DNA of 64,000 nt. It comes from Mesostigma viride (lineage: Eukaryota > Streptophyta > Mesostigmatophyceae > Mesostigmatales > Mesostigmataceae). Below the pieces are notes generated by a model. That model searched no databases. It was given only the letters and a program-made list of their open reading frames with translations, and was not told the origin of the DNA. The position numbers and the translations under genes were made by a program. The stretch covers positions 1,345,969 to 1,409,968 of the forward strand of contig RPFO01000003.1 in the NCBI GenBank assembly GCA_009746045.1, read 5' to 3'. How positions within the stretch are numbered: the first letter of the stretch is position 1; every line of letters starts with the position of its first letter. This document shows positions 1 through 64,000 of the stretch, in pieces.

Positions 1-1
1 A

Positions 2-3000
2 ATGGGAATGGGTTCTCCGGGGGGATGGACAATATCAGCAAAGGACGTGGGGAGAGAAGCAGGGAGAGAAATGGGAAGAGAAATCTCAGGTTCAATCGCT
101 GTGGGTTCGATGGCTTCCAAGGAAAGAGGAGGCTCGCAAAGGTCATCAGACAAGCCATCTGCTGGGCAAGGGCCGAGTATTGTGAAGGGGCCTCCCATTC
201 GTGGACCTTCGGGCGAGATCACACTGCGCAACCTGTGGGCCCGCCAGGTGGCGGCGCGACGCGATGACGAGGCCCTCCGCTTCTCCTCGCCACCCTCGTG
301 GGGGAACCATTTGGAAGGAGGGCGAGGAGGCGCAGCAGGAGGAGGAGGAGGGAAAGGACAGTCCCAGCTTGGCCGTGGTGGCGGTGGTGGAGTTGTGTCG
401 GCCAGCATGACTTTCTCTCAGCTGGATAATTCTGCCCGCCGCATCGCCAAACGGCTGCTGGCCGAGGGGCTCTCCGCAGGGTCCCCTGTGGCCATTGCCA
501 TGGAGACGTCGGCGCCATCGGTGGCTGCCACGCTGGCGGTGTTCCTCGCCGGGGGCTGCTACCTGCCTATGGATCCCTCCCATCCGGCTGGATACCAAAT
601 TTCCTTGATGGCGGCGGCTGCTCCTGCCGCGTTGATCACTCATCAGGGCTGGGTGGCCAGGGTGTCGGAGTGGTGCCCGCCAGGTGTCAAGCTTCTAGTG
701 GTGGATTTTGTTGACGATTCACCTGATGTCCTTCCCGCCGGCAGTGCGTCAGGGGCCGGGGGGGGGAGCAAGGGCTCCAACGAGGCATCGATGGGTTTGA
801 ATGAGGCATCCCTCCCAGCGGCCATCGATGAGGAGTTGCCTGCGCTGCGGCCAGAGAGCCCCGCGGCCTGCCACCTGGCACACGGGGGCGATCGCGATGA
901 CCCCATCGCCCACGTGGCGAGCCACCGGGGAATGGTCGCCAAGCTGAGTAGCTACTGGCAGCGGCACCCGTTTGCAGCCGATGATGTCATGCTCGCGCAC
1001 GCGGCGCCCACATCGCCGGACTACCTGCTGGAGGTGTTTGGCTCGATCATGGCGGGTGTGCCCGCGGTGCTCTTGTCGGGTGCCGATGCCCCACAGGGCA
1101 CCCCAAGGCCAGAGTCAAGTAACGACACCTCCCTATTTCTGGCATCCGCAGGCGTCACCCGCACCGTTCTGAGTCCTTCCTTGCTGGCGCTGGCGCTACG
1201 TGACCCGACCTTCTCCGCACAGATCGCACCAGGGGGGAGTCTCCGGCTATGCTTCTCCACCGCTGTCGACCCGCTGCCGCTCACGCTGGCAAAGAGGTTT
1301 CTCTCGACCGCGCGATCGGACAATGGCGGGTGCCGGCTTGTCACTCTGTACACCTGTGCAGGCAGTGTCTGCAGCGGGGGTGCCTCGGGGGAAGTGACGG
1401 ATGCCATGCTGGCCTCGGGGGGCGTCGTCAGCATCAGCCGCCCCTGGCCAGGCTTGGATGCGTGCGTGGTCGATGCGTATGGCCACCCTGTCCCCCAGGG
1501 TCTTCAGGGGGAGCTGTGCATGTCCGGTCCCATGGTGACGGATGCGTGCACTCTTCCTCCGGGCCAGCTCGCTTCAGCCAGGGGGCGATGGTTACGGCTG
1601 CCAGAAGTGGAGGCGGCGATTTCGACCAGCCAGGGCCAAGATACAGGAGGCATCGATGGGGACTTCCTGGGAACAGAGGCTCGTGCGGGACTGGATGGCA
1701 GGGGAGGCGATGCACTTTCTGCCATCGATGCGGTGCCTGCCAGTGGCCATGCCAGCGGGGGTGGTCCCGCAGGGGCTAGCATAGCTTCACAACGGAACGA
1801 CCGAGCAGGGGCTGGCGCGAATTGGGGGGTCGCACGGCCCATGGACAGGGTGTGGTGCCGCACGGGCGACTGTGGACGGATGCTGGCATCCGGCGAGCTC
1901 TCCTTGATGGGCCGGGTGGACGATTTGGTGGTCGTGGACAAGGGTAGCAACGGCGCTACCTGGGTGGACCCTGGGTGGGTCGAGCGGTCGGTTCTGGCCC
2001 AAGTCCCTGAGGCGAGCGCGTGCGGCGTTGTGCTGGCAGCAGCGGGCGACGGCGCTAGGTTTTCTTTGCAGACGCTTTCACACGAAGGGACAGGTGGCGA
2101 CTTGGTGGCGGCGCGCGGTGACTTGGTGGCGGTCGTGAGCCCCGCATGCGTCTCCCATGGCGACGTGGTGCCGGCGCTTGCCACCATGATGCCGGCATAC
2201 GCGGTTCCCTCGTGGGTGGTCGGCGTGGCAGAGTTGCCGCGGTTTGCGGATGGCCGGTTGGACCGCCGCCGGCTGCGACAGATCGCCGAGGGGGCCCTGT
2301 CAATACAACTGGGTGACCTTAATACTACCCAGAATGATGGTAATAACAGCAGTGTTGTTCGTGGTACTTGTCATAGTGGTACTAGTTGGCAGCAGGACGA
2401 GCAAGGAAAAGGACAACAAGGCGAGGCATCTGCGATGTTGGGGGGCCCCTTTTCTGGCTCGGGGGGTAAAGGCGGCAGCTTGGGCCCCCGCACGGCGCTG
2501 GAGGAGCGGGTCGCCGCCATCTGGCGTGCCACCCTGGGCCTCCCTGCCATCTCTGTCCTGGACGACTTCTTCTCCATCGGCGGCCACTCGCTCAACGCGG
2601 TGCGGCTGCGCCAGCACATGGAGGCGGCTGACCCTGAGCTCGCGGCGCTGCTGAGTCAGCGGGGGGACTCCGTGTTCACGCGGCCGACGATTCAGGGGAT
2701 GGCACGGGCGGCCGAGGAGGCGGCCCGTCTGGGAGACAATGCCGCCCGACTAGGCGGGGGAGGTTCAAACGAGCAAGGCAGTGGGGGAGATGCGAAGGGG
2801 GAGGGCGTGCGCGGTGGTGCATTTGGGAAGGGGCATATAGGGGGGGGAGAGATGGGGGGAATTGCGGCAGCGGCAGCGGCAGCGGGAGGGATCAGGGAGG
2901 CATCGGGGGTCGTGGGGCAGGAAAGGGATTTGGAAGGGGAGGCGGGCGTGCACAGCGCACTGGCCATAATGCAGCTGCTCTGGTCCTACTCGGTCGTGGC

Positions 3001-4779
3001 CATGCACTTTGGCCATTGCGGCGGGCAGAACCTGCGCTGTGAGTGGTGTGATCTGTCATCCTTGGTTTCCTTGTTTTTCCTGACGTTGATGTATGTCTCC
3101 TTTCCTTTGTATGTGAAGTGGTGTTTCAGCCTAGCAGCATCTGCGATGTAAGTAATTTACTTTGTGGTGCCATGCAAAATTCCCATTACGGTTTTAGCAT
3201 CCTGGGACATACAAGCCTTTTGTTTTTGTTTTCCCCCTGGCAAATGCTGGAATAATCAATGTTGTGATGGCCGTAGCTGTGGTCATAAAATATCCTTATT
3301 TTTTGGAGCTCCTTGAGAGAGTAGACTCATTCCTTACCTATCATATCCCTAATGTAGTCAGCTCATTTAGATTGTAGGTTTTGTACAGTTTTCTTGTCGA
3401 AAACAGCTTTCCTAGGACATTGCAGATTGCCTGCCCCTGGTGTGTCCCTGCTTGTTCTGAACGGGTCGAAGCGGACGAAGCATCTCGGCTGAGGCAAAAC
3501 TGGTGCAAGGTGTTTTCCATGGTTCTCTTGTTTATTATTCCTGACTTACATAACTAAACAATGAAAATTTTGGTTACATGCTCGCTCCTCCCGCCATCCA
3601 CCAGGCTTCCAAAACACGTCCCTGCGCGGGCTGTGGCCGCCCCACAACGACACCTCGCTCGCAAACTTTGCCCCCAAGCTCTTCCCTGGGGGCGTTGTCG
3701 GCCTCAACATCAGCTCCGGACTCGGCCTTGCCCGCAGCGCCCAGGGTCCCCTGCTCACCCACATCCTCTACCTGGCCCTCCTCGCGTTCGTCATGGAGTA
3801 CGGGGTCGCCCGCCCGTTTGACGCACTCACCACGGCCCCAGGGGAGCGCTTCTCCACCACGGCGCACCTGTGGGGCCTCTGGGCGCTTGTCTTCAACTAC
3901 CTGTTGGTCTACTTGATCGTGCGGCCGGGAGTGGGACACCTGGCGCGAGCCCGGCGGCGCAAGTGGCTGCTAGTCTCCAGCACCATGGCCATCTCACTGC
4001 TCTTCCCCGTCGTGCTCGCAGTCATCTGGCCACCGCATCTCGCTGCGGGCCAGCGCGGCATGTGGTTTGGCCCATTTGGGATGCACCAGAAAGGATGGCA
4101 GCCGCTTGGTCCCCGCATCACCATGCTCGTGGGCCCCTTTGTGGCAGGGTACCTGCTGGGGGATGACCTGATGCGTGCCATCGCGTGGGCGCGCCGGTTC
4201 CTATGGCTGCGCGTCGCCTGCGCCGCGGTGGCCGTCCAGCTGGTCTATTTGGACGCGTTCTACGTATGGCGAGGCATGTCGCTGCTCGATCTGAGGGACG
4301 ACGCCCAGGGAGGGCGGTACCTGAACGTGGCGGGGCTAGTGGCAGACGTGGTTCGTCCCCAAGGGGCGGGCGGCACGGGCTTGTTGGAACAATACGCAGC
4401 CTACGGCCAGCTGTATGTCCTGGCGACGGCCAACACGCTGCTACCCTGGGTGGCTATGCCGGCATATGCCGGCGGCCCGCTGGGATGGCAGGCCCTGATG
4501 CCACTACCATCCTACTTGCTCCATCCCATGCTGCTGAGGATTATGGAGCCGGCCTCATTCTGGCTCTTGCGGCTCACCAAGGATTGCGTCCCAGCCGCCG
4601 TGTGCCTGGTCCTGCTGCTCCCGCTGGTGTGCCAGGTGTCCATCACGCTCGCGTTCCTCCAGCTGGCGCGACGTGGCGTCTCCATGGGTAAGGCGTTAGC
4701 GGTTCTCTCGGGCACGCTGCTGTGTGGGTGGGGCGCAAAGGTGTGGGGAAGCCAGTGGCTGGCCCAAGCGCAGCAGTGA
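2..4779 (+). CDS. NRPS-like protein: degenerate adenylation domain, carrier domain, membrane acyltransferase-like domain
   Basis: Two exons are supported: 2-3038 and 3605-4779, joined by a GTGAGT...CAG intron (3039-3604) that restores one frame (about 1403 aa). The true start may lie before the window. An adenylation-like domain covers about 200-2290: core A2 is clear (LAGGCYLPMDP, about 538-576), A7/A8 are clear (RTGD..., GRVDD) and an A10-like DGRLDRR is present. The A3 phosphate-binding loop (about 862-935) lacks the usual SGSTG-type motif and the A10 lysine is replaced by arginine. A carrier domain follows (about 2490-2690) with an intact phosphopantetheine serine in GGHSL. After the intron come about ten hydrophobic segments (3780-4750) resembling an acyltransferase-3/OpgC-type membrane domain. 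Inference: a membrane-bound acyl- or aminoacyl-transferring enzyme whose carrier may be loaded by another protein. The substrate cannot be read from the sequence. Confidence 0.72.
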
Positions 4780-5548
4780 ATAAGGGACAGTGAATAAGGG
4801 AAGCTTTCACTAACGGACAGAACTTGGTGTTGTGAATAATAATTATTGCGTCCGGGGTATTGTACGGACCAGATTTCGCCCAGCTCTGGCTGGACTGCCT
4901 GGGGCGTGAGGCACGCGCTGTTGGATATCCATAGAGGTCTGTGCATGAGCAAGCTTTAGCGATGCGCCGGTTTCTGTCGATCAATGTGCATGTTGATACA
5001 TGACGTGCGCATTAAGGGAGACAACTATTCCTGAACGCATGGCGTTCCAACGTCGTGTAAGGATTGTAGGGTGGTCGTCTGAGAGGAAAGGCGCAAACAC
5101 CGCAGAAGCCGCGTGGCTATCTGTAGGAAGACCTGCATGAATAAATTAATTGTGGCAGTGAGAGAAGCTTGGGCGCCCCCCCTGTTTCTCATTGTGCATA
5201 GGGGTTGAAGGTTCCTTTACTCTGTATTGGTAGTTTGGCACCCACGTGACGCCGTCACATGCTAATTAATTAATCTCCTGCCCGAAGCCCATGCACTATG
5301 AAGGAGACAGCCAGCGCAGGCCAGAAATCGATATATGCATGGCCGGTGGAGGTTTTGTCAAATGCCGGGTATATGAATTTGCGCTGGTAGTTGGATCGTC
5401 ATAGACTCAGCCCAAGTATACGCGTGCGCCTCGCCGCCCTTAGCCGTTCCAAGACAGCTGCATGAGAAGCGTATACCTGTGCCCATATTCTGATCATATA
5501 TACACAACTACGTGCCCATATATACACAACTACGTACCATTGATTTCA
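4780..5548. other. intergenic stretch after the NRPS-like gene
   Basis: No convincing reading frame. The first part is probably 3' UTR, with a short local repeat (AGTGAATAAGGGA, twice near 4775-4802). A piece of the interspersed repeat with the core GAGACAGCCAGCGCAGGCC lies near 5302-5325; the same core recurs near 16772, 32284, 51787, 52126 and, inverted, near 40567. Confidence 0.5.
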
Positions 5549-5640
5549 CCGCTCTATTAAATTAAATTAAATTAAATTAAATTAAATTAAATTAATTTAA
5601 TTTAAATTAAATTAATTTAATTTAATTTAATTTAATTTAA
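5549..5640. repeat. AT-rich (TTAAA)n microsatellite
   Basis: A run of AAATT units, changing to TTTAA partway through, sits directly against the 3' end of a minus-strand retroelement tail. It is best read as the simple-sequence tail of that element. Confidence 0.8.
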
Positions 5641-5755
5641 ACTGCAACATATCCCCGTTGGGAGCACATGTAGCACATATCCCTGAGAAGGGGCATATGG
5701 CTTGTGATACAATCTGGGCTACTTCCTGCAAGGGTAGGCCGGGTGTAAACTACAC
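5641..5755 (-). mobile_element. 5'-truncated 3' end of LINE-II family
   Basis: On the minus strand this reads the conserved 3' UTR block seen at 51437, 57153, 8590, 17215 and 20090: the AAGGGGCATATGG neighbourhood, a block around TGTGCTACAT, then a short CTCC...GGAG-like hairpin and the AT-rich tail. Only the last 110 or so bases remain, as expected of a truncated target-primed insertion. Confidence 0.7.
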
Positions 5756-5885
5756 CTGCTGACGATGCCTTAGGATCAGGAGACGTCCGTCCTATAGTCA
5801 GCAACAGTGGGTGCGAGAGGCCCCCAGTTCGATTCCGGCCTGGATTCGTTTGCAGATCGCGTCTTCCGCGGACCGGCACTGAACG
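5756..5885 (+). mobile_element. tRNA-derived SINE-like repeat
   Basis: Contains a good internal RNA polymerase III B box (AGTTCGATTCC, near 5826) within a tRNA-like 3' half. Inverted copies of the same 130-160 bp unit occur at 19787-19914 and 51855-52015, which shows it is dispersed. Confidence 0.65.
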
Positions 5886-6439
5886 TAATACTCCGGGCCA
5901 TTAAAATATCTACAATGCCATTTTTTGCCAAAATTTCAAAATTTGTATAGTGGGCAAACAGAAACTGTGGAAAAAATAGGAAATGGGTGGCCCAAAAAAC
6001 TAGATATTCTTAAAGGGTAGGAAAAGTACTTTTTTTGGCCCAAGGGCTGCCAGCATGAGAAATTGGGAGTACCTTGAAAAGTACCTCAGAAAACTCGTGG
6101 CAAAAAATTGCGTTTTAGGGGTGCCTGTGGTAAATTAACGCAAATGAGAAATCGGAGGATTTTGTCCGTCCAGATGATTCAGTTGGTCCAAGTAGGTCGT
6201 ACCGGATCTCGGATGCTCGGGGTAGGTCGGTCAGACCAGGAAATTCACGAAAGTGACGAGCTGAAAGCGGTTCGGCCATAAAAAAGCGAATTTGGCGATG
6301 GGCTGGCTATGGAGTTCATGCTTGCCAGCGTTAAACGCGATGCTGAGTTAGTATAATACTTGTTTATGACTAAACATGTTCGCGCCTGAAAACTGGTCTG
6401 GTTTGGGGGGGTGCAGCGGTCCTTTTTGTAATGGTTGGT

Positions 6440-6620
6440 TATACCTGAGGGCAAGCCACCTCCCCCCAAGCGGAGGAGGCGTTTTGATGAGTAGTGTAGT
6501 TAGGCTTTTCTAGATAGAGTTAGGATAGTTCGATCACGCGGCTTCCTCCACCCCATCCATCATGAAATATGTGCTACATGACCTCCCCACGGAGGCATGT
6601 TATAATTTAATTTTTAATTT
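6440..6620 (+). mobile_element. 3' end of LINE-III family
   Basis: Matches 14085-14272 closely: the end of an ORF2-like frame, a UTR with GTTCGATCACGCGGC, and a terminal CTCC-CCAC-GGAG-type hairpin followed by ATAATTTAATTT. The upstream part is missing. Confidence 0.65.
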
Positions 6621-8535
6621 AACCTGAGTACTTGCTTGATTTTCGCAGCAGCGGCCTGCTGAGCGTCATATTTTATTCCGCAGTTTTCGTTGCGTAATCA
6701 GATGTTCTACGATATGGGTTTTCCTTAGCAATGCATTTAAACGTACTGGGCGGGAAATGGTCGCCTGCGGAGGAGTAGTCGGTGGTCAGATAGTGCAAGG
6801 TCGCTGCTGCGAGCCCGAGAGCTGCTGGGACCTCAGCGGACAGGCATACGATGCCATGGTTGAGATAGAAACGCAGCAGCCGGTGCGTGGGATCGGTATT
6901 CTCGTTATTTCGCAACTATAAAACGATTTTCAACGCGACAGTGCAGATATTGCGTGTGAAAATGGCGGTGGAAACTGCGGGCGCTGGCCGGCTTCATAAA
7001 CAGCACATCGCTGAAAGGTACGCGCTTCTCAAACATGGTAGACAGCGCCAAGAAAGGGGAGAATGACATGCGGTTATCTTACTAAGCTTTGACAACACTG
7101 CAGAAAGTGGAAAAGGTGTGGAGTTCTGATGGATGAACAGGTGCTGGAAGTATAGGGTCCTGGATCCCGTTAGAAAATGAGCAAGTGTTTTGTAAAAATG
7201 CTGCAGTAAATTCGTCAGTATTTTCTGGTTCGTGTGAGAATGCATGCAATTTTAGCAACAAGATAGCCCTTTCTAAGAATGCTGTCGGAAAGATGCCAGC
7301 AAGGCAGCCTAGGACTTAAGAAAGTTAGCACTATTTTCCTCTTGCCTCTGCCCACTTTCCCATTGGTAAATTCTCAGCATGTGAAGGTAAAAACAATGGA
7401 TGGGTTTCTTAGTAGGATTGGCATTCAAATGACTAGCCAGCATTTACACAAGCAGCTATAGTGTGCAACACCACTGGTTTATACCACTATAAAGGCAGAT
7501 GCAAGGTTCCAATGGGGTGCAAGAAAGCGGCACTAGCGTAGTAAGGTGACTAAATGCCTTGAAATAGGACAGTTTGCATATTCATCCACATGCCAAGCGT
7601 GCTTCTTCAGCACTGGTTTTGCGGCCTTTAGTACTGGTTTAATTGTCATTAGTAATGATATGCCGCCACTTCAAGGGTGAAGCGGTTTTGCCCAGTTTTT
7701 TGAACCATAAGCTTGTCACAGGTGGTATGGTTGATGTTTGGTGGCATAAGATGGGCATGCCCATGCGTGCATCTTTTCTCCTACTAGTACACTGCAGGCC
7801 CACATGCTGGGTGCTGGGATTTAGACTCTCTACATTGTATTGCACCAATTTTGAGTGTGGCAGCCTCTCCCCTTGCCATTTAAGGAATGTATTGCACAGA
7901 TTTTCAAGTTTGTAGGGCATGGGGAGGTCCTTTTTTGTGATGATTTTGTAGGCATTATTTACGCGCCAGTCATGGTCCCTAACTGTGGCTTTAGAGGTGC
8001 CACTCTCTTGTACACAAGTCTGGGGATGCTACAATAAGAGGGCTCTCAAAGAACTGTTCAGTTAAGGAAGTTATAAGCCTGCATGTAACTGAAAGCTAGT
8101 GTGAATAAAAAATGTAACTGAAATGTCCCTGAAAAATACCCATGTGCACCATGGCAGTTTTATGCACATGCCCAAACGCTTTGCGATTGGGCCCCAAATT
8201 GGTGGGCTCATACCCAAGTGTGCCACCAGCATGGATGTGATGTCAAATCCCACACGCCGTCCCTATCTCTCATTTGCACTAATTTAACGTGGGCATGTGT
8301 GCCAAAATTAGCCAAGGGCCACGTGACCCCCCTAGGTGTCTTTTTGTGGTGCCTCTAATTTCAGAGTCCAAACCCAGATTTTTTTTCATAGGTCTTTGCT
8401 ATACATCTCTAGGTATGAGTATATGGAAGGGCTTTGAAAAATTCCCATATATAAATTACCGTGGTAGTGCCTCATACACATTGTCCAATATGTAGATATT
8501 TTAATGGCCCACCCTCGTAGATATTTTAATGGCCC
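6621..8535. other. non-coding stretch
   Basis: No frame on either strand looks protein-like, and no RNA gene is recognised. GC content is lower than in the exons. Short reading frames here have no recognisable motif. Confidence 0.5.
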
Positions 8536-8538
8536 GGA

Positions 8539-8780
8539 GGTAGTATTAAATTAATTAATTAATTAATTAATTAATTAATTAATTATCAACATCACTCCGT
8601 TGGGAGTAAATGTAGCACATATCCCTGAGAAGGGGCATATGGCTACTTCATGCAAGGGTGGGAATGTAAGCTACCCTTGCTCTAGGTGCACCAGGGCACC
8701 TGCACCCTCATGGTCTATCACGCTATGCCCAGTTAAGGGGGAGCATGCCATGTGGCTAGACGGCATGTAGGCTAGACGGC
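8539..8780 (-). mobile_element. LINE-II 3' UTR with TTAA tail
   Basis: A (TTAA)n run (8544-8584) begins a minus-strand copy of the LINE-II 3' UTR: terminal CTCC...GGAG hairpin, GGGGCATATGG block, and GCACC-rich block. Its right end abuts a plus-strand LINE ORF2 fragment, so elements are nested or joined here. Confidence 0.7.
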
Positions 8781-8789
8781 ACGGTTTAC

Positions 8790-9110
8790 AGGATGCTTCG
8801 ACAGGTCCTTAACGTAGGGTTTTCCGAGCGTCCGTCATCAGAGTCTTTGTATCATGGCATGCCTCGTATTTCGGACGAGATTAGGCAGCGTAGGATAGCA
8901 TTTGTAGGACACCTTGCCCGCACCAGCCAGGTCGACACCGCCCTTGGTCTGGCCGGCCCCCAGCGGCTTGGCCAGCCAGGGCGACACATTCTGACCTGGC
9001 CTGGCCCCGAGGGCATTCCCAAAAGGGTAGGGAAACCTGTCACGAACTACGTCCAGATGTTGATAGACGACCTAGTGGTCCCAGCCCAGTTTGAGCACCG
9101 CATCCATGCA
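8790..9110 (+). pseudogene. LINE ORF2 C-terminal fragment
   Basis: A reading frame (8793 on) encodes the C-terminal region of ORF2: a GMPRISDEIRQRR segment followed by GHLARTSQVDT, matching 13400-13500 and 17690-17760 in this window. EN and RT domains are missing. The frame then runs into an ORF1-derived segment, so the copy is chimeric. Confidence 0.7.
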
Positions 9111-9757
9111 GTCTCTTCACGCCGCGCAAGCGGCTCGAGAAGACTCTCTTCACCCTTGATGACGACTTGACCCTGGCGCAGCAACAACGGCGACGGGAGC
9201 TATGGCCGACCTACCTCCAGCTCCGGCAGACCAAGGCGGCCGGGGCAGCCGGTCATGTACTGGAACTTAGGGGGCGGCCATCTACGTCGGCCACAAGCCC
9301 TGGCAGGCGACCCCCCCCGCGGCCCCAACGACTCCAGACGCCCCAGCTTAGGGGAATACAGCAGTAGTGTTAATAGATAGACCGTGGCCATGTACATGTA
9401 CGCCTCCTAGAGGCACTATCCCAGCTAAGCCACGCGCTTTATTTAATCATGTACATGTGTGCCTATGATGTCAAGCCACCCTCCAGATGATGCCTAGCTT
9501 TATTTAGTAATTATGTTGTGCCCATGCAGGGAGTTACTCTCTGCTGAGACGCCATGCCCTAGCTTTTTGTATAGCTATGCTGATCTTCCCCCCCATGACA
9601 GGCTCCCCCTTCGCTGGGCATAGCTTGAAGATCATGGGGATGCAAGTGCCCTGGTGCACCTAGAGCGCAAGGGTCCTTTACATTCCCACCCTTGCAGGAA
9701 GTAGCTTAGAATGTATGATAGGCCATATGCCCCTTCCCTGGGCTATGTGCTACATAC
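9111..9757 (+). mobile_element. ORF1 3' end plus LINE-II 3' UTR
   Basis: Starts inside ORF1 (KRLEKTLF-like segment, LDDDLTLAQQQ, ELWPTYLQLRQ) and runs into the UTR that follows ORF1 at 14510-14275 (minus) and 19560-20165 (plus). No ORF2 lies between. It ends at 9757, just before the terminal hairpin, where another element begins. Confidence 0.7.
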
Positions 9758-10190
9758 AGCCTCATCGTGGGCAGGCTGCAACTGGGCAACGAACGCATCC
9801 GCATTGAGTCGGCAGCCTGGATGGCGGGCCAGCCTGGCCCCATCCGGGTGACCTTTGCGAATGTGGCCAGCAAGGTGAAGGTACTCCAGGCCCGCAAGCT
9901 CCTAGGCGGGAAGAACGCGCCGAGCCTCGACGACCTCGATCCTCTCACCGGCCCAGCTAGTCATCAAGAATGGTCTGCTGGGCAGCGACGTGGCGACCAA
10001 GGCCAGCAGGAGGGCCAGAAGGTCTACGTCCGCCTCGTCCACGACACCCCCGTGCTATTCATCAACGGCCAGCGCACGGAGGCGCAGGCTCCGAACAAGC
10101 GGCACAAGTCGGTCCGTCCCAGGCCCGCCCCAGCTGCGTCATCATCGTCTACGCACGTCCCGGGTATGGATGGCGCCCGGTAAGGGCACA
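9758..10190 (+). pseudogene. LINE-I ORF1 C-terminal fragment
   Basis: The frame at 9767-10183 encodes an RRM-like segment (IRVTFANVASKVKVLQARKL) and a C-terminal piece (VYVRLVHDTPVLFINGQR). The stretch between them appears to be read out of frame, probably by two compensating indels. It lies upstream of an ORF2 on the same strand, so 9758-13950 is probably one 5'-truncated LINE. Confidence 0.65.
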
Positions 10191-10597
10191 CCCTCGCGGC
10201 CTCGCGGTACAATAGGCTTTGGGCACAGCCTTTATAAACAAGCCCCTTTCCATCCTCATGTCGCACCGTGCGAGCATGATCAGGATGCAAGGTCGCCAGG
10301 CACGCCACGGTCAACCTTCCCGCCAATTTACCAGCCTTACACGCCTCCTAGCCCGCCTTGAGCGGGATGAGGCCCAGTCGACACGCCGGCGACCCCAGCC
10401 AGGACGGAGACGACGCATATCCGTCCTGAAAGAAAGCCTCCATGCGTTGACAAGCATTAACCCCAATCGCCACCCTCCCCCTCCCCCCCCCCCCACCCCC
10501 ACCCCCACCTCCAGCACTACCCTTCTCCACCCCCACCCCCACCCCCACCCCCCCGCTAATAGGGCAACGGCCCATTCTTGGTATTGCAAGTTTTAAC

Positions 10598-13500
10598 GTG
10601 CGCACCCTCCCTGCAGATCCTTCTACGAGCGGCGGCACCCCAGCACGCCAACGCGTCGACGAGCTGATCGCCCTGTGCGCCGACAACAAGATCGCTGTTC
10701 TTGGAGTCCAGGAGCACCGACGCACCGTTGACCCTCAGCACGCGGTCAACGGTCTGCTGGTCGACGACCTGCGTGCAGGCTGGCGGTTCCACTATGGTGG
10801 CGGCGACGCGCCGGGCCAAGGTGGTGTGGGCCTCTTGTGCTCGCCGGCAGCATCAGAGCAGCTCCAGTCCATCGTGCTGCGGTCCCCGCGTGTGCTAGTG
10901 GCCACTTTTTCGGCCACTGAGGGCCATTCACACCACACGCTAACCGTTATCGTGGGATATGCACCACATGCGGGTCGAGCTCAGGCGGAACGTGAGGCCT
11001 TCTTCGACGCCCTCAAGGAGGAGGAGGCCAACATCCCAGCTCGGCACTTCCTGGTTATGCTGCTCGACGCCAACGCCACGCTGCCAGTTGGCACTGGGGG
11101 CGCTCAGTATTCCCCAACCAACACGACAGCCAACGGTAACACGCCTTTATTTGCGAATCTGCTGGCAGAATCTGCGCTGGTTGCATGCAATGCTTCTTTC
11201 GCACGCCCCGCTGAGCAGCTGGCCACCTTTTTTGGGCCGTCGGATCGGGTGGTGTGCCTTGATTATGTCTGCGTACGTCGGGCTCAGCGCCCCTCAGTTG
11301 TCGATGCTCGCGTCCTGCAAGATTCTGTCAGCACGGTGGAATCTGATCATCGTCTCGTGCTCGCTCGCATCAGATTGCGGTTTCCTGGGGTGAAACCGTC
11401 GCGACAGCTGGCACCTCAGCCAGATCTGAAAGTGCTCCGGATTGTGCTGAAGGATGCCGACAAGATGTCAGCAGCAGAGCAGGCCGCTATGTCGCACAGG
11501 GATGATTTCCTGGCCGTATTCGACGCCGGGGGCAGCCGACAGCAGTTACACGCCATTCCGCCGCCGGGGGATATTTCAGTGATCCTCCGTGGTGTCGCCG
11601 CCAAGTATCGCCTGGCTGCCCGCACCCTCCCCACCTTGCCTCCGCGTCGGCAGCTTGCTGTCCACCGTCACGCACCGACAGTGGTCGCCGCCAGGCAGAT
11701 GCTCCGCCGCAACAGAGATCCGATCGCCAAACCTGGGCTGCAAGCAGCTCTGAGGGCCGCCTACGAGCAGGCTGAGAAGGCAGATGCTCAGCAGATGGTC
11801 AAGGACCTGCGCAGCTGCCAGCAGAAGCACGACGGCAAGGGGGCCTGGTTCTGGTACAAGCGCCTCGGGCACCCGGACGGCCTCGGCCGGCCCCACCGCC
11901 ACGACGTCCCCGGCGCCCCAGCCAAGCGGCTTCGTACCTGGGCCACGGCCACGGCCGAGGTCGTGGGGACAGCTGCGCCGCCCCCACCCCTGCTCCCAGC
12001 CGCCGCCGCCCGCCCGGCCGCCCTGGCCGGCCCCGCAGGGCCCCCGGCCCCGCCTAGGTCAGCGGCGGACTACCTAGTCCCCCCGCTGGTCGGCCCACTT
12101 GGCGACCCGTCTGACATGCCTCCTTTCACCTCTCGCGAGGTCACGGAGGCGGTCCAGCGCCTGCGTTATGACGCAGCCACCGGCTCTGACGAGATTCCGG
12201 CCGCAGTTGTAAAACTTGCAGCCGAATTCGAGGACACAGGTGTTATGCTGCTCTTCCGGGACATCTGCAACCGCCTTCTGCTGTCGTCGCAACCACCTCC
12301 AGCGGCCTGGCAACACAGTTTTCGCACGATGCTGTACAAGAACAAGGGGTCGCCTGCCGACCCCGGCAACTACAGAGGGGTGTGCATTCAAAGTGCCCCC
12401 CTCAAGCTTCTTATGCGGCTCATCCTGAACCGCCTGCGCACGGCCCTGGACGGTCACCTCAGCGAGACTCAGCACGGCTTCCGTTCAGGTCGCAACACAG
12501 TACAGGCGCTCTTCGCTACTCGCCGACTGGTGGAGGAACTGCAACGCCTTCAGCCTGGTGAGTCCCCTTTGCACCTTGTGCTGGTGGACTTCATCAAAGC
12601 CTTCGATTCGGTTTTCTGGCCTGCGCTTTGGGACATCCTCGAGTTGTTCCGGATCCCCCGCCCCCTGATTGCTGTCATCCGCAACCTGTATGAAGGGTCC
12701 ACCACTTCGGTGCGCACTTCTTACGGGACCACGCCCCCATGCCCTTTACAGAAGGGTGTGTGGCAGGGCTGCGTGCTGTCGCCCTACCTGTTCATTATTG
12801 TTGTCGAATACGTAATGATTCAGGCGCGCAAGCGATTTGCCCGCATCGTGGGCAGGGAACCAGGAGTGCAGGTTGCTAACAAATTCTGGCATGGCGGTGC
12901 GGACACGGAGATTCGGCTAGCAGACATCATTTACGCAGACGACACCACCCTCTTCGAGGACACTGAGCACGTGCAGACATGGCTTGACTGCCTGGCTCTC
13001 GAGGCCCGTGCAGTGGGGCTTGAGGTCAGCAAGAAGACAGAGGCCCTGGCGGTTGGGCTCACCACCTCAGCGCCGCCCCTCTATCTCCTAGACGGCTCTC
13101 GAGTCCTGTATCGGGACCGCGTTAAGCTGCTGGGCAGCCTGCTCCCTAGCTGCGAGGTGATGTGGACCACCGCATCTCCCTCGCCTGGCACGCTTTACGC
13201 CAGTACCGGGCCCTGTGGCGCAAGCCCCTGGGCAAGATCGAGAAACAGGACCTGTTCAAGGTCCTCGTCCTTCCTGTTCTCACGTATGGCGCCGAGACGT
13301 GGACCCTCACCGCCGACCTGGCCCGCAAGCTGGACGGCGCGGTCACCAGCATGCTGCGTTCCATTTTCAGAGTAGGATATGCTGCTCATGTCCGCAATGA
13401 GGACCTGTACCAGGGCATGCCCTATATCACCAGCACAATTAAGCAACGCCGCCTGCAGCTAGTAGGGCACCTAGCTCGCACCAACCAGGTAGACACCTCA

Positions 13501-13770
13501 CGTGGCCCCCCCGCAGGACTGCGACCAGCCCAGCCTGGCCGTCACCTCCTGACGTGGGCTGGGCCCAGTGATGTCAGACGCCGCAAGGCCCGCACCTTCA
13601 AAGAACAGCTAGTAGAGGACATGGGGGGCCTAGGCCTCTCCGTGATTTGGAAGAAGATGATGGACAAGGCCAAGTGGGCCCAGGTCATAGAGAGGACAAC
13701 GAGCCCCCCCCAGTGGGGAAGCGCCCGCGTGTGCAATCCCGCGGGAGGCACGCTAGATAGCTCCCCCTAG
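10598..13770 (+). CDS. LINE-I ORF2: endonuclease and reverse transcriptase (frameshifted)
   Basis: An APE-type endonuclease opens the frame (GVQEHR near 10706; DAN near 11067; SDHRLVLARIRL near 11344). A reverse transcriptase follows with VDFIKAFDSV (about 12586-12615) and YADD (12932-12943). Near 13150 the frame shifts by one base, and the rest (13162-13770) encodes the conserved C-terminal part: YGAETWTL, a GMPYITSTIKQRR segment and GHLARTNQVDT. This copy cannot make a full protein without a frame change. A C-rich tract with CCCCAC units (10484-10555) separates ORF1 from ORF2. Functionally this would be the nicking and copying enzyme for target-primed reverse transcription. The clade is not assigned. 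Confidence 0.88.
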
Positions 13771-13951
13771 GGCAGCGTGCGGCTGCCTAGATAGATGATG
13801 TAGTTAGAATGTTGTTAGATAGATGTAGTATGTAGCCAATGTAGATAGATTAGACCGGTAGGAATGTGTGCGCCCATCCATCCATTCATCGGGGTTAATG
13901 CTCCGTGACTCCCCAACGGGAGCACGAGTCTAATTAATTAATTAATTAATG
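13771..13951 (+). mobile_element. LINE-I 3' UTR, hairpin and TTAA tail
   Basis: Contains GATAGATG-type repeats, then the terminal hairpin CTCCC-CAAC-GGGAG and (TTAA)n. An inverted copy is at 52015-52225. The last 30 bases are shared with the SINEs at 16488 and 17907. Confidence 0.8.
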
Positions 13952-14004
13952 TGCTACATATACTCCCAACGGAGTTATGTTCCTAATTAATTAATTAATT
14001 AATC
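13952..14004 (+). mobile_element. LINE-II terminal hairpin and tail only
   Basis: Only the last 50 bases of LINE-II are present (CTCC-CAAC-GGAG hairpin, then TTAA repeats), inserted directly behind the TTAA tail of LINE-I. This suggests insertion into an existing tail. Confidence 0.6.
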
Positions 14005-14272
14005 CACTCTCTCTCCCGTCTTTGGACTGCCATGCAGGACAAGACGCGGTGGAAGAAGATTGTCAAGGCTCACACGCCCGACCCTGTGGGCAAGCCCCCT
14101 CCCCCAAGCGGAGGAGGCGTTTTGATGAGTAGTGTAGTTAGGATTTTCTAGACTAGATAGCTTAGAGTTAGGATAGTTCGATCACGCGGCTTCCTCCACC
14201 CCATCCATCATGGAATATGTGCTACATGATCTCCCCACGGAGGCATGTTATAATTTAATTTTAATTTAATGC
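14005..14272 (+). mobile_element. LINE-III: ORF2 C-terminus and 3' UTR
   Basis: The frame at about 14035-14130 (DKTRWKKIVKAHTPDPVGKP) parallels the C-terminal DKAKWAQVI segment of LINE-I ORF2. It is followed by a UTR shared with 6440-6620 and a CTCC-CCAC-GGAG-type hairpin with an ATTTAA tail. Confidence 0.65.
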
Positions 14273-14274
14273 CA

Positions 14275-16100
14275 TGTGGGGGAAGATCATCATGGCTATA
14301 CGAGAGCTAGGGCATGGCTTCTCAGCATGCAGGGAGGGACTCCCTGCATGGGCACTGCATAATTAGATTAAGCTAGGCATCATCTGGAGGGTGGCTCATC
14401 ATAGGCACACATGTACATGACTAAAAAGGCTAGGCCTCAGCTGGTATAGTGCCTGTAGTTGAGGCGGCGCCATGTACGAGGCCACTGTCTAACCATTCTA
14501 CACTACTGCTGCTGTATTCCCCTTGGCTGGGGCCGTGGATCGAGTCGCTGGGGCCGCGGGGGGGGTCGCCTGCCAGGGCTTGTGGCCGACGTAGATGGCC
14601 GCCCCCTTCCAGTACACCGGCTGGCCCGCCTTGGTCTGCCGGAGCTGGAGGTAGGTCGGCCATAGCTCCCGTCGCCGTTGTTGCTGTGCCAGGGTCAAGT
14701 CGTCGTCCACGGTGAAGTGAGTCTTCTCGAGCCGCTTACGGCGTCTGAGAAACGAAATCTTGTCCGCTGGGCTCTCGAAGATGAGAAGAAGCGGAGGCGC
14801 CCCTGCCTTACCCCGTGCGCGGGGGAGGCGGTGGACGGTCAGCTTGATCTCACCAAGAAGGCCCATGCGTGCAAGGATTTTGCTCTCAAACGCACGTGCA
14901 AGCTTCTCGGAATTCTCACCTTCTTCCATGTCGAAGTTCTTGAGTATGGGGTAACTTGATGCTGCGCTTGGCGAGCTCGGCCTCCTCGCGGAGGTCAAGC
15001 GTCTGCATGCCGCTGGAGCAGGGCTGCGACGGCGGAGGTGGTGGAGGTGGTATGTTGCTTAAGCAATAATGTCCGCCCAGGTCGTGATGGGAGGAGCATC
15101 GCCGGCCAGGCCAGCCGGGGCTGGCTTGGCGGCAATGTCCAAGGTTCACTGCCTGCTGGGCGGTGACTGCCTGCTGTGTTCTGCAACTGACCTCGATAGC
15201 GATTGCATTATCCTTGAGGCGCTGGTCGATGTCGCGGAGCTGGGCGGTGATGGAGTCGGTGGAGGCGAAGGGGCCGGGGGGGGGGGGTGGAGGCGAGGAG
15301 GGTCACTGGCGGTGGCGGTGGGGATGGTGGGAAGCTCAGCAGCCAGCGTGCCTCCAATTGCCGCAACATCTGCGGCAAGGGGGGTCACGTGCTGCTCGAA
15401 AGCTTCCTTGATCGAGGAGGGCGCGGACGATGGCTTCTGTCGCAACGGTGGGGGGCGGTGGTGGGGGAGCCCAGATCTCGGCGTCGGAGCGCCCGAGGAG
15501 GGAGCAGAGGGCGAAGCGTTGGAGGTTGGCGGGCGACTCATGCGGGCAATTCGTGGAAGATCCTCGGCGGGGTCGGCAAGCTGGCCACCTGGCCAGCGGC
15601 CGCGGTTGCGGGAGCACAGGTGCGAGCACAGGTCCATAAGCGAGGCGTGATTGCCGAAAAACAGGACCGTCCTCCATGAAGACTCCTGGGCTGCGCTTCC
15701 AGAAGCCATAGGCGTTGACGTCAAAGGTGATCTCTTCCCAGTGCGGCTCGGCAGAGCGACTGCGCTTAGGTTCAGGCGATGCAGATGGCGAGGCAAGCCC
15801 GGGGGGCTGCCAGGGCGAGCACCAGTGCACGACTAGTGTCACCGTTGCCGTCTGGGCCGGTGGGCAAAGCTGCAGCCGAGGCTGCAGGCGTATTTTCCCG
15901 AGCGCAGCCGCCAGGCTGCGTTGCGTCGAGAGGCGTTTGCTCATCGTATATTGCGTAATAGCTTCGGAAAATTATATTAGCATGTGCGTCGTAGAAAGAC
16001 GTGCATCGATTGTGATATTCACGGCTAAATTCGGTGCTCAAACGTGAAAGTTATGAGCTCCGCCGTCAGCCATGGCTACCTCGTGGCTCGTGGCTGAACG
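14275..16100 (-). mobile_element. ORF1-only LINE-like element (degraded)
   Basis: On the minus strand: a 5' UTR (about 16100-15945) nearly the same as that before 52429, an ORF1 start (MSKRLSTQRSL, 15944), a frameshifted middle, then the ORF1 C-terminal domain (14998-14498; LTVHRLPRARGKAG, DDDLTLAQQQ, YWKGAAIYVGHKPWQ). The 3' UTR starts immediately after ORF1. No endonuclease or RT frame is present, as in the copies at 18893-20180 and 52270-53910. Confidence 0.7.
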
Positions 16101-16487
16101 TAATTAAGCCCCTTAAATGGTTTTCACTATTTGCGGCGTGCCAAATCAGAATACACCTGCTCTGGGTGTACCAAGTGCACCCATGCACCACTATATATAT
16201 AATTCCAGCATCCAAGGTGCGGACATAGGTTGGAAGATTGCATCATGGCTAAACAAGGGCTAGGGCATGGCTTCTCAGCATGCAGATAGTAGCTATCTGC
16301 ATAGGCAGAGCTTGGCTAAATTCTTAATGCATCATCCATGTCCATGGCCGGAGTCGGGCATTAATTCACATGCGAGTAGGCGTGAGCCACGTGCTGGGCT
16401 AAGCCTGACTAATCTACACTACTGCTATCTCCACGCGCTGGTTGTCTCCTTGATATCAAGCAGACCCTAGTACAGCCTAGTCCTAGT
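16101..16487. other. mixed repeat debris
   Basis: Contains a short piece of the LINE-II UTR (GGGCTAGGGCATGGCTTCTCAG region, 16257-16300) and unplaced sequence. No gene is seen. Confidence 0.4.
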
Positions 16488-16765
16488 ACAGCCATGCTAC
16501 GCCCTGGCTATGTTCAGATTACTTGCCCACGCTCCTTGCTATGATATGCTCACATGGGTCTTATTGCACCCACAGACTGCCGGATCGTTAGCGTGTCCGT
16601 TTAGCTAGCGCGCCCGAATGCAGCTGGGGCATGCCTTTGTTGGCATGAAGGAGACTGGGGGTCTCTGCCCTTTCTCCTGTAGTGCACACACAGGGATTAA
16701 AAGCACTTCGGTGCTCCGTGACTCCCCAACGGGAGCACGAGTTTAATTAATTAATTAATTAATCA
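16488..16765 (+). mobile_element. SINE with LINE-I type 3' end
   Basis: About 276 bp, over 90% alike by eye to the inverted copy at 17907-18182. The 3' end has the hairpin CTCCC-CAAC-GGGAG, CACGAGT and (TTAA)n, the same as LINE-I. No coding capacity. The 5' origin is unclear; I could not identify good A and B boxes. Confidence 0.75.
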
Positions 16766-16769
16766 AGGA

Positions 16770-17212
16770 GACAGCCAGCGCAGGCCAGAAATCGGTAGAA
16801 TCCGGACCATGGTAGCTCGAGCCTGCCGTTATCTTGTCTGCGTGCTCGACTACTGCTATATATTCCCTATGAGACTGGGGTTGCTGGGGTGGCAGGGGGC
16901 TCCTGCCAGGGCTTGTGGTCGACGTGGATGACCTCCCCCCTCCAGTATACCGGTTTCCCCGGCCCCGGCCTGCGCTCTGCCGGAGCTGGAGTAGGGGCGG
17001 CCAGTCGCCGCTGTTGCTGTGCCAGGGTCAAGTAGTTGTCGAGCGTGTAGGAAGTCGATCCCGAGAGCTTCTTGCGGCATTTAAGAAATTAAACGACAGC
17101 TTATCCGCCAAGTACTTAAGGTGAGAATCGAGCAGGCGATCCGGGCCAGCCTTACCCCGCGCGCGGGGAAGACGGACAGCCGACATCCGCAGCTCACCAG
17201 TGAGTTGCATGC
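16770..17212 (-). pseudogene. ORF1 C-terminal fragment of a divergent LINE
   Basis: The minus frame at 17210-17028 reads LTGELRMSAVRLPRARGKAG, related to but distinct from the LINE-II ORF1. It continues to 16860 with frame changes. The left edge carries the GAGACAGCCAGCGCAGGCC repeat. Confidence 0.5.
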
Positions 17213-17312
17213 ATGCATGGGGGTAAGATGATAGGCCATATGCCCTTCTCAGGGATATGTGCTACATGTACTCCCAACGGAGTTATGTTTCTAATTAATT
17301 AATTAATTAATG
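17213..17312 (+). mobile_element. LINE-II 3' end, truncated
   Basis: GATAGGCCATATGCCC, TGTGCTACAT, hairpin CTCC-CAAC-GGAG and a (TTAA)n tail in plus orientation. It is immediately followed by a LINE ORF2 fragment. Confidence 0.7.
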
Positions 17313-18463
17313 GGGGTAAGAATGTCGCGCTTAAACGCTATGGCAAGAGACTCCGAGTTCTCACCTGCCGGCTGGTCGAAGTGCTTTACGGTGACATTGT
17401 GGCTGTGCTTGTCGAGCTCGACGACATCAACACCCGCATTGGCCAGGCCTGGGCGGCCCTCCGCCGCCTCGACAGGTTCTGGACCTGTCGCTACCTGAGT
17501 GAGCGACGCAAGCGCATTCTGTTCAAGGCCCTTGTCCTCAGCATCCTCCTTTATGGCTGCGAGGCGTGGACCCTGGACCAGGCGCTGAGCCAGCAGCTTG
17601 ACGGCACTGTCACTCGAATGCTCCGTCATATCCGCGGCGTCCGCTACCAAGAACGCCGCACCCGGGCCGAGCTCTACTGCGAGCTCCCTCTTGTCACCCA
17701 TACCATCCGACACCGCCGCCTCCTCTTTGCCGGCCATCTTGCCCGCACAGACCAGGTGAATACCGATGTGGGCCCTGCCGGGGGGCTTAAGACGGGCCAA
17801 CCAGGTAGACACCTCCTCCTATGGCAGGGTCCCCTTGTCCCATCGCAAACCACTGGCAAACTTGCGCGCGGGCGCCGGGCACCGGCGCGGCGCGACCCGG
17901 ACCTATTAATTAATTAATTAATTAAACTCGTGCTCCCGTTGGGGAGTCACGGAGCACCGAAGTGCTTTTAATCCCTGTGTGTGCACTACAGGAGAAAGGG
18001 CAGAGACCCCCAGTCTCCTTCATGCCAAAGGCATGCCACAGCTGCAATCGGGCGCGGCTAGCTAAAAGGACAGGCTAACGATCCGGCAAACTGTGGGTGC
18101 AATAAGACCCATGTGAGCATATCATAGCAAGGAGCGTGGGCATTAAGTAATCTGAACATAGCCAGGGCGTAGCATGGCTGTACCGGACCTATGTGACACA
18201 ACTGCTTGAAGATGCAGGGCTTCTGGGACTATCCGTACTCCGCGCCCGCATGATTGACAAGGAGAAATGGGCTGCCATCTGCGATAAGCACCTCCCCGAG
18301 GGGTATGCTCCTGTTTTCTCCCCACGGGCCCCGCGGCCCGTTGCTAGCCAGGGTAGAAGTCCGCAGGTGGAGGTTATTGGTCCTGAGGATAGCCGCTACA
18401 CTACCGCCTCGTCTGCCATTACAGCAGAGGACAGCTCGGATGAGGATTACATCCCCATCTAGT
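17313..18463 (+). pseudogene. LINE ORF2 C-terminal region split by a SINE
   Basis: 17381-17880 encodes the C-terminal ORF2 module (RRKRILFKALVLSILLYGCE, GHLARTDQVNT). The frame resumes at about 18183 (TYVTQLLEDAGLLGLSVLRA) and ends in an acidic tail (SSDEDYIPI, stop at 18461). A 276-bp SINE interrupts it with a clear target-site duplication. A frame change precedes the insertion, so the copy was already broken or decayed afterwards. Confidence 0.75.
17907..18182 (-). mobile_element. SINE insertion with 10-bp target duplication
   Basis: Flanked by CCGGACCTAT at 17897-17906 and 18183-18192. The (TTAA)n tail lies at the left, so the element reads on the minus strand. Same family as 16488-16765. 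Removing it rejoins the surrounding ORF2 fragment. Confidence 0.88.
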
Positions 18464-18576
18464 GCTTAACGGTTGGGGGATGATGCAGACGATATTTGTC
18501 TAAACTTTTGTGTAATTATTTTTCTAATGAGATTAGCATAGTACTCCGTGGCATGCCTTTGCGCATGACACGCAAG

Positions 18577-18673
<97 letters not shown>
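18464..18673 (+). repeat. LINE 3' UTR with (CTTA)n tail
   Basis: The ORF2 stop is followed by a short UTR ending in a GTACTCCGTGGCATGCC block and then about 97 bp of (ACTT)n at 18577-18673. The tetranucleotide array probably began as this element's tail. Confidence 0.6.
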
Positions 18674-18896
18674 GTCGAGCTCGGCCTCCTCGCGGAGGTC
18701 GAGCGTTTGTTGCTTGAGCTGTGCCACGATGGTGGAGGTGGTGGAGGTGGTGTGTTGCTTCAGCACGTCCGCCCAGGTCGATCTGGGTGCACCGATGCTC
18801 CCATGGGAGGAGCATCGTCTGCGGGGCCAGCAGGTGCTGGCCGGGCATGCAGCAATGTCCTTCACCGCCTGGGCGGTTAGGCCTGCGGTGTTTTGA
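18668..18896 (-). pseudogene. ORF1 middle fragment, inverted
   Basis: On the minus strand this reads QNTAGL-like, AQAVKDIA-like and LDLREEAEL segments of LINE-II ORF1. It lies head to head with a plus-strand ORF1 copy starting near 18930, forming an imperfect inverted pair. Confidence 0.6.
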
Positions 18897-18929
18897 CTGA
18901 TGACTTTTCACTTGATGGCGATGGTCCTC

Positions 18930-20180
18930 CCATCACGACCTGGCCTGGCCTGGCCGGCGATGCTCAGGACTCCCATCACGAAGTACCTGGGCAGACATGC
19001 TTCAGCAATTACATACGTACCACCTCCACCACCTCCGCCGTCGCAGCCCAGCTTCAGCGGCAGACGCTTGACCTCCGCGAGGAGGCCGAGCTCGCCAAGC
19101 GCAGCCTCAACGCCATACTCAAGAACTTGGACATGGAGGAAGGTGATCCCGAATTCCGAGAAGCTTGCACGTGCGTTTGAGAGCAAAATCCTTGCACGCA
19201 TGTGGCTTCTTGGTGAGATTAAGCTGACCGCCCACCGCCTCCCCCGCGCACGGGGTAAGGCAGGGGCGCCTCCGCTTCCAGTCTCATCTTCGAGAGCCCA
19301 GCGGACAAGATTTCGTTTCTCAGACGCCGCAAGCGGCTCGAGAAGACTCACTGATCACCGTGGACGACGACTTGACCCTGGCGCAGCAACAACGGCGACG
19401 GGAGCTATGGCCGACCTACCTCCAGCTCCGGCAGACCAAGGCGGGCCAGCCGGTGTACTGGAAGGGGGCGGCCATCTACGTCGCCGCCACATGCAAGCCC
19501 TGGCACGCGACCCCCTCGACCACCGCGGCCCCAGCGACTCGATCCACAGCCCCACTGAGCCTAGGGGAATACAGCAGCAGTAGTGTAGAATAGTTAGACA
19601 GTGGCCTCGTACATGGCGCCGCCTACTACAGGCACTATACCAGCTGAGGCCTAGCCTTTTTAGTCATGTACATACATGTGTGCCTATGATGAGCCACCCT
19701 CCAGATGATGCCTAGCTTTATCTAATTATGCAGTGCCCATGCAGGGAGTCCCTCCCTGCTGAGAAGCCATGCCCTAGCTCTTGTATTCTGATCAGGCACG
19801 CCGCAAAGGTGAAAACCATTTGCGTTCAGTGCCGGGTCCGCGGAAAACGCGGAAAAATGCGATCTGCAAATGAATCCGACCGGAATCGAACTGGGGACCT
19901 CTCGCACCAACTTTCTTGTATAGCCATGATGATCTTCCCCCACATGACATGCTCCCCCTTAGCTGGGCATGCATAGCGTGATAGATCATGATGCCGGCAG
20001 GTGCCTTGGTGCACCTAGAGCAAGGGTCATTTACATTCCCACCCTTGCATGAAGTAGCCCAGCATGTATTAAAAGCCATATGCCCCTTCTCAGGGATATG
20101 TGCTACACATACTCCCGCCAACGGAGTTATTCTGATTTTGATTTCCCAACGGAGTTATGTTTCTAATTAATCAATTAATG
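18930..20180 (+). mobile_element. ORF1-only LINE-II copy with 3' UTR
   Basis: ORF1 C-terminal region (LDLREEAELAKRSLN near 19060; HRLPRARGK; LTLAQQQRRRELWPTYLQLRQ; stop near 19590) is followed directly by the 3' UTR and a duplicated hairpin/tail (AACGGAGTTAT occurs twice, 20119-20165). A tRNA-type SINE is inserted at 19787-19914. No ORF2 is present. Confidence 0.7.
19787..19914 (-). mobile_element. tRNA-derived SINE insertion with 7-bp target duplication
   Basis: CTTGTAT occurs at 19780-19786 and 19915-19921. The minus strand carries the B box AGTTCGATTCC. Same family as 5756-5885 and 51855-52015. Confidence 0.75.
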
Positions 20181-21100
20181 GCGATGGTGTTGCCCTTGAG
20201 GCGCTGGCGATGGCGTACGTGGAGCTGGGCGGTGATGGTGTCGGTGTGTGTGTGTGGGGGGGGGTGGAGGTGGAGGCGAGAAGGGTGGAGGTGGCGGTGG
20301 AGATGTTGCATGGAGCTCGGCAGTCAACGTGCAACCCAGGGCTGCCACTATCTGCAGTGCGCGAGGGGCCGGAGTCACGTGCTGCTCGACGGCGTCCGGT
20401 TAAGGGGGTCGCGGATGGTGTTGGTCACAGCAGTGGGGGAAAAAAATCTGGGCGTCGGAGCGTCCGAGGAGGGAACAAAGGGCGATTTGTTGCAAGTGGG
20501 GACGGGCCGGTGTAGCTTTTCAGCTTTGCAGCCGTACCGTACGAGGTGCCACCTGACGGCAGGCGAAGGCCGCGACCATCCGGGCAGCCATGTCCAGAGT
20601 TGGTTACTAGCACAATTCCAAAAGCGTGTCCCACGTCTTGAATTCATGCAACAGGACGTGCAGCTGTTCACTTGGACCTTTCTGCCAAAATTGTGGCTCG
20701 TCGATGGGGAAATCGCAAAACTGGCTGGGTGGCTCGGTGGGACGACTAGCTGGGCTCAGGAGACGCCGACGGCAAGGACGAAGCTAGGGGCCGAATGTAC
20801 CACTAAAGCTTGCATGGGAAGTAGTACTGCTGCCTTCCAGGCCGGGCGGCGCGGAACTCTAGGGGTAGCTTCCTGCGTAGCTTTAGGGCTTATAGGCCTG
20901 CCGCTAAGCTGCGCTGCGTCGAGGTGTGTTTGCTCGTCATGATATATTGCATAATAGCGTCGGGAAAATATATCAGCGTGCGCGTCTTAGAAAGACGAAG
21001 CCATTGTGATATTCACGGCCGAATTTGGTGCCCAAACGTGAAAGTTATGAGCTCCTCCGTCAGCCATGGCTACCTCCTAGCTGGCTCGTGGTGCGTGGAA
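20181..21100 (-). pseudogene. LINE-II 5' UTR and ORF1 N-terminal remnant
   Basis: The minus strand begins with the LINE 5' UTR (about 21085-20940), similar to 16100-15945 and the plus-strand 52280-52428, and continues into a broken ORF1 N-terminal region with a proline-rich stretch (20375-20175). Several indels. Confidence 0.6.
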
Positions 21101-21711
21101 AAAAACGCTCTATATATACCACGCATATTAATTTCTTCAGGGTTATTCTCCCAGTTATCGGGTTTTTCCTTATGTTGCATGCCTATCTCACCTCCGTAAT
21201 CTATCATTCTCAATGAATATATACCACGTACATATAGAGCTATCAGATTTGCACGATTTGAAAGCTTGTTTAACTTAGATAGATGCACGATTTTTTTGTT
21301 GTATTCACCTTTGCCCGGACTTTCAGACTTTTTTTTTTCAAACTTACCTAAGTAATGAAAAAAACCTAAGTCCAAAGCCAAACCTACTTTATGACGCAAA
21401 TCTGCTTTTGGCTTAGGACTTGTGTTTTTTGCCTAAGTCAGCCCTGTAAAAAAAAAGCGCTGCTATCAAGGGTTACTCCACGGCTGAAACACTTACATCC
21501 TGTGCTTTTTTCCTAACGCAGCCCTGCAAAAAAAAAAAAGATACCAAGGGTGATGCAAGAGCTGAAAATGTAAACTTGTACAGCATTTCAAAAAAAAAAC
21601 GTGGGGACTTGCAATTCATTATGCTGTGTGTAATGCACATGTGCTTATTTCATGTTGCCATGCCAGATTCATATCAAGTAACGTGCGTTGTAACTTTCAC
21701 GTTAAAACTTT
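21101..21711. other. AT-rich non-coding stretch
   Basis: Poly-A/T runs and a repeated block with GCCTAAGTCAGCCCTG (near 21431) and TCCTAACGCAGCCCTG (near 21511). No gene is seen. Confidence 0.4.
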
Positions 21712-21714
21712 CGT

Positions 21715-22548
21715 CGGCGGAGCCCATTTTCGGAAGACATATAGTTCATTTTCGGAAGACATCTACTAGACCCCTTCTGAGAACACCGACTCCGACTACA
21801 AACACCGACTAAATTGCTGGCGCGGCGCGTTTTGGGGAAATTAGTCGGACTCCGACTAATCTCTATCTAGTAATCTACCCCGCTATTTTCGCGAAAAGCG
21901 GAAAATAGTCGGGGTAGGTTAGTCGGTGTCCGACTAGCTTAGTCGGGGTGTGCCCTGGCCATGCTGGCATCCGTACCGGCTTGGAAGTGGGGCGGGCCAC
22001 CGGCGTTAGAGGCCACTTCACGCGGCCTGAGCGTGCGGCGCGGCGCTGCTGCTGTCCGTCCCGAGTCGGTGTTCTCAGAAGGGGGAATCCGTGCCCGTTT
22101 TTCGGCTCAAGTCCGACTATTGGTCCGACTAAATTAGTCGGAGTTGGTTAAGTCGGAGTCGGTGTTCTCAGAAGGGGTCTACTAGTCTACTAGTATTCGG
22201 CAAATGACCACCCCACCCACCCCGCCGCGCCGCGCCACGCCAAACAAATACAACTAGCCGTTTGCAGAAAATACAACTAGCCGTTTGCAGAAAATACAAC
22301 TAGCCGTTTGGCCGAAATTCGGTTGATGGTCTACTGGCAGGTTGAGGTTTCCCAAAAAACTGGACCCTTCTCAACTGACCGTACCACTACAGCCGCAGAT
22401 GCAAAAACTTTAAACAAAGATCCACCGTCGGCTAAGTTTCGTCCAATGGTAACGCTAATCGTGCATCCCCCTTCTCACGCACCTCTCCAACTAAATTGGC
22501 TTCGCCCTTTCTTCGAACCTTTGGTTCTTCCGAAAATGGGCTCCGCCG
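21715..22548. mobile_element. foldback/TIR element with 23-bp inverted ends
   Basis: The 23 bases at 21715-21737 (core GGAGCCCATTTTCGG) are exactly inverted at 22526-22548. A related pair occurs at 55716-55740 and 55894-55917. No transposase is visible. A separate MITE sits inside. Confidence 0.65.
21778..22180. mobile_element. 403-bp MITE with perfect 30-bp TIRs
   Basis: 21778-21807 (begins AGACCCCTTCTGAG) is exactly inverted at 22151-22180. The flanking 3-bp direct repeat ACT (21775-21777 and 22181-22183) fits a target-site duplication. Many AGTCGG/CCGACT subterminal motifs in both orientations could be transposase-binding sites. Non-coding; superfamily not assigned. Confidence 0.85.
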
Positions 22549-22779
22549 GATAAGGTTACAGTTATGATATGATTGTGTGGGTCATGATCCAAGTCAACAA
22601 GTATTGCATTAAAAATATTTTAGGTCACTTAATTTCATCCCCATGTTACAGCCATCATCACCATAACTTCACGACACTTCAATATAGTCCCCGCACAAAA
22701 TCATCTCATCACGACCATCATCACCGTCTATGATCCTGTCTAGCCAGGCATCATTAAACTTGTCAGTCACCACACGTAA

Positions 22780-23215
22780 TTGTGCAGGAGTTTTCTATCC
22801 ATGGGCAATTTCTACTTCCATCTCATTCTCAAAGTCCACCACTTGTTGGTACAATGATGGTTGCGCGTCGTCAGCAACAGGTGACTCAATTTTGGCAGGT
22901 TCTTTTTTCAATTTTTTAGTGACAGGCTGCTGGCCAGCCTCCTCCTCCCCGAGGTCGAAGTACGCGGAGCAAATATGGCGGCTGCCACCAGTGCCCCTAC
23001 GCTGGCTGCTGTGATCTCGTTCAGGGTGGGGCATGCCATGATCTCGAACGATGATTGCGCTTTCTTCCAGTCCATGCCCGCACCAGACAAAGGGCCTCCT
23101 CGGCAAGGGCAGACGGCTGCTTGGCTTGCTGGGCATCGCCTTGTGCTGCCTTCTTCTGCGCTTCCTTCCTCTCTGCTTTCTCACTCGCCTTCCTGCAAAA
23201 TCCCAGCATAACAGA
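22780..23215 (-). pseudogene. coding-like remnant, unknown protein
   Basis: Protein-like text occurs in three frames on the minus strand: a Lys/Glu/Ala-rich helix (RKASEKAERKEAQKKAAQ), then MDWKKAQSSFEIMACPTLNE, then an acidic tail (PVTKKLKKEPAKIESPVADD) ending at a stop. Preserved composition split over frames suggests a decayed gene or small exons. No family recognised. Confidence 0.3.
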
Positions 23216-23574
23216 TAGCAGAAAGCCGAATTGTAATTAGCATGGATAGAACGCAAAAGGTCAAAATGCAAGAATAGCGTCCACACGAACCACCAAGAAA
23301 CTTTTTTTCTGGCTTCGCTGCGTAGGTGCTGTCTGCGTCGCCCTGGTGTTGTGAATATCCGATTGCAGCAGTCGCACGGGTATCCATTAGTAGGTACAGG
23401 TTGTGCCCTGTCGTGCTCCCTCTGCTCGGCATAAGCCGGGTGCAGGTTGTCACTGCGGGGTCACCTCAGTTTCTTCTTTTTCTTCATTTTGACACTCCCC
23501 TTCCTCTGAATCCTCGCCTTTATCACTCTCCTCTCTCTCCACTACATTTTCGGTATCGCCGCTCGATTCATCGC

Positions 23575-24030
23575 TTAAAATGAAGTTACTGTGCCGTGTG
23601 GTGCGCGGGTTATTAAGCTCGTCGGCGGCGACGTCGTCGTCTTCAAGCTCATGCCGGGCTTGGCGCCTGGCTTCTTCAGCTTGACCATGTCCTGTTGTAT
23701 ATGCGCTGGCATGTGCTTTCCTAATTTTATTCTTCCTTCCAATCGTGCGTGTCCATTTGGAATCAAATGCCTCTGAATATCGGATATTCTTCTTCCCTCC
23801 ACGTTTCGTTTTTCGTGGGACGCTGTCCAGTAGTATGCGCTGTCATGTCCTTTCCAGAATGTCCTTTCTGAATGTTTTGTTCCGTTTTTGTATCCAATCG
23901 TGCGTCTCCATTTCGATTCCATGATAATTTTTTCCTCCAATCGTCCGTTTCGAATCTGATTGCCTTTCATGCGAATCTTTTTCCCTCTACCGGTTCTGTC
24001 CATGACTTGGCGTTTCATTTTTTCGTCCAA
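23575..24030 (-). other. basic reading frame over degenerate internal repeats
   Basis: An open 151-codon minus frame is rich in Lys/Arg. The DNA contains diverged repeats of a block with CCAATCGTGCGT, so the frame may be chance in repetitive DNA. No domain recognised. Confidence 0.25.
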
Positions 24031-25200
24031 TCCTGAGTGTTCATAACTTCCTGTTGATAGCCTTTCCCTATGATTTGGCGTTTCATCGCTGATGTCGTAC
24101 GCTGTGTACGACTTATATCAGTAGCACGTCCCCCCACAGACGAGTTTCCGTGTTGTACACTTGTCTTCTCCCGGTTAGGGCTAAGTTTTGCAAAAAAACA
24201 AAAGTCCTAAGTCGAAACCATTTTTTCCGCCTGTAGCCAGTAGCCTCAAATGTTACTCGCTTGCATTATGCACGCGCAGGCATCACGGGCGAGAGCGCCT
24301 GAACGTGCATCTCTCTCGGACAATCGCTACGATCGCTCTCCCACCATTAACACAAGACCAAATAATAAAATAATTATATACTATTTATACACTAAAGTTA
24401 ACGTTTGACCAGGGCGTTGATGTAAGTACTTGGGAAAAAGGATACTGAGGATTACAGGCCTTCAGAGTTCCCTGAAGTCACGGTACCTGCTTACACGCAA
24501 CTGATGGAACCATATGGCTACATGCAGCATAAATTTCTGGATAAAATTATACAAATATAGCTTTGGGCCCCTGTCAGGGGAGCAGAAAAAGAACAATAAA
24601 TTTTTATCTACGCTAAAGTATGTATGTAGATACCGTGCTGCGTCAACAACAATTGGAGCAAGGGCAACAACCCCCATAACACTTATGATTGAACAACTAG
24701 TGTAGCTGCGAGGTTCAGACAGTGCCAAGTGACAAAAGGCGCAAAACCGAAGGTCAGAACCTTGCACGGCCACGGAGCATGTCCCCGCGCCGACATCTAG
24801 AAAATTTCTAAAATTGGCATCGCGGCTCTTTCAACAGCTTGAGCGAATAGCTGTATGGTGGCTTTGCCACCATGGTGGCAAAGCTGTTATGATGTACACG
24901 GACCAACCGGCTTGCGAGCGGGTGGCCCTGCGAGGGACTTCACCTGCAAATCCTGCACCAGTTGTCAACCTAGCGATATCCCATGTCCAAGTGGACACCC
25001 AGAAAAGTGGTGCAGTAGCCCTCTCAGAACGACTGGAACAGGCAGCACACACACCTTCGTGTGCCCGTTTCTCGTCTCAATGCATACTAAGCGAGACAAC
25101 CAATAGCTGCATACTTGTTTTGCGTGCAGTGCGCGAGCTATGCTTATGAAAATTTTAATACAGCGCGACCAGTCCTGCACGCCATGAGAGGGAAAGAAAA
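24031..25200. other. non-coding stretch
   Basis: No convincing gene. It holds a perfect 24-bp palindrome at 24861-24884. Confidence 0.45.
24861..24884. repeat. perfect 24-bp palindrome
   Basis: Each half is 12 bases (GCTTTGCCACCA and its exact complement), with no loop and CCATGG in the centre. Could form a cruciform or be a dimeric protein site; context gives no function. Confidence 0.7.
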
Positions 25201-25329
25201 CATACTTCTCGTGCACCGCCTCCTCCAACCTCCTTTTGGCGTCCTCCAACCCCGGCCTTGGACATCCGGCGTCCTCCAGCCTTCCCTAGCCCCCCAGAGC
25301 CTTCTCACGCATGCCCCCTACGGCAGATA

Positions 25330-25515
25330 TCTGCTGCCCTCTTGAAGTCCCTTCCAGCATGCCTCTTCTGTGAGGCCTTCTTCGGCATGCCTCCGCTCTC
25401 CGGGCCCTCTTGGCATGGCCCTTCTCTCAGGTACTCTCTGGCATGACTGCTAGTAGCATCGGCTGCCCTCCTCAAGCATTTGTTGGCATACGCCGCTTCT
25501 GGCATACCTCCCCTG
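25330..25515. repeat. degenerate GGCATGCCTC tandem repeats
   Basis: GGCATGCCTC, GGCATGGCCC and GGCATACC variants recur every 25-45 bases just downstream of the PP2C stop codon, so they probably lie in or next to its 3' UTR. Confidence 0.6.
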
Positions 25516-25556
25516 GCCTCTCTCTGTGAATGCGCCAGCAAGCCGTGCCCCCCCAG

Positions 25557-33665
<8,109 letters not shown>

Positions 33666-35101
33666 TCTATCCTATGCACAGCCAATATTAAGCACTACAT
33701 GACAGTACCCGTAGGCAGGACATGCTGGTAACGTTATCTGCCGAATGCGCGCCGTGATAAGAATAATTCGCCCATGGTTCCTAACTATATGGTACAGCCC
33801 GCTCATCAGTAGATGGCCCCTCCCCAGACACGGCGGGGGCAATGCGTACAAGGTGAATAACACCGTTTAAAAGCCTGTGCAAGAAGCATATCCCGCTGAC
33901 AATATATGGCAGCTATTCCAGAATTCGACAACATCACAAGTGACAGTTGCAAGGCACGAGTGTCCTCATACGAATTACACGTCATTTCCTTGCTAAGTTG
34001 ATCGCGCGCACGTCCGATGATCTGAGAGCGACCGGCATAGCTTCGACTCGTCAGGAACATGTACTTTCGCTGTTTGATCCGGCATTACCGATATCTCCCT
34101 TGCGTGAGCTTGCTTGCGTGTGTGGCATTGGGTTGCACGTTGGACGACGCGAAGGGGCAAAACGGGGACAAGTCCCTGAGCCTTTCCAGTTGCTCCGAGG
34201 TCTGCGCAGACCGCAAGCTACCGCAAGTATTTCACTGGAGCCAAGCCCGGCTGGCGTTTCCAGGTGCGTACCTCGGTGTCCGTTCAGCGACTAGTTGACA
34301 CTTGGCTCGGTACCCAGAAATTGAGCGGGTGGCGAGTAGCGAGCCATCCAGTTGAGGTCATCTCCGATCAAGTCCATCATTCTCGTGGCTGGCCGTTCAC
34401 GATGCCAGGTGTAAATGAGGCCACCTATAGATTCACTGCTGCCCTTGGGCGGCGTGGGACACAATAACAACAACAACAACAAAATAATGAGGCCACCAGG
34501 GGCAAACCATGGATTCCGAGCTGGCGACTCTTAAGCCTTGCCGTCTTAAAGGCTCTTGAGACTTGAAGGTGGGTTAAAGGAATCTGAATCTTCATCTACC
34601 AGTCGCCCAGTGTTCAGTGCTGATAGTACCAGGAGTAGTCAATAGGAATTTAGGACATAGTACATAGTCTTGAGCTACAGTATGACAGCCTAAGTATGGA
34701 CAGCATTGGCCTATTTGTCCGCGTGGGAATAAACTGAAGAACTGACCTATTGGCTATTTGTGACTTCAGTTATCACAATGTCTGTTATCACTTACAGTAC
34801 TGTATGACAACGCGGAGGCTGACAAGGGAGCTGCGCGCTGGCGTGAGCGATGCTACAGTCATGGTTTCCTACTTGGCAGGCAGGAAACGCAGAACTTGAG
34901 GCTTACCCCAGGGAGACCCAAAACCGGTTTCCTGGCCTCCACCAACTTACCCGCGAAAACGCTTCGAGCATTGACGCCATCGTGTAACGTGCACACAAGC
35001 TGGGTGACGATCCCCTCGACTTGCACCGTGAAGAAAGTGATTTCTGTTTTTGCTTTCAAGCGAGCGAACATCTCTTGCAGTTTGGTATCTAGTCTGTAGC
35101 C
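33666..35101. promoter_or_regulatory. shared intergenic region of two divergent genes
   Basis: The PP2C start codon (33665, minus) and the RRM gene start codon (35102, plus) face away from each other, so both promoters should lie here. No TATA box can be assigned with confidence. A retroposon-like repeat ending in (AAC)n is inside (34230-34482). Confidence 0.6.
34230..34482 (+). mobile_element. retroposon-like repeat with (AAC)n tail
   Basis: Ends in GGGCGGCGTGGGACACAAT followed by ACAACAACAACAACAA. The GGCGTGGG...AACAACAAC end is seen inverted at 55984-56010 and 56314-56340, linking it to the duplicated unit there. Confidence 0.45.
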
Positions 35102-38100
35102 ATGACTACTGTAATCGTTACGAATGTGTCCCCGAACGCGACTGAGAGAAACCTCACCGACTTTTTCTCGTTTAGTGGGGAAATAGAGTCAATAGAGCTT
35201 AAGACAGAGGCGGATGGGACGCAAACGGCAAGAGTTACCTTCAAGAACAGCAAATCACTAGACACTGCGCTTTTGCTCACTGTAAGTTTATCATAATACT
35301 TCCGCTCACAAATTTCGTGGAGGAACCATGCGCCGCTTTATTTTTCCTTACCGGAGGTTTATTTACAGCTATACTTTGTCCCGGATCTTTTGATCAGGGC
35401 GCTGTCATCGTGGATCGAGCCGTTTCCATAACAGCGGAGGCTCCCGCCTCCGCTGCCGGTGAAGGCGTGGCTGCTGAAGGTGAAGCTGCTGAAGGCGGCA
35501 GTGGCACAGCGTCTGCAGAGCGCAGTGCAGATGCCCCAGCCCAGGTATCATGCTGGTCGAGAATTATATCTGATTCCGTAGGGCCTGGTGTTATCAAAGA
35601 AGTTCCTTGGATGTCGCACCTAGATCAATGCTTATCAATTGCATGCCCAAACTGCTTGCCAAATCTGTCTAGCAGCGGTTCAACGGAGCAGTGGTTGCGC
35701 AGCAGCAGCAACAGCGTTGACTTGCGGTGATGTTTCAGGTCAAGGCGCGATTTGCCTCGTAAATAAGCGTTGTGTATGTCCTGAGTTAGATACGGGCATG
35801 CACTCGGAGATGTATGTGCTGCCCGTATGTACCTGCATCCTACAGCAATCCATCAAGATTTCCCCTCTGTAATTGTCCTTCTCTGATTTATAAGCTGTTT
35901 CACTTGGCAACTAGTCACAAGGCAGACGTACGGGCTTGTGTTGGGCTGAGGACGCAGGGGCTGAGGATGGAGTTCCGACACACGACACTGGTGAATGGAT
36001 AGGGTTGCTAAGCTGTAAACTGGCAACTGTTTTGCCTTGTGGTTATGCTTGCATCTGTGTGCCAGCATCCTTCCTCCATACGCTGGCATCCTTCTCTGCC
36101 TCTCGGTTCTGGAGCCGTCCCCCCGTGTTCCCTTGTCCCCCTTCCCCTTCTCTTCCCCTTCGATCCTCCCCCTTCCCCCTTCGATCCTCCCCCTTCCCCC
36201 TTCGATCATCCCCCTTCCCCCTTCGATCATCCCCCTTCCCCCTTCGATCCTCCCCCTTCCCCTCTCCTTCCCGTCCCCCTCCCTTCCCTTCCCTTCCACC
36301 CCCTTTATTTTCCCCTTCCCTGCCCTTGAAATTTTGTTCGCTTCCCTTTTTCGGTCCACCCCCCCCTACCATTTCTTCCAATTCTCCATCTTGCTTATAG
36401 TCCCGGTCCAGCTGTCCTTTTGTTCCTTTAGCCAGCCGGCGATGCCAGCTACTGGCAATGGTCGTTAAAATAGGTGGCCTGTAAATGGCGGCTTGCAATC
36501 CTGACATCCAATTTTGCATCCCAACGGTGGCTATCTCACAAGTGATCATGTTTTTACTTTGTTTCGCTCTCCACCCATGTTGCCCGATGCCTTCGGATAA
36601 TGACACTAACTGGCGCCAACTACCTGAAGTATCAGCATATCTGCTGGTTTGTACGCCACCTGGCGGCACAAGCACCACATTGTTTGATGTAATGTTGCAC
36701 CCCGATTGTGGCACATGGCGCGGAAAGACTCACCACGATATACTAGTTTATGCTGTGCGCGCACACACTCACAACACACAAAATAAATAAATAAATAAAC
36801 ACATAACGCTCCCAAACACCACAGCATGTAACTACGTTCATATCCGTTCCACACAAACATTTCCACATGAAGACCCACATTTGGCATTCATATATATTTT
36901 CCCACCCTCAACAAACCAACACCGCAGTATGTTCCATTTCATTCCAACCCCCGCCCCCACCCCCCACCCCCCACCTTCCCACCCACCCCACCCCACCCCA
37001 CCCCCCCGCCCGCCCGCCCGCCCGCCCGCCCGCCCGCCCGCCCACCCACCCACACCCGCATTATATTTATCCTGCTTTCGGCCCACCCCACACGAACATA
37101 ACGTTTGGTCTTTCATCTCTACTCCCCCCCGCCCCCCCAACAACACACAACCACATTCTCCACACACCCAGGCGGCCAGCAGCGGCGCGGCAAGCTCCCT
37201 CAAGCGCGCCGAAGATGTGGTGCAGGCGATGCTGGCCAAGGGCTACAACCTGGCGGCAGGGTCACTGTCCAAAGCACGCGAGCTGGACCAGAAGCACCAG
37301 CTGACCGCCCGCGCATATGCAAAGGTCAAGGGGGTGGACGACTCGCTGCACATCAGCGACACTGCCAAGAAGGTGCGGAACATGCGTTATGCTACCCCCC
37401 CACCCCCTCATACTAGTGAATAAGGGTAAGGTTGGCTGCACATCACAGGTTGGCTGCACAAGAGGGTGGGGTACGACAGCTTTTGGTGAGATGTAACCTC
37501 TTTACCATCCAGCATCTGCCCCCCTCACCTCCACCCCACCTCCCATATCACCCTCACGTCCTCGAGAGAACATCGTGTAGTAGAGAATCGGTCTTTTGTT
37601 TAGGTCTCAGCATCACTCTACCTGTTTAGATCTCAGCCACACTCTACCTGTTTAGATCTCAGCCGCACTCTACCTGTTTAGATCTCAGCATCACTCTACC
37701 GTTTAGATTTCAGCCTCACTCTACCTGTTTGTATCTCAGCCTTACTCTACCTGTTTGTATCTCAGCCTCACTCTACCTGTTTATATCTCAGCCTCACTCT
37801 TCCTGTTCGTATCTCAGCCTCACTCTACCTGTTTAGATCTCAGCATCACTCTACCTGTTTAGATCTCAGCCGCACTCTACCTGTTTGTATCTCAGCCTCA
37901 CTCTACCTGTTTGTATCGCAGCCAGACTGCCTGTTTGTATCTCAGCCACACTCTACCTGGACCGGCCACGGTGCAGATTGCTTACCATCAACCATGCGCA
38001 GGCCAGAAATCTGGAGAATCCGGACCATGGCTGTATTAAGTGTAGTCGTCAATCTCGGAACCGTGTTATGGTCAGTTCATAGCCTGGGCTCATTCATCAA

Positions 38101-38456
38101 CGCCTCTTCGCTTCCCATCCCACCCCCCGACGGCAACCCACCCACAGGTGGTGGACAACGTTGGGAGCGTCGTGAACGTCTTTGACCAAAAATACCACAT
38201 CAGCGAGACGGCCAGCTCCACCATCAACTCGGCGCAGCAGTCCGCCAAGGCCGTGGCCAACCGCGCGATGCAGAATCCCACAGTGGCCGCTGGCGTCGGG
38301 AGCGTCTACGGTAGCCTGACCAAGCTGGCCAGTAACGTGGGGCAGGCCACGAGTAACTTCTGGGCAGCGGCGGCGCCACCCCCGGCGGCGCCCGCAGAGG
38401 CCCCCCCCGCGGCAGTCCCGGAGGCCGCACCTGTGCCGGAGCCCAAGGCCGAATGA
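35102..38456 (+). CDS. RRM-domain protein, BPA1-like (binding partner of ACD11 family of plants)
   Basis: Four phase-0 exons: 35102-35281, 35398-35544, 37172-37372 and 38148-38456 (stop TGA), giving 278 aa. Residues 1-75 form an RNA-recognition motif starting VTNVSPNATERNLTDFFSFSG; its last strand continues across intron 1 (LLLT|GAVIVDRAVSI). An Ala/Glu-rich linker follows, then a helical region (RAEDVVQAMLAKGYNLAAGS) and a second helix-rich part ending in an Ala/Pro-rich tail. Family knowledge: this layout, including NATER...FFSFSG and the AKGY...SLSKA region, fits the plant BPA1 family, whose Arabidopsis member binds the lipid-transfer protein ACD11 in cell-death control. Function in an alga is inferred only. 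Introns are GTAAGT...CAG, GTATCA...CAG and GTGCGG...CAG. Confidence 0.9.
36165..36275. repeat. 21-bp minisatellite in RRM-gene intron 2
   Basis: About five units of TTCGATCCTCCCCCTTCCCCC, two with ATC-ATC variants. Pyrimidine-rich. Confidence 0.85.
37590..37960. repeat. 26-bp minisatellite in RRM-gene intron 3
   Basis: Around 14 units of a CTCTACCTGTTTAGATCTCA-type sequence, with TTGTAT and TCAGCC variants. Confidence 0.9.
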
Positions 38457-39100
38457 GTGGTGGACCAATCAATCAATTAGTTAAAGAGCATCACAATGAG
38501 TCGTGGGGTGGGTCGCTTGTGATCATCATTCGGTGGATTGGGTGCATCGGCTGTTGTGCTCTATGATGCGAGAACGTTTCTCTTTCTCTCTCTCTGGAGG
38601 ATGCAGCGCCGCTCCCCCCCCCCCCCCCCCCCCCGCCCCCCAATAAGATGTCGGTCTGTTTCATCCCCTTGGGGGCACCGCAGCCTGGCCTGTTTGGGTG
38701 GGTTGCTTCCATCATGAGACAAGCAGTGACTTCATTGTGTCAAGCTTGCTAGATCTAATTCTGGCCTGGGAAGCATTCCCAGGGTGATGGGGGAGGCGGC
38801 AGGCACGGTCCGGTTGTTCTTCGCTTGCGAGTGCGTCACCGTCTCTGTTCATTCTATTTCATTCCAGGCTTAGCTTGGGATGGACCTGGGTGACGTCAGC
38901 CGTGCATGGTCAGGGTGGCCGGCCGAGAACGATGGCATGTGCTGGACCTTGAGTGGGGCTGGAAAACGTGGCAGGGATTCTGGAGTTTGCGAGCTGGCTA
39001 CAATGAGTTTGCGGGCGGAAGGCAACGATATGTATATAGTAGTATCGTACTCTGCATTTCTCAGGGTGCTATACAGGACAGCTGGCTGCTCGGCATAAGC
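38457..39100. other. 3' flank of the RRM gene
   Basis: Holds a poly-C tract (about 38616-38634) and no clear gene. Position right after the stop suggests 3' UTR followed by repeat DNA. Confidence 0.4.
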
Positions 39101-39214
39101 CTATTTCTTGGTTCCAGCTGAGCATTCCTCTCTGTGTCATTCATCGGCATTGGCAAGTTTGCTGCTGCCGGCTTGCTGGTTATGCCTAGGATATAAGGGT
39201 GCAACCCCCTGCAC

Positions 39215-40015
39215 GTGCGTGTTTCTCAGACCAAGCCCACGGCAACGTGGCTCTCAGGGATCGCGGCAGGTGCTATCGTGCGGGATGGTTATAATTATAT
39301 TATCACGAAGGCTGACCTTGTTCATTGGATCTCTTATCTTGTTGATAACACCTTCATTTGTTTTGCGGGCAATGTATACCAACAAGCTATCGGCATCCCT
39401 ATGGGCACTAACTGTGCCGGGCTCCTTGCAAACCTCTATCTATACACTTATGAGCTTGCATTCATGGAGAATCTCATTGCCTCAAACGATGATGTTCTCA
39501 TCAGGCGTTTTATCCATACATGTCGATACATTGATGATGTCATCGCTTTCGACAACCCTGATTTCGCAACCCATTTGTATATCACCGCTGGTCTGCCTGG
39601 CATCTACCCGCAAGCGTCCCTCACATTACAGCTCACGTTGGAGGATACTCATTGCAATTACCTCGATCTTAACATTACCCATAACAAGAAGGGCTGGCGT
39701 ACGGCTGTCTATGATAAGCGCAAGGATCCTAAATACCAGCAAATTCCTTTTATTCGTTACCCCGATATTCACAGTCTCCTTTCCCACACAGCAAAATATG
39801 GTGTTGTTCTTTCTCAGTTACATCGTTTTTCCCGTCTTTGTTCTTATCGTGTTGATTTCATCACGACTCTTGTTGAACTCTTGCAGCGTTTATTGGTCAA
39901 AGACTATGACCGAGACATTATGCTCCGTCAAGTCCGATGTTGCACCCACATCTGTTCGGTGCTGCCCCTTGGCACAAGCTCTACAAACAGGTCGTGGACC
40001 GGCTGGATCGCATAG
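39215..40015 (+). pseudogene. fragment of an unusual reverse transcriptase (GIPMGTNCA ... YIDDVI type)
   Basis: The 266-codon frame contains GIPMGTNCAGLLANLYLYTYE-like palm motifs (near 39390), the catalytic CRYIDDVIAF (near 39525) and a C-terminal KYGVVLSQLHRFSRLCS segment. These look like a widely scattered RT family that I associate loosely with Penelope-like or similar elements; the clade is uncertain. The C-terminal part continues in another frame (about 39945-40020, HPHLFGAAPWHKLYKQVVDR), so the copy is frameshifted. The N-terminal part is missing. Confidence 0.65.
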
Positions 40016-40429
40016 TATCTCCGCACATCTGAACCCTGTGATGCCAGATCTCCTTTGCGGCCGTTCCGAGCTTGGCACTGGATTCGTTGTCCACATCGTC
40101 GCGTCGCTGCAGCAACACGATGTTTTCTGGCATCTGCGGGCTTTTGGTTCCCGCCGCACATTTGAAAGTGCTGTCCTCCGGCTTTTTGCCTTTGCACCGT
40201 GTGCAGTTCTTGGACGTTTGGAATCATGGCATGGCTAACGTGATGACTGACTAGCTACCTTTTCAGTGGTTTTCCATTTGCGGGTATTTCCTCGTAAATG
40301 GTGGGAGAGCGATCGCAGCAATGGTGCTCACCACTAGACACTCCCGGCCAGTTAGGCTCGAAACACACGCCCTGATCAAGCATGCTGTTTCCGGCCCCAC
40401 CGTCTAGGTCATCTAGTCGCTCTACACGT

Positions 40430-40600
40430 AAGCCAGCCATAATTTCAATGCACAAGGATACACATTTCCATCACCATTCATCTTCATCATCTCGAACGAC
40501 TCGAACACGCGGACAAGATAACGGCAGGCTCGAGCTACCATGGTCCGGATTCTCCCGATTTCTGGCCTGCGCTGGTTGTCTCCTTGATAAGGGTACCTGA
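40430..40600 (-). mobile_element. interspersed repeat with GCGCTGGTTGTCTCCTTGAT end
   Basis: Inverted relative to 16770-16850 and 32280-32380. The retrotransposon to its right inserted next to its end. Confidence 0.5.
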
Positions 40601-40743
40601 TGTCGCGTCTGCGTGCCACAATCTCCGGCGCCACCATGGCGGCTGGCCTCTCAGCTTAATTTGGTAAAACCCAAATGAGCTGAGCTGATGTGCCTGCCTT
40701 AACTGCATGCCCTGTGGGGTGGGCGAGGACCTGTCCCATGATT
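40601..40743 (-). repeat. B2: terminal copy of the 143-bp split repeat
   Basis: One mismatch by eye to B1 at 41881-42023. It contains an imperfect hairpin with arms CTCAGCTTAATTTGG and CCAAATGAGCTGAG. It forms one true end of the element (TGTCGCG on the plus strand). Confidence 0.88.
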
Positions 40744-41878
40744 AAAGAAAGGAGGGCTCTCAGCCGAGGACAAGGAACTGTCCCTCGTGCCTGATAACCA
40801 CCTTATTGCCTCCCCTGCTATAGAATAATGCTTTCAAACACACACTTTGCACAGTCTGATGATGAAGCCGCACATGCGGAATTTATTGAGAAAGTTAATA
40901 CAATTACAACACGTTGATAGTCTCAATATCGATGCACTCCATGCTCACGAGCCCGCAGTTAGGCAGCGCTCCATGACATGCTACCGGCCTTGCTCCCAAG
41001 GAAAGGGAGAAACACGAAGGCCACTAACGAGAGACTCGAAGAGACTACACGCTGCGTGAGAGTCCTCTTCGACTATGAACCAAACCATTCGTCATGCCAC
41101 ACGCATGACACACGCCACACTTGTCAGTCCAGCCAGGAATGCCAAAACTATCTTGCTGCCTGAACCATGCGAATAGAAACCGCATTCCAGTTGCCGTCCT
41201 GGCTTTCTACCACACATGCCAACAAAAGCAGGAAGGCATCCCGACAAATCTAAATTGCTACCCTGTTGCCGATCTCATCTCCTAGAGGCTCCGGCATTTC
41301 TGTCCCTGGGAATGTCCGACATTGAGTCACGTCCAGCAAGGTCGAAGCATAATATCCTTCAGACAATCTGCACGCTCACACCTTGCGTGTGAGTGGCCCA
41401 GCAAACATTGCGTCTAATCGTTCCTTTCTAGAAGAAATCCCTTTTTAGGGCTGCCAGCGATTTCGCATTCATTCCAGCGATCTGGCTCCGCACCGCAAAT
41501 TGTCCTTTTCCATTTTCTGTCCAGTCCTCATAACGTTGACCCGCTATTCTACACCACAAAGACACCTGGCCTGTCAATAGCCTCGGCGCTGTTGAAGTCC
41601 AGCAGTCCAGCTTCAGCTCCAGCTGTCCACTAACACGCGTATGATCCTCTCGACGCTGCACACTTGTGCTGCCGTCCGCTCAAGTCAGTGCTGCGCGCCC
41701 AGCTGTGCCTGGCCCGGCGCGCGTGCACGTACACTTTCGTCCGCTCTTATGCTGCAAGTGCTAGTGTCCCCCCCGGTCACTAGCCTTTGTCGAAAATGCG
41801 TAGAAGACAAATTCCTTGCGCACGTCACCGGTCTTGTGCATAGTGGGCGCCCGGATGACATAGCGCGCGTCCGTGACA
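40743..41878 (-). repeat. L repeat, 3' copy (1136 bp)
   Basis: About 99% identical by eye to 50130-51267. Non-coding. Begins on the minus strand with TGTCACGGACGC and ends with CCTTTCTTTA. Confidence 0.93.
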
Positions 41879-41880
41879 GC

Positions 41881-42023
41881 TGTCGCGTCTGCGTGCCACA
41901 ATCTCCGGCGCCACCATGGCGGCTGGCCACTCAGCTTAATTTGGTAAAACCCAAATGAGCTGAGCTGATGTGCCTGCCTTAACTGCATGCCCTGTGGGGT
42001 GGGCGAGGACCTGTCCCATGATT
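41881..42023 (-). repeat. B1: internal copy of the 143-bp split repeat
   Basis: Separated from the L repeat by GC, so the junction reads GTGACA-GC-TGTCGC on the plus strand, a near-perfect palindrome made of the two element ends. The polypurine tract abuts its other side. Confidence 0.88.
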
Positions 42024-42032
42024 CCCCCCCTC
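42024..42032 (-). promoter_or_regulatory. polypurine tract (plus-strand primer)
   Basis: GAGGGGGGG on the minus strand, ending exactly where B1 begins. In LTR elements this primes second-strand synthesis at the start of U3, so B1 behaves as the first part of the LTR. Confidence 0.75.
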
Positions 42033-42049
42033 GCTGGCGACCGGCCCCA

Positions 42050-45000
42050 TCACGAAGACAGCGATCGTACCAAGACAAGGGCAGCGGTGACCGCAGTCAA
42101 GCTGCGGGAGGTAAACTGCGCAGCGGTGCACACTGGACAAAACCAATCCCCCTCCGGAATGCTGGTGACCACGGGCTGCAAGCACTGCATGTGCCAACCA
42201 CAGTTACACTGATCACACAATAACATGGACTCCGCCTGATCGACCCGGTGACAAACCTGACACTGGGCGTCCTTGACTCGGCGAGATGTGTGCGGTTGGA
42301 GGTCGTGGACCAAATTGGGCAGTGAGCAGGGACTGAGATTGCTGAGGTTGTCTGTCGTACGGCTCCCGTCGGCGCCCTCCAAAATTGCCACTCCCGATGG
42401 TTTGATAGCCACAATGCGCAAAATGGTGGGCCCCGCCTCCACATCCAAAGTGTGCTTCAGCTGAGTGCGCAGGAAAACATACTGCCCTGGCCTAAACCGC
42501 AGCTGGCGAGCCATGTATGCGCCCCCCCGGCGCTGAGCGTAACGCAGGGAGTCCCTGTGCTGAGCAATGAACAAGTTGTTCATCGCGATGGGCATGACCT
42601 TCTTAAAAGTCTCTGCCCTGGCCAGCACCTCAACCAAAAATTGCTGAGCGTTGTCGAAGGCCATGGGTTCGGGGTGCGCAACCTGTGCCTCCGTAGGCAA
42701 AAGAGGATTACGCCCGAACAGAAGGAAATACGGGGAGAAGGTAGCGAGAGACTCCTGGGGAGACATGCGATAACCCATGGCAATCCATGCCAACTCGCGA
42801 TCCCACCTGGCCGACTCCGGCACCTGCAGGCTCCACTTGCGCAGCGCCTGCTTGACGGTCTGCACCAATCTCTCAGCCAAACCATTGGCCTGAGGATGCT
42901 CCCGAGAAGTGCGACGGTGATCAATAAGACATCCATCCAGCAACTCCTGGAACTCACCCCTGAACTCACCACCCTGGTCCGTGACTACCTCCGCGGGAGC
43001 CCCAAACCTGGTGATGATGTCTGCAAAATGCTTCGCTGTGGTAGCGGCATGCTTGTCAGCAATGGGGATCAACTCAACCCATTTGCTAAAGCTCTCCACG
43101 CATACCATGACATAGAGGTTGCCGTCAGGGCTCTCCTGAAACGGCCCGCACAGATCGACGTGCCAGCGATAAAACAAGCCCTTGATGGGAAGCGACATCA
43201 GCTCCTTGGCACCATGATCTGCGCTAAAGTTAGCCTTGGTTCGAGCACACGGGACACAGCTGGCCACTACCTGGGCCACTGTGTGTCGCATGTTATTCCA
43301 CCAATAGCTGGTCCGTACGAGGCTGAGCGTGCGATTGCCACCCAAGTGACCATACCGCTCGTGGTACGCCTGCACTATAGCAACGCGCTTGTCAGGCGGT
43401 GGGACGACCACCCTACGCTTGCCCAACAGCTTGTACAAAACCCCATCTTCCCAACCATAGGTTGCAGCCCTGTGCTGCACCCTGTTCAACTCCGTCGCCT
43501 TCTGAGCAGGAGTCCAATCGACTGGAGTAGGAGTCAAGACAGCACCCTGCACTTGCTCCAAAACTCGACCATCTAGCCAGATATCAGCGGTGTAGCAATC
43601 AGCAAGAGAGCTACGCGCTAAGAGAGCCTGCACAGCGATCAGCTGCTGCAGAGAAGGATCAATGTCAAAGGACAGAGACCTACCCTCTTCCATAGCGCAC
43701 ACAGCTTTGGATGGCGTGAATGGCGACGGCCGCACCGGGTCGTCGCTGATGCCGAAGTCCGCCACAGAGTACTCGACACTGCGCCACCACGCCTCCTCCT
43801 CATCGTCGGCCGCATACCCAGCAGCGTTCACAAAGACCACAGAACCCGACGAGCCCTCGGCACCCATGGCCCGGGCTCCAGTGTGGTCAACAGTGGTAGG
43901 CATGGCGTATCGGGATAGCACATCGGCGTTGACATGGTCCTTGCCGGCCCGATGCACAATGGTCATGTGGTACTCCTGGATAATCATGGCCCATCGGGCG
44001 AGCTTACCCGTCAGGTTGGTGTTGGTCATTAGCCACTGAAGCGGCTGGTGGTCTGTCACCAGAGTAAACACGCGCCCAACTAAATACGGGCGAAAGTGCT
44101 TGATGGCCCACACCACAGCCAGTGCCTCCCCCTCATAGGAAGAATACCGGCTCTCCGCTGGGTTGTTGCTGCGACTAGCATAAGCAATAACGTGCTCGCG
44201 CCCATCACCATCCTTTTGCGCCAAGACCGCACCCAGTCCTACCTTGGACCAGTCGGTATATAACACAAACGGCAAAGCATAGTCAGGGGCGCGCAGAATC
44301 GGGGCCGACGTGAGCTCCTGCTTGATTGTCTCGATGGCGCGTTGCTGTGCGGGACCCCACGCCCACACGCACCCCTTCTTGAGTAACTCGGTCAAGGGCT
44401 TCACCTTGCTGCTGAAGTTCTCAATGTAACCTCGGTAATAGCCAGCCAAACCCAAATACGCCCGCACCCCTGAGACATCCGTGGGTACGGCGGCCTGCAC
44501 AATGGATTCGACCTTGGCGGCATCAGGCGTCCGGCCACCCGGCACAATCTGATGACCAAGGAATGAGAGGGTCCGCTGGGCGAACTTGCACTTCTCAGGG
44601 TGCAGCCGCATATTATGCTCCTCGAGAGCCAAGCGAACCTGCTCCAAGTGCGCCAGGTGCTCCTCAAATGTCGCGCTAAAGACGATTACATCATCAATGT
44701 AACAAGCGGCGAAAGGAAGACCTGCAAGCACTTTGTCCATAGCTCGTTGGAAAACAGCACTAGCGTTGCGGTGCCCAAAGGGCATGCGCACCCACTCATA
44801 CAAATTGCCGCCCCCCCAGAATGCAAGCTTCCGCTGATCCTCCGGCGCAACTGCGATCTGATGAAAGCCGCTACGCAGGTCCAGCGAGGACACAAACTTC
44901 ACATGAGGAGATATCTTATCCAGGACATCATCCACACGTGGCATGGGGTAACGGTCCACGGGTGTGTGTGCATTCAGCAACCGCAGATCGGTGGCCATGC

Positions 45001-45169
45001 GCATACCCGTCCATGCCCCGGTGATAGCGTCCTTCTTGGGCGCAACGACAACGGCAGCGGCATAGCTGGAGGAAGATTGCCTGATGATACCGGCATCCTC
45101 TAACTCCTTGCATTGCTCGGCTACAAAATCCAACTCGGCCTGACTCAGGCGATGCTGGCGTCGGAACAA
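42050..45169 (-). CDS. pol: pol: reverse transcriptase, RNase H, integrase and C-terminal PHD finger
   Basis: 1039 codons, with residues counted from the listed start. RT 1-240: SLDLRSGFHQI (94-104) and YIDD (157-160). RNase H about 300-420, D306 and D373 visible. Integrase: H2C2 zinc site H603/H608/C638/C641 and catalytic D672, D731, E766. C-terminal PHD finger in the canonical Cys4-His-Cys3 pattern (C970, C973, C985, C988, H993, C996, C1011, C1014). Family knowledge: PHD fingers read histone H3 tails; some gypsy integrases carry a chromodomain at this place to steer insertion. Inference: the PHD finger targets integration to chromatin with a given H3K4 state. The frame starts inside the previous one (25-nt overlap), offset by minus one. 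Every catalytic motif seen is intact. Confidence 0.93.
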   Translation of the reverse strand: MFRRQHRLSQAELDFVAEQCKELEDAGIIRQSSSSYAAAVVVAPKKDAITGAWTGMRMATDLRLLNAHTPVDRYPMPRVDDVLDKISPHVKFVSSLDLRSGFHQIAVAPEDQRKLAFWGGGNLYEWVRMPFGHRNASAVFQRAMDKVLAGLPFAACYIDDVIVFSATFEEHLAHLEQVRLALEEHNMRLHPEKCKFAQRTLSFLGHQIVPGGRTPDAAKVESIVQAAVPTDVSGVRAYLGLAGYYRGYIENFSSKVKPLTELLKKGCVWAWGPAQQRAIETIKQELTSAPILRAPDYALPFVLYTDWSKVGLGAVLAQKDGDGREHVIAYASRSNNPAESRYSSYEGEALAVVWAIKHFRPYLVGRVFTLVTDHQPLQWLMTNTNLTGKLARWAMIIQEYHMTIVHRAGKDHVNADVLSRYAMPTTVDHTGARAMGAEGSSGSVVFVNAAGYAADDEEEAWWRSVEYSVADFGISDDPVRPSPFTPSKAVCAMEEGRSLSFDIDPSLQQLIAVQALLARSSLADCYTADIWLDGRVLEQVQGAVLTPTPVDWTPAQKATELNRVQHRAATYGWEDGVLYKLLGKRRVVVPPPDKRVAIVQAYHERYGHLGGNRTLSLVRTSYWWNNMRHTVAQVVASCVPCARTKANFSADHGAKELMSLPIKGLFYRWHVDLCGPFQESPDGNLYVMVCVESFSKWVELIPIADKHAATTAKHFADIITRFGAPAEVVTDQGGEFRGEFQELLDGCLIDHRRTSREHPQANGLAERLVQTVKQALRKWSLQVPESARWDRELAWIAMGYRMSPQESLATFSPYFLLFGRNPLLPTEAQVAHPEPMAFDNAQQFLVEVLARAETFKKVMPIAMNNLFIAQHRDSLRYAQRRGGAYMARQLRFRPGQYVFLRTQLKHTLDVEAGPTILRIVAIKPSGVAILEGADGSRTTDNLSNLSPCSLPNLVHDLQPHTSRRVKDAQCQVCHRVDQAESMLLCDQCNCGWHMQCLQPVVTSIPEGDWFCPVCTAAQFTSRSLTAVTAALVLVRSLSS

Positions 45170-48087
45170 AGGGTGTCAGTGTCCAATGGAACACGCATGG
45201 TCCCACCATTGAAACACCCCAGTTCATCACTTGTGAAAGCGAAGGCCCCCCTTGCAGTGCCTAGCCACTTTAGCATGGCTGAGCGCTGCGCATCAGAAAG
45301 GTGTTCGCCAATAGCCCAGGGGTGCGTATCCGCGGGATCACCCACAGCTACCGCATGTGCCTCAAGATGCGGCGCCCTAGCCGCATCGTCGTGGAACAAG
45401 GAAAAGGCTGCCACGCCTGGTGTGACACCCACCGCCGGAGCCTCGCGTGCCGCACGGTGTATTACCCGATGCAGCGTGGGCTCGCCGGCCAGCACGGTGC
45501 TGGTCAGCAGGGCGGTCATGAGAATGATAGTCCACACCTGTCGCAGACGCCACCCCCATGCTGATGAAGTCCCCGTCGCTGCAGGGCGCTTCAGTTTGGC
45601 TGCGCGCGCCTCAACCTGCTGAGGCGGATTGGCTGGGGACGCCCCCCCAGACTGGCGCACGGCAACCGATGCAAGCAGCACATACCCGACCTGCAACACC
45701 GACATAGCCTGGCCTATCAAAGACCAGCGCTCACTCTCGAGCACGCCCGGCAGCGCCGAGGCCCCGACATGAAAACCCATGCTGGCCTCACGAAATTCTG
45801 CGGGTGGCTGCACCAACAGACCGGTGGTAGTGTCCCAAACGAGACCCTTACCCCGATCACGGTATGCTGTCGACCCTTGGTAACTGACCAGGGTCGGCAG
45901 TGCACACATGGGGCTCCCGACCCGGTTGACGCGTGCATACGGTGGGCGATCCTCGCTATCCACCTTCTGCGTGACTAGGTGGGAAGGCAATGCTACCTCC
46001 GCAGACACACTCGGATGCTGCCTTGCTACGGCCCCCAAGACCGCCTGCACATCGGTCGCACACGCCACGTTGGTCCAATAGGCACGCAAACGATGCGTGA
46101 GCCCACCCAGCCCTGCGTTGTCACACACGATGGGCTCCCCCAGGAGTGCCACGATTGTAGCCCAGTCCTCCCGCACCGCCTGATGTGGGCTGTCACCCGC
46201 CACAACGTTCTCAAACAGATACGCAGGCGGATGGGGCTGACGCGACTGCAACAGTCCCACCACACGCAACAGTTCCCAGAACAGCGCGCTACGCGGATCG
46301 GCTAGCCCCCGCCCTTGCCCTGCCTGGCTCAGGCCCTGGCACTCCCAACCCGCAATTACCAAGTCGATGGCATGATGCCTGCGCAACAACTGCTGCACCT
46401 GCACCTCACCGATGGCTCGGATATCTTGAGGACATTCCCCAAACGGGTCACGCCATGCTGATGGCGGAAACTGCGCGGGATACTCTCGCGACAACACGCC
46501 ACAGTGACTGAAGTACACCTGACGCGCCTTGTGCGATGGCTCTACCGCGATGAGTTTACGGCACACGCCGCCTGCGGCCAAAAAGCCTGCAATGCCCCCT
46601 CCGATCCCCGCAAACAGTTCCAACACTACCGCACCCTTGGCAAAATCAGGGGCCTGCGGTAAGATTGCAGCAGAAAAATTACCTTGGGCCTCCGAGACAC
46701 CCGGTTGCAGCAAAGTGAGGCCATGGCTGGCCATCTGAGGAATGGTGATGACGGCTTCAGTTACCCGCTTGCGCATAGCCAGCTGCCGCGTGGACGTCAC
46801 AGCATCCAGCGACCACTGCGTGCGCATCTTGGCAATGCTCGCCGTTGGCTGGGGCAGCACCGTCCGATGCTTGTCCCACGCCGATGAGCCCGCCGCCCGT
46901 ACCTCCACCATGCTGACCTCCACCACGCCCGCAGCCGCGGAAGGGTTGAGGCGTGCAGCCCCGGCTGAAGAACTGAAGCATGAGACCGGCACGCTGGCCC
47001 GCTTCAGGCCAGCCCCATCCCAATCAGGGATGTAAGATGCCTCCTCCGCCCTATAGTCCACCTGAACCATGGCGCGAGCAAGGACATCCACCCCGAGTAG
47101 TGCGGAATATCCACACTTGTTGACCACCAGCGCATACGCGGACACGGTGGTCATGCTAGAGGCGCGCAACGGATTGAAAATCACGTTGACTTTAACCGCC
47201 GTCATAGCGTACGGCTTACTAGCCGGACCCTGCCAACCTGACACAGACACGGGGCTTTCCACTAAGCCACCGTTCTCGTAGGTCAGGTTCAGCATGGTGG
47301 CCAAGTCCGTGCTGATGACTAGCGGCTGAGCACCGCTATCAAGCTTGACTGCGCCAACCAACGGACATGTCACCATGTCGCTCCATACATCTCCACAGGC
47401 TCCAACTGCTTGGAACGCCATGGACGGCTCACCATTGGGGTATGGAACCACCGTGGGAACCTGGGGGACTGCACTAGTGCGCTGCTGGCTACTTGTGCTG
47501 ACCACTCCCGCTTGCACCACGGGCACTGCGGCTTCTACCGGCTGGCGCCCGTAGGTGACGGACTCAGAATTGCGCAAGGTGCGCACATCATGCCCATCTG
47601 CGAACAACTGGATCTCGGACACAACCGACCCCAGCCACTCAACCCCCTTCTGCCCGAAGGTGTCGACCACCTGCCGTGCTGAAAACATGGGTACGTCCAC
47701 AATGAACGGCATTGGGTACACAGGCGCCAATCGCCTACGCTGCTCCAGCCCAGCAGGGTTCGCATGCTCAAAAGCAGATTGCACCCCAGCCAGCGGCATG
47801 GAAAAGGACGCGGGCAACTGCCCGGCAGGCAACATGGGTGCCTGCTGAAAAGAAAGCGGGCTGCGTGCCTGCTTGCCTTTGGTAGCCTCCGCAGCGTTGA
47901 TCTCGACGTCACCCGGCATGGGCGCCCAGAATGGGTCCTCCCGGTACACCGTCTCGAATTGGTTGGGGGGCGCCGTCGCCTCCTCACCATGCTTGATGGC
48001 AGCCACCTGGGCTTCCATCGAGTCGGTCTTGCCCGCCATCTCGGCGAAGTGGACCGTCTTGATGCCCGCGGCTGGACACTTGTTCAT
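45145..48087 (-). CDS. aspartic protease and C5 cytosine DNA methyltransferase (pol N-terminal part)
   Basis: 980 codons from the first ATG, but the frame is open further upstream and includes a CCHC zinc knuckle at 48177-48136. A retropepsin site KLDSGA (D250) is followed by LLGVDVL. The methyltransferase spans about residues 487-800 (46630-45690): motif I ELFAGIGGG (490-498), motif IV with catalytic Cys583 in GWECQGLS (the usual PPCQ has become WECQ), motif VI FENV (625-628), motif VIII THRLRAYW, motif IX FREASMGF and motif X GQAMSV (792-797). The target-recognition region is short. A hydrophobic segment (about 851-868) follows. Known: retrotransposon DNMTs of charophytes and dinoflagellates can methylate CG de novo. 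Inference: this enzyme marks element cDNA or nearby host DNA. Confidence 0.92.
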   Translation of the reverse strand: MNKCPAAGIKTVHFAEMAGKTDSMEAQVAAIKHGEEATAPPNQFETVYREDPFWAPMPGDVEINAAEATKGKQARSPLSFQQAPMLPAGQLPASFSMPLAGVQSAFEHANPAGLEQRRRLAPVYPMPFIVDVPMFSARQVVDTFGQKGVEWLGSVVSEIQLFADGHDVRTLRNSESVTYGRQPVEAAVPVVQAGVVSTSSQQRTSAVPQVPTVVPYPNGEPSMAFQAVGACGDVWSDMVTCPLVGAVKLDSGAQPLVISTDLATMLNLTYENGGLVESPVSVSGWQGPASKPYAMTAVKVNVIFNPLRASSMTTVSAYALVVNKCGYSALLGVDVLARAMVQVDYRAEEASYIPDWDGAGLKRASVPVSCFSSSAGAARLNPSAAAGVVEVSMVEVRAAGSSAWDKHRTVLPQPTASIAKMRTQWSLDAVTSTRQLAMRKRVTEAVITIPQMASHGLTLLQPGVSEAQGNFSAAILPQAPDFAKGAVVLELFAGIGGGIAGFLAAGGVCRKLIAVEPSHKARQVYFSHCGVLSREYPAQFPPSAWRDPFGECPQDIRAIGEVQVQQLLRRHHAIDLVIAGWECQGLSQAGQGRGLADPRSALFWELLRVVGLLQSRQPHPPAYLFENVVAGDSPHQAVREDWATIVALLGEPIVCDNAGLGGLTHRLRAYWTNVACATDVQAVLGAVARQHPSVSAEVALPSHLVTQKVDSEDRPPYARVNRVGSPMCALPTLVSYQGSTAYRDRGKGLVWDTTTGLLVQPPAEFREASMGFHVGASALPGVLESERWSLIGQAMSVLQVGYVLLASVAVRQSGGASPANPPQQVEARAAKLKRPAATGTSSAWGWRLRQVWTIILMTALLTSTVLAGEPTLHRVIHRAAREAPAVGVTPGVAAFSLFHDDAARAPHLEAHAVAVGDPADTHPWAIGEHLSDAQRSAMLKWLGTARGAFAFTSDELGCFNGGTMRVPLDTDTLCSDASIA

Positions 48088-49922
48088 CAGGTGCCACTTC
48101 GTGTCTGCCCCATGCGGCTTCGTGCAGCGGCTTGGACACTCGCGACTAAGGTGCCCATCCTTGTCGCAAAGGAAGCAGCCCGATTTGCGCGCATCCGTCC
48201 TAGTACCCGTCTGTGAGGACGTGCCCCCCCAGCTCGCGTCGGGGCGGCAGCGTCTTTGTTGCCGCCAGCGGCGTTACCCTGGGTTGCATCATGCGATGAG
48301 GCGTTGCGAGACCCCCCTTGGTTCCTGCTAGCACCGTGGCCGCCTTGCGGGCGCGCTTGTCTTGTGGCAGACGACTCACCCGACTTGGCCTTGGTCAGCG
48401 CGTCGACCTTGGCCTGCAGCTCGGCCACCACCGTGCTTACCGAGATCCGGCCTTGCGCGTGTCGTCGCATCATGGCCCTGACCTCAATGCACAGTGACCG
48501 CAATCGCCACGGCTGGCCGTTGGGCGGCGTGGGCAGCTCCATCTCCTTGGAGCCTAGCGCTTGCAGCCATTTCTGACACGCCAGCTTTTCGGACCAGTCC
48601 TCCACTTCGCCGGCGAACTCCATGAGGCGCTCGTAAGATTGCTCCGGGGTTTCACCCTCGGCTATCTTGAAACTGCGCCACTCACGCTCTGCCTTGATGG
48701 TCTCCACCGGGTATTCCTGGCGAAGGAGGCCCCACAGTTCCTCGGCAGGGTCGACACCATACATGATGTTGTCATAGTCGGGCTGGCCACGCCCGTCGAA
48801 GCCGAACCACACGTCCGTGTGACGCGTGTACAGCGAGACCTCTCTCCACTGCTCCACCAGCCTAGCCACTCGCCTCAGCGTAAGGCCGTGAAAGAAAAAA
48901 TGCATGTTGTTCATCACAAACTCATGCATTACAGCGCCTTGCGTAGTCATGTATTGCAGATCAATCCATGACTTGTACGCGTTGTAGGCCTGCGCCAGCG
49001 TGGCCAGATTGCCGGTTGTGGAGAACTTCTCGCGCATGTCCACCCGTGGTAGGGTGGGCATCTTCGCGCCTTCCGGTATGAGGCGCACCCTTTGCGGGTA
49101 CTGCACCCCATCGGCATCCTCCGGCGGTCGCTGAGCTGCGCGTCCCTGCGCCAGCGTGCTTGGTCGTGCTGCCTCCCGTACTCGGAAAGCCAGCGGCGTG
49201 GTTATGTCCTCCATGGGCGGAATGCGCCCGATTGGCACACTTGACCACCGTGCAGTCGACCCGCCGGTCAGCGCCCCACCGCCTCGCCCAAACGGAATTG
49301 AGGCCCCGCCTGGCAGCATGCGTCCTGGTGCACCCCTGTGTGGGTCCATCGCGCGCGCCAGCCCTGCCCCGTTCTCCTCGTGCAATCCGTCTCGCGCTTG
49401 ATCGAAAGGCAGGCGCCTGGGCGCCAGCGTATACTCGCCCCGTGGCTGACCATCCGCCTCACCAAGCAAGTCGTGTTGGGTTAGCGACCCAGCCAAAACC
49501 CCCGGTTCCATCGAAGCCCTTCCCGCCGCATTACCTGAGGTTGGCGGCTGGTCCCGCTCCCTCGGCTCCGCGGCAACACCACTGGGGCCCGGCATCGATG
49601 CCTGCCCGTCCCATGGTGTGGACTGCAGATGACGACCCTCTACGGCCACCAATCTGTCGGTCACTTCCCGCATCTGCAGCGCCAATTGCTGCTGCAACTG
49701 TTGCGACTGTTGCTGCATCTGCGCTTGCATCTGCGCGAACAGCGCCACCATACTCAGCGGCGCTTCTTGGTCGCGACTCTCACCCACTGCGGGTACGGCG
49801 GGAGGAATTCCGCCATTCGACCCCGGAGCGGACGTGTTGGCATCTGCTCTATTTGCATCCGCCATGGCTCGAGTCTGCGCTCGCGTCAGTGGCATGCACC
49901 AGCTGACCGATGGGCAAAACAA
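48087..49922 (-). CDS. gag: gag: capsid-type structural protein
   Basis: 611 codons; the real start may be the internal Met at 49865 (MADANRADANTS). A Gln-rich coiled coil (about 65-90) precedes a Ty3-type capsid region (LATLAQAYNAYKSWIDLQY ... WRSFKIAEGETPEQSYERLMEF). A Gly/Arg/Ser-rich region follows. The CCHC knuckle (C-x2-C-x4-H-x4-C) is in the next frame, reached by a minus-one step at a run of seven G (48230-48224 on the minus strand). The last 40 codons of this frame are therefore probably out of frame. Confidence 0.85.
   Translation of the reverse strand: MFCPSVSWCMPLTRAQTRAMADANRADANTSAPGSNGGIPPAVPAVGESRDQEAPLSMVALFAQMQAQMQQQSQQLQQQLALQMREVTDRLVAVEGRHLQSTPWDGQASMPGPSGVAAEPRERDQPPTSGNAAGRASMEPGVLAGSLTQHDLLGEADGQPRGEYTLAPRRLPFDQARDGLHEENGAGLARAMDPHRGAPGRMLPGGASIPFGRGGGALTGGSTARWSSVPIGRIPPMEDITTPLAFRVREAARPSTLAQGRAAQRPPEDADGVQYPQRVRLIPEGAKMPTLPRVDMREKFSTTGNLATLAQAYNAYKSWIDLQYMTTQGAVMHEFVMNNMHFFFHGLTLRRVARLVEQWREVSLYTRHTDVWFGFDGRGQPDYDNIMYGVDPAEELWGLLRQEYPVETIKAEREWRSFKIAEGETPEQSYERLMEFAGEVEDWSEKLACQKWLQALGSKEMELPTPPNGQPWRLRSLCIEVRAMMRRHAQGRISVSTVVAELQAKVDALTKAKSGESSATRQARPQGGHGASRNQGGSRNASSHDATQGNAAGGNKDAAAPTRAGGARPHRRVLGRMRANRAASFATRMGTLVASVQAAARSRMGQTRSGT
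48224..48230 (-). promoter_or_regulatory. candidate frameshift site between gag and protease/MTase
   Basis: GGGGGGG on the coding strand, zero-frame codons GGG-GGG-GCA. Stepping back one base gives the frame holding the zinc knuckle, protease and methyltransferase. A homopolymer length error in the assembly is an equal alternative. Confidence 0.5.
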
Positions 49923-50115
49923 GAACCAACAAGCCTAGGTTAGCCTGCCAGAAAAAGACAAGAGCCAGCAAATTCTGGCTAGTTCTATTTTCTTAAAATC
50001 TGTCTCAAGACACTTCCTTTACAAACTGTCAGCCAGGCCGTTCCCTGTACTGCTGATGGTTGATAAACACTAAAGCCAACGTCTTGGCTTCAAACAGAAG
50101 GAAGCAGACTACCGG

Positions 50116-50129
50116 GTAGTCTCTTCGAG
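50116..50129 (-). promoter_or_regulatory. primer-binding-site position, complementary to the element's own L repeat
   Basis: The first 14 bases after the 5' L repeat on the minus strand are CTCGAAGAGACTAC. The same 14 bases occur on the plus strand inside L (50423-50436 and 41035-41048), so the RNA can pair with itself exactly here. No match to a tRNA 3' end (TGG...) was seen. Confidence 0.65.
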
Positions 50130-51267
50130 TAAAGAAAGGAGGGCTCTCAGCCGAGGACAAGGAACTGTCCCTCGTGCCTGATAACCACCTTATTGCCTCC
50201 CCTGCTATAGAATAATGCTTTCAAAACACACAATTTGCACAGTCTGATGATGAAGCCGCACATGCGGAATTTATTGAGAAAGTTAATACAATTACAACAC
50301 GTTGATAGTCTCAATATCGATGCACTCCATGCTCACGAGCCCGCAGTTAGGCAGCGCTCCATGACATGCTACCGGCCTTGCTCCCAAGGAAAGGGAGAAA
50401 CACGAAGGCCACTAACGAGAGACTCGAAGAGACTACACGCTGCGTGAGAGTCCTCTTCGACTATGAACCAAACCATTCGTCATGCCACACGCATGACACA
50501 CGCCACACTTGTCAGTCCAGCCAGGAATGCCAAAACTATCTTGCTGCCTGAACCATGCAAATAGAAACCGCATTCCAGTTGCCGTCCTGGCTTTCTACCA
50601 CACATGCCAACAAAAGCAGGAAGGCATCCCGACAAATCTAAATTGCTACCCTGTTGCCGATCTCATCTCCTAGAGGCTCCGGCATTTCTGTCCCTGGGAA
50701 TGTCCGACATTGAGTCACGTCCAGCAAGGTCGAAGCATAATATCCTTCAGACAATCTGCACGCTCACACCTTGCGTGTGAGTGGCCCAGCAAACATTGCG
50801 TCTAATCGTTCCTTTCTAGAAGAAATCCCTTTTTAGGGCTGCCAGCGATTTCGCATTCATTCCAGCGATCTGGCTCCGCACCGCAAATTGTCCTTTTCCA
50901 TTTTCTGTCCAGTCCTCATAACGTTGACCCGCTATTCTACACCACAAAGACACCTGGCCTGTCAATAGCCTCGGCGCTGTTGAAGTCCAGCAGTCCAGCT
51001 TCAGCTCCAGCTGTCCACTAACACGCGTATGATCCTCTCGACGCTGCACACTTGTGCTGCCGTCCGCTCAAGTCAGTGCTGCGCGCCCAGCTGTGCCTGG
51101 CCCGGCGCGCGTGCACGTACACTTTCGTCCGCTCTTATGCTGCAAGTGCTAGTGTCCCCCCCCGGTCACTAACCTTTGTCGAAAATGCGTAGAAAACAAA
51201 TTCCTTGCGCACGTCACCGGTCTTGTGCATAGTGGGCGCCCGGATGACATAGCTCGCGTCCGTGACA
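50130..51267 (-). repeat. L repeat, 5' copy (1138 bp)
   Basis: Carries the 5' terminus of the element (TGTCACGG, minus strand). No copy of B lies between it and the flanking CTGA, unlike the other side. It should contain the promoter, not identifiable by eye. Confidence 0.93.
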
Positions 51268-51271
51268 CTGA

Positions 51272-51409
51272 GCGTAGCGGAAGAGGATATTATGGTAGTG
51301 AGCTCATGTTGAAAGATGCATGATTAAATATTAATTATTGCAGGATGGTCAATGTTTATCATCTTTTTTGCAAGTTTGTTTACGCCATCAGTGCAGGCTG
51401 CACTATTGA
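51272..51409. other. flank of the retrotransposon
   Basis: AT-rich, no gene. Begins with the CTGA copy. Confidence 0.4.
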
Positions 51410-51850
51410 TTAATTAATTAATTAATTAATTAATTAGGAACATAACTCCGTTGGGAGTATATGTAGCACATAGCCCAGAGAAGGGGCATATGGCCTATAC
51501 TACATCAGTTCTAAGCTACTTCCTGCAAGGGTGGGAGTGTAAACGACACTTGCTCGGGGTGCACCAGGGCACCTGCATCCCCATGATCTATCAAGCTATG
51601 CCCAGCTAAGGGGGATGAGCCTGTCATGCCTGGGGGGGAAGATCATCATAGCTATACAAGCTATGATCAGCGCTGGTTGTCTCTTTGATACAAGAGCTAG
51701 AGCGTGGCATCTCAGCAGAGAGCAGCTCTCTGCATGGGCACAGCATAACTAGATAAAGCTAGGCATCATCTGGAGTGTGGCACATCATCAAGGAGACAAC
51801 CAGCGCATGATCGATAGCCACACATGTACTGACATGGCTAAATAATAGAT
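51410..51850 (-). mobile_element. LINE-II 3' UTR with TTAA tail
   Basis: Minus-strand copy: (TTAA)n at 51410-51436, CTCC-CAAC-GGAG hairpin, GGGGCATATGG block, GGTGCACCAGGG block, interrupted near 51670 by GCGCTGGTTGTCTC-type repeat pieces. Confidence 0.7.
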
Positions 51851-51854
51851 GATT

Positions 51855-52015
51855 TGGCACACCACAAAGGTGAAAACCATTTGCGTTCAGTGCCGGTCCG
51901 CGGAAAACGCGATCTGCAAATGAATCTAGGCCGGAATCGAACTGGGGACCTCTCGCACCAACTTTTGCTGACTATAGGACGGACGTCTCCTGATCCTAAG
52001 GCATCGCCAACTGAC
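51855..52015 (-). mobile_element. tRNA-derived SINE
   Basis: Minus-strand copy of the B-box SINE (AGTTCGATTCC), the most complete of three in the window, including the GGATCAGGAGACGTCCGTCC part. Confidence 0.65.
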
Positions 52016-52225
52016 ATTAATTAATTAATTAATTAGACTCGTGCTCCCGTTGGGGAGTCACGGAGCATTAACCCCGATGGATGGATGGATGGGTGCAAAC
52101 ATTCCTACCGGTCTAATCTATCAAAGAGACAACCAGCGCAGGCCAGAAATCTATCTACATCGGCTACATACTACATCTATCTAACAGCATTCTAACTACA
52201 GCATCTATCTAGACAGCCGCCAACT
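52016..52225 (-). mobile_element. LINE-I 3' UTR with TTAA tail
   Basis: Inverse of 13771-13951: tail, GGGAG/CTCCC hairpin, GGATGGATGG stretch and GATAGATG-type repeats. A GAGACAACCAGCGCAGGCC piece is inserted near 52123. Confidence 0.7.
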
Positions 52226-52269
52226 GACATGGCTAAATAATGATCGTGAATCAGCAGGTGAATTAGCAT

Positions 52270-53910
52270 AGTACTCCGTGGCGACGAGCCACGAGGTAGC
52301 CATGGCTGACGGCGGAGCTCATAACTTTCACGTTTGAGCACCGACTTTAGTCATGAATATCACAATCGCTTCGTCTTTCTAAGACGCACATGCTGATATA
52401 ATTTTCCGACGCTATTACGCAATATACGATGAGCAAACGCCCATCGACGCAACGCAGCCTGACGGCTGCGCTCGGCAATGAAAATACGTCTGCAGCTCCG
52501 GCTGCAGCTTCGCCATCAGGTCCGGCAGGCGGCAGTGACACTAGTCGCGCACTGGTAGTCGCCCAGCACCCTCCCGGGCTTCCTGCCTCGCCCTCAGCCT
52601 CGCCTGATCCCAAGCGCAGTCGCTCAGACGAACCTGGCTGGTCTGAGCGAGATTTTGACGTTGATCGGCTCTTTGCCACCTTCGACATCAACAGGCTTCC
52701 CTTTTCGAAATGCCATGCTCCAAGTTACTGGAGCTCGTGTTTTACGGGTCCCACGCCTCACTGCTGGCCCTGTGCGAGCAGTTCCATTCCAGAACCCACC
52801 TTTTCCGCAACGGAGCTGACGGCCGGTTTTCCGATCGCACAGCTGATGCCCCTTCTTCGGCCAATATGGCCGGCTGGCCTCGCCCCCGCCTTCAGCTCGC
52901 AGCTCTCTTTACCATCACTAAGCGCTCGGCCTTCGACCTTTTGCAACCCGCCCCCGTTACCGAATCCACCTTCCTCCGCCACCTCCACGACGCCTTCTCA
53001 CAGCACGTGTGGCCCATTGCTGCCAATGTGCGCACGCTGGCTGCTGAGCTCCCCACCATCCCCACCGCCACCGCCGCCCTCCTCGCCTCCACCCCCCCCC
53101 CCCTCCGCCTCCGACTCCATATTTACCGGCCAGCTCCGCGACATCGACCATGCAGCGTCTTAAGGATAATGCCATCGCTATCGAGGTTCTGCAGAACACC
53201 GCAGGCCTCACCGCCCAGGCGGTGAAGGACATTGCCGCCAAGCCAGCCCCGGCTGGCCTGGCCGGCGATGCTCCTCCCATCCGGCCACCTGGGCGGACAT
53301 GCTTAATTAAGCAACACACCACCTCCACCACCTCCGCCGTCGCAGCCCAGCTCCAACGGCAGACGCTTGACCTCCGCGAGGAGGCCGAGCTCGCCAAGCG
53401 CAGCCTCAACGTCATTGTCAAGAACCTCAAGATGGAGGAAGGTGAGAATTCCGAGAAGCTTGCGCGTGCTTTTGAGAGAGAAATCCTTGATCGCATGGGC
53501 CTTACTGGTGAGATCGAGCTGGTCGCCCACCGCCTTCCCCGCGCGCGGGGTAAGGCAGGGGCGCCCCCGCTCCTTCTCACCTTTAAGACCCCGGCGGACA
53601 AGATTTCCTTTCTCAGACGCCGCAAGCGGCTCGAGAAGACTCTCTTCACCCTTGATGACGACTTGACCCTGGCGCAGCAACAATGGCGACGGGAGCTATG
53701 GCCGACCTACCTCCAGCTCCGGCAGACCAAGGCGGGGCAGCCGGTGTACTGGAAGGGGGCGGCCATCTACGTCGGCCACAAGCCCTGGCAGGCGACCCCC
53801 GCGGCCCCAGCGACTCCAGACGCCCCAGACGCTCCAGACGGGAGCTGGAGTTTAATTAATTAATAATTAAGTTAACTAATTAATTAATTAATTAATGTGT
53901 ACGAGCTTAA
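52270..53910 (+). mobile_element. ORF1-only LINE-like element (most complete copy)
   Basis: A 5' UTR (52280-52428) shared with 16100-15945 and 21085-20940 leads to ORF1. The N-terminal part begins MSKRPSTQRSL (52429), changes frame near 52700 (LLELVFYGSHASLLALCEQF) and again near 53090. The C-terminal frame 53150-53863 is intact: coiled-coil stretch (LQRQTLDLREEAELAKRSLN), RRM-like domain (VIVKNLKMEEGE ... LLLTFKTPADKISFLRRRK) and C-terminal domain (LWPTYLQLRQTKAGQPVYWKG), like L1-type ORF1 proteins. ORF1 is followed at once by a TTAA tail; no ORF2. Confidence 0.78.
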
Positions 53911-55400
53911 TCCATAGTCCGCTGACCCATCTTCGGCACTTTGATACCCCTGAAAAAAAATCATAATTCACAGGCCACAACTCTAACTACCCCCAACCAA
54001 GATGCTAGGAGTATCTACACTTCAAAGGCTTTCAGAATATGCAATAATACCTTGGCTTTATCAAAGCATATGGATGATAGTACTTCTACTCAAAGTTGGC
54101 CAAAAGGCGATATTTTTTCCCCAAGGAAAAGTCAACCCCCCTCTTACATTCCATGGTAGGGTAGGGAATCTCAATACCAACATTGGACAACTTAGTTGGA
54201 TAGTCCAATTGTGGTTTCCTTGGGTCAGGCCACCGGGATTACCCATCAGACCTATGTAAGGTGCTCATATACGTGTGTGGGTTACGCGCGCGTAAACAGC
54301 CATCTATGACATGCAGTACAAGAATGCATTATAACAAGCTTTAACAGATTGCCAAAGTTGCTGGAATTCAAACATGTTGCCTACCTGCATTAACGAAATG
54401 ATATGCTCCAAAGAATGCCATAAACTTGTCACTTTCAGGGCTAATACCGCTATTTACAGCAGGCATGGAAGCTTGCTGAAAGGTGCACTAATAAGCTCGT
54501 CAAATATAATGCATGGGAGACGTATTCCGCTGAAAAGGACACGCAAACACGTTGCCGTACCTGGCTCGTTCACGTCCTGCCCGGATTCCACTGGCCGGGA
54601 CCCTCATATCTCACACCGACATACAATTGCTTTGCAGGCATAGGTCGCCATAGCCGCATCATGCATGCATCCTTGATGATTACCAGGTTGATGCTGCGTT
54701 CAAAGATTACCTATAAACGCGTCCGCATTTCCAGCAAATGCATCAGCGGACATCCCGTACCAAATCTGGATGCTTGGGCTGGAGCAGACTGCCCGGCCAT
54801 GAGGTCGATAACATGGAAATACGATAAGCGATTACTCATCTGGCACTGACGACCAAGAAGTGAGTATCTTCCTACCTAAATTTTCCCAATCCTACAAGTT
54901 TGGCCATGCCTGACCTACGAAACTCACGCATCATCATTCTGAGCAACATTCAAAACCGTTTCCAGCCGCGAGACGCAAAATTTCCCTGATAACGGCACGT
55001 TGGCAGCCCTATCTCGTTACGCGCGCGCGCGAGTGAAAATTCCCCGCCAAAGTCACGTGACCCCCTGTGATTACTGCCCTGTAATTACCAGGCTATGGCG
55101 GATACATTATTACCCCCAAACCTATGCATCACATTCGTCCCTAATTACTTAGTGTTCCCGGACCCACCGGACTGCTGTCCTCCGTCACAAAACGCGCGGC
55201 GCTTTCGGCGCGGCGCGAAATTCGACCGTTAGTCAAACCCCCTGTCAGCGGACTACCTAAGGGACCTATCACGATTATTAGGGACTACAGTAGGGAGGCG
55301 GGCCTGTTGAGCGCTACACACTGTACAGTAGACCGCTCGTACAGTAGGCAAAAACGTGTGACGTAACTGATCATGACGTTGCTTTCAGCTTTCATTCGTA
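53911..55400. other. intergenic stretch
   Basis: No gene recognised. It includes a GCGC-rich run (55017-55032) and GCGCGGCGC-type motifs near 55190-55220. Confidence 0.45.
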
Positions 55401-55715
55401 AACTCGTACGCATCAGGGTGATTTGGCAGCACGCCCAAGAGATGTGAGGTTTGAGTCTTTGCTGTTATGGCCGCACATGACTGTTCATTTGTCTCCGCTC
55501 GGCCGTTTCCAAATCTCTGTCTATTATTTTGTACTGCAGCTAGGGCGTGAGAGAGAGGCAACATGAGTCCCACGCCGCACATGGGCAGCAGAGATGACAA
55601 CATAGCTGAATGGAGAGCTCGCTGTATGAATAATGACAACGTGAAGCAACAACTGTCAGACGCAGATCCACTATCAAGTAACGTGCGTGTTTGCAACTTG
55701 CCCGTTGAAACTCTA

Positions 55716-55917
55716 CGGCGGAGCCAATTTTCGGAAGAACCTCACCCTTATGCTTGCAAATTCGGGACAAATTCGGTGGATGGATGGATGGATGGATGGA
55801 TGTATGGATGGATTGACGGATTTTCATCCCCTATTCCTATGTTTTCTCACGTGTACGGCCTTATAAGCTTCGCCAATTCTGGCGAACCTAACGGTTCTTC
55901 CGAAAATTGGCTCCGCC
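55716..55917. mobile_element. foldback element related to that at 21715
   Basis: Inverted ends with core GGAGCCAATTTTCGGAAGAAC (55716-55740 and 55894-55917). The upstream sequence ATCAAGTAACGTGCGT is shared with 21672. It encloses a short (GGAT)n run. Confidence 0.6.
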
Positions 55918-56475
55918 TGATTAACAACACCGGCGCGGGAATAAAACTCAACTCAACTCAACTTCAACATGGTACGAATCACTTGTTGTTGTTGTTGCCC
56001 ACGCCGCACGGCGCACACGGGTGCTCATGAATCAGTAGAATGAGCCTTTCACCTATCACACCCTCAGTGGGTAACCAGCTGGTCGATACGTGGTACCTCT
56101 TAACCTAACGATACTCCTATTGGTTAATAAAAAATACTTATTCCTATGTATAAAAAATACTAATTCCTATGTTTTCTCACGTGTACGGCCTTATAAGCTT
56201 CGCCAATTCTGGCGAACCTAACGGTTCTTCCGAAAATTGGCTCCGCCTGATTAACAACACCGGCGCGGGAATAAAACTCAACTCAACTCAACTTCAACAT
56301 GGTACGAATCACTTGTTGTTGTTGTTGCCCACGCCGCACGGCGCACACGGGTGCTCATGAATCAGTAGAATGAGCCTTTCACCTATCACACCCTCAGTGG
56401 GTAACCAGCTGGTCGATACGTGGTACCTCTTAACCTAACGATACTCCTATTGGTTAATAAAAAATACTTATTTAC
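55829..56475. repeat. tandem duplication of a 330-bp unit
   Basis: Unit 1 begins near 55829 and unit 2 near 56159 (ATTCCTATGTTTTCTCACG at both). They look identical over about 310 bases, including a TTGTTGTTGTTG run and a CTGATTAACAACACC segment. The second ends at AAAATACTTA near 56470. Confidence 0.9.
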
Positions 56476-56803
56476 CCGGAATCAGTAGAATGAATCAGTA
56501 CAGATCTGTAGAATGAATGTGTTGCGGAGCAGTGCTGTAAGCCGAACCACCCACACAATCAGTAGAATGAGTCTAGAATCTATAGATGGGTACGGATGAT
56601 TTCGTCGGACCCAGTTCGGTGTGGAATGCCTTTCACGTGTGGGATCCTGAAACTGGGAGCGCTTCGCGGGCCATGGGCCGCTGGCGTACTGTACAACAGC
56701 TCTCCGAGCCAGGGCATCGTAAACAACGCCATTTCAACATATTTGGCATTGTCTTGGCGAAAGGTCTGGGACACCACGCACCGTGGCTGGTGGATTTTTA
56801 GAA

Positions 56804-56969
56804 ATGGCCTCGGACGGCAAGCCGGGCCGAAATTGCCGTCCGGTTTATGGAAAGGCAGCGATTGCAGTGCTATTGGTAATCTACATGGCTGCTTCGTCCC
56901 TTTCATGCGTCGCGGGCATTCCCACCGAATCTAGCAACGGTGTTCTGACGGCCTCCGACTTCAACGATG
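56804..56969 (+). CDS. candidate first exon with a membrane anchor
   Basis: ATG followed by a short basic stretch (SDGKPGRNCRPVYGK) and a 20-residue hydrophobic segment (AAIAVLLVIYMAASSLSCVA), ending at G|GTGCGC. This is the usual look of a type II anchor or signal sequence. It would suit the N-terminus of the DUF3431-type gene downstream, but it ends in phase 1 while the next recognised exon starts in phase 0, so at least one more exon is needed. Confidence 0.45.
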
Positions 56970-57145
56970 GTGCGCATTTCCGGCTCTTGCCCGCCGCGTC
57001 GTTTCGTCTGCGTTCCCGCCTTCGTAAATTATCTATCTGAGCACCTTTTCGCGTCTGCCATCAGCGTTCTTACCCCGTAGCTTGTCCCCTAGCAGCATCC
57101 TCATCACTACGACTCTCCATCTATAATCCCTGCATTAGATGCGAT

Positions 57146-57253
57146 TGAATTGTAACATAACTCCGTTGGGAGTATATGTAGCACATAGCCCTGGAGAGGG
57201 GGCATATGGCCTATCATACATCCTAAGCTACTTCCTGCAAGGGTGGGGATGTG
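57146..57253 (-). mobile_element. 5'-truncated LINE-II end with 12-bp target duplication
   Basis: ATTAGATGCGAT occurs at 57134-57145 and 57254-57265, flanking the hairpin and GGGGCATATGG block. A clean small example of target-primed insertion. Confidence 0.82.
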
Positions 57254-57265
57254 ATTAGATGCGAT

Positions 57266-58797
57266 AGGCGTTGCTAACTATCCACATTGGCCGTTAGCAC
57301 GTACGCCGCCAATCACGGCCACCGCTTTCAGGATCTAGTTACTCACCAGACGGCGCCTTGGCACAAATGCTTGCATCGACTTGGTTCTGCGGGTTGAAAG
57401 CTACCAGATTATGAGGCATGCCGCCCATCGGAGAGCGAAATCTTCGGGAGAGATAGTTATAGCTCTCAACATAGCCGTTACTGCTATATGATGTAGAAAA
57501 AAGCATGGCTGGGCGATCGGGTTGTCTCTCCACTGATGTCAGCATGCAGGAGGTGTCGTAAAACCTGCACGTACCGTTGCCTGCTCATCAGGCCGCATAG
57601 CCCTGAGGACCCCCTCACCCTGGATCATTTTAGATGCGGGCACAGCCAGTTTTCGGCATTCTCGCAAATCCAGTGTTGGCTTTCCAGGGTTAATAGTTAC
57701 GGTTCAGTACGGCCAAATGAGAGGGGATGTGGAAGCAAGGGGGCTGGAGGGGGTTGCATATTGACAAAGGGGGTTGATTCTGACTGCCCTCCCCTTGCAG
57801 CCAGATATAGCCTCGCCGCGACGTTTAGAGAAATGGCGCCTCCTGCCTGCTCATGCCTTTCGACAACCTCTGTCATGCTCTCCTTTTGGCCAGAACCGCG
57901 GGGCATTTGGCAGCCAAAGCAGGCTAGGCTTTGCAAGGGCGACCCCTTCTCTCTGGTAGGCGTAGTTCTTGGGGGGTAAAGAGCGCCACTGCCAGGTCCT
58001 GTATGTGTATGCATACAAAGGCTGTTTGTACCATTCCCTAAAAGAATACTATAGCCTGGCATGAACGCATGTCAACAGCTTGAATGGCGGCCCACTGGTG
58101 CCATACTTAACAAGTACGGGCGCTCATCATTGGGTTGTTGTCTTGTCAAGGTCTCGCTATCCAGATAAAGGGCTCAGACCCCACGTCGTCAAGGGCTTAT
58201 GTGGTGTGGGTGACGGCTGATGTCGCATTGCCACGAGTGCGTCTGCACGTGAGCCCTTTTGTAACTTCTAGACCCCAGCTCTGCCTTGAGAAGAAGGCGG
58301 GGCTCTAAATACAGGGAAAGAGTGCGGGACGGTGTGGGTTTATTACATTGAATGTTATCAATACTAAGTAGAGAGTGAGAGTCCCTGTATTGAGACCCCA
58401 GCGCTCCTTCTCGACCCGTGCAGGCATGCACCACACATGGCATCCAAGCCCTGCGTTCCTCGCCCTCTTCCTTGAACCGTGCGTTGGAAGTGCCACCCCT
58501 CAGAAGGGGTGGGATGCCAGAGCCCTAGAGCTGCATCTTGCCCCCCACGCATGTGCTTACCGTGTATAAGACATTAGTACGCCACCAGTGCCCATTCACG
58601 CGCATGCCTGTAATGGCTTCACTCTTTGTTCGTACGTACTTAACCGTCCTCCTTTCCCCCTTATCTCCCCTTCCCTACCTCCCCCCTGTCCCCTCCCCCG
58701 ACATGCTTCCCCCTTTCCCCTGCCCCCCCCCCCCCACCCCCGCCTTTCCCCAAACCCAGCTCGGGCCGCTCCATCCCTCACGCGGTGCTACTTGCAG
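57266..58797. other. stretch with no placed gene
   Basis: Probably intron of the DUF3431-type gene if the anchor exon belongs to it. A pyrimidine/C-rich tract (58640-58740) precedes the acceptor at 58797. A missing small exon may lie here. Confidence 0.4.
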
Positions 58798-61700
58798 ACC
58801 CGCGCCGTCGACTCGGACGAGGGCCCCTTTGTGCGTCTCACCAAGGTGGACCCCGCGGGCCCCACCAGCGACCCGAAGCTAGCCCTCCTGCACAAGGGGT
58901 TTGCGCGGCTGGCCCCGCTGGCAGCTCCCAGGGAGGCCGGCGCGTGGACCGTGGAGCGTCTGTGTGGCTACCAGGGGATCCTCGAGCCAGAGACCACGAT
59001 CGACCTGCCCAAGCCAGCGGATGATTACCCGCCCTTTGGCTGCGTGGACGCGCCGACTACTACTGGTGCTACCCCAGTGCTGGTCGAGGGCGGCGCTGCT
59101 GCTGTTGCCGTGCAGGGTGGCGAAGCGACGGCGGCTCCGTCTGTTCCCGTGAGGCTCGATGAGTCGTTTGTGGCGTTTGAGCTGAACCTGCCAGGGGCCA
59201 GTGAGGGCCACGAGGGCATGCGGGTCATGTTCGTGCGGGATGCCACTGGGGAGGCGGGCCAGCGGTCGGCTCGTGACGGGAAACAGCGGTTAGAGGCGCT
59301 CTGCCGGCGCGACCGTGCCCTTGTCGCCAACCCCGCGTCCTCTCCTGATTCTGCCGCTATTAATAGCACTAGCGAATTGGGTTATTATGTTGCTTCGCTC
59401 CTGGAGGCGGTCATGATGGGCCTTGAGGCCGAGGGCGTGGATGCGGGCAGCGACAGGTGGCAGAAGTGGGCGGCCTCGGGGCAGCACCCGTGTGTCTGGC
59501 ACCCCTCGGGGTCATCGGCGGGCGCCCGGTTCTTGAATGGCCTGGCTGCGGGCGAGGTGACCAAGAAGGATGTGGAGATTGTCATCGCGCAGCACAGCCG
59601 CGGGGTGGAGTGGTCCGACGTCTTTGCGCCGGTACGTGGGTGGGAATAGTTGGCCAGTGGATGGTATGGTGTGGATGATTTTGGGGGATGGTTTTGGTGG
59701 ATGGTTTCGCGGTCCTTGTTCGTGCAGCCGGTGGGTGGGGTGGTCCGACATCTTTGCGCCACTGAGGATGAACTCCTGAAGGTTTTACGGTGGGACATGG
59801 ACTTGTGCCAGTAGGAATGGAGTTCGAATGTGTGTAAGAGTTGAGCTTGGAAACAAAAAACGCAACCTTTTGCTTTTTCTTGCAAAAAATGCAACCGTTT
59901 GCTTTTTCTTGCCCTCCCTTGTCCTCCAAATGCTCACATCATTGATGCCGTATATGTCAATGCACGGGTGCATTCTGGGACTGCCCCCCGTGGGGGAATC
60001 GCGCGTTTGGTATCCCTCTCTCTCCTGCCCCTTCCCCATGGTATCGTCCATCCTTGCATCGAAGTAACGAGATAACCATCTGGATGTCCTGCCCCCCATT
60101 TCCCTGCCCCCCTTTTCCGTGTGTCCTTTTTCCCTTCGCCCGCTTTCCCTGCGTCCGCCTCCCCCCTCGCCCCTTTCCCCTGCATCCGCCTTCCCCCTCG
60201 CCCCTTTCTCCTGCGGCCCTCTTCCCCCTCGCCCCTTTCCCCTGCATCCGCCTTCCCCCTCGCCCCTTTCCCCTGCGGCCTTCCCTCACCCAGATCCGCA
60301 CCATCTACTACAAGGGCGACCACCCCAGCCCGGGCTCCATCTGGCTGGACAACATGGGCCGCGAGACGCACAGCTTCCTGACGCACATCGTGCGCAACTA
60401 CGACAACCTGGCCGAGAACACCATCTTCCTGCAGGACCACCGGCCAGGTATACAATTATGCGCACGGTCACTGTATTGTCACTAAGTATATTGTTCCTGT
60501 CCCACGACCTCAACCACTACGACAGCCTGGTCGGGAACTCCATCTTCCTGCAGGGCCATAGGCATTGAGGTGCATGGTCACTACATAGCATTTGATAAGA
60601 ATGACCTGTTACTGTCACAGAACACGGTGTTTTGCAAGAGGATCAGCAATGTAGCATGCGGTCACTATATGGTCATTGTATGGGATTCTAGCGTGGGGAC
60701 AGGTACTTAGTAGCCAAGAACATGGTGTTTTTGCAGGGCCATCGGCAGTAGGCACACACAGCCACGCTAGTGATCGCGCTGGGCAATAATGACTGGCGGA
60801 GATCACCGTGTACAGTCAGTCATGCCTTAAGTTGGGTTTGAGGGTTTCTTCGGGTCAACCCAACTGAAGGTGGACCGTAGGTAACCTTCGGTACCCGGCG
60901 CCAGGACTTTGGCGCCAACTGGCGCGCCCCGCCAAAAGTGCACCCATCCCAGCCAAAAGGTCACACTTCAGGCCCAATGGGGGAGGGCATCCCCCCAACC
61001 TAGGCATGGCCAGAAAACAAATTTTCTGACGCTGAATTTTTGCAGCCAATTAGTTACGTCCACGGCGAGTTAGCCTGTTCAGTCCGCGTGATTTTAAGAG
61101 GTGGCTAGTTCAAGTTATGAATTTTGAGGCTAAACTTTGCATGGAAACAGCCACATTGCAAACATGACGACCTTAAAAATAGTAAACCTTTTCTGTTGGA
61201 CCTGGGGCTTTGAAAACAACTTATCCACGGACGTAACATCCCTTCAGTGTCTTAAAATGTGGGAGACAGTCAAGCCAGTTGCCTCCTGGGAGCCAAAACC
61301 TATTTTTAGCTGCTGCAACTTGCCACTTGCTAACTGGTAGAGGAAGATTTCAATTTGGGTGTCGTACACTCGATTCTGGATCCTCTTGATGAGACCTTTC
61401 AGCTGAGCTATCACAAGCTTATACTAGATGTCTGCATATATGATTACACATCACCCTCCCTGGCAGGGGGGGGGGGGGTACCTACGGTCCAGCTTAAGGC
61501 GTGACCCAACTTAAGGCGTGTTTACCATAACTTGCAACGCCCCGCCCTGCTGATGGGTTTCAGGGTGTCTTTTGATAGCTCTCATCAAGGCTGATCTAAC
61601 TGCACTAAAGAATTCACCCCGGTGGTCGTATTTCGGGTCGTAACTTGGATGCAATTCATCAAACCGGCTGTAGGCAGGTGAAGCACCACATAGCACGGTG

Positions 61701-63368
61701 CTAGCCAAACCTGCCTAACTTGGTGTGCTACATAGGGCATGCGCGTTTGATGAGTAATCGTAAACAGTGTAGCGTTGCTGGTTTGACAGCTTGCCATGGC
61801 CACCTGCCTTCTCGCCTGTGGTGTCTCGTTTCTGCTTTTTGTTGGACGCTGCTCCATTGCCCGAGAACAGTTCGTTCCATTTGGCCTTATTATCAGTTTT
61901 GTCGGCCATTGGGTCGCATTTATGATGGATTCAAATGTGACGAACACCTGTGAACAGCAAGCCATTTGCCCATACAATACAATTATGACTGAATCAGCAA
62001 CCAACTGACCAAGATCCGCAGTGAATTCTAGGTTCTTAAGTGTTGGGTGGCACGGGCTGGCGACCACCCACAAGCCGTCGCGGCAGTCAAAACCAGAGCC
62101 ACCCCGCGCTCAAAGCCAGTTCACGCCTTAAGTTGGGTTTTTGCTAGTACAGCCAGCAGCCTTAAGTTGGGTTTGCCATGCAGCCAACTGCGACCCAACT
62201 TATAGCGTGAACCCAACTTAAGCCGTGAATTGCTGTAATGTTATGCTGGCGGTTAGCCTAACGTTTCGATTCCTCGCTATATCAGCATCCCTGGTGTATC
62301 ATCCATGAAGGATTTTTGTCCCTGGGATCGTTTCCCATCACTCCTCATTACCCCTCACATCCATGTAATGTTTGAAATGTCTCCCCTCGCTTCAATGCTG
62401 CCCTTTGACAAAGTCATGCGACATGTGCAGCAACCGACATGTGCAGGATCTACGTGTTAAACATTTTTACCCCCCCACCCCCTCGCACCCCATCCTTGCC
62501 TGTCCCCCGCCCCCGCCCCATGCCCACAGGCATCAGCCACATCGGCAGCAAGGAGCAGCAGCACTTCCACGCGCGCACCACGCTGATGGACTACCTGCTG
62601 TCCACGCGCCCGCTCTACATGGTCGTGGGTGACTACCTCACCTCGGACATGTCCCTCGGCTCCGGCCGCCTGAGCCGTGTCTGGAACATCCCCCTCAACC
62701 GGCCGGTGCCTGAGTTTGTCTCCGACGATTGGTCCCAGGGCGGCCAGCCCTTGGTGCTCGACACCTGGCTTCCCCCCATGGTCAACGAGGGAGTTCTCTT
62801 TCTGCTTGGCCGCGCGTGCTCCATGTTCAGCGGGACGATGTCGTACGCCGACTGCTACTTCAAGATCAATGACTACTGGCGCGAGATCGCGTTGCACTCG
62901 CCCGCGCTGCCCAGGGAGCCCCCCTGGGAGCTCCCAGATAGCAAGGGCGCGCCCGGCAAGATCTTCTTCGCGCAGGGCGGCGTGATGGCCGTCTCCCGCG
63001 ACGCGATCCGCCGTCACCCAAGGGCCTTTTACGAGAACCTGATCTCTCACCTAAGCATCTCGATTGACCCCATCGCTGGGTTCTACACCGAAATGTCCTG
63101 GTACTACATCTTTAAGCCGGGCGTGGACCAGAGGGACCTGCTTGAGAGGCACGACCGCCAGCTTAAACTCGCGGGGATCCGCGTGGACATGTCCGTGGAT
63201 GAGGTAATGCGGCGGCTTGTCTTGGGACATGCCAAGACGGCGGCCCGGCTCAAGGTACCGCGTGTGCATCAGGCGGCCATCAAGGTGCAGAATGACATAC
63301 TGCGGCGCCAGCTGGCGGCGGAAGAGCGCGGGGGGTTCTATTCGGACATTGGTACGCCTCCTTGGTGA
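58798..63368 (+). CDS. DUF3431-type protein (glycosyltransferase-like, putative)
   Basis: Three exons are supported: 58798-59631, 60294-60447 and 62530 to either a donor after 63351 or the stop at 63368. Phases agree. About 240 residues of unknown type precede the domain, which starts at VEIVIAQHSRGVEWSDVFAP and continues across intron 1 (IRTIYYKG), then GRETHSFLTHIVRNYDNLAENTIFLQ, and in the last exon IFFAQGGVMAVSRDAIRRHPRAFYENL. These motifs fit DUF3431, often found near or fused to carbohydrate-active genes in algae, fungi and bacteria; the reaction is not established. Odd points: degenerate copies of exon 3' ends follow the first two exons, and a foldback element lies in intron 2. The 5' end is incomplete. 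Confidence 0.75.
60458..60755 (+). repeat. decayed copies of the preceding exon end
   Basis: CACTACGACAGCCTGG ... ATCTTCCTGCAGGGCCAT (60515-60562) mirrors the real exon end at 60400-60446. A third, weaker copy (AAGAACATGGTGTTTTTGCAG, GGCCATCGGCAG) lies at 60715-60748. Confidence 0.7.
60826..62230. mobile_element. foldback/transposon debris with CTTAAGTTGGGTT motifs
   Basis: At least six copies of CTTAAGTTGGGTT or its complement: 60828, two at 61491-61520, and four at 62124-62226. 62122-62142 and 62210-62229 form an inverted pair (TTCACGCCTTAAGTTGGG). Between 61490 and 62120 the minus strand has coding-like text in two frames: MADKTDNKAKWNELFSGNG at 61909, and SRFDELHPSYDPKYDHRGE near 61660. 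This suggests a decayed DNA transposon. Family not recognised. Confidence 0.5.
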
Positions 63369-63373
63369 CTCTT

Positions 63374-63662
63374 TTGGTTGTTTATTTCGTTAGCTTTTTG
63401 GTTGCCTTTTTGGTGGCCTTTTTGGTTGCCTTTTTGGTGGCCTTTTTGGTTGCCTTTTCGGTGGCCTTTTTGGTTGCCTTTTCGGTGGCCTTTTTGGTGG
63501 CCTTTTTGGTGGCCTTTTTGGTGGCCTTTTTGGTGGCCGTTTTGGTGGCCGTTTTGGTGGCCGTTTTGGTGGCCTTTTTGGTGGCCGTTTTGGTTGCCGT
63601 TTTGGTGGCCGTTTTGGTTGCCGTTTTGGTGGCCGTTTTGGTGGCCGTTTCAATGGCCTTTT
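63374..63662. repeat. 12-bp minisatellite
   Basis: About 24 units of TTTTTGGTGGCC and variants (TTGCC, TTTTCGG, GTTTTGG), just after the last DUF3431 exon. Open in several frames, but only because of its 12-bp period. Confidence 0.9.
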
Positions 63663-63961
63663 TCTCGTAGCGGGATGGATGCAAATTGTCTAGATGGCTC
63701 TTACAAGCAGGACAGACGGTATCAGGGGGAAGGGGGGGGGGGGATCCAGGACGTGGGCAAATGCACACAGTCATCATTGCAATGCCACCCGCTTCATTTT
63801 TCTTATGCAGCATGATAACGTGGGCTGGAACAGCCAGGGCCTGACAGATCCATCATGCCTGCCAGGTGCGAGTTCTCGGCTGATCGTTGCTCTTCTGCGC
63901 CTCTTCATTTGTGGAAACAGGCTTGAACACGACTTTTTCAATAAGAAAAGTTATCTATTTT

Positions 63962-63964
<3 letters not shown>

Positions 63965-64000
<36 letters not shown>
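63965..64000. repeat. (CT)n microsatellite at the window edge
   Basis: Pure TC repeats to the last base. Confidence 0.9.

Follow-up and report, generated by a model that had tools for sequence, protein, structure and literature searches.

Organization of the element

The stretch of Mesostigma viride DNA analysed here, a 64,000-nucleotide part of contig RPFO01000003.1 referred to as the window, contains an element whose genes lie on the minus strand. On the plus strand its parts follow the order CTGA–L1–B1–GC–L2–internal–B2–CTGA (40597–51271; Table 1), which in the coding sense reads B'-genes-L'-GC-B'-L' and equals the split-direct-repeat order A1-ORFs-B1-A2-B2. A preliminary description of the locus had proposed this arrangement, which is confirmed. 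The two copies of L are identical at 142 of 143 positions and the two copies of B at 1130 of 1137 aligned columns. The joint between B1 and L2, GTGACA.GC.TGTCGC (41873–41886), holds the perfect palindrome GACAGCTGTC, and the DNA fold at this junction is ordinary (z -0.5). The same description had placed the polypurine tract beside B1, which proved to be a misplacement: B1 begins with the purine run AAAGAAAGGAGGG, which recurs in B2 and is part of the repeat, and the tract (42034 to 42024, the coding strand being minus) adjoins L2.

Table 1. Coordinates of the element, its repeats, genes and predicted replication signals in the window
Feature	Position	Strand	Remark
Left target-site duplication CTGA	40597..40600	.	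Identical to 51268-51271
L1, outer copy of the 143-bp repeat	40601..40743	-	Sense 3' end of element, ..GCGACA
Predicted cDNA LTR, sense L'.GC.B', 1280 bp	40744..42023	-	PPT and PBS (at B2) as bounds; borders to within one base
B1, inner copy of the ~1137-bp repeat (1135 bp)	40744..41878	-	
Palindrome GACA.GC.TGTC joining B1 and L2	41875..41884	.	Two abutted integrase-type ends, 2-bp spacer
L2, inner copy of L (143 bp)	41881..42023	-	Start of predicted U3
Polypurine tract (PPT), sense GCGAGGGGGGG	42024..42034	-	Adjoins L2
ORF3: RT, RNase H, H2C2, integrase core, PHD finger	42050..45175	-	Pfam, motifs
ORF2: zinc knuckle, aspartyl protease, C5 DNA methylase domain	45145..48273	-	Pfam; zinc knuckle and protease matches both below the curated cut-off
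ORF1, gag by position	48087..49934	-	No Pfam match
Predicted self-priming PBS, sense CTCGAAGAGACTAC	50116..50129	-	Beside B2; complement of sense strand 50436-50423
B2, outer copy of B (1137 bp)	50131..51267	-	Sense 5' end of element, TGTCAC..
Predicted RNA 5' end / primer, sense GTAGTCTCTTCGAG	50423..50436	-	Inside B2
Right target-site duplication CTGA	51268..51271	.	

Measured from stop to stop, neighbouring reading frames overlap by 187 and 31 bases, each next frame being -1 by coordinates. The integrase core of ORF3 is formed by D674, D733 and E768, with 34 residues separating the second D from the E, where 35 are typical. Reverse transcriptase, RNase H and integrase follow one another in the order of Ty3/Gypsy elements, with a DDE core and an H2C2 motif. 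Judged from these predicted domains, this is a Ty3/Gypsy-like element that encodes a DDE integrase, a PHD finger and a cytosine-methyltransferase domain. In the latter domain, motif IV reads ECQG, the usual form being PCQ, and the ENV motif is kept.

A family with the same joints and target duplications

The B.GC.L junction occurs 633 times in the 440-Mb genome (haplotigs included, at most two mismatches), and the reversed pattern, used as a control, gave 0 matches. A genome search with window positions 40601–42100 returned 766 candidates, and all 40 that were scored match over positions 1–1500; these hold 43 matches, 40 of them full-length and the other three being partial pieces beside two of the full-length ones. 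An assembly error or a single event is ruled out by the 633 junctions and by the duplications found across copies. This also disposes of the assembly error at 40601–42030 that the preliminary description had named as a way in which it could be wrong. Taking into account that the same joint is found at hundreds of places, the layout looks like an evolved way of inserting and not an accident.

The copy survey suggested in that description was carried out on 52 copies examined for their ends (40 from the search and 12 from other subfamilies, distinguished by spacing and sequence), of which 38 were scored and 14 left out. An exact 4-bp duplication flanks the TGTCGC..GTGACA ends in 33 of the 38 scored copies, and when left and right ends of different copies were paired as a control, the 4 bp agreed in 16 of 1406 pairs. 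Without suspected haplotig duplicates, the count is 30/34. One of the five misses, C667, has a stray GTGACA without a B end, and its removal gives 33/37, or 30/33 when the suspected haplotig duplicates are also removed. In the other four (C2217, C488, C2111a and C998a), the B end is present and the flank unmatched; these may be recombinants or haplotig slips. Both ends could be scored in 11 of the 12 copies of other subfamilies, and each of these carries the duplication. The combination of a DDE integrase, a split layout and 4-bp duplications at TGTC...GACA ends, first noticed in the window, holds in two further subfamilies as well. In ten of the 14 copies left out, the right side yielded no GTGACA end; one of these ten, C1491, has an altered end, yet its flanks agree (TACC), and it is likely a haplotig of C229. 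The other four are C111, which is a tandem array, C1239 and C2111b, for which a left end was not detected, and C689, whose left end lay outside the fetched piece. At C1690, joining the flanks with a single 4-bp repeat leaves an uninterrupted frame of 118 codons that spans the site, which agrees with a clean insertion as far as the flanking sequence can tell; this is not an empty allele.

Target duplications of Ty3/Gypsy elements measure 4–6 bp, so that the short duplication found here is of their kind; PAT/Ngaro/DIRS elements are not known to make any. With the latter the window element has the split direct repeats in common, and it differs from them in its target duplications. Its repeat order equals the A1-ORFs-B1-A2-B2 order given for PAT/Ngaro split-direct-repeat elements in the relevant part of PMC4157794, which would favour placing it among them, but the elements described there carry a tyrosine recombinase, whereas this one has a D,D,E integrase core and 4-bp duplications. 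In the three ORFs, Pfam detected no tyrosine recombinase domain. Given these domains, the duplications and the 633 junctions, the idea of a tyrosine-recombinase element is rejected, and together with that of a one-off rearrangement or assembly error it retains next to no credibility.

A set of 20 junctions on larger contigs, drawn from the first 64 listed and not picked by likeness to the window, included 14 with a full L-B.GC.L. For the remaining six, L was not detected ahead of B. C446 and C224c (G000; L120, L118), which belong to these six, have an L-like, TGTCGCG-like end about 100 bp before B, followed by B.GC.L, and are perhaps a short non-autonomous derivative of this family. In C446, the PBS word stands directly before B.GC.L, with 54 bp of L, and this copy may be an ordinary LTR end or a short derivative. 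Another locus (L142, G000 C998:2216000-2218800) reads L-B.GC.L-B; an internal region was not detected there, and the start of B comes next in inverted orientation.

Predicted priming site, polypurine tract and cDNA LTR

The polypurine tract includes a run of seven G directly beside L2, and the join of L2 to the tract is identical in all 30 A-type copies read. At the other end of the internal region, the PBS shows strong complementarity to the RNA 5' end, itself predicted from sequence. All five copies read, namely the window copy, three of subfamily 2 and one of subfamily 3, retain the 13-nt PBS word that is the complement of the predicted RNA start; in the subfamily 2 copies (n=3) the bases right after it are unrelated to those of the window, and in the subfamily 3 copy (n=1) it is kept together with its surroundings. 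Of 20 left pieces, 18 contain the matching word in B. No match to the PBS 13-mer arose in 2000 shuffles of B, and none of 1115 other leader words, used as a control, has a copy in B, which rules out a chance PBS. The RNA fold pairs the predicted RNA start with the PBS (z -2.4).

Tf1 has ordinary LTRs, and it is in this respect that the self-primed Ty3/Gypsy elements Tf1/Tj1 differ from the window element, whose ends lie inside the LTR and whose RNA start is a prediction. The likeness consists of a PBS complementary to the start of the element's own RNA and of the order RT-RNaseH-integrase, as given in the account of Tf1/Tj1 in PMC4600332. Read against that account, the PBS complementarity appears to be the signature of Tf1-type self-priming (PMC4600332).

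The preliminary description had inferred an LTR composed of B1, GC and L, and the same unit is indeed bounded by the PPT and the self-priming PBS. This LTR has no TG..CA ends. The TGTC..GACA ends of the element meet inside it as GACA.GC.TGTC, and the TG..CA-ended LTRs next to PBS and PPT that mark Ty3/Gypsy elements are not found, the layout being split. Cutting after CA on both strands of GACA.GC.TGTC would give a 2-nt overhang like that of 3'-processed retroviral ends. By their sequence, the integrated copies can be described as a circular permutation of a cDNA with the LTR L'.GC.B', opened at GACA·GC·TGTC.

Evidence for and against a possible circular intermediate

The U5|U3 join, that is, the B1/L1 boundary, is exact in 29 of 30 A-type copies, and a few variants of it are present in other subfamilies. 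Two tandem arrays with a 9450-bp unit lie on C111 and C133. Their units are separated by one L.GC.B repeat each, which is the outcome expected when cDNA recombines with a resident copy. An ordinary LTR end, PBS-B.GC.L, occurs at 2 of the 51 listed PBS/B sites, both in these arrays. Copies with ordinary ends were one of the two findings that the preliminary description named as refuting its reading; C446 is a possible copy of this kind.

It has to be asked whether the joint requires a circle at all. Reverse transcriptase could pass U5 and jump end-to-end onto a second L, yielding a linear L.GC.B-internal-L.GC.B-L that the integrase trims at GC on both sides. Such a route, which accounts for the exact U5|U3 join and for the single orientation of the products, requires a regular jump in every cycle and is considered improbable.

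The opening of a two-LTR circle at the GC, as first proposed for this locus, fits the sequence; a symmetric circle, however, holds two identical palindromes, and opening at the second would yield the mirror product L-internal-B-GC-L-B. Among the places listed on contigs up to C1469 (100 of 633 B.GC.L, 51 of 193 PBS/B and 42 of 178 L/B), the mirror product is absent, with 0 of the 100 B.GC.L sites preceding a listed L/B join of the query pattern, the only kind that this count detects, against 31 of the 100 that are preceded by such a join in the observed order. Three listed L/B places (C1468, C1469), none near a same-strand junction, were left out of the count. A direct query for B.GC.L.B gave one instance among the 40 scored of 1274 candidates; in it, an L stands before the B, and the search for a PBS there was negative. 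A symmetric two-LTR circle that opens at random is thus disfavoured, and as the mirror product is not seen, either the opening of the circle is biased or the circle is formed in another way.

Circularization on an internal splint has been proposed earlier for PAT/Ngaro elements. Transferred to the window element, it would mean that a full-length RNA or cDNA with the outer ends is circularized on the internal L.GC.B, that only the new junction is cut, and that ends are inherited from outer repeat to outer repeat. The uniform L/B join and the lack of the mirror product among the 100 listed junctions speak in favour of such a process. It is opposed by the PBS, primer and PPT, which mark L'.GC.B' as a normal LTR, so that the part of the outer B2 lying upstream of where the RNA begins would be expected to be remade from B1. 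Further evidence on this alternative comes from the alleles of the repeats.

Alleles of the outer and inner repeats

L varies little among A-type copies, L1 and L2 being equal in 27 of 30. In the copies C224a and C887f, the outer L is common to both and unlike their inner L. For B, 21 copies were compared, picked by the likeness of their B1 to that of the window, with no weight given to a homopolymer column (7 or 8 C). In the U3 part, B2 differs from its own B1 in 13 of the 21 copies at single bases common to the B2 of other copies (sites 429, 703, 865, 1042, 1065 and 1124), and the two agree in the other 8. At the U5/R sites 101, 103 and 139, B1 and B2 agree in 18 of 21, and at U5 site 53 they disagree in four more copies, so that over the U5/R sites agreement is complete in 14/21 and disagreement is found in 7/21. 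A separate allele count at the end of B (353 sites) pooled inner and outer sites.

Outer alleles that are common across copies and absent from their own inner repeats, including those at U5 site 53 (4/21), are what inheritance from outer repeat to outer repeat on an internal splint would produce. The closer agreement of the U5/R sites (14/21 copies) than of the U3-part sites (8/21) points the other way, and the differences could be due to later gene conversion by cDNA or to assembly polishing deep in the repeat. The allele test is confounded, because the copies were chosen on B1 and polishing is possible. On balance, the splint is regarded as a less likely alternative, with a chance of perhaps one in four or slightly less. 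Old-type outer ends around newer interiors would also result if the integrated element were moved or copied as DNA by the integrase acting on the outer TGTC/GACA ends, with reverse transcription only updating the interior. Excision of integrated DNA by integrases of this family is not known, and this route is held to be very unlikely.

A proposed model for integration from a circle

The model that we consider best, with a probability of about 0.47, is that of a circle whose opening takes place at the palindrome closest to the circle junction. From the layout, ends, duplications and PBS, PPT and LTR borders, all read in the sequence itself, we infer the RNA start, the circle, the cutting site and the reason for the bias as follows. 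The element RNA would start inside B near 50436 and, folded back onto the PBS beside B2, serve as the primer for its own reverse transcription. The normal template jumps and the poly-G tract would then lead to a linear cDNA flanked by L'.GC.B' LTRs, the outer ends of these LTRs being distinct from the integrase ends. Precise joining of the cDNA ends (U5|U3, the B1/L1 join) would generate a two-LTR circle, in which the DDE integrase may recognise the abutted GACA.GC.TGTC inside the LTR and cut each strand after CA. The 3'-processed ends would carry a 2-nt 5' overhang, and the opened circle would be inserted with a 4-bp duplication. Of the two palindromes, the one at a distance of 143 bp from the circle junction would be used, a choice that probably reflects integrase remaining attached close to the cDNA ends. 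The resulting product, B'-internal-L'.GC.B'-L', would keep B on both flanks of the genes and could replicate.

Opening of a circle at this palindrome is supported by the split layout with 4-bp duplications (33/38, control 16/1406), by the PBS, the L.GC.B arrays, the U5|U3 join (29/30) and the equality of L1 and L2 (27/30), and by the restriction of ordinary LTR ends to 2 of the 51 listed PBS/B sites, both in arrays. A precedent exists in the integrases of foamy virus and HIV-1, which, according to the portions of PMC1180852 and PMC1905944 that deal with them, cut palindromic two-LTR junctions. Several observations weigh against the model. The ratio of 0 mirror products to 31 in the observed order among 100 listed junctions demands a strong cutting bias, and the uniformity of the U5|U3 join exceeds what end joining usually leaves. 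B2 and L1 often carry alleles common to other copies and absent from their inner partners, and these count against a fresh circle since a fresh cDNA circle would make the repeats identical. C446 is maybe an ordinary end, and L was not detected ahead of B in 6 of the 20 sampled junctions.

By the usual view, two-LTR circles are dead ends. The abutted-end reaction proposed here has an analogy in the circles of IS3-type insertion sequences, where the transposase works on abutted ends. The view of two-LTR circles as dead ends is disputed in the foamy-virus paper, in the part concerned with them (PMC1180852), and unintegrated HIV-1 circles have been reported as a source of later integration (PMC4372172). 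The likeness to foamy virus and HIV-1 lies in an integrase that cuts a palindrome of two abutted ends, an activity that for the window element is a proposal; the difference is that in these viruses the palindrome is the circle junction, as far as those portions of the papers describe it, whereas in the window element it lies inside each LTR and is inherited. No account of circle integration by a DDE-integrase retrotransposon was found among the listed titles and abstract openings of open-licence papers.

Taken in its wider sense, there is an even chance that the family represents a lineage of LTR retrotransposons that normally integrates from a DNA circle, with the integrase ends moved into the LTR as an inherited palindrome, a DDE integrase acting on abutted ends, and split repeats arising independently of tyrosine recombinases. 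The family has hundreds of such junctions, and its sampled full copies are of the permuted form. If the view is true, integration of circles by a DDE integrase could be tested in a natural, successful element, and it would suggest that split direct repeats follow from circular intermediates whatever the recombinase.

Relatives of the element

The split layout is not wholly new, DIRS-like repeats having been noted in 2018 for KnitGypsy-Dnmt3 of Klebsormidium nitens, where the legend to Fig. 4 describes repeats structured like those of a DIRS element together with Gypsy domains (de Mendoza 2018, PMC5890265). Both elements have Gypsy domains, a C5 methyltransferase in Pol and DIRS-like repeats, the K. 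nitens side being taken from the text and legend. The Discussion of that paper is silent on how KnitGypsy-Dnmt3 integrates, and the text and legend parts drawn on here describe no target duplications, PBS, palindromic junction or circle for it. The K. nitens protein P0033, perhaps encoded by KnitGypsy-Dnmt3, shares 43% identity with the pol query over 93% of the query and has a DNA_methylase domain.

Klebsormidium, Closterium, Calypogeia, Astrephomene and Tetrabaena are among the names represented in the pol matches. A tree was built from the window pol and 17 of the 120 listed matches; in it, 16 rows, those of the window and of these named sequences among them, stand apart from two outgroup rows (100/100), with no fixed place for the window element inside the 16, also relative to K. 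nitens. No relatives were found in viral contigs.

Other features in the window

An open frame of 272 amino acids at 39197–40015 (+) has a weak Pfam match to RVT_1 (E 0.075), and its motif resembles that of a Penelope-type reverse transcriptase, of which it may be a fragment. A LINE-type element contributes a 974-aa endonuclease-RT open frame at 10451–13375 (+), and repeated pieces occur near this frame at 9150, 14556, 19355 and 53413. Long simple-repeat arrays occupy 26562–27330 and 29560–29960.
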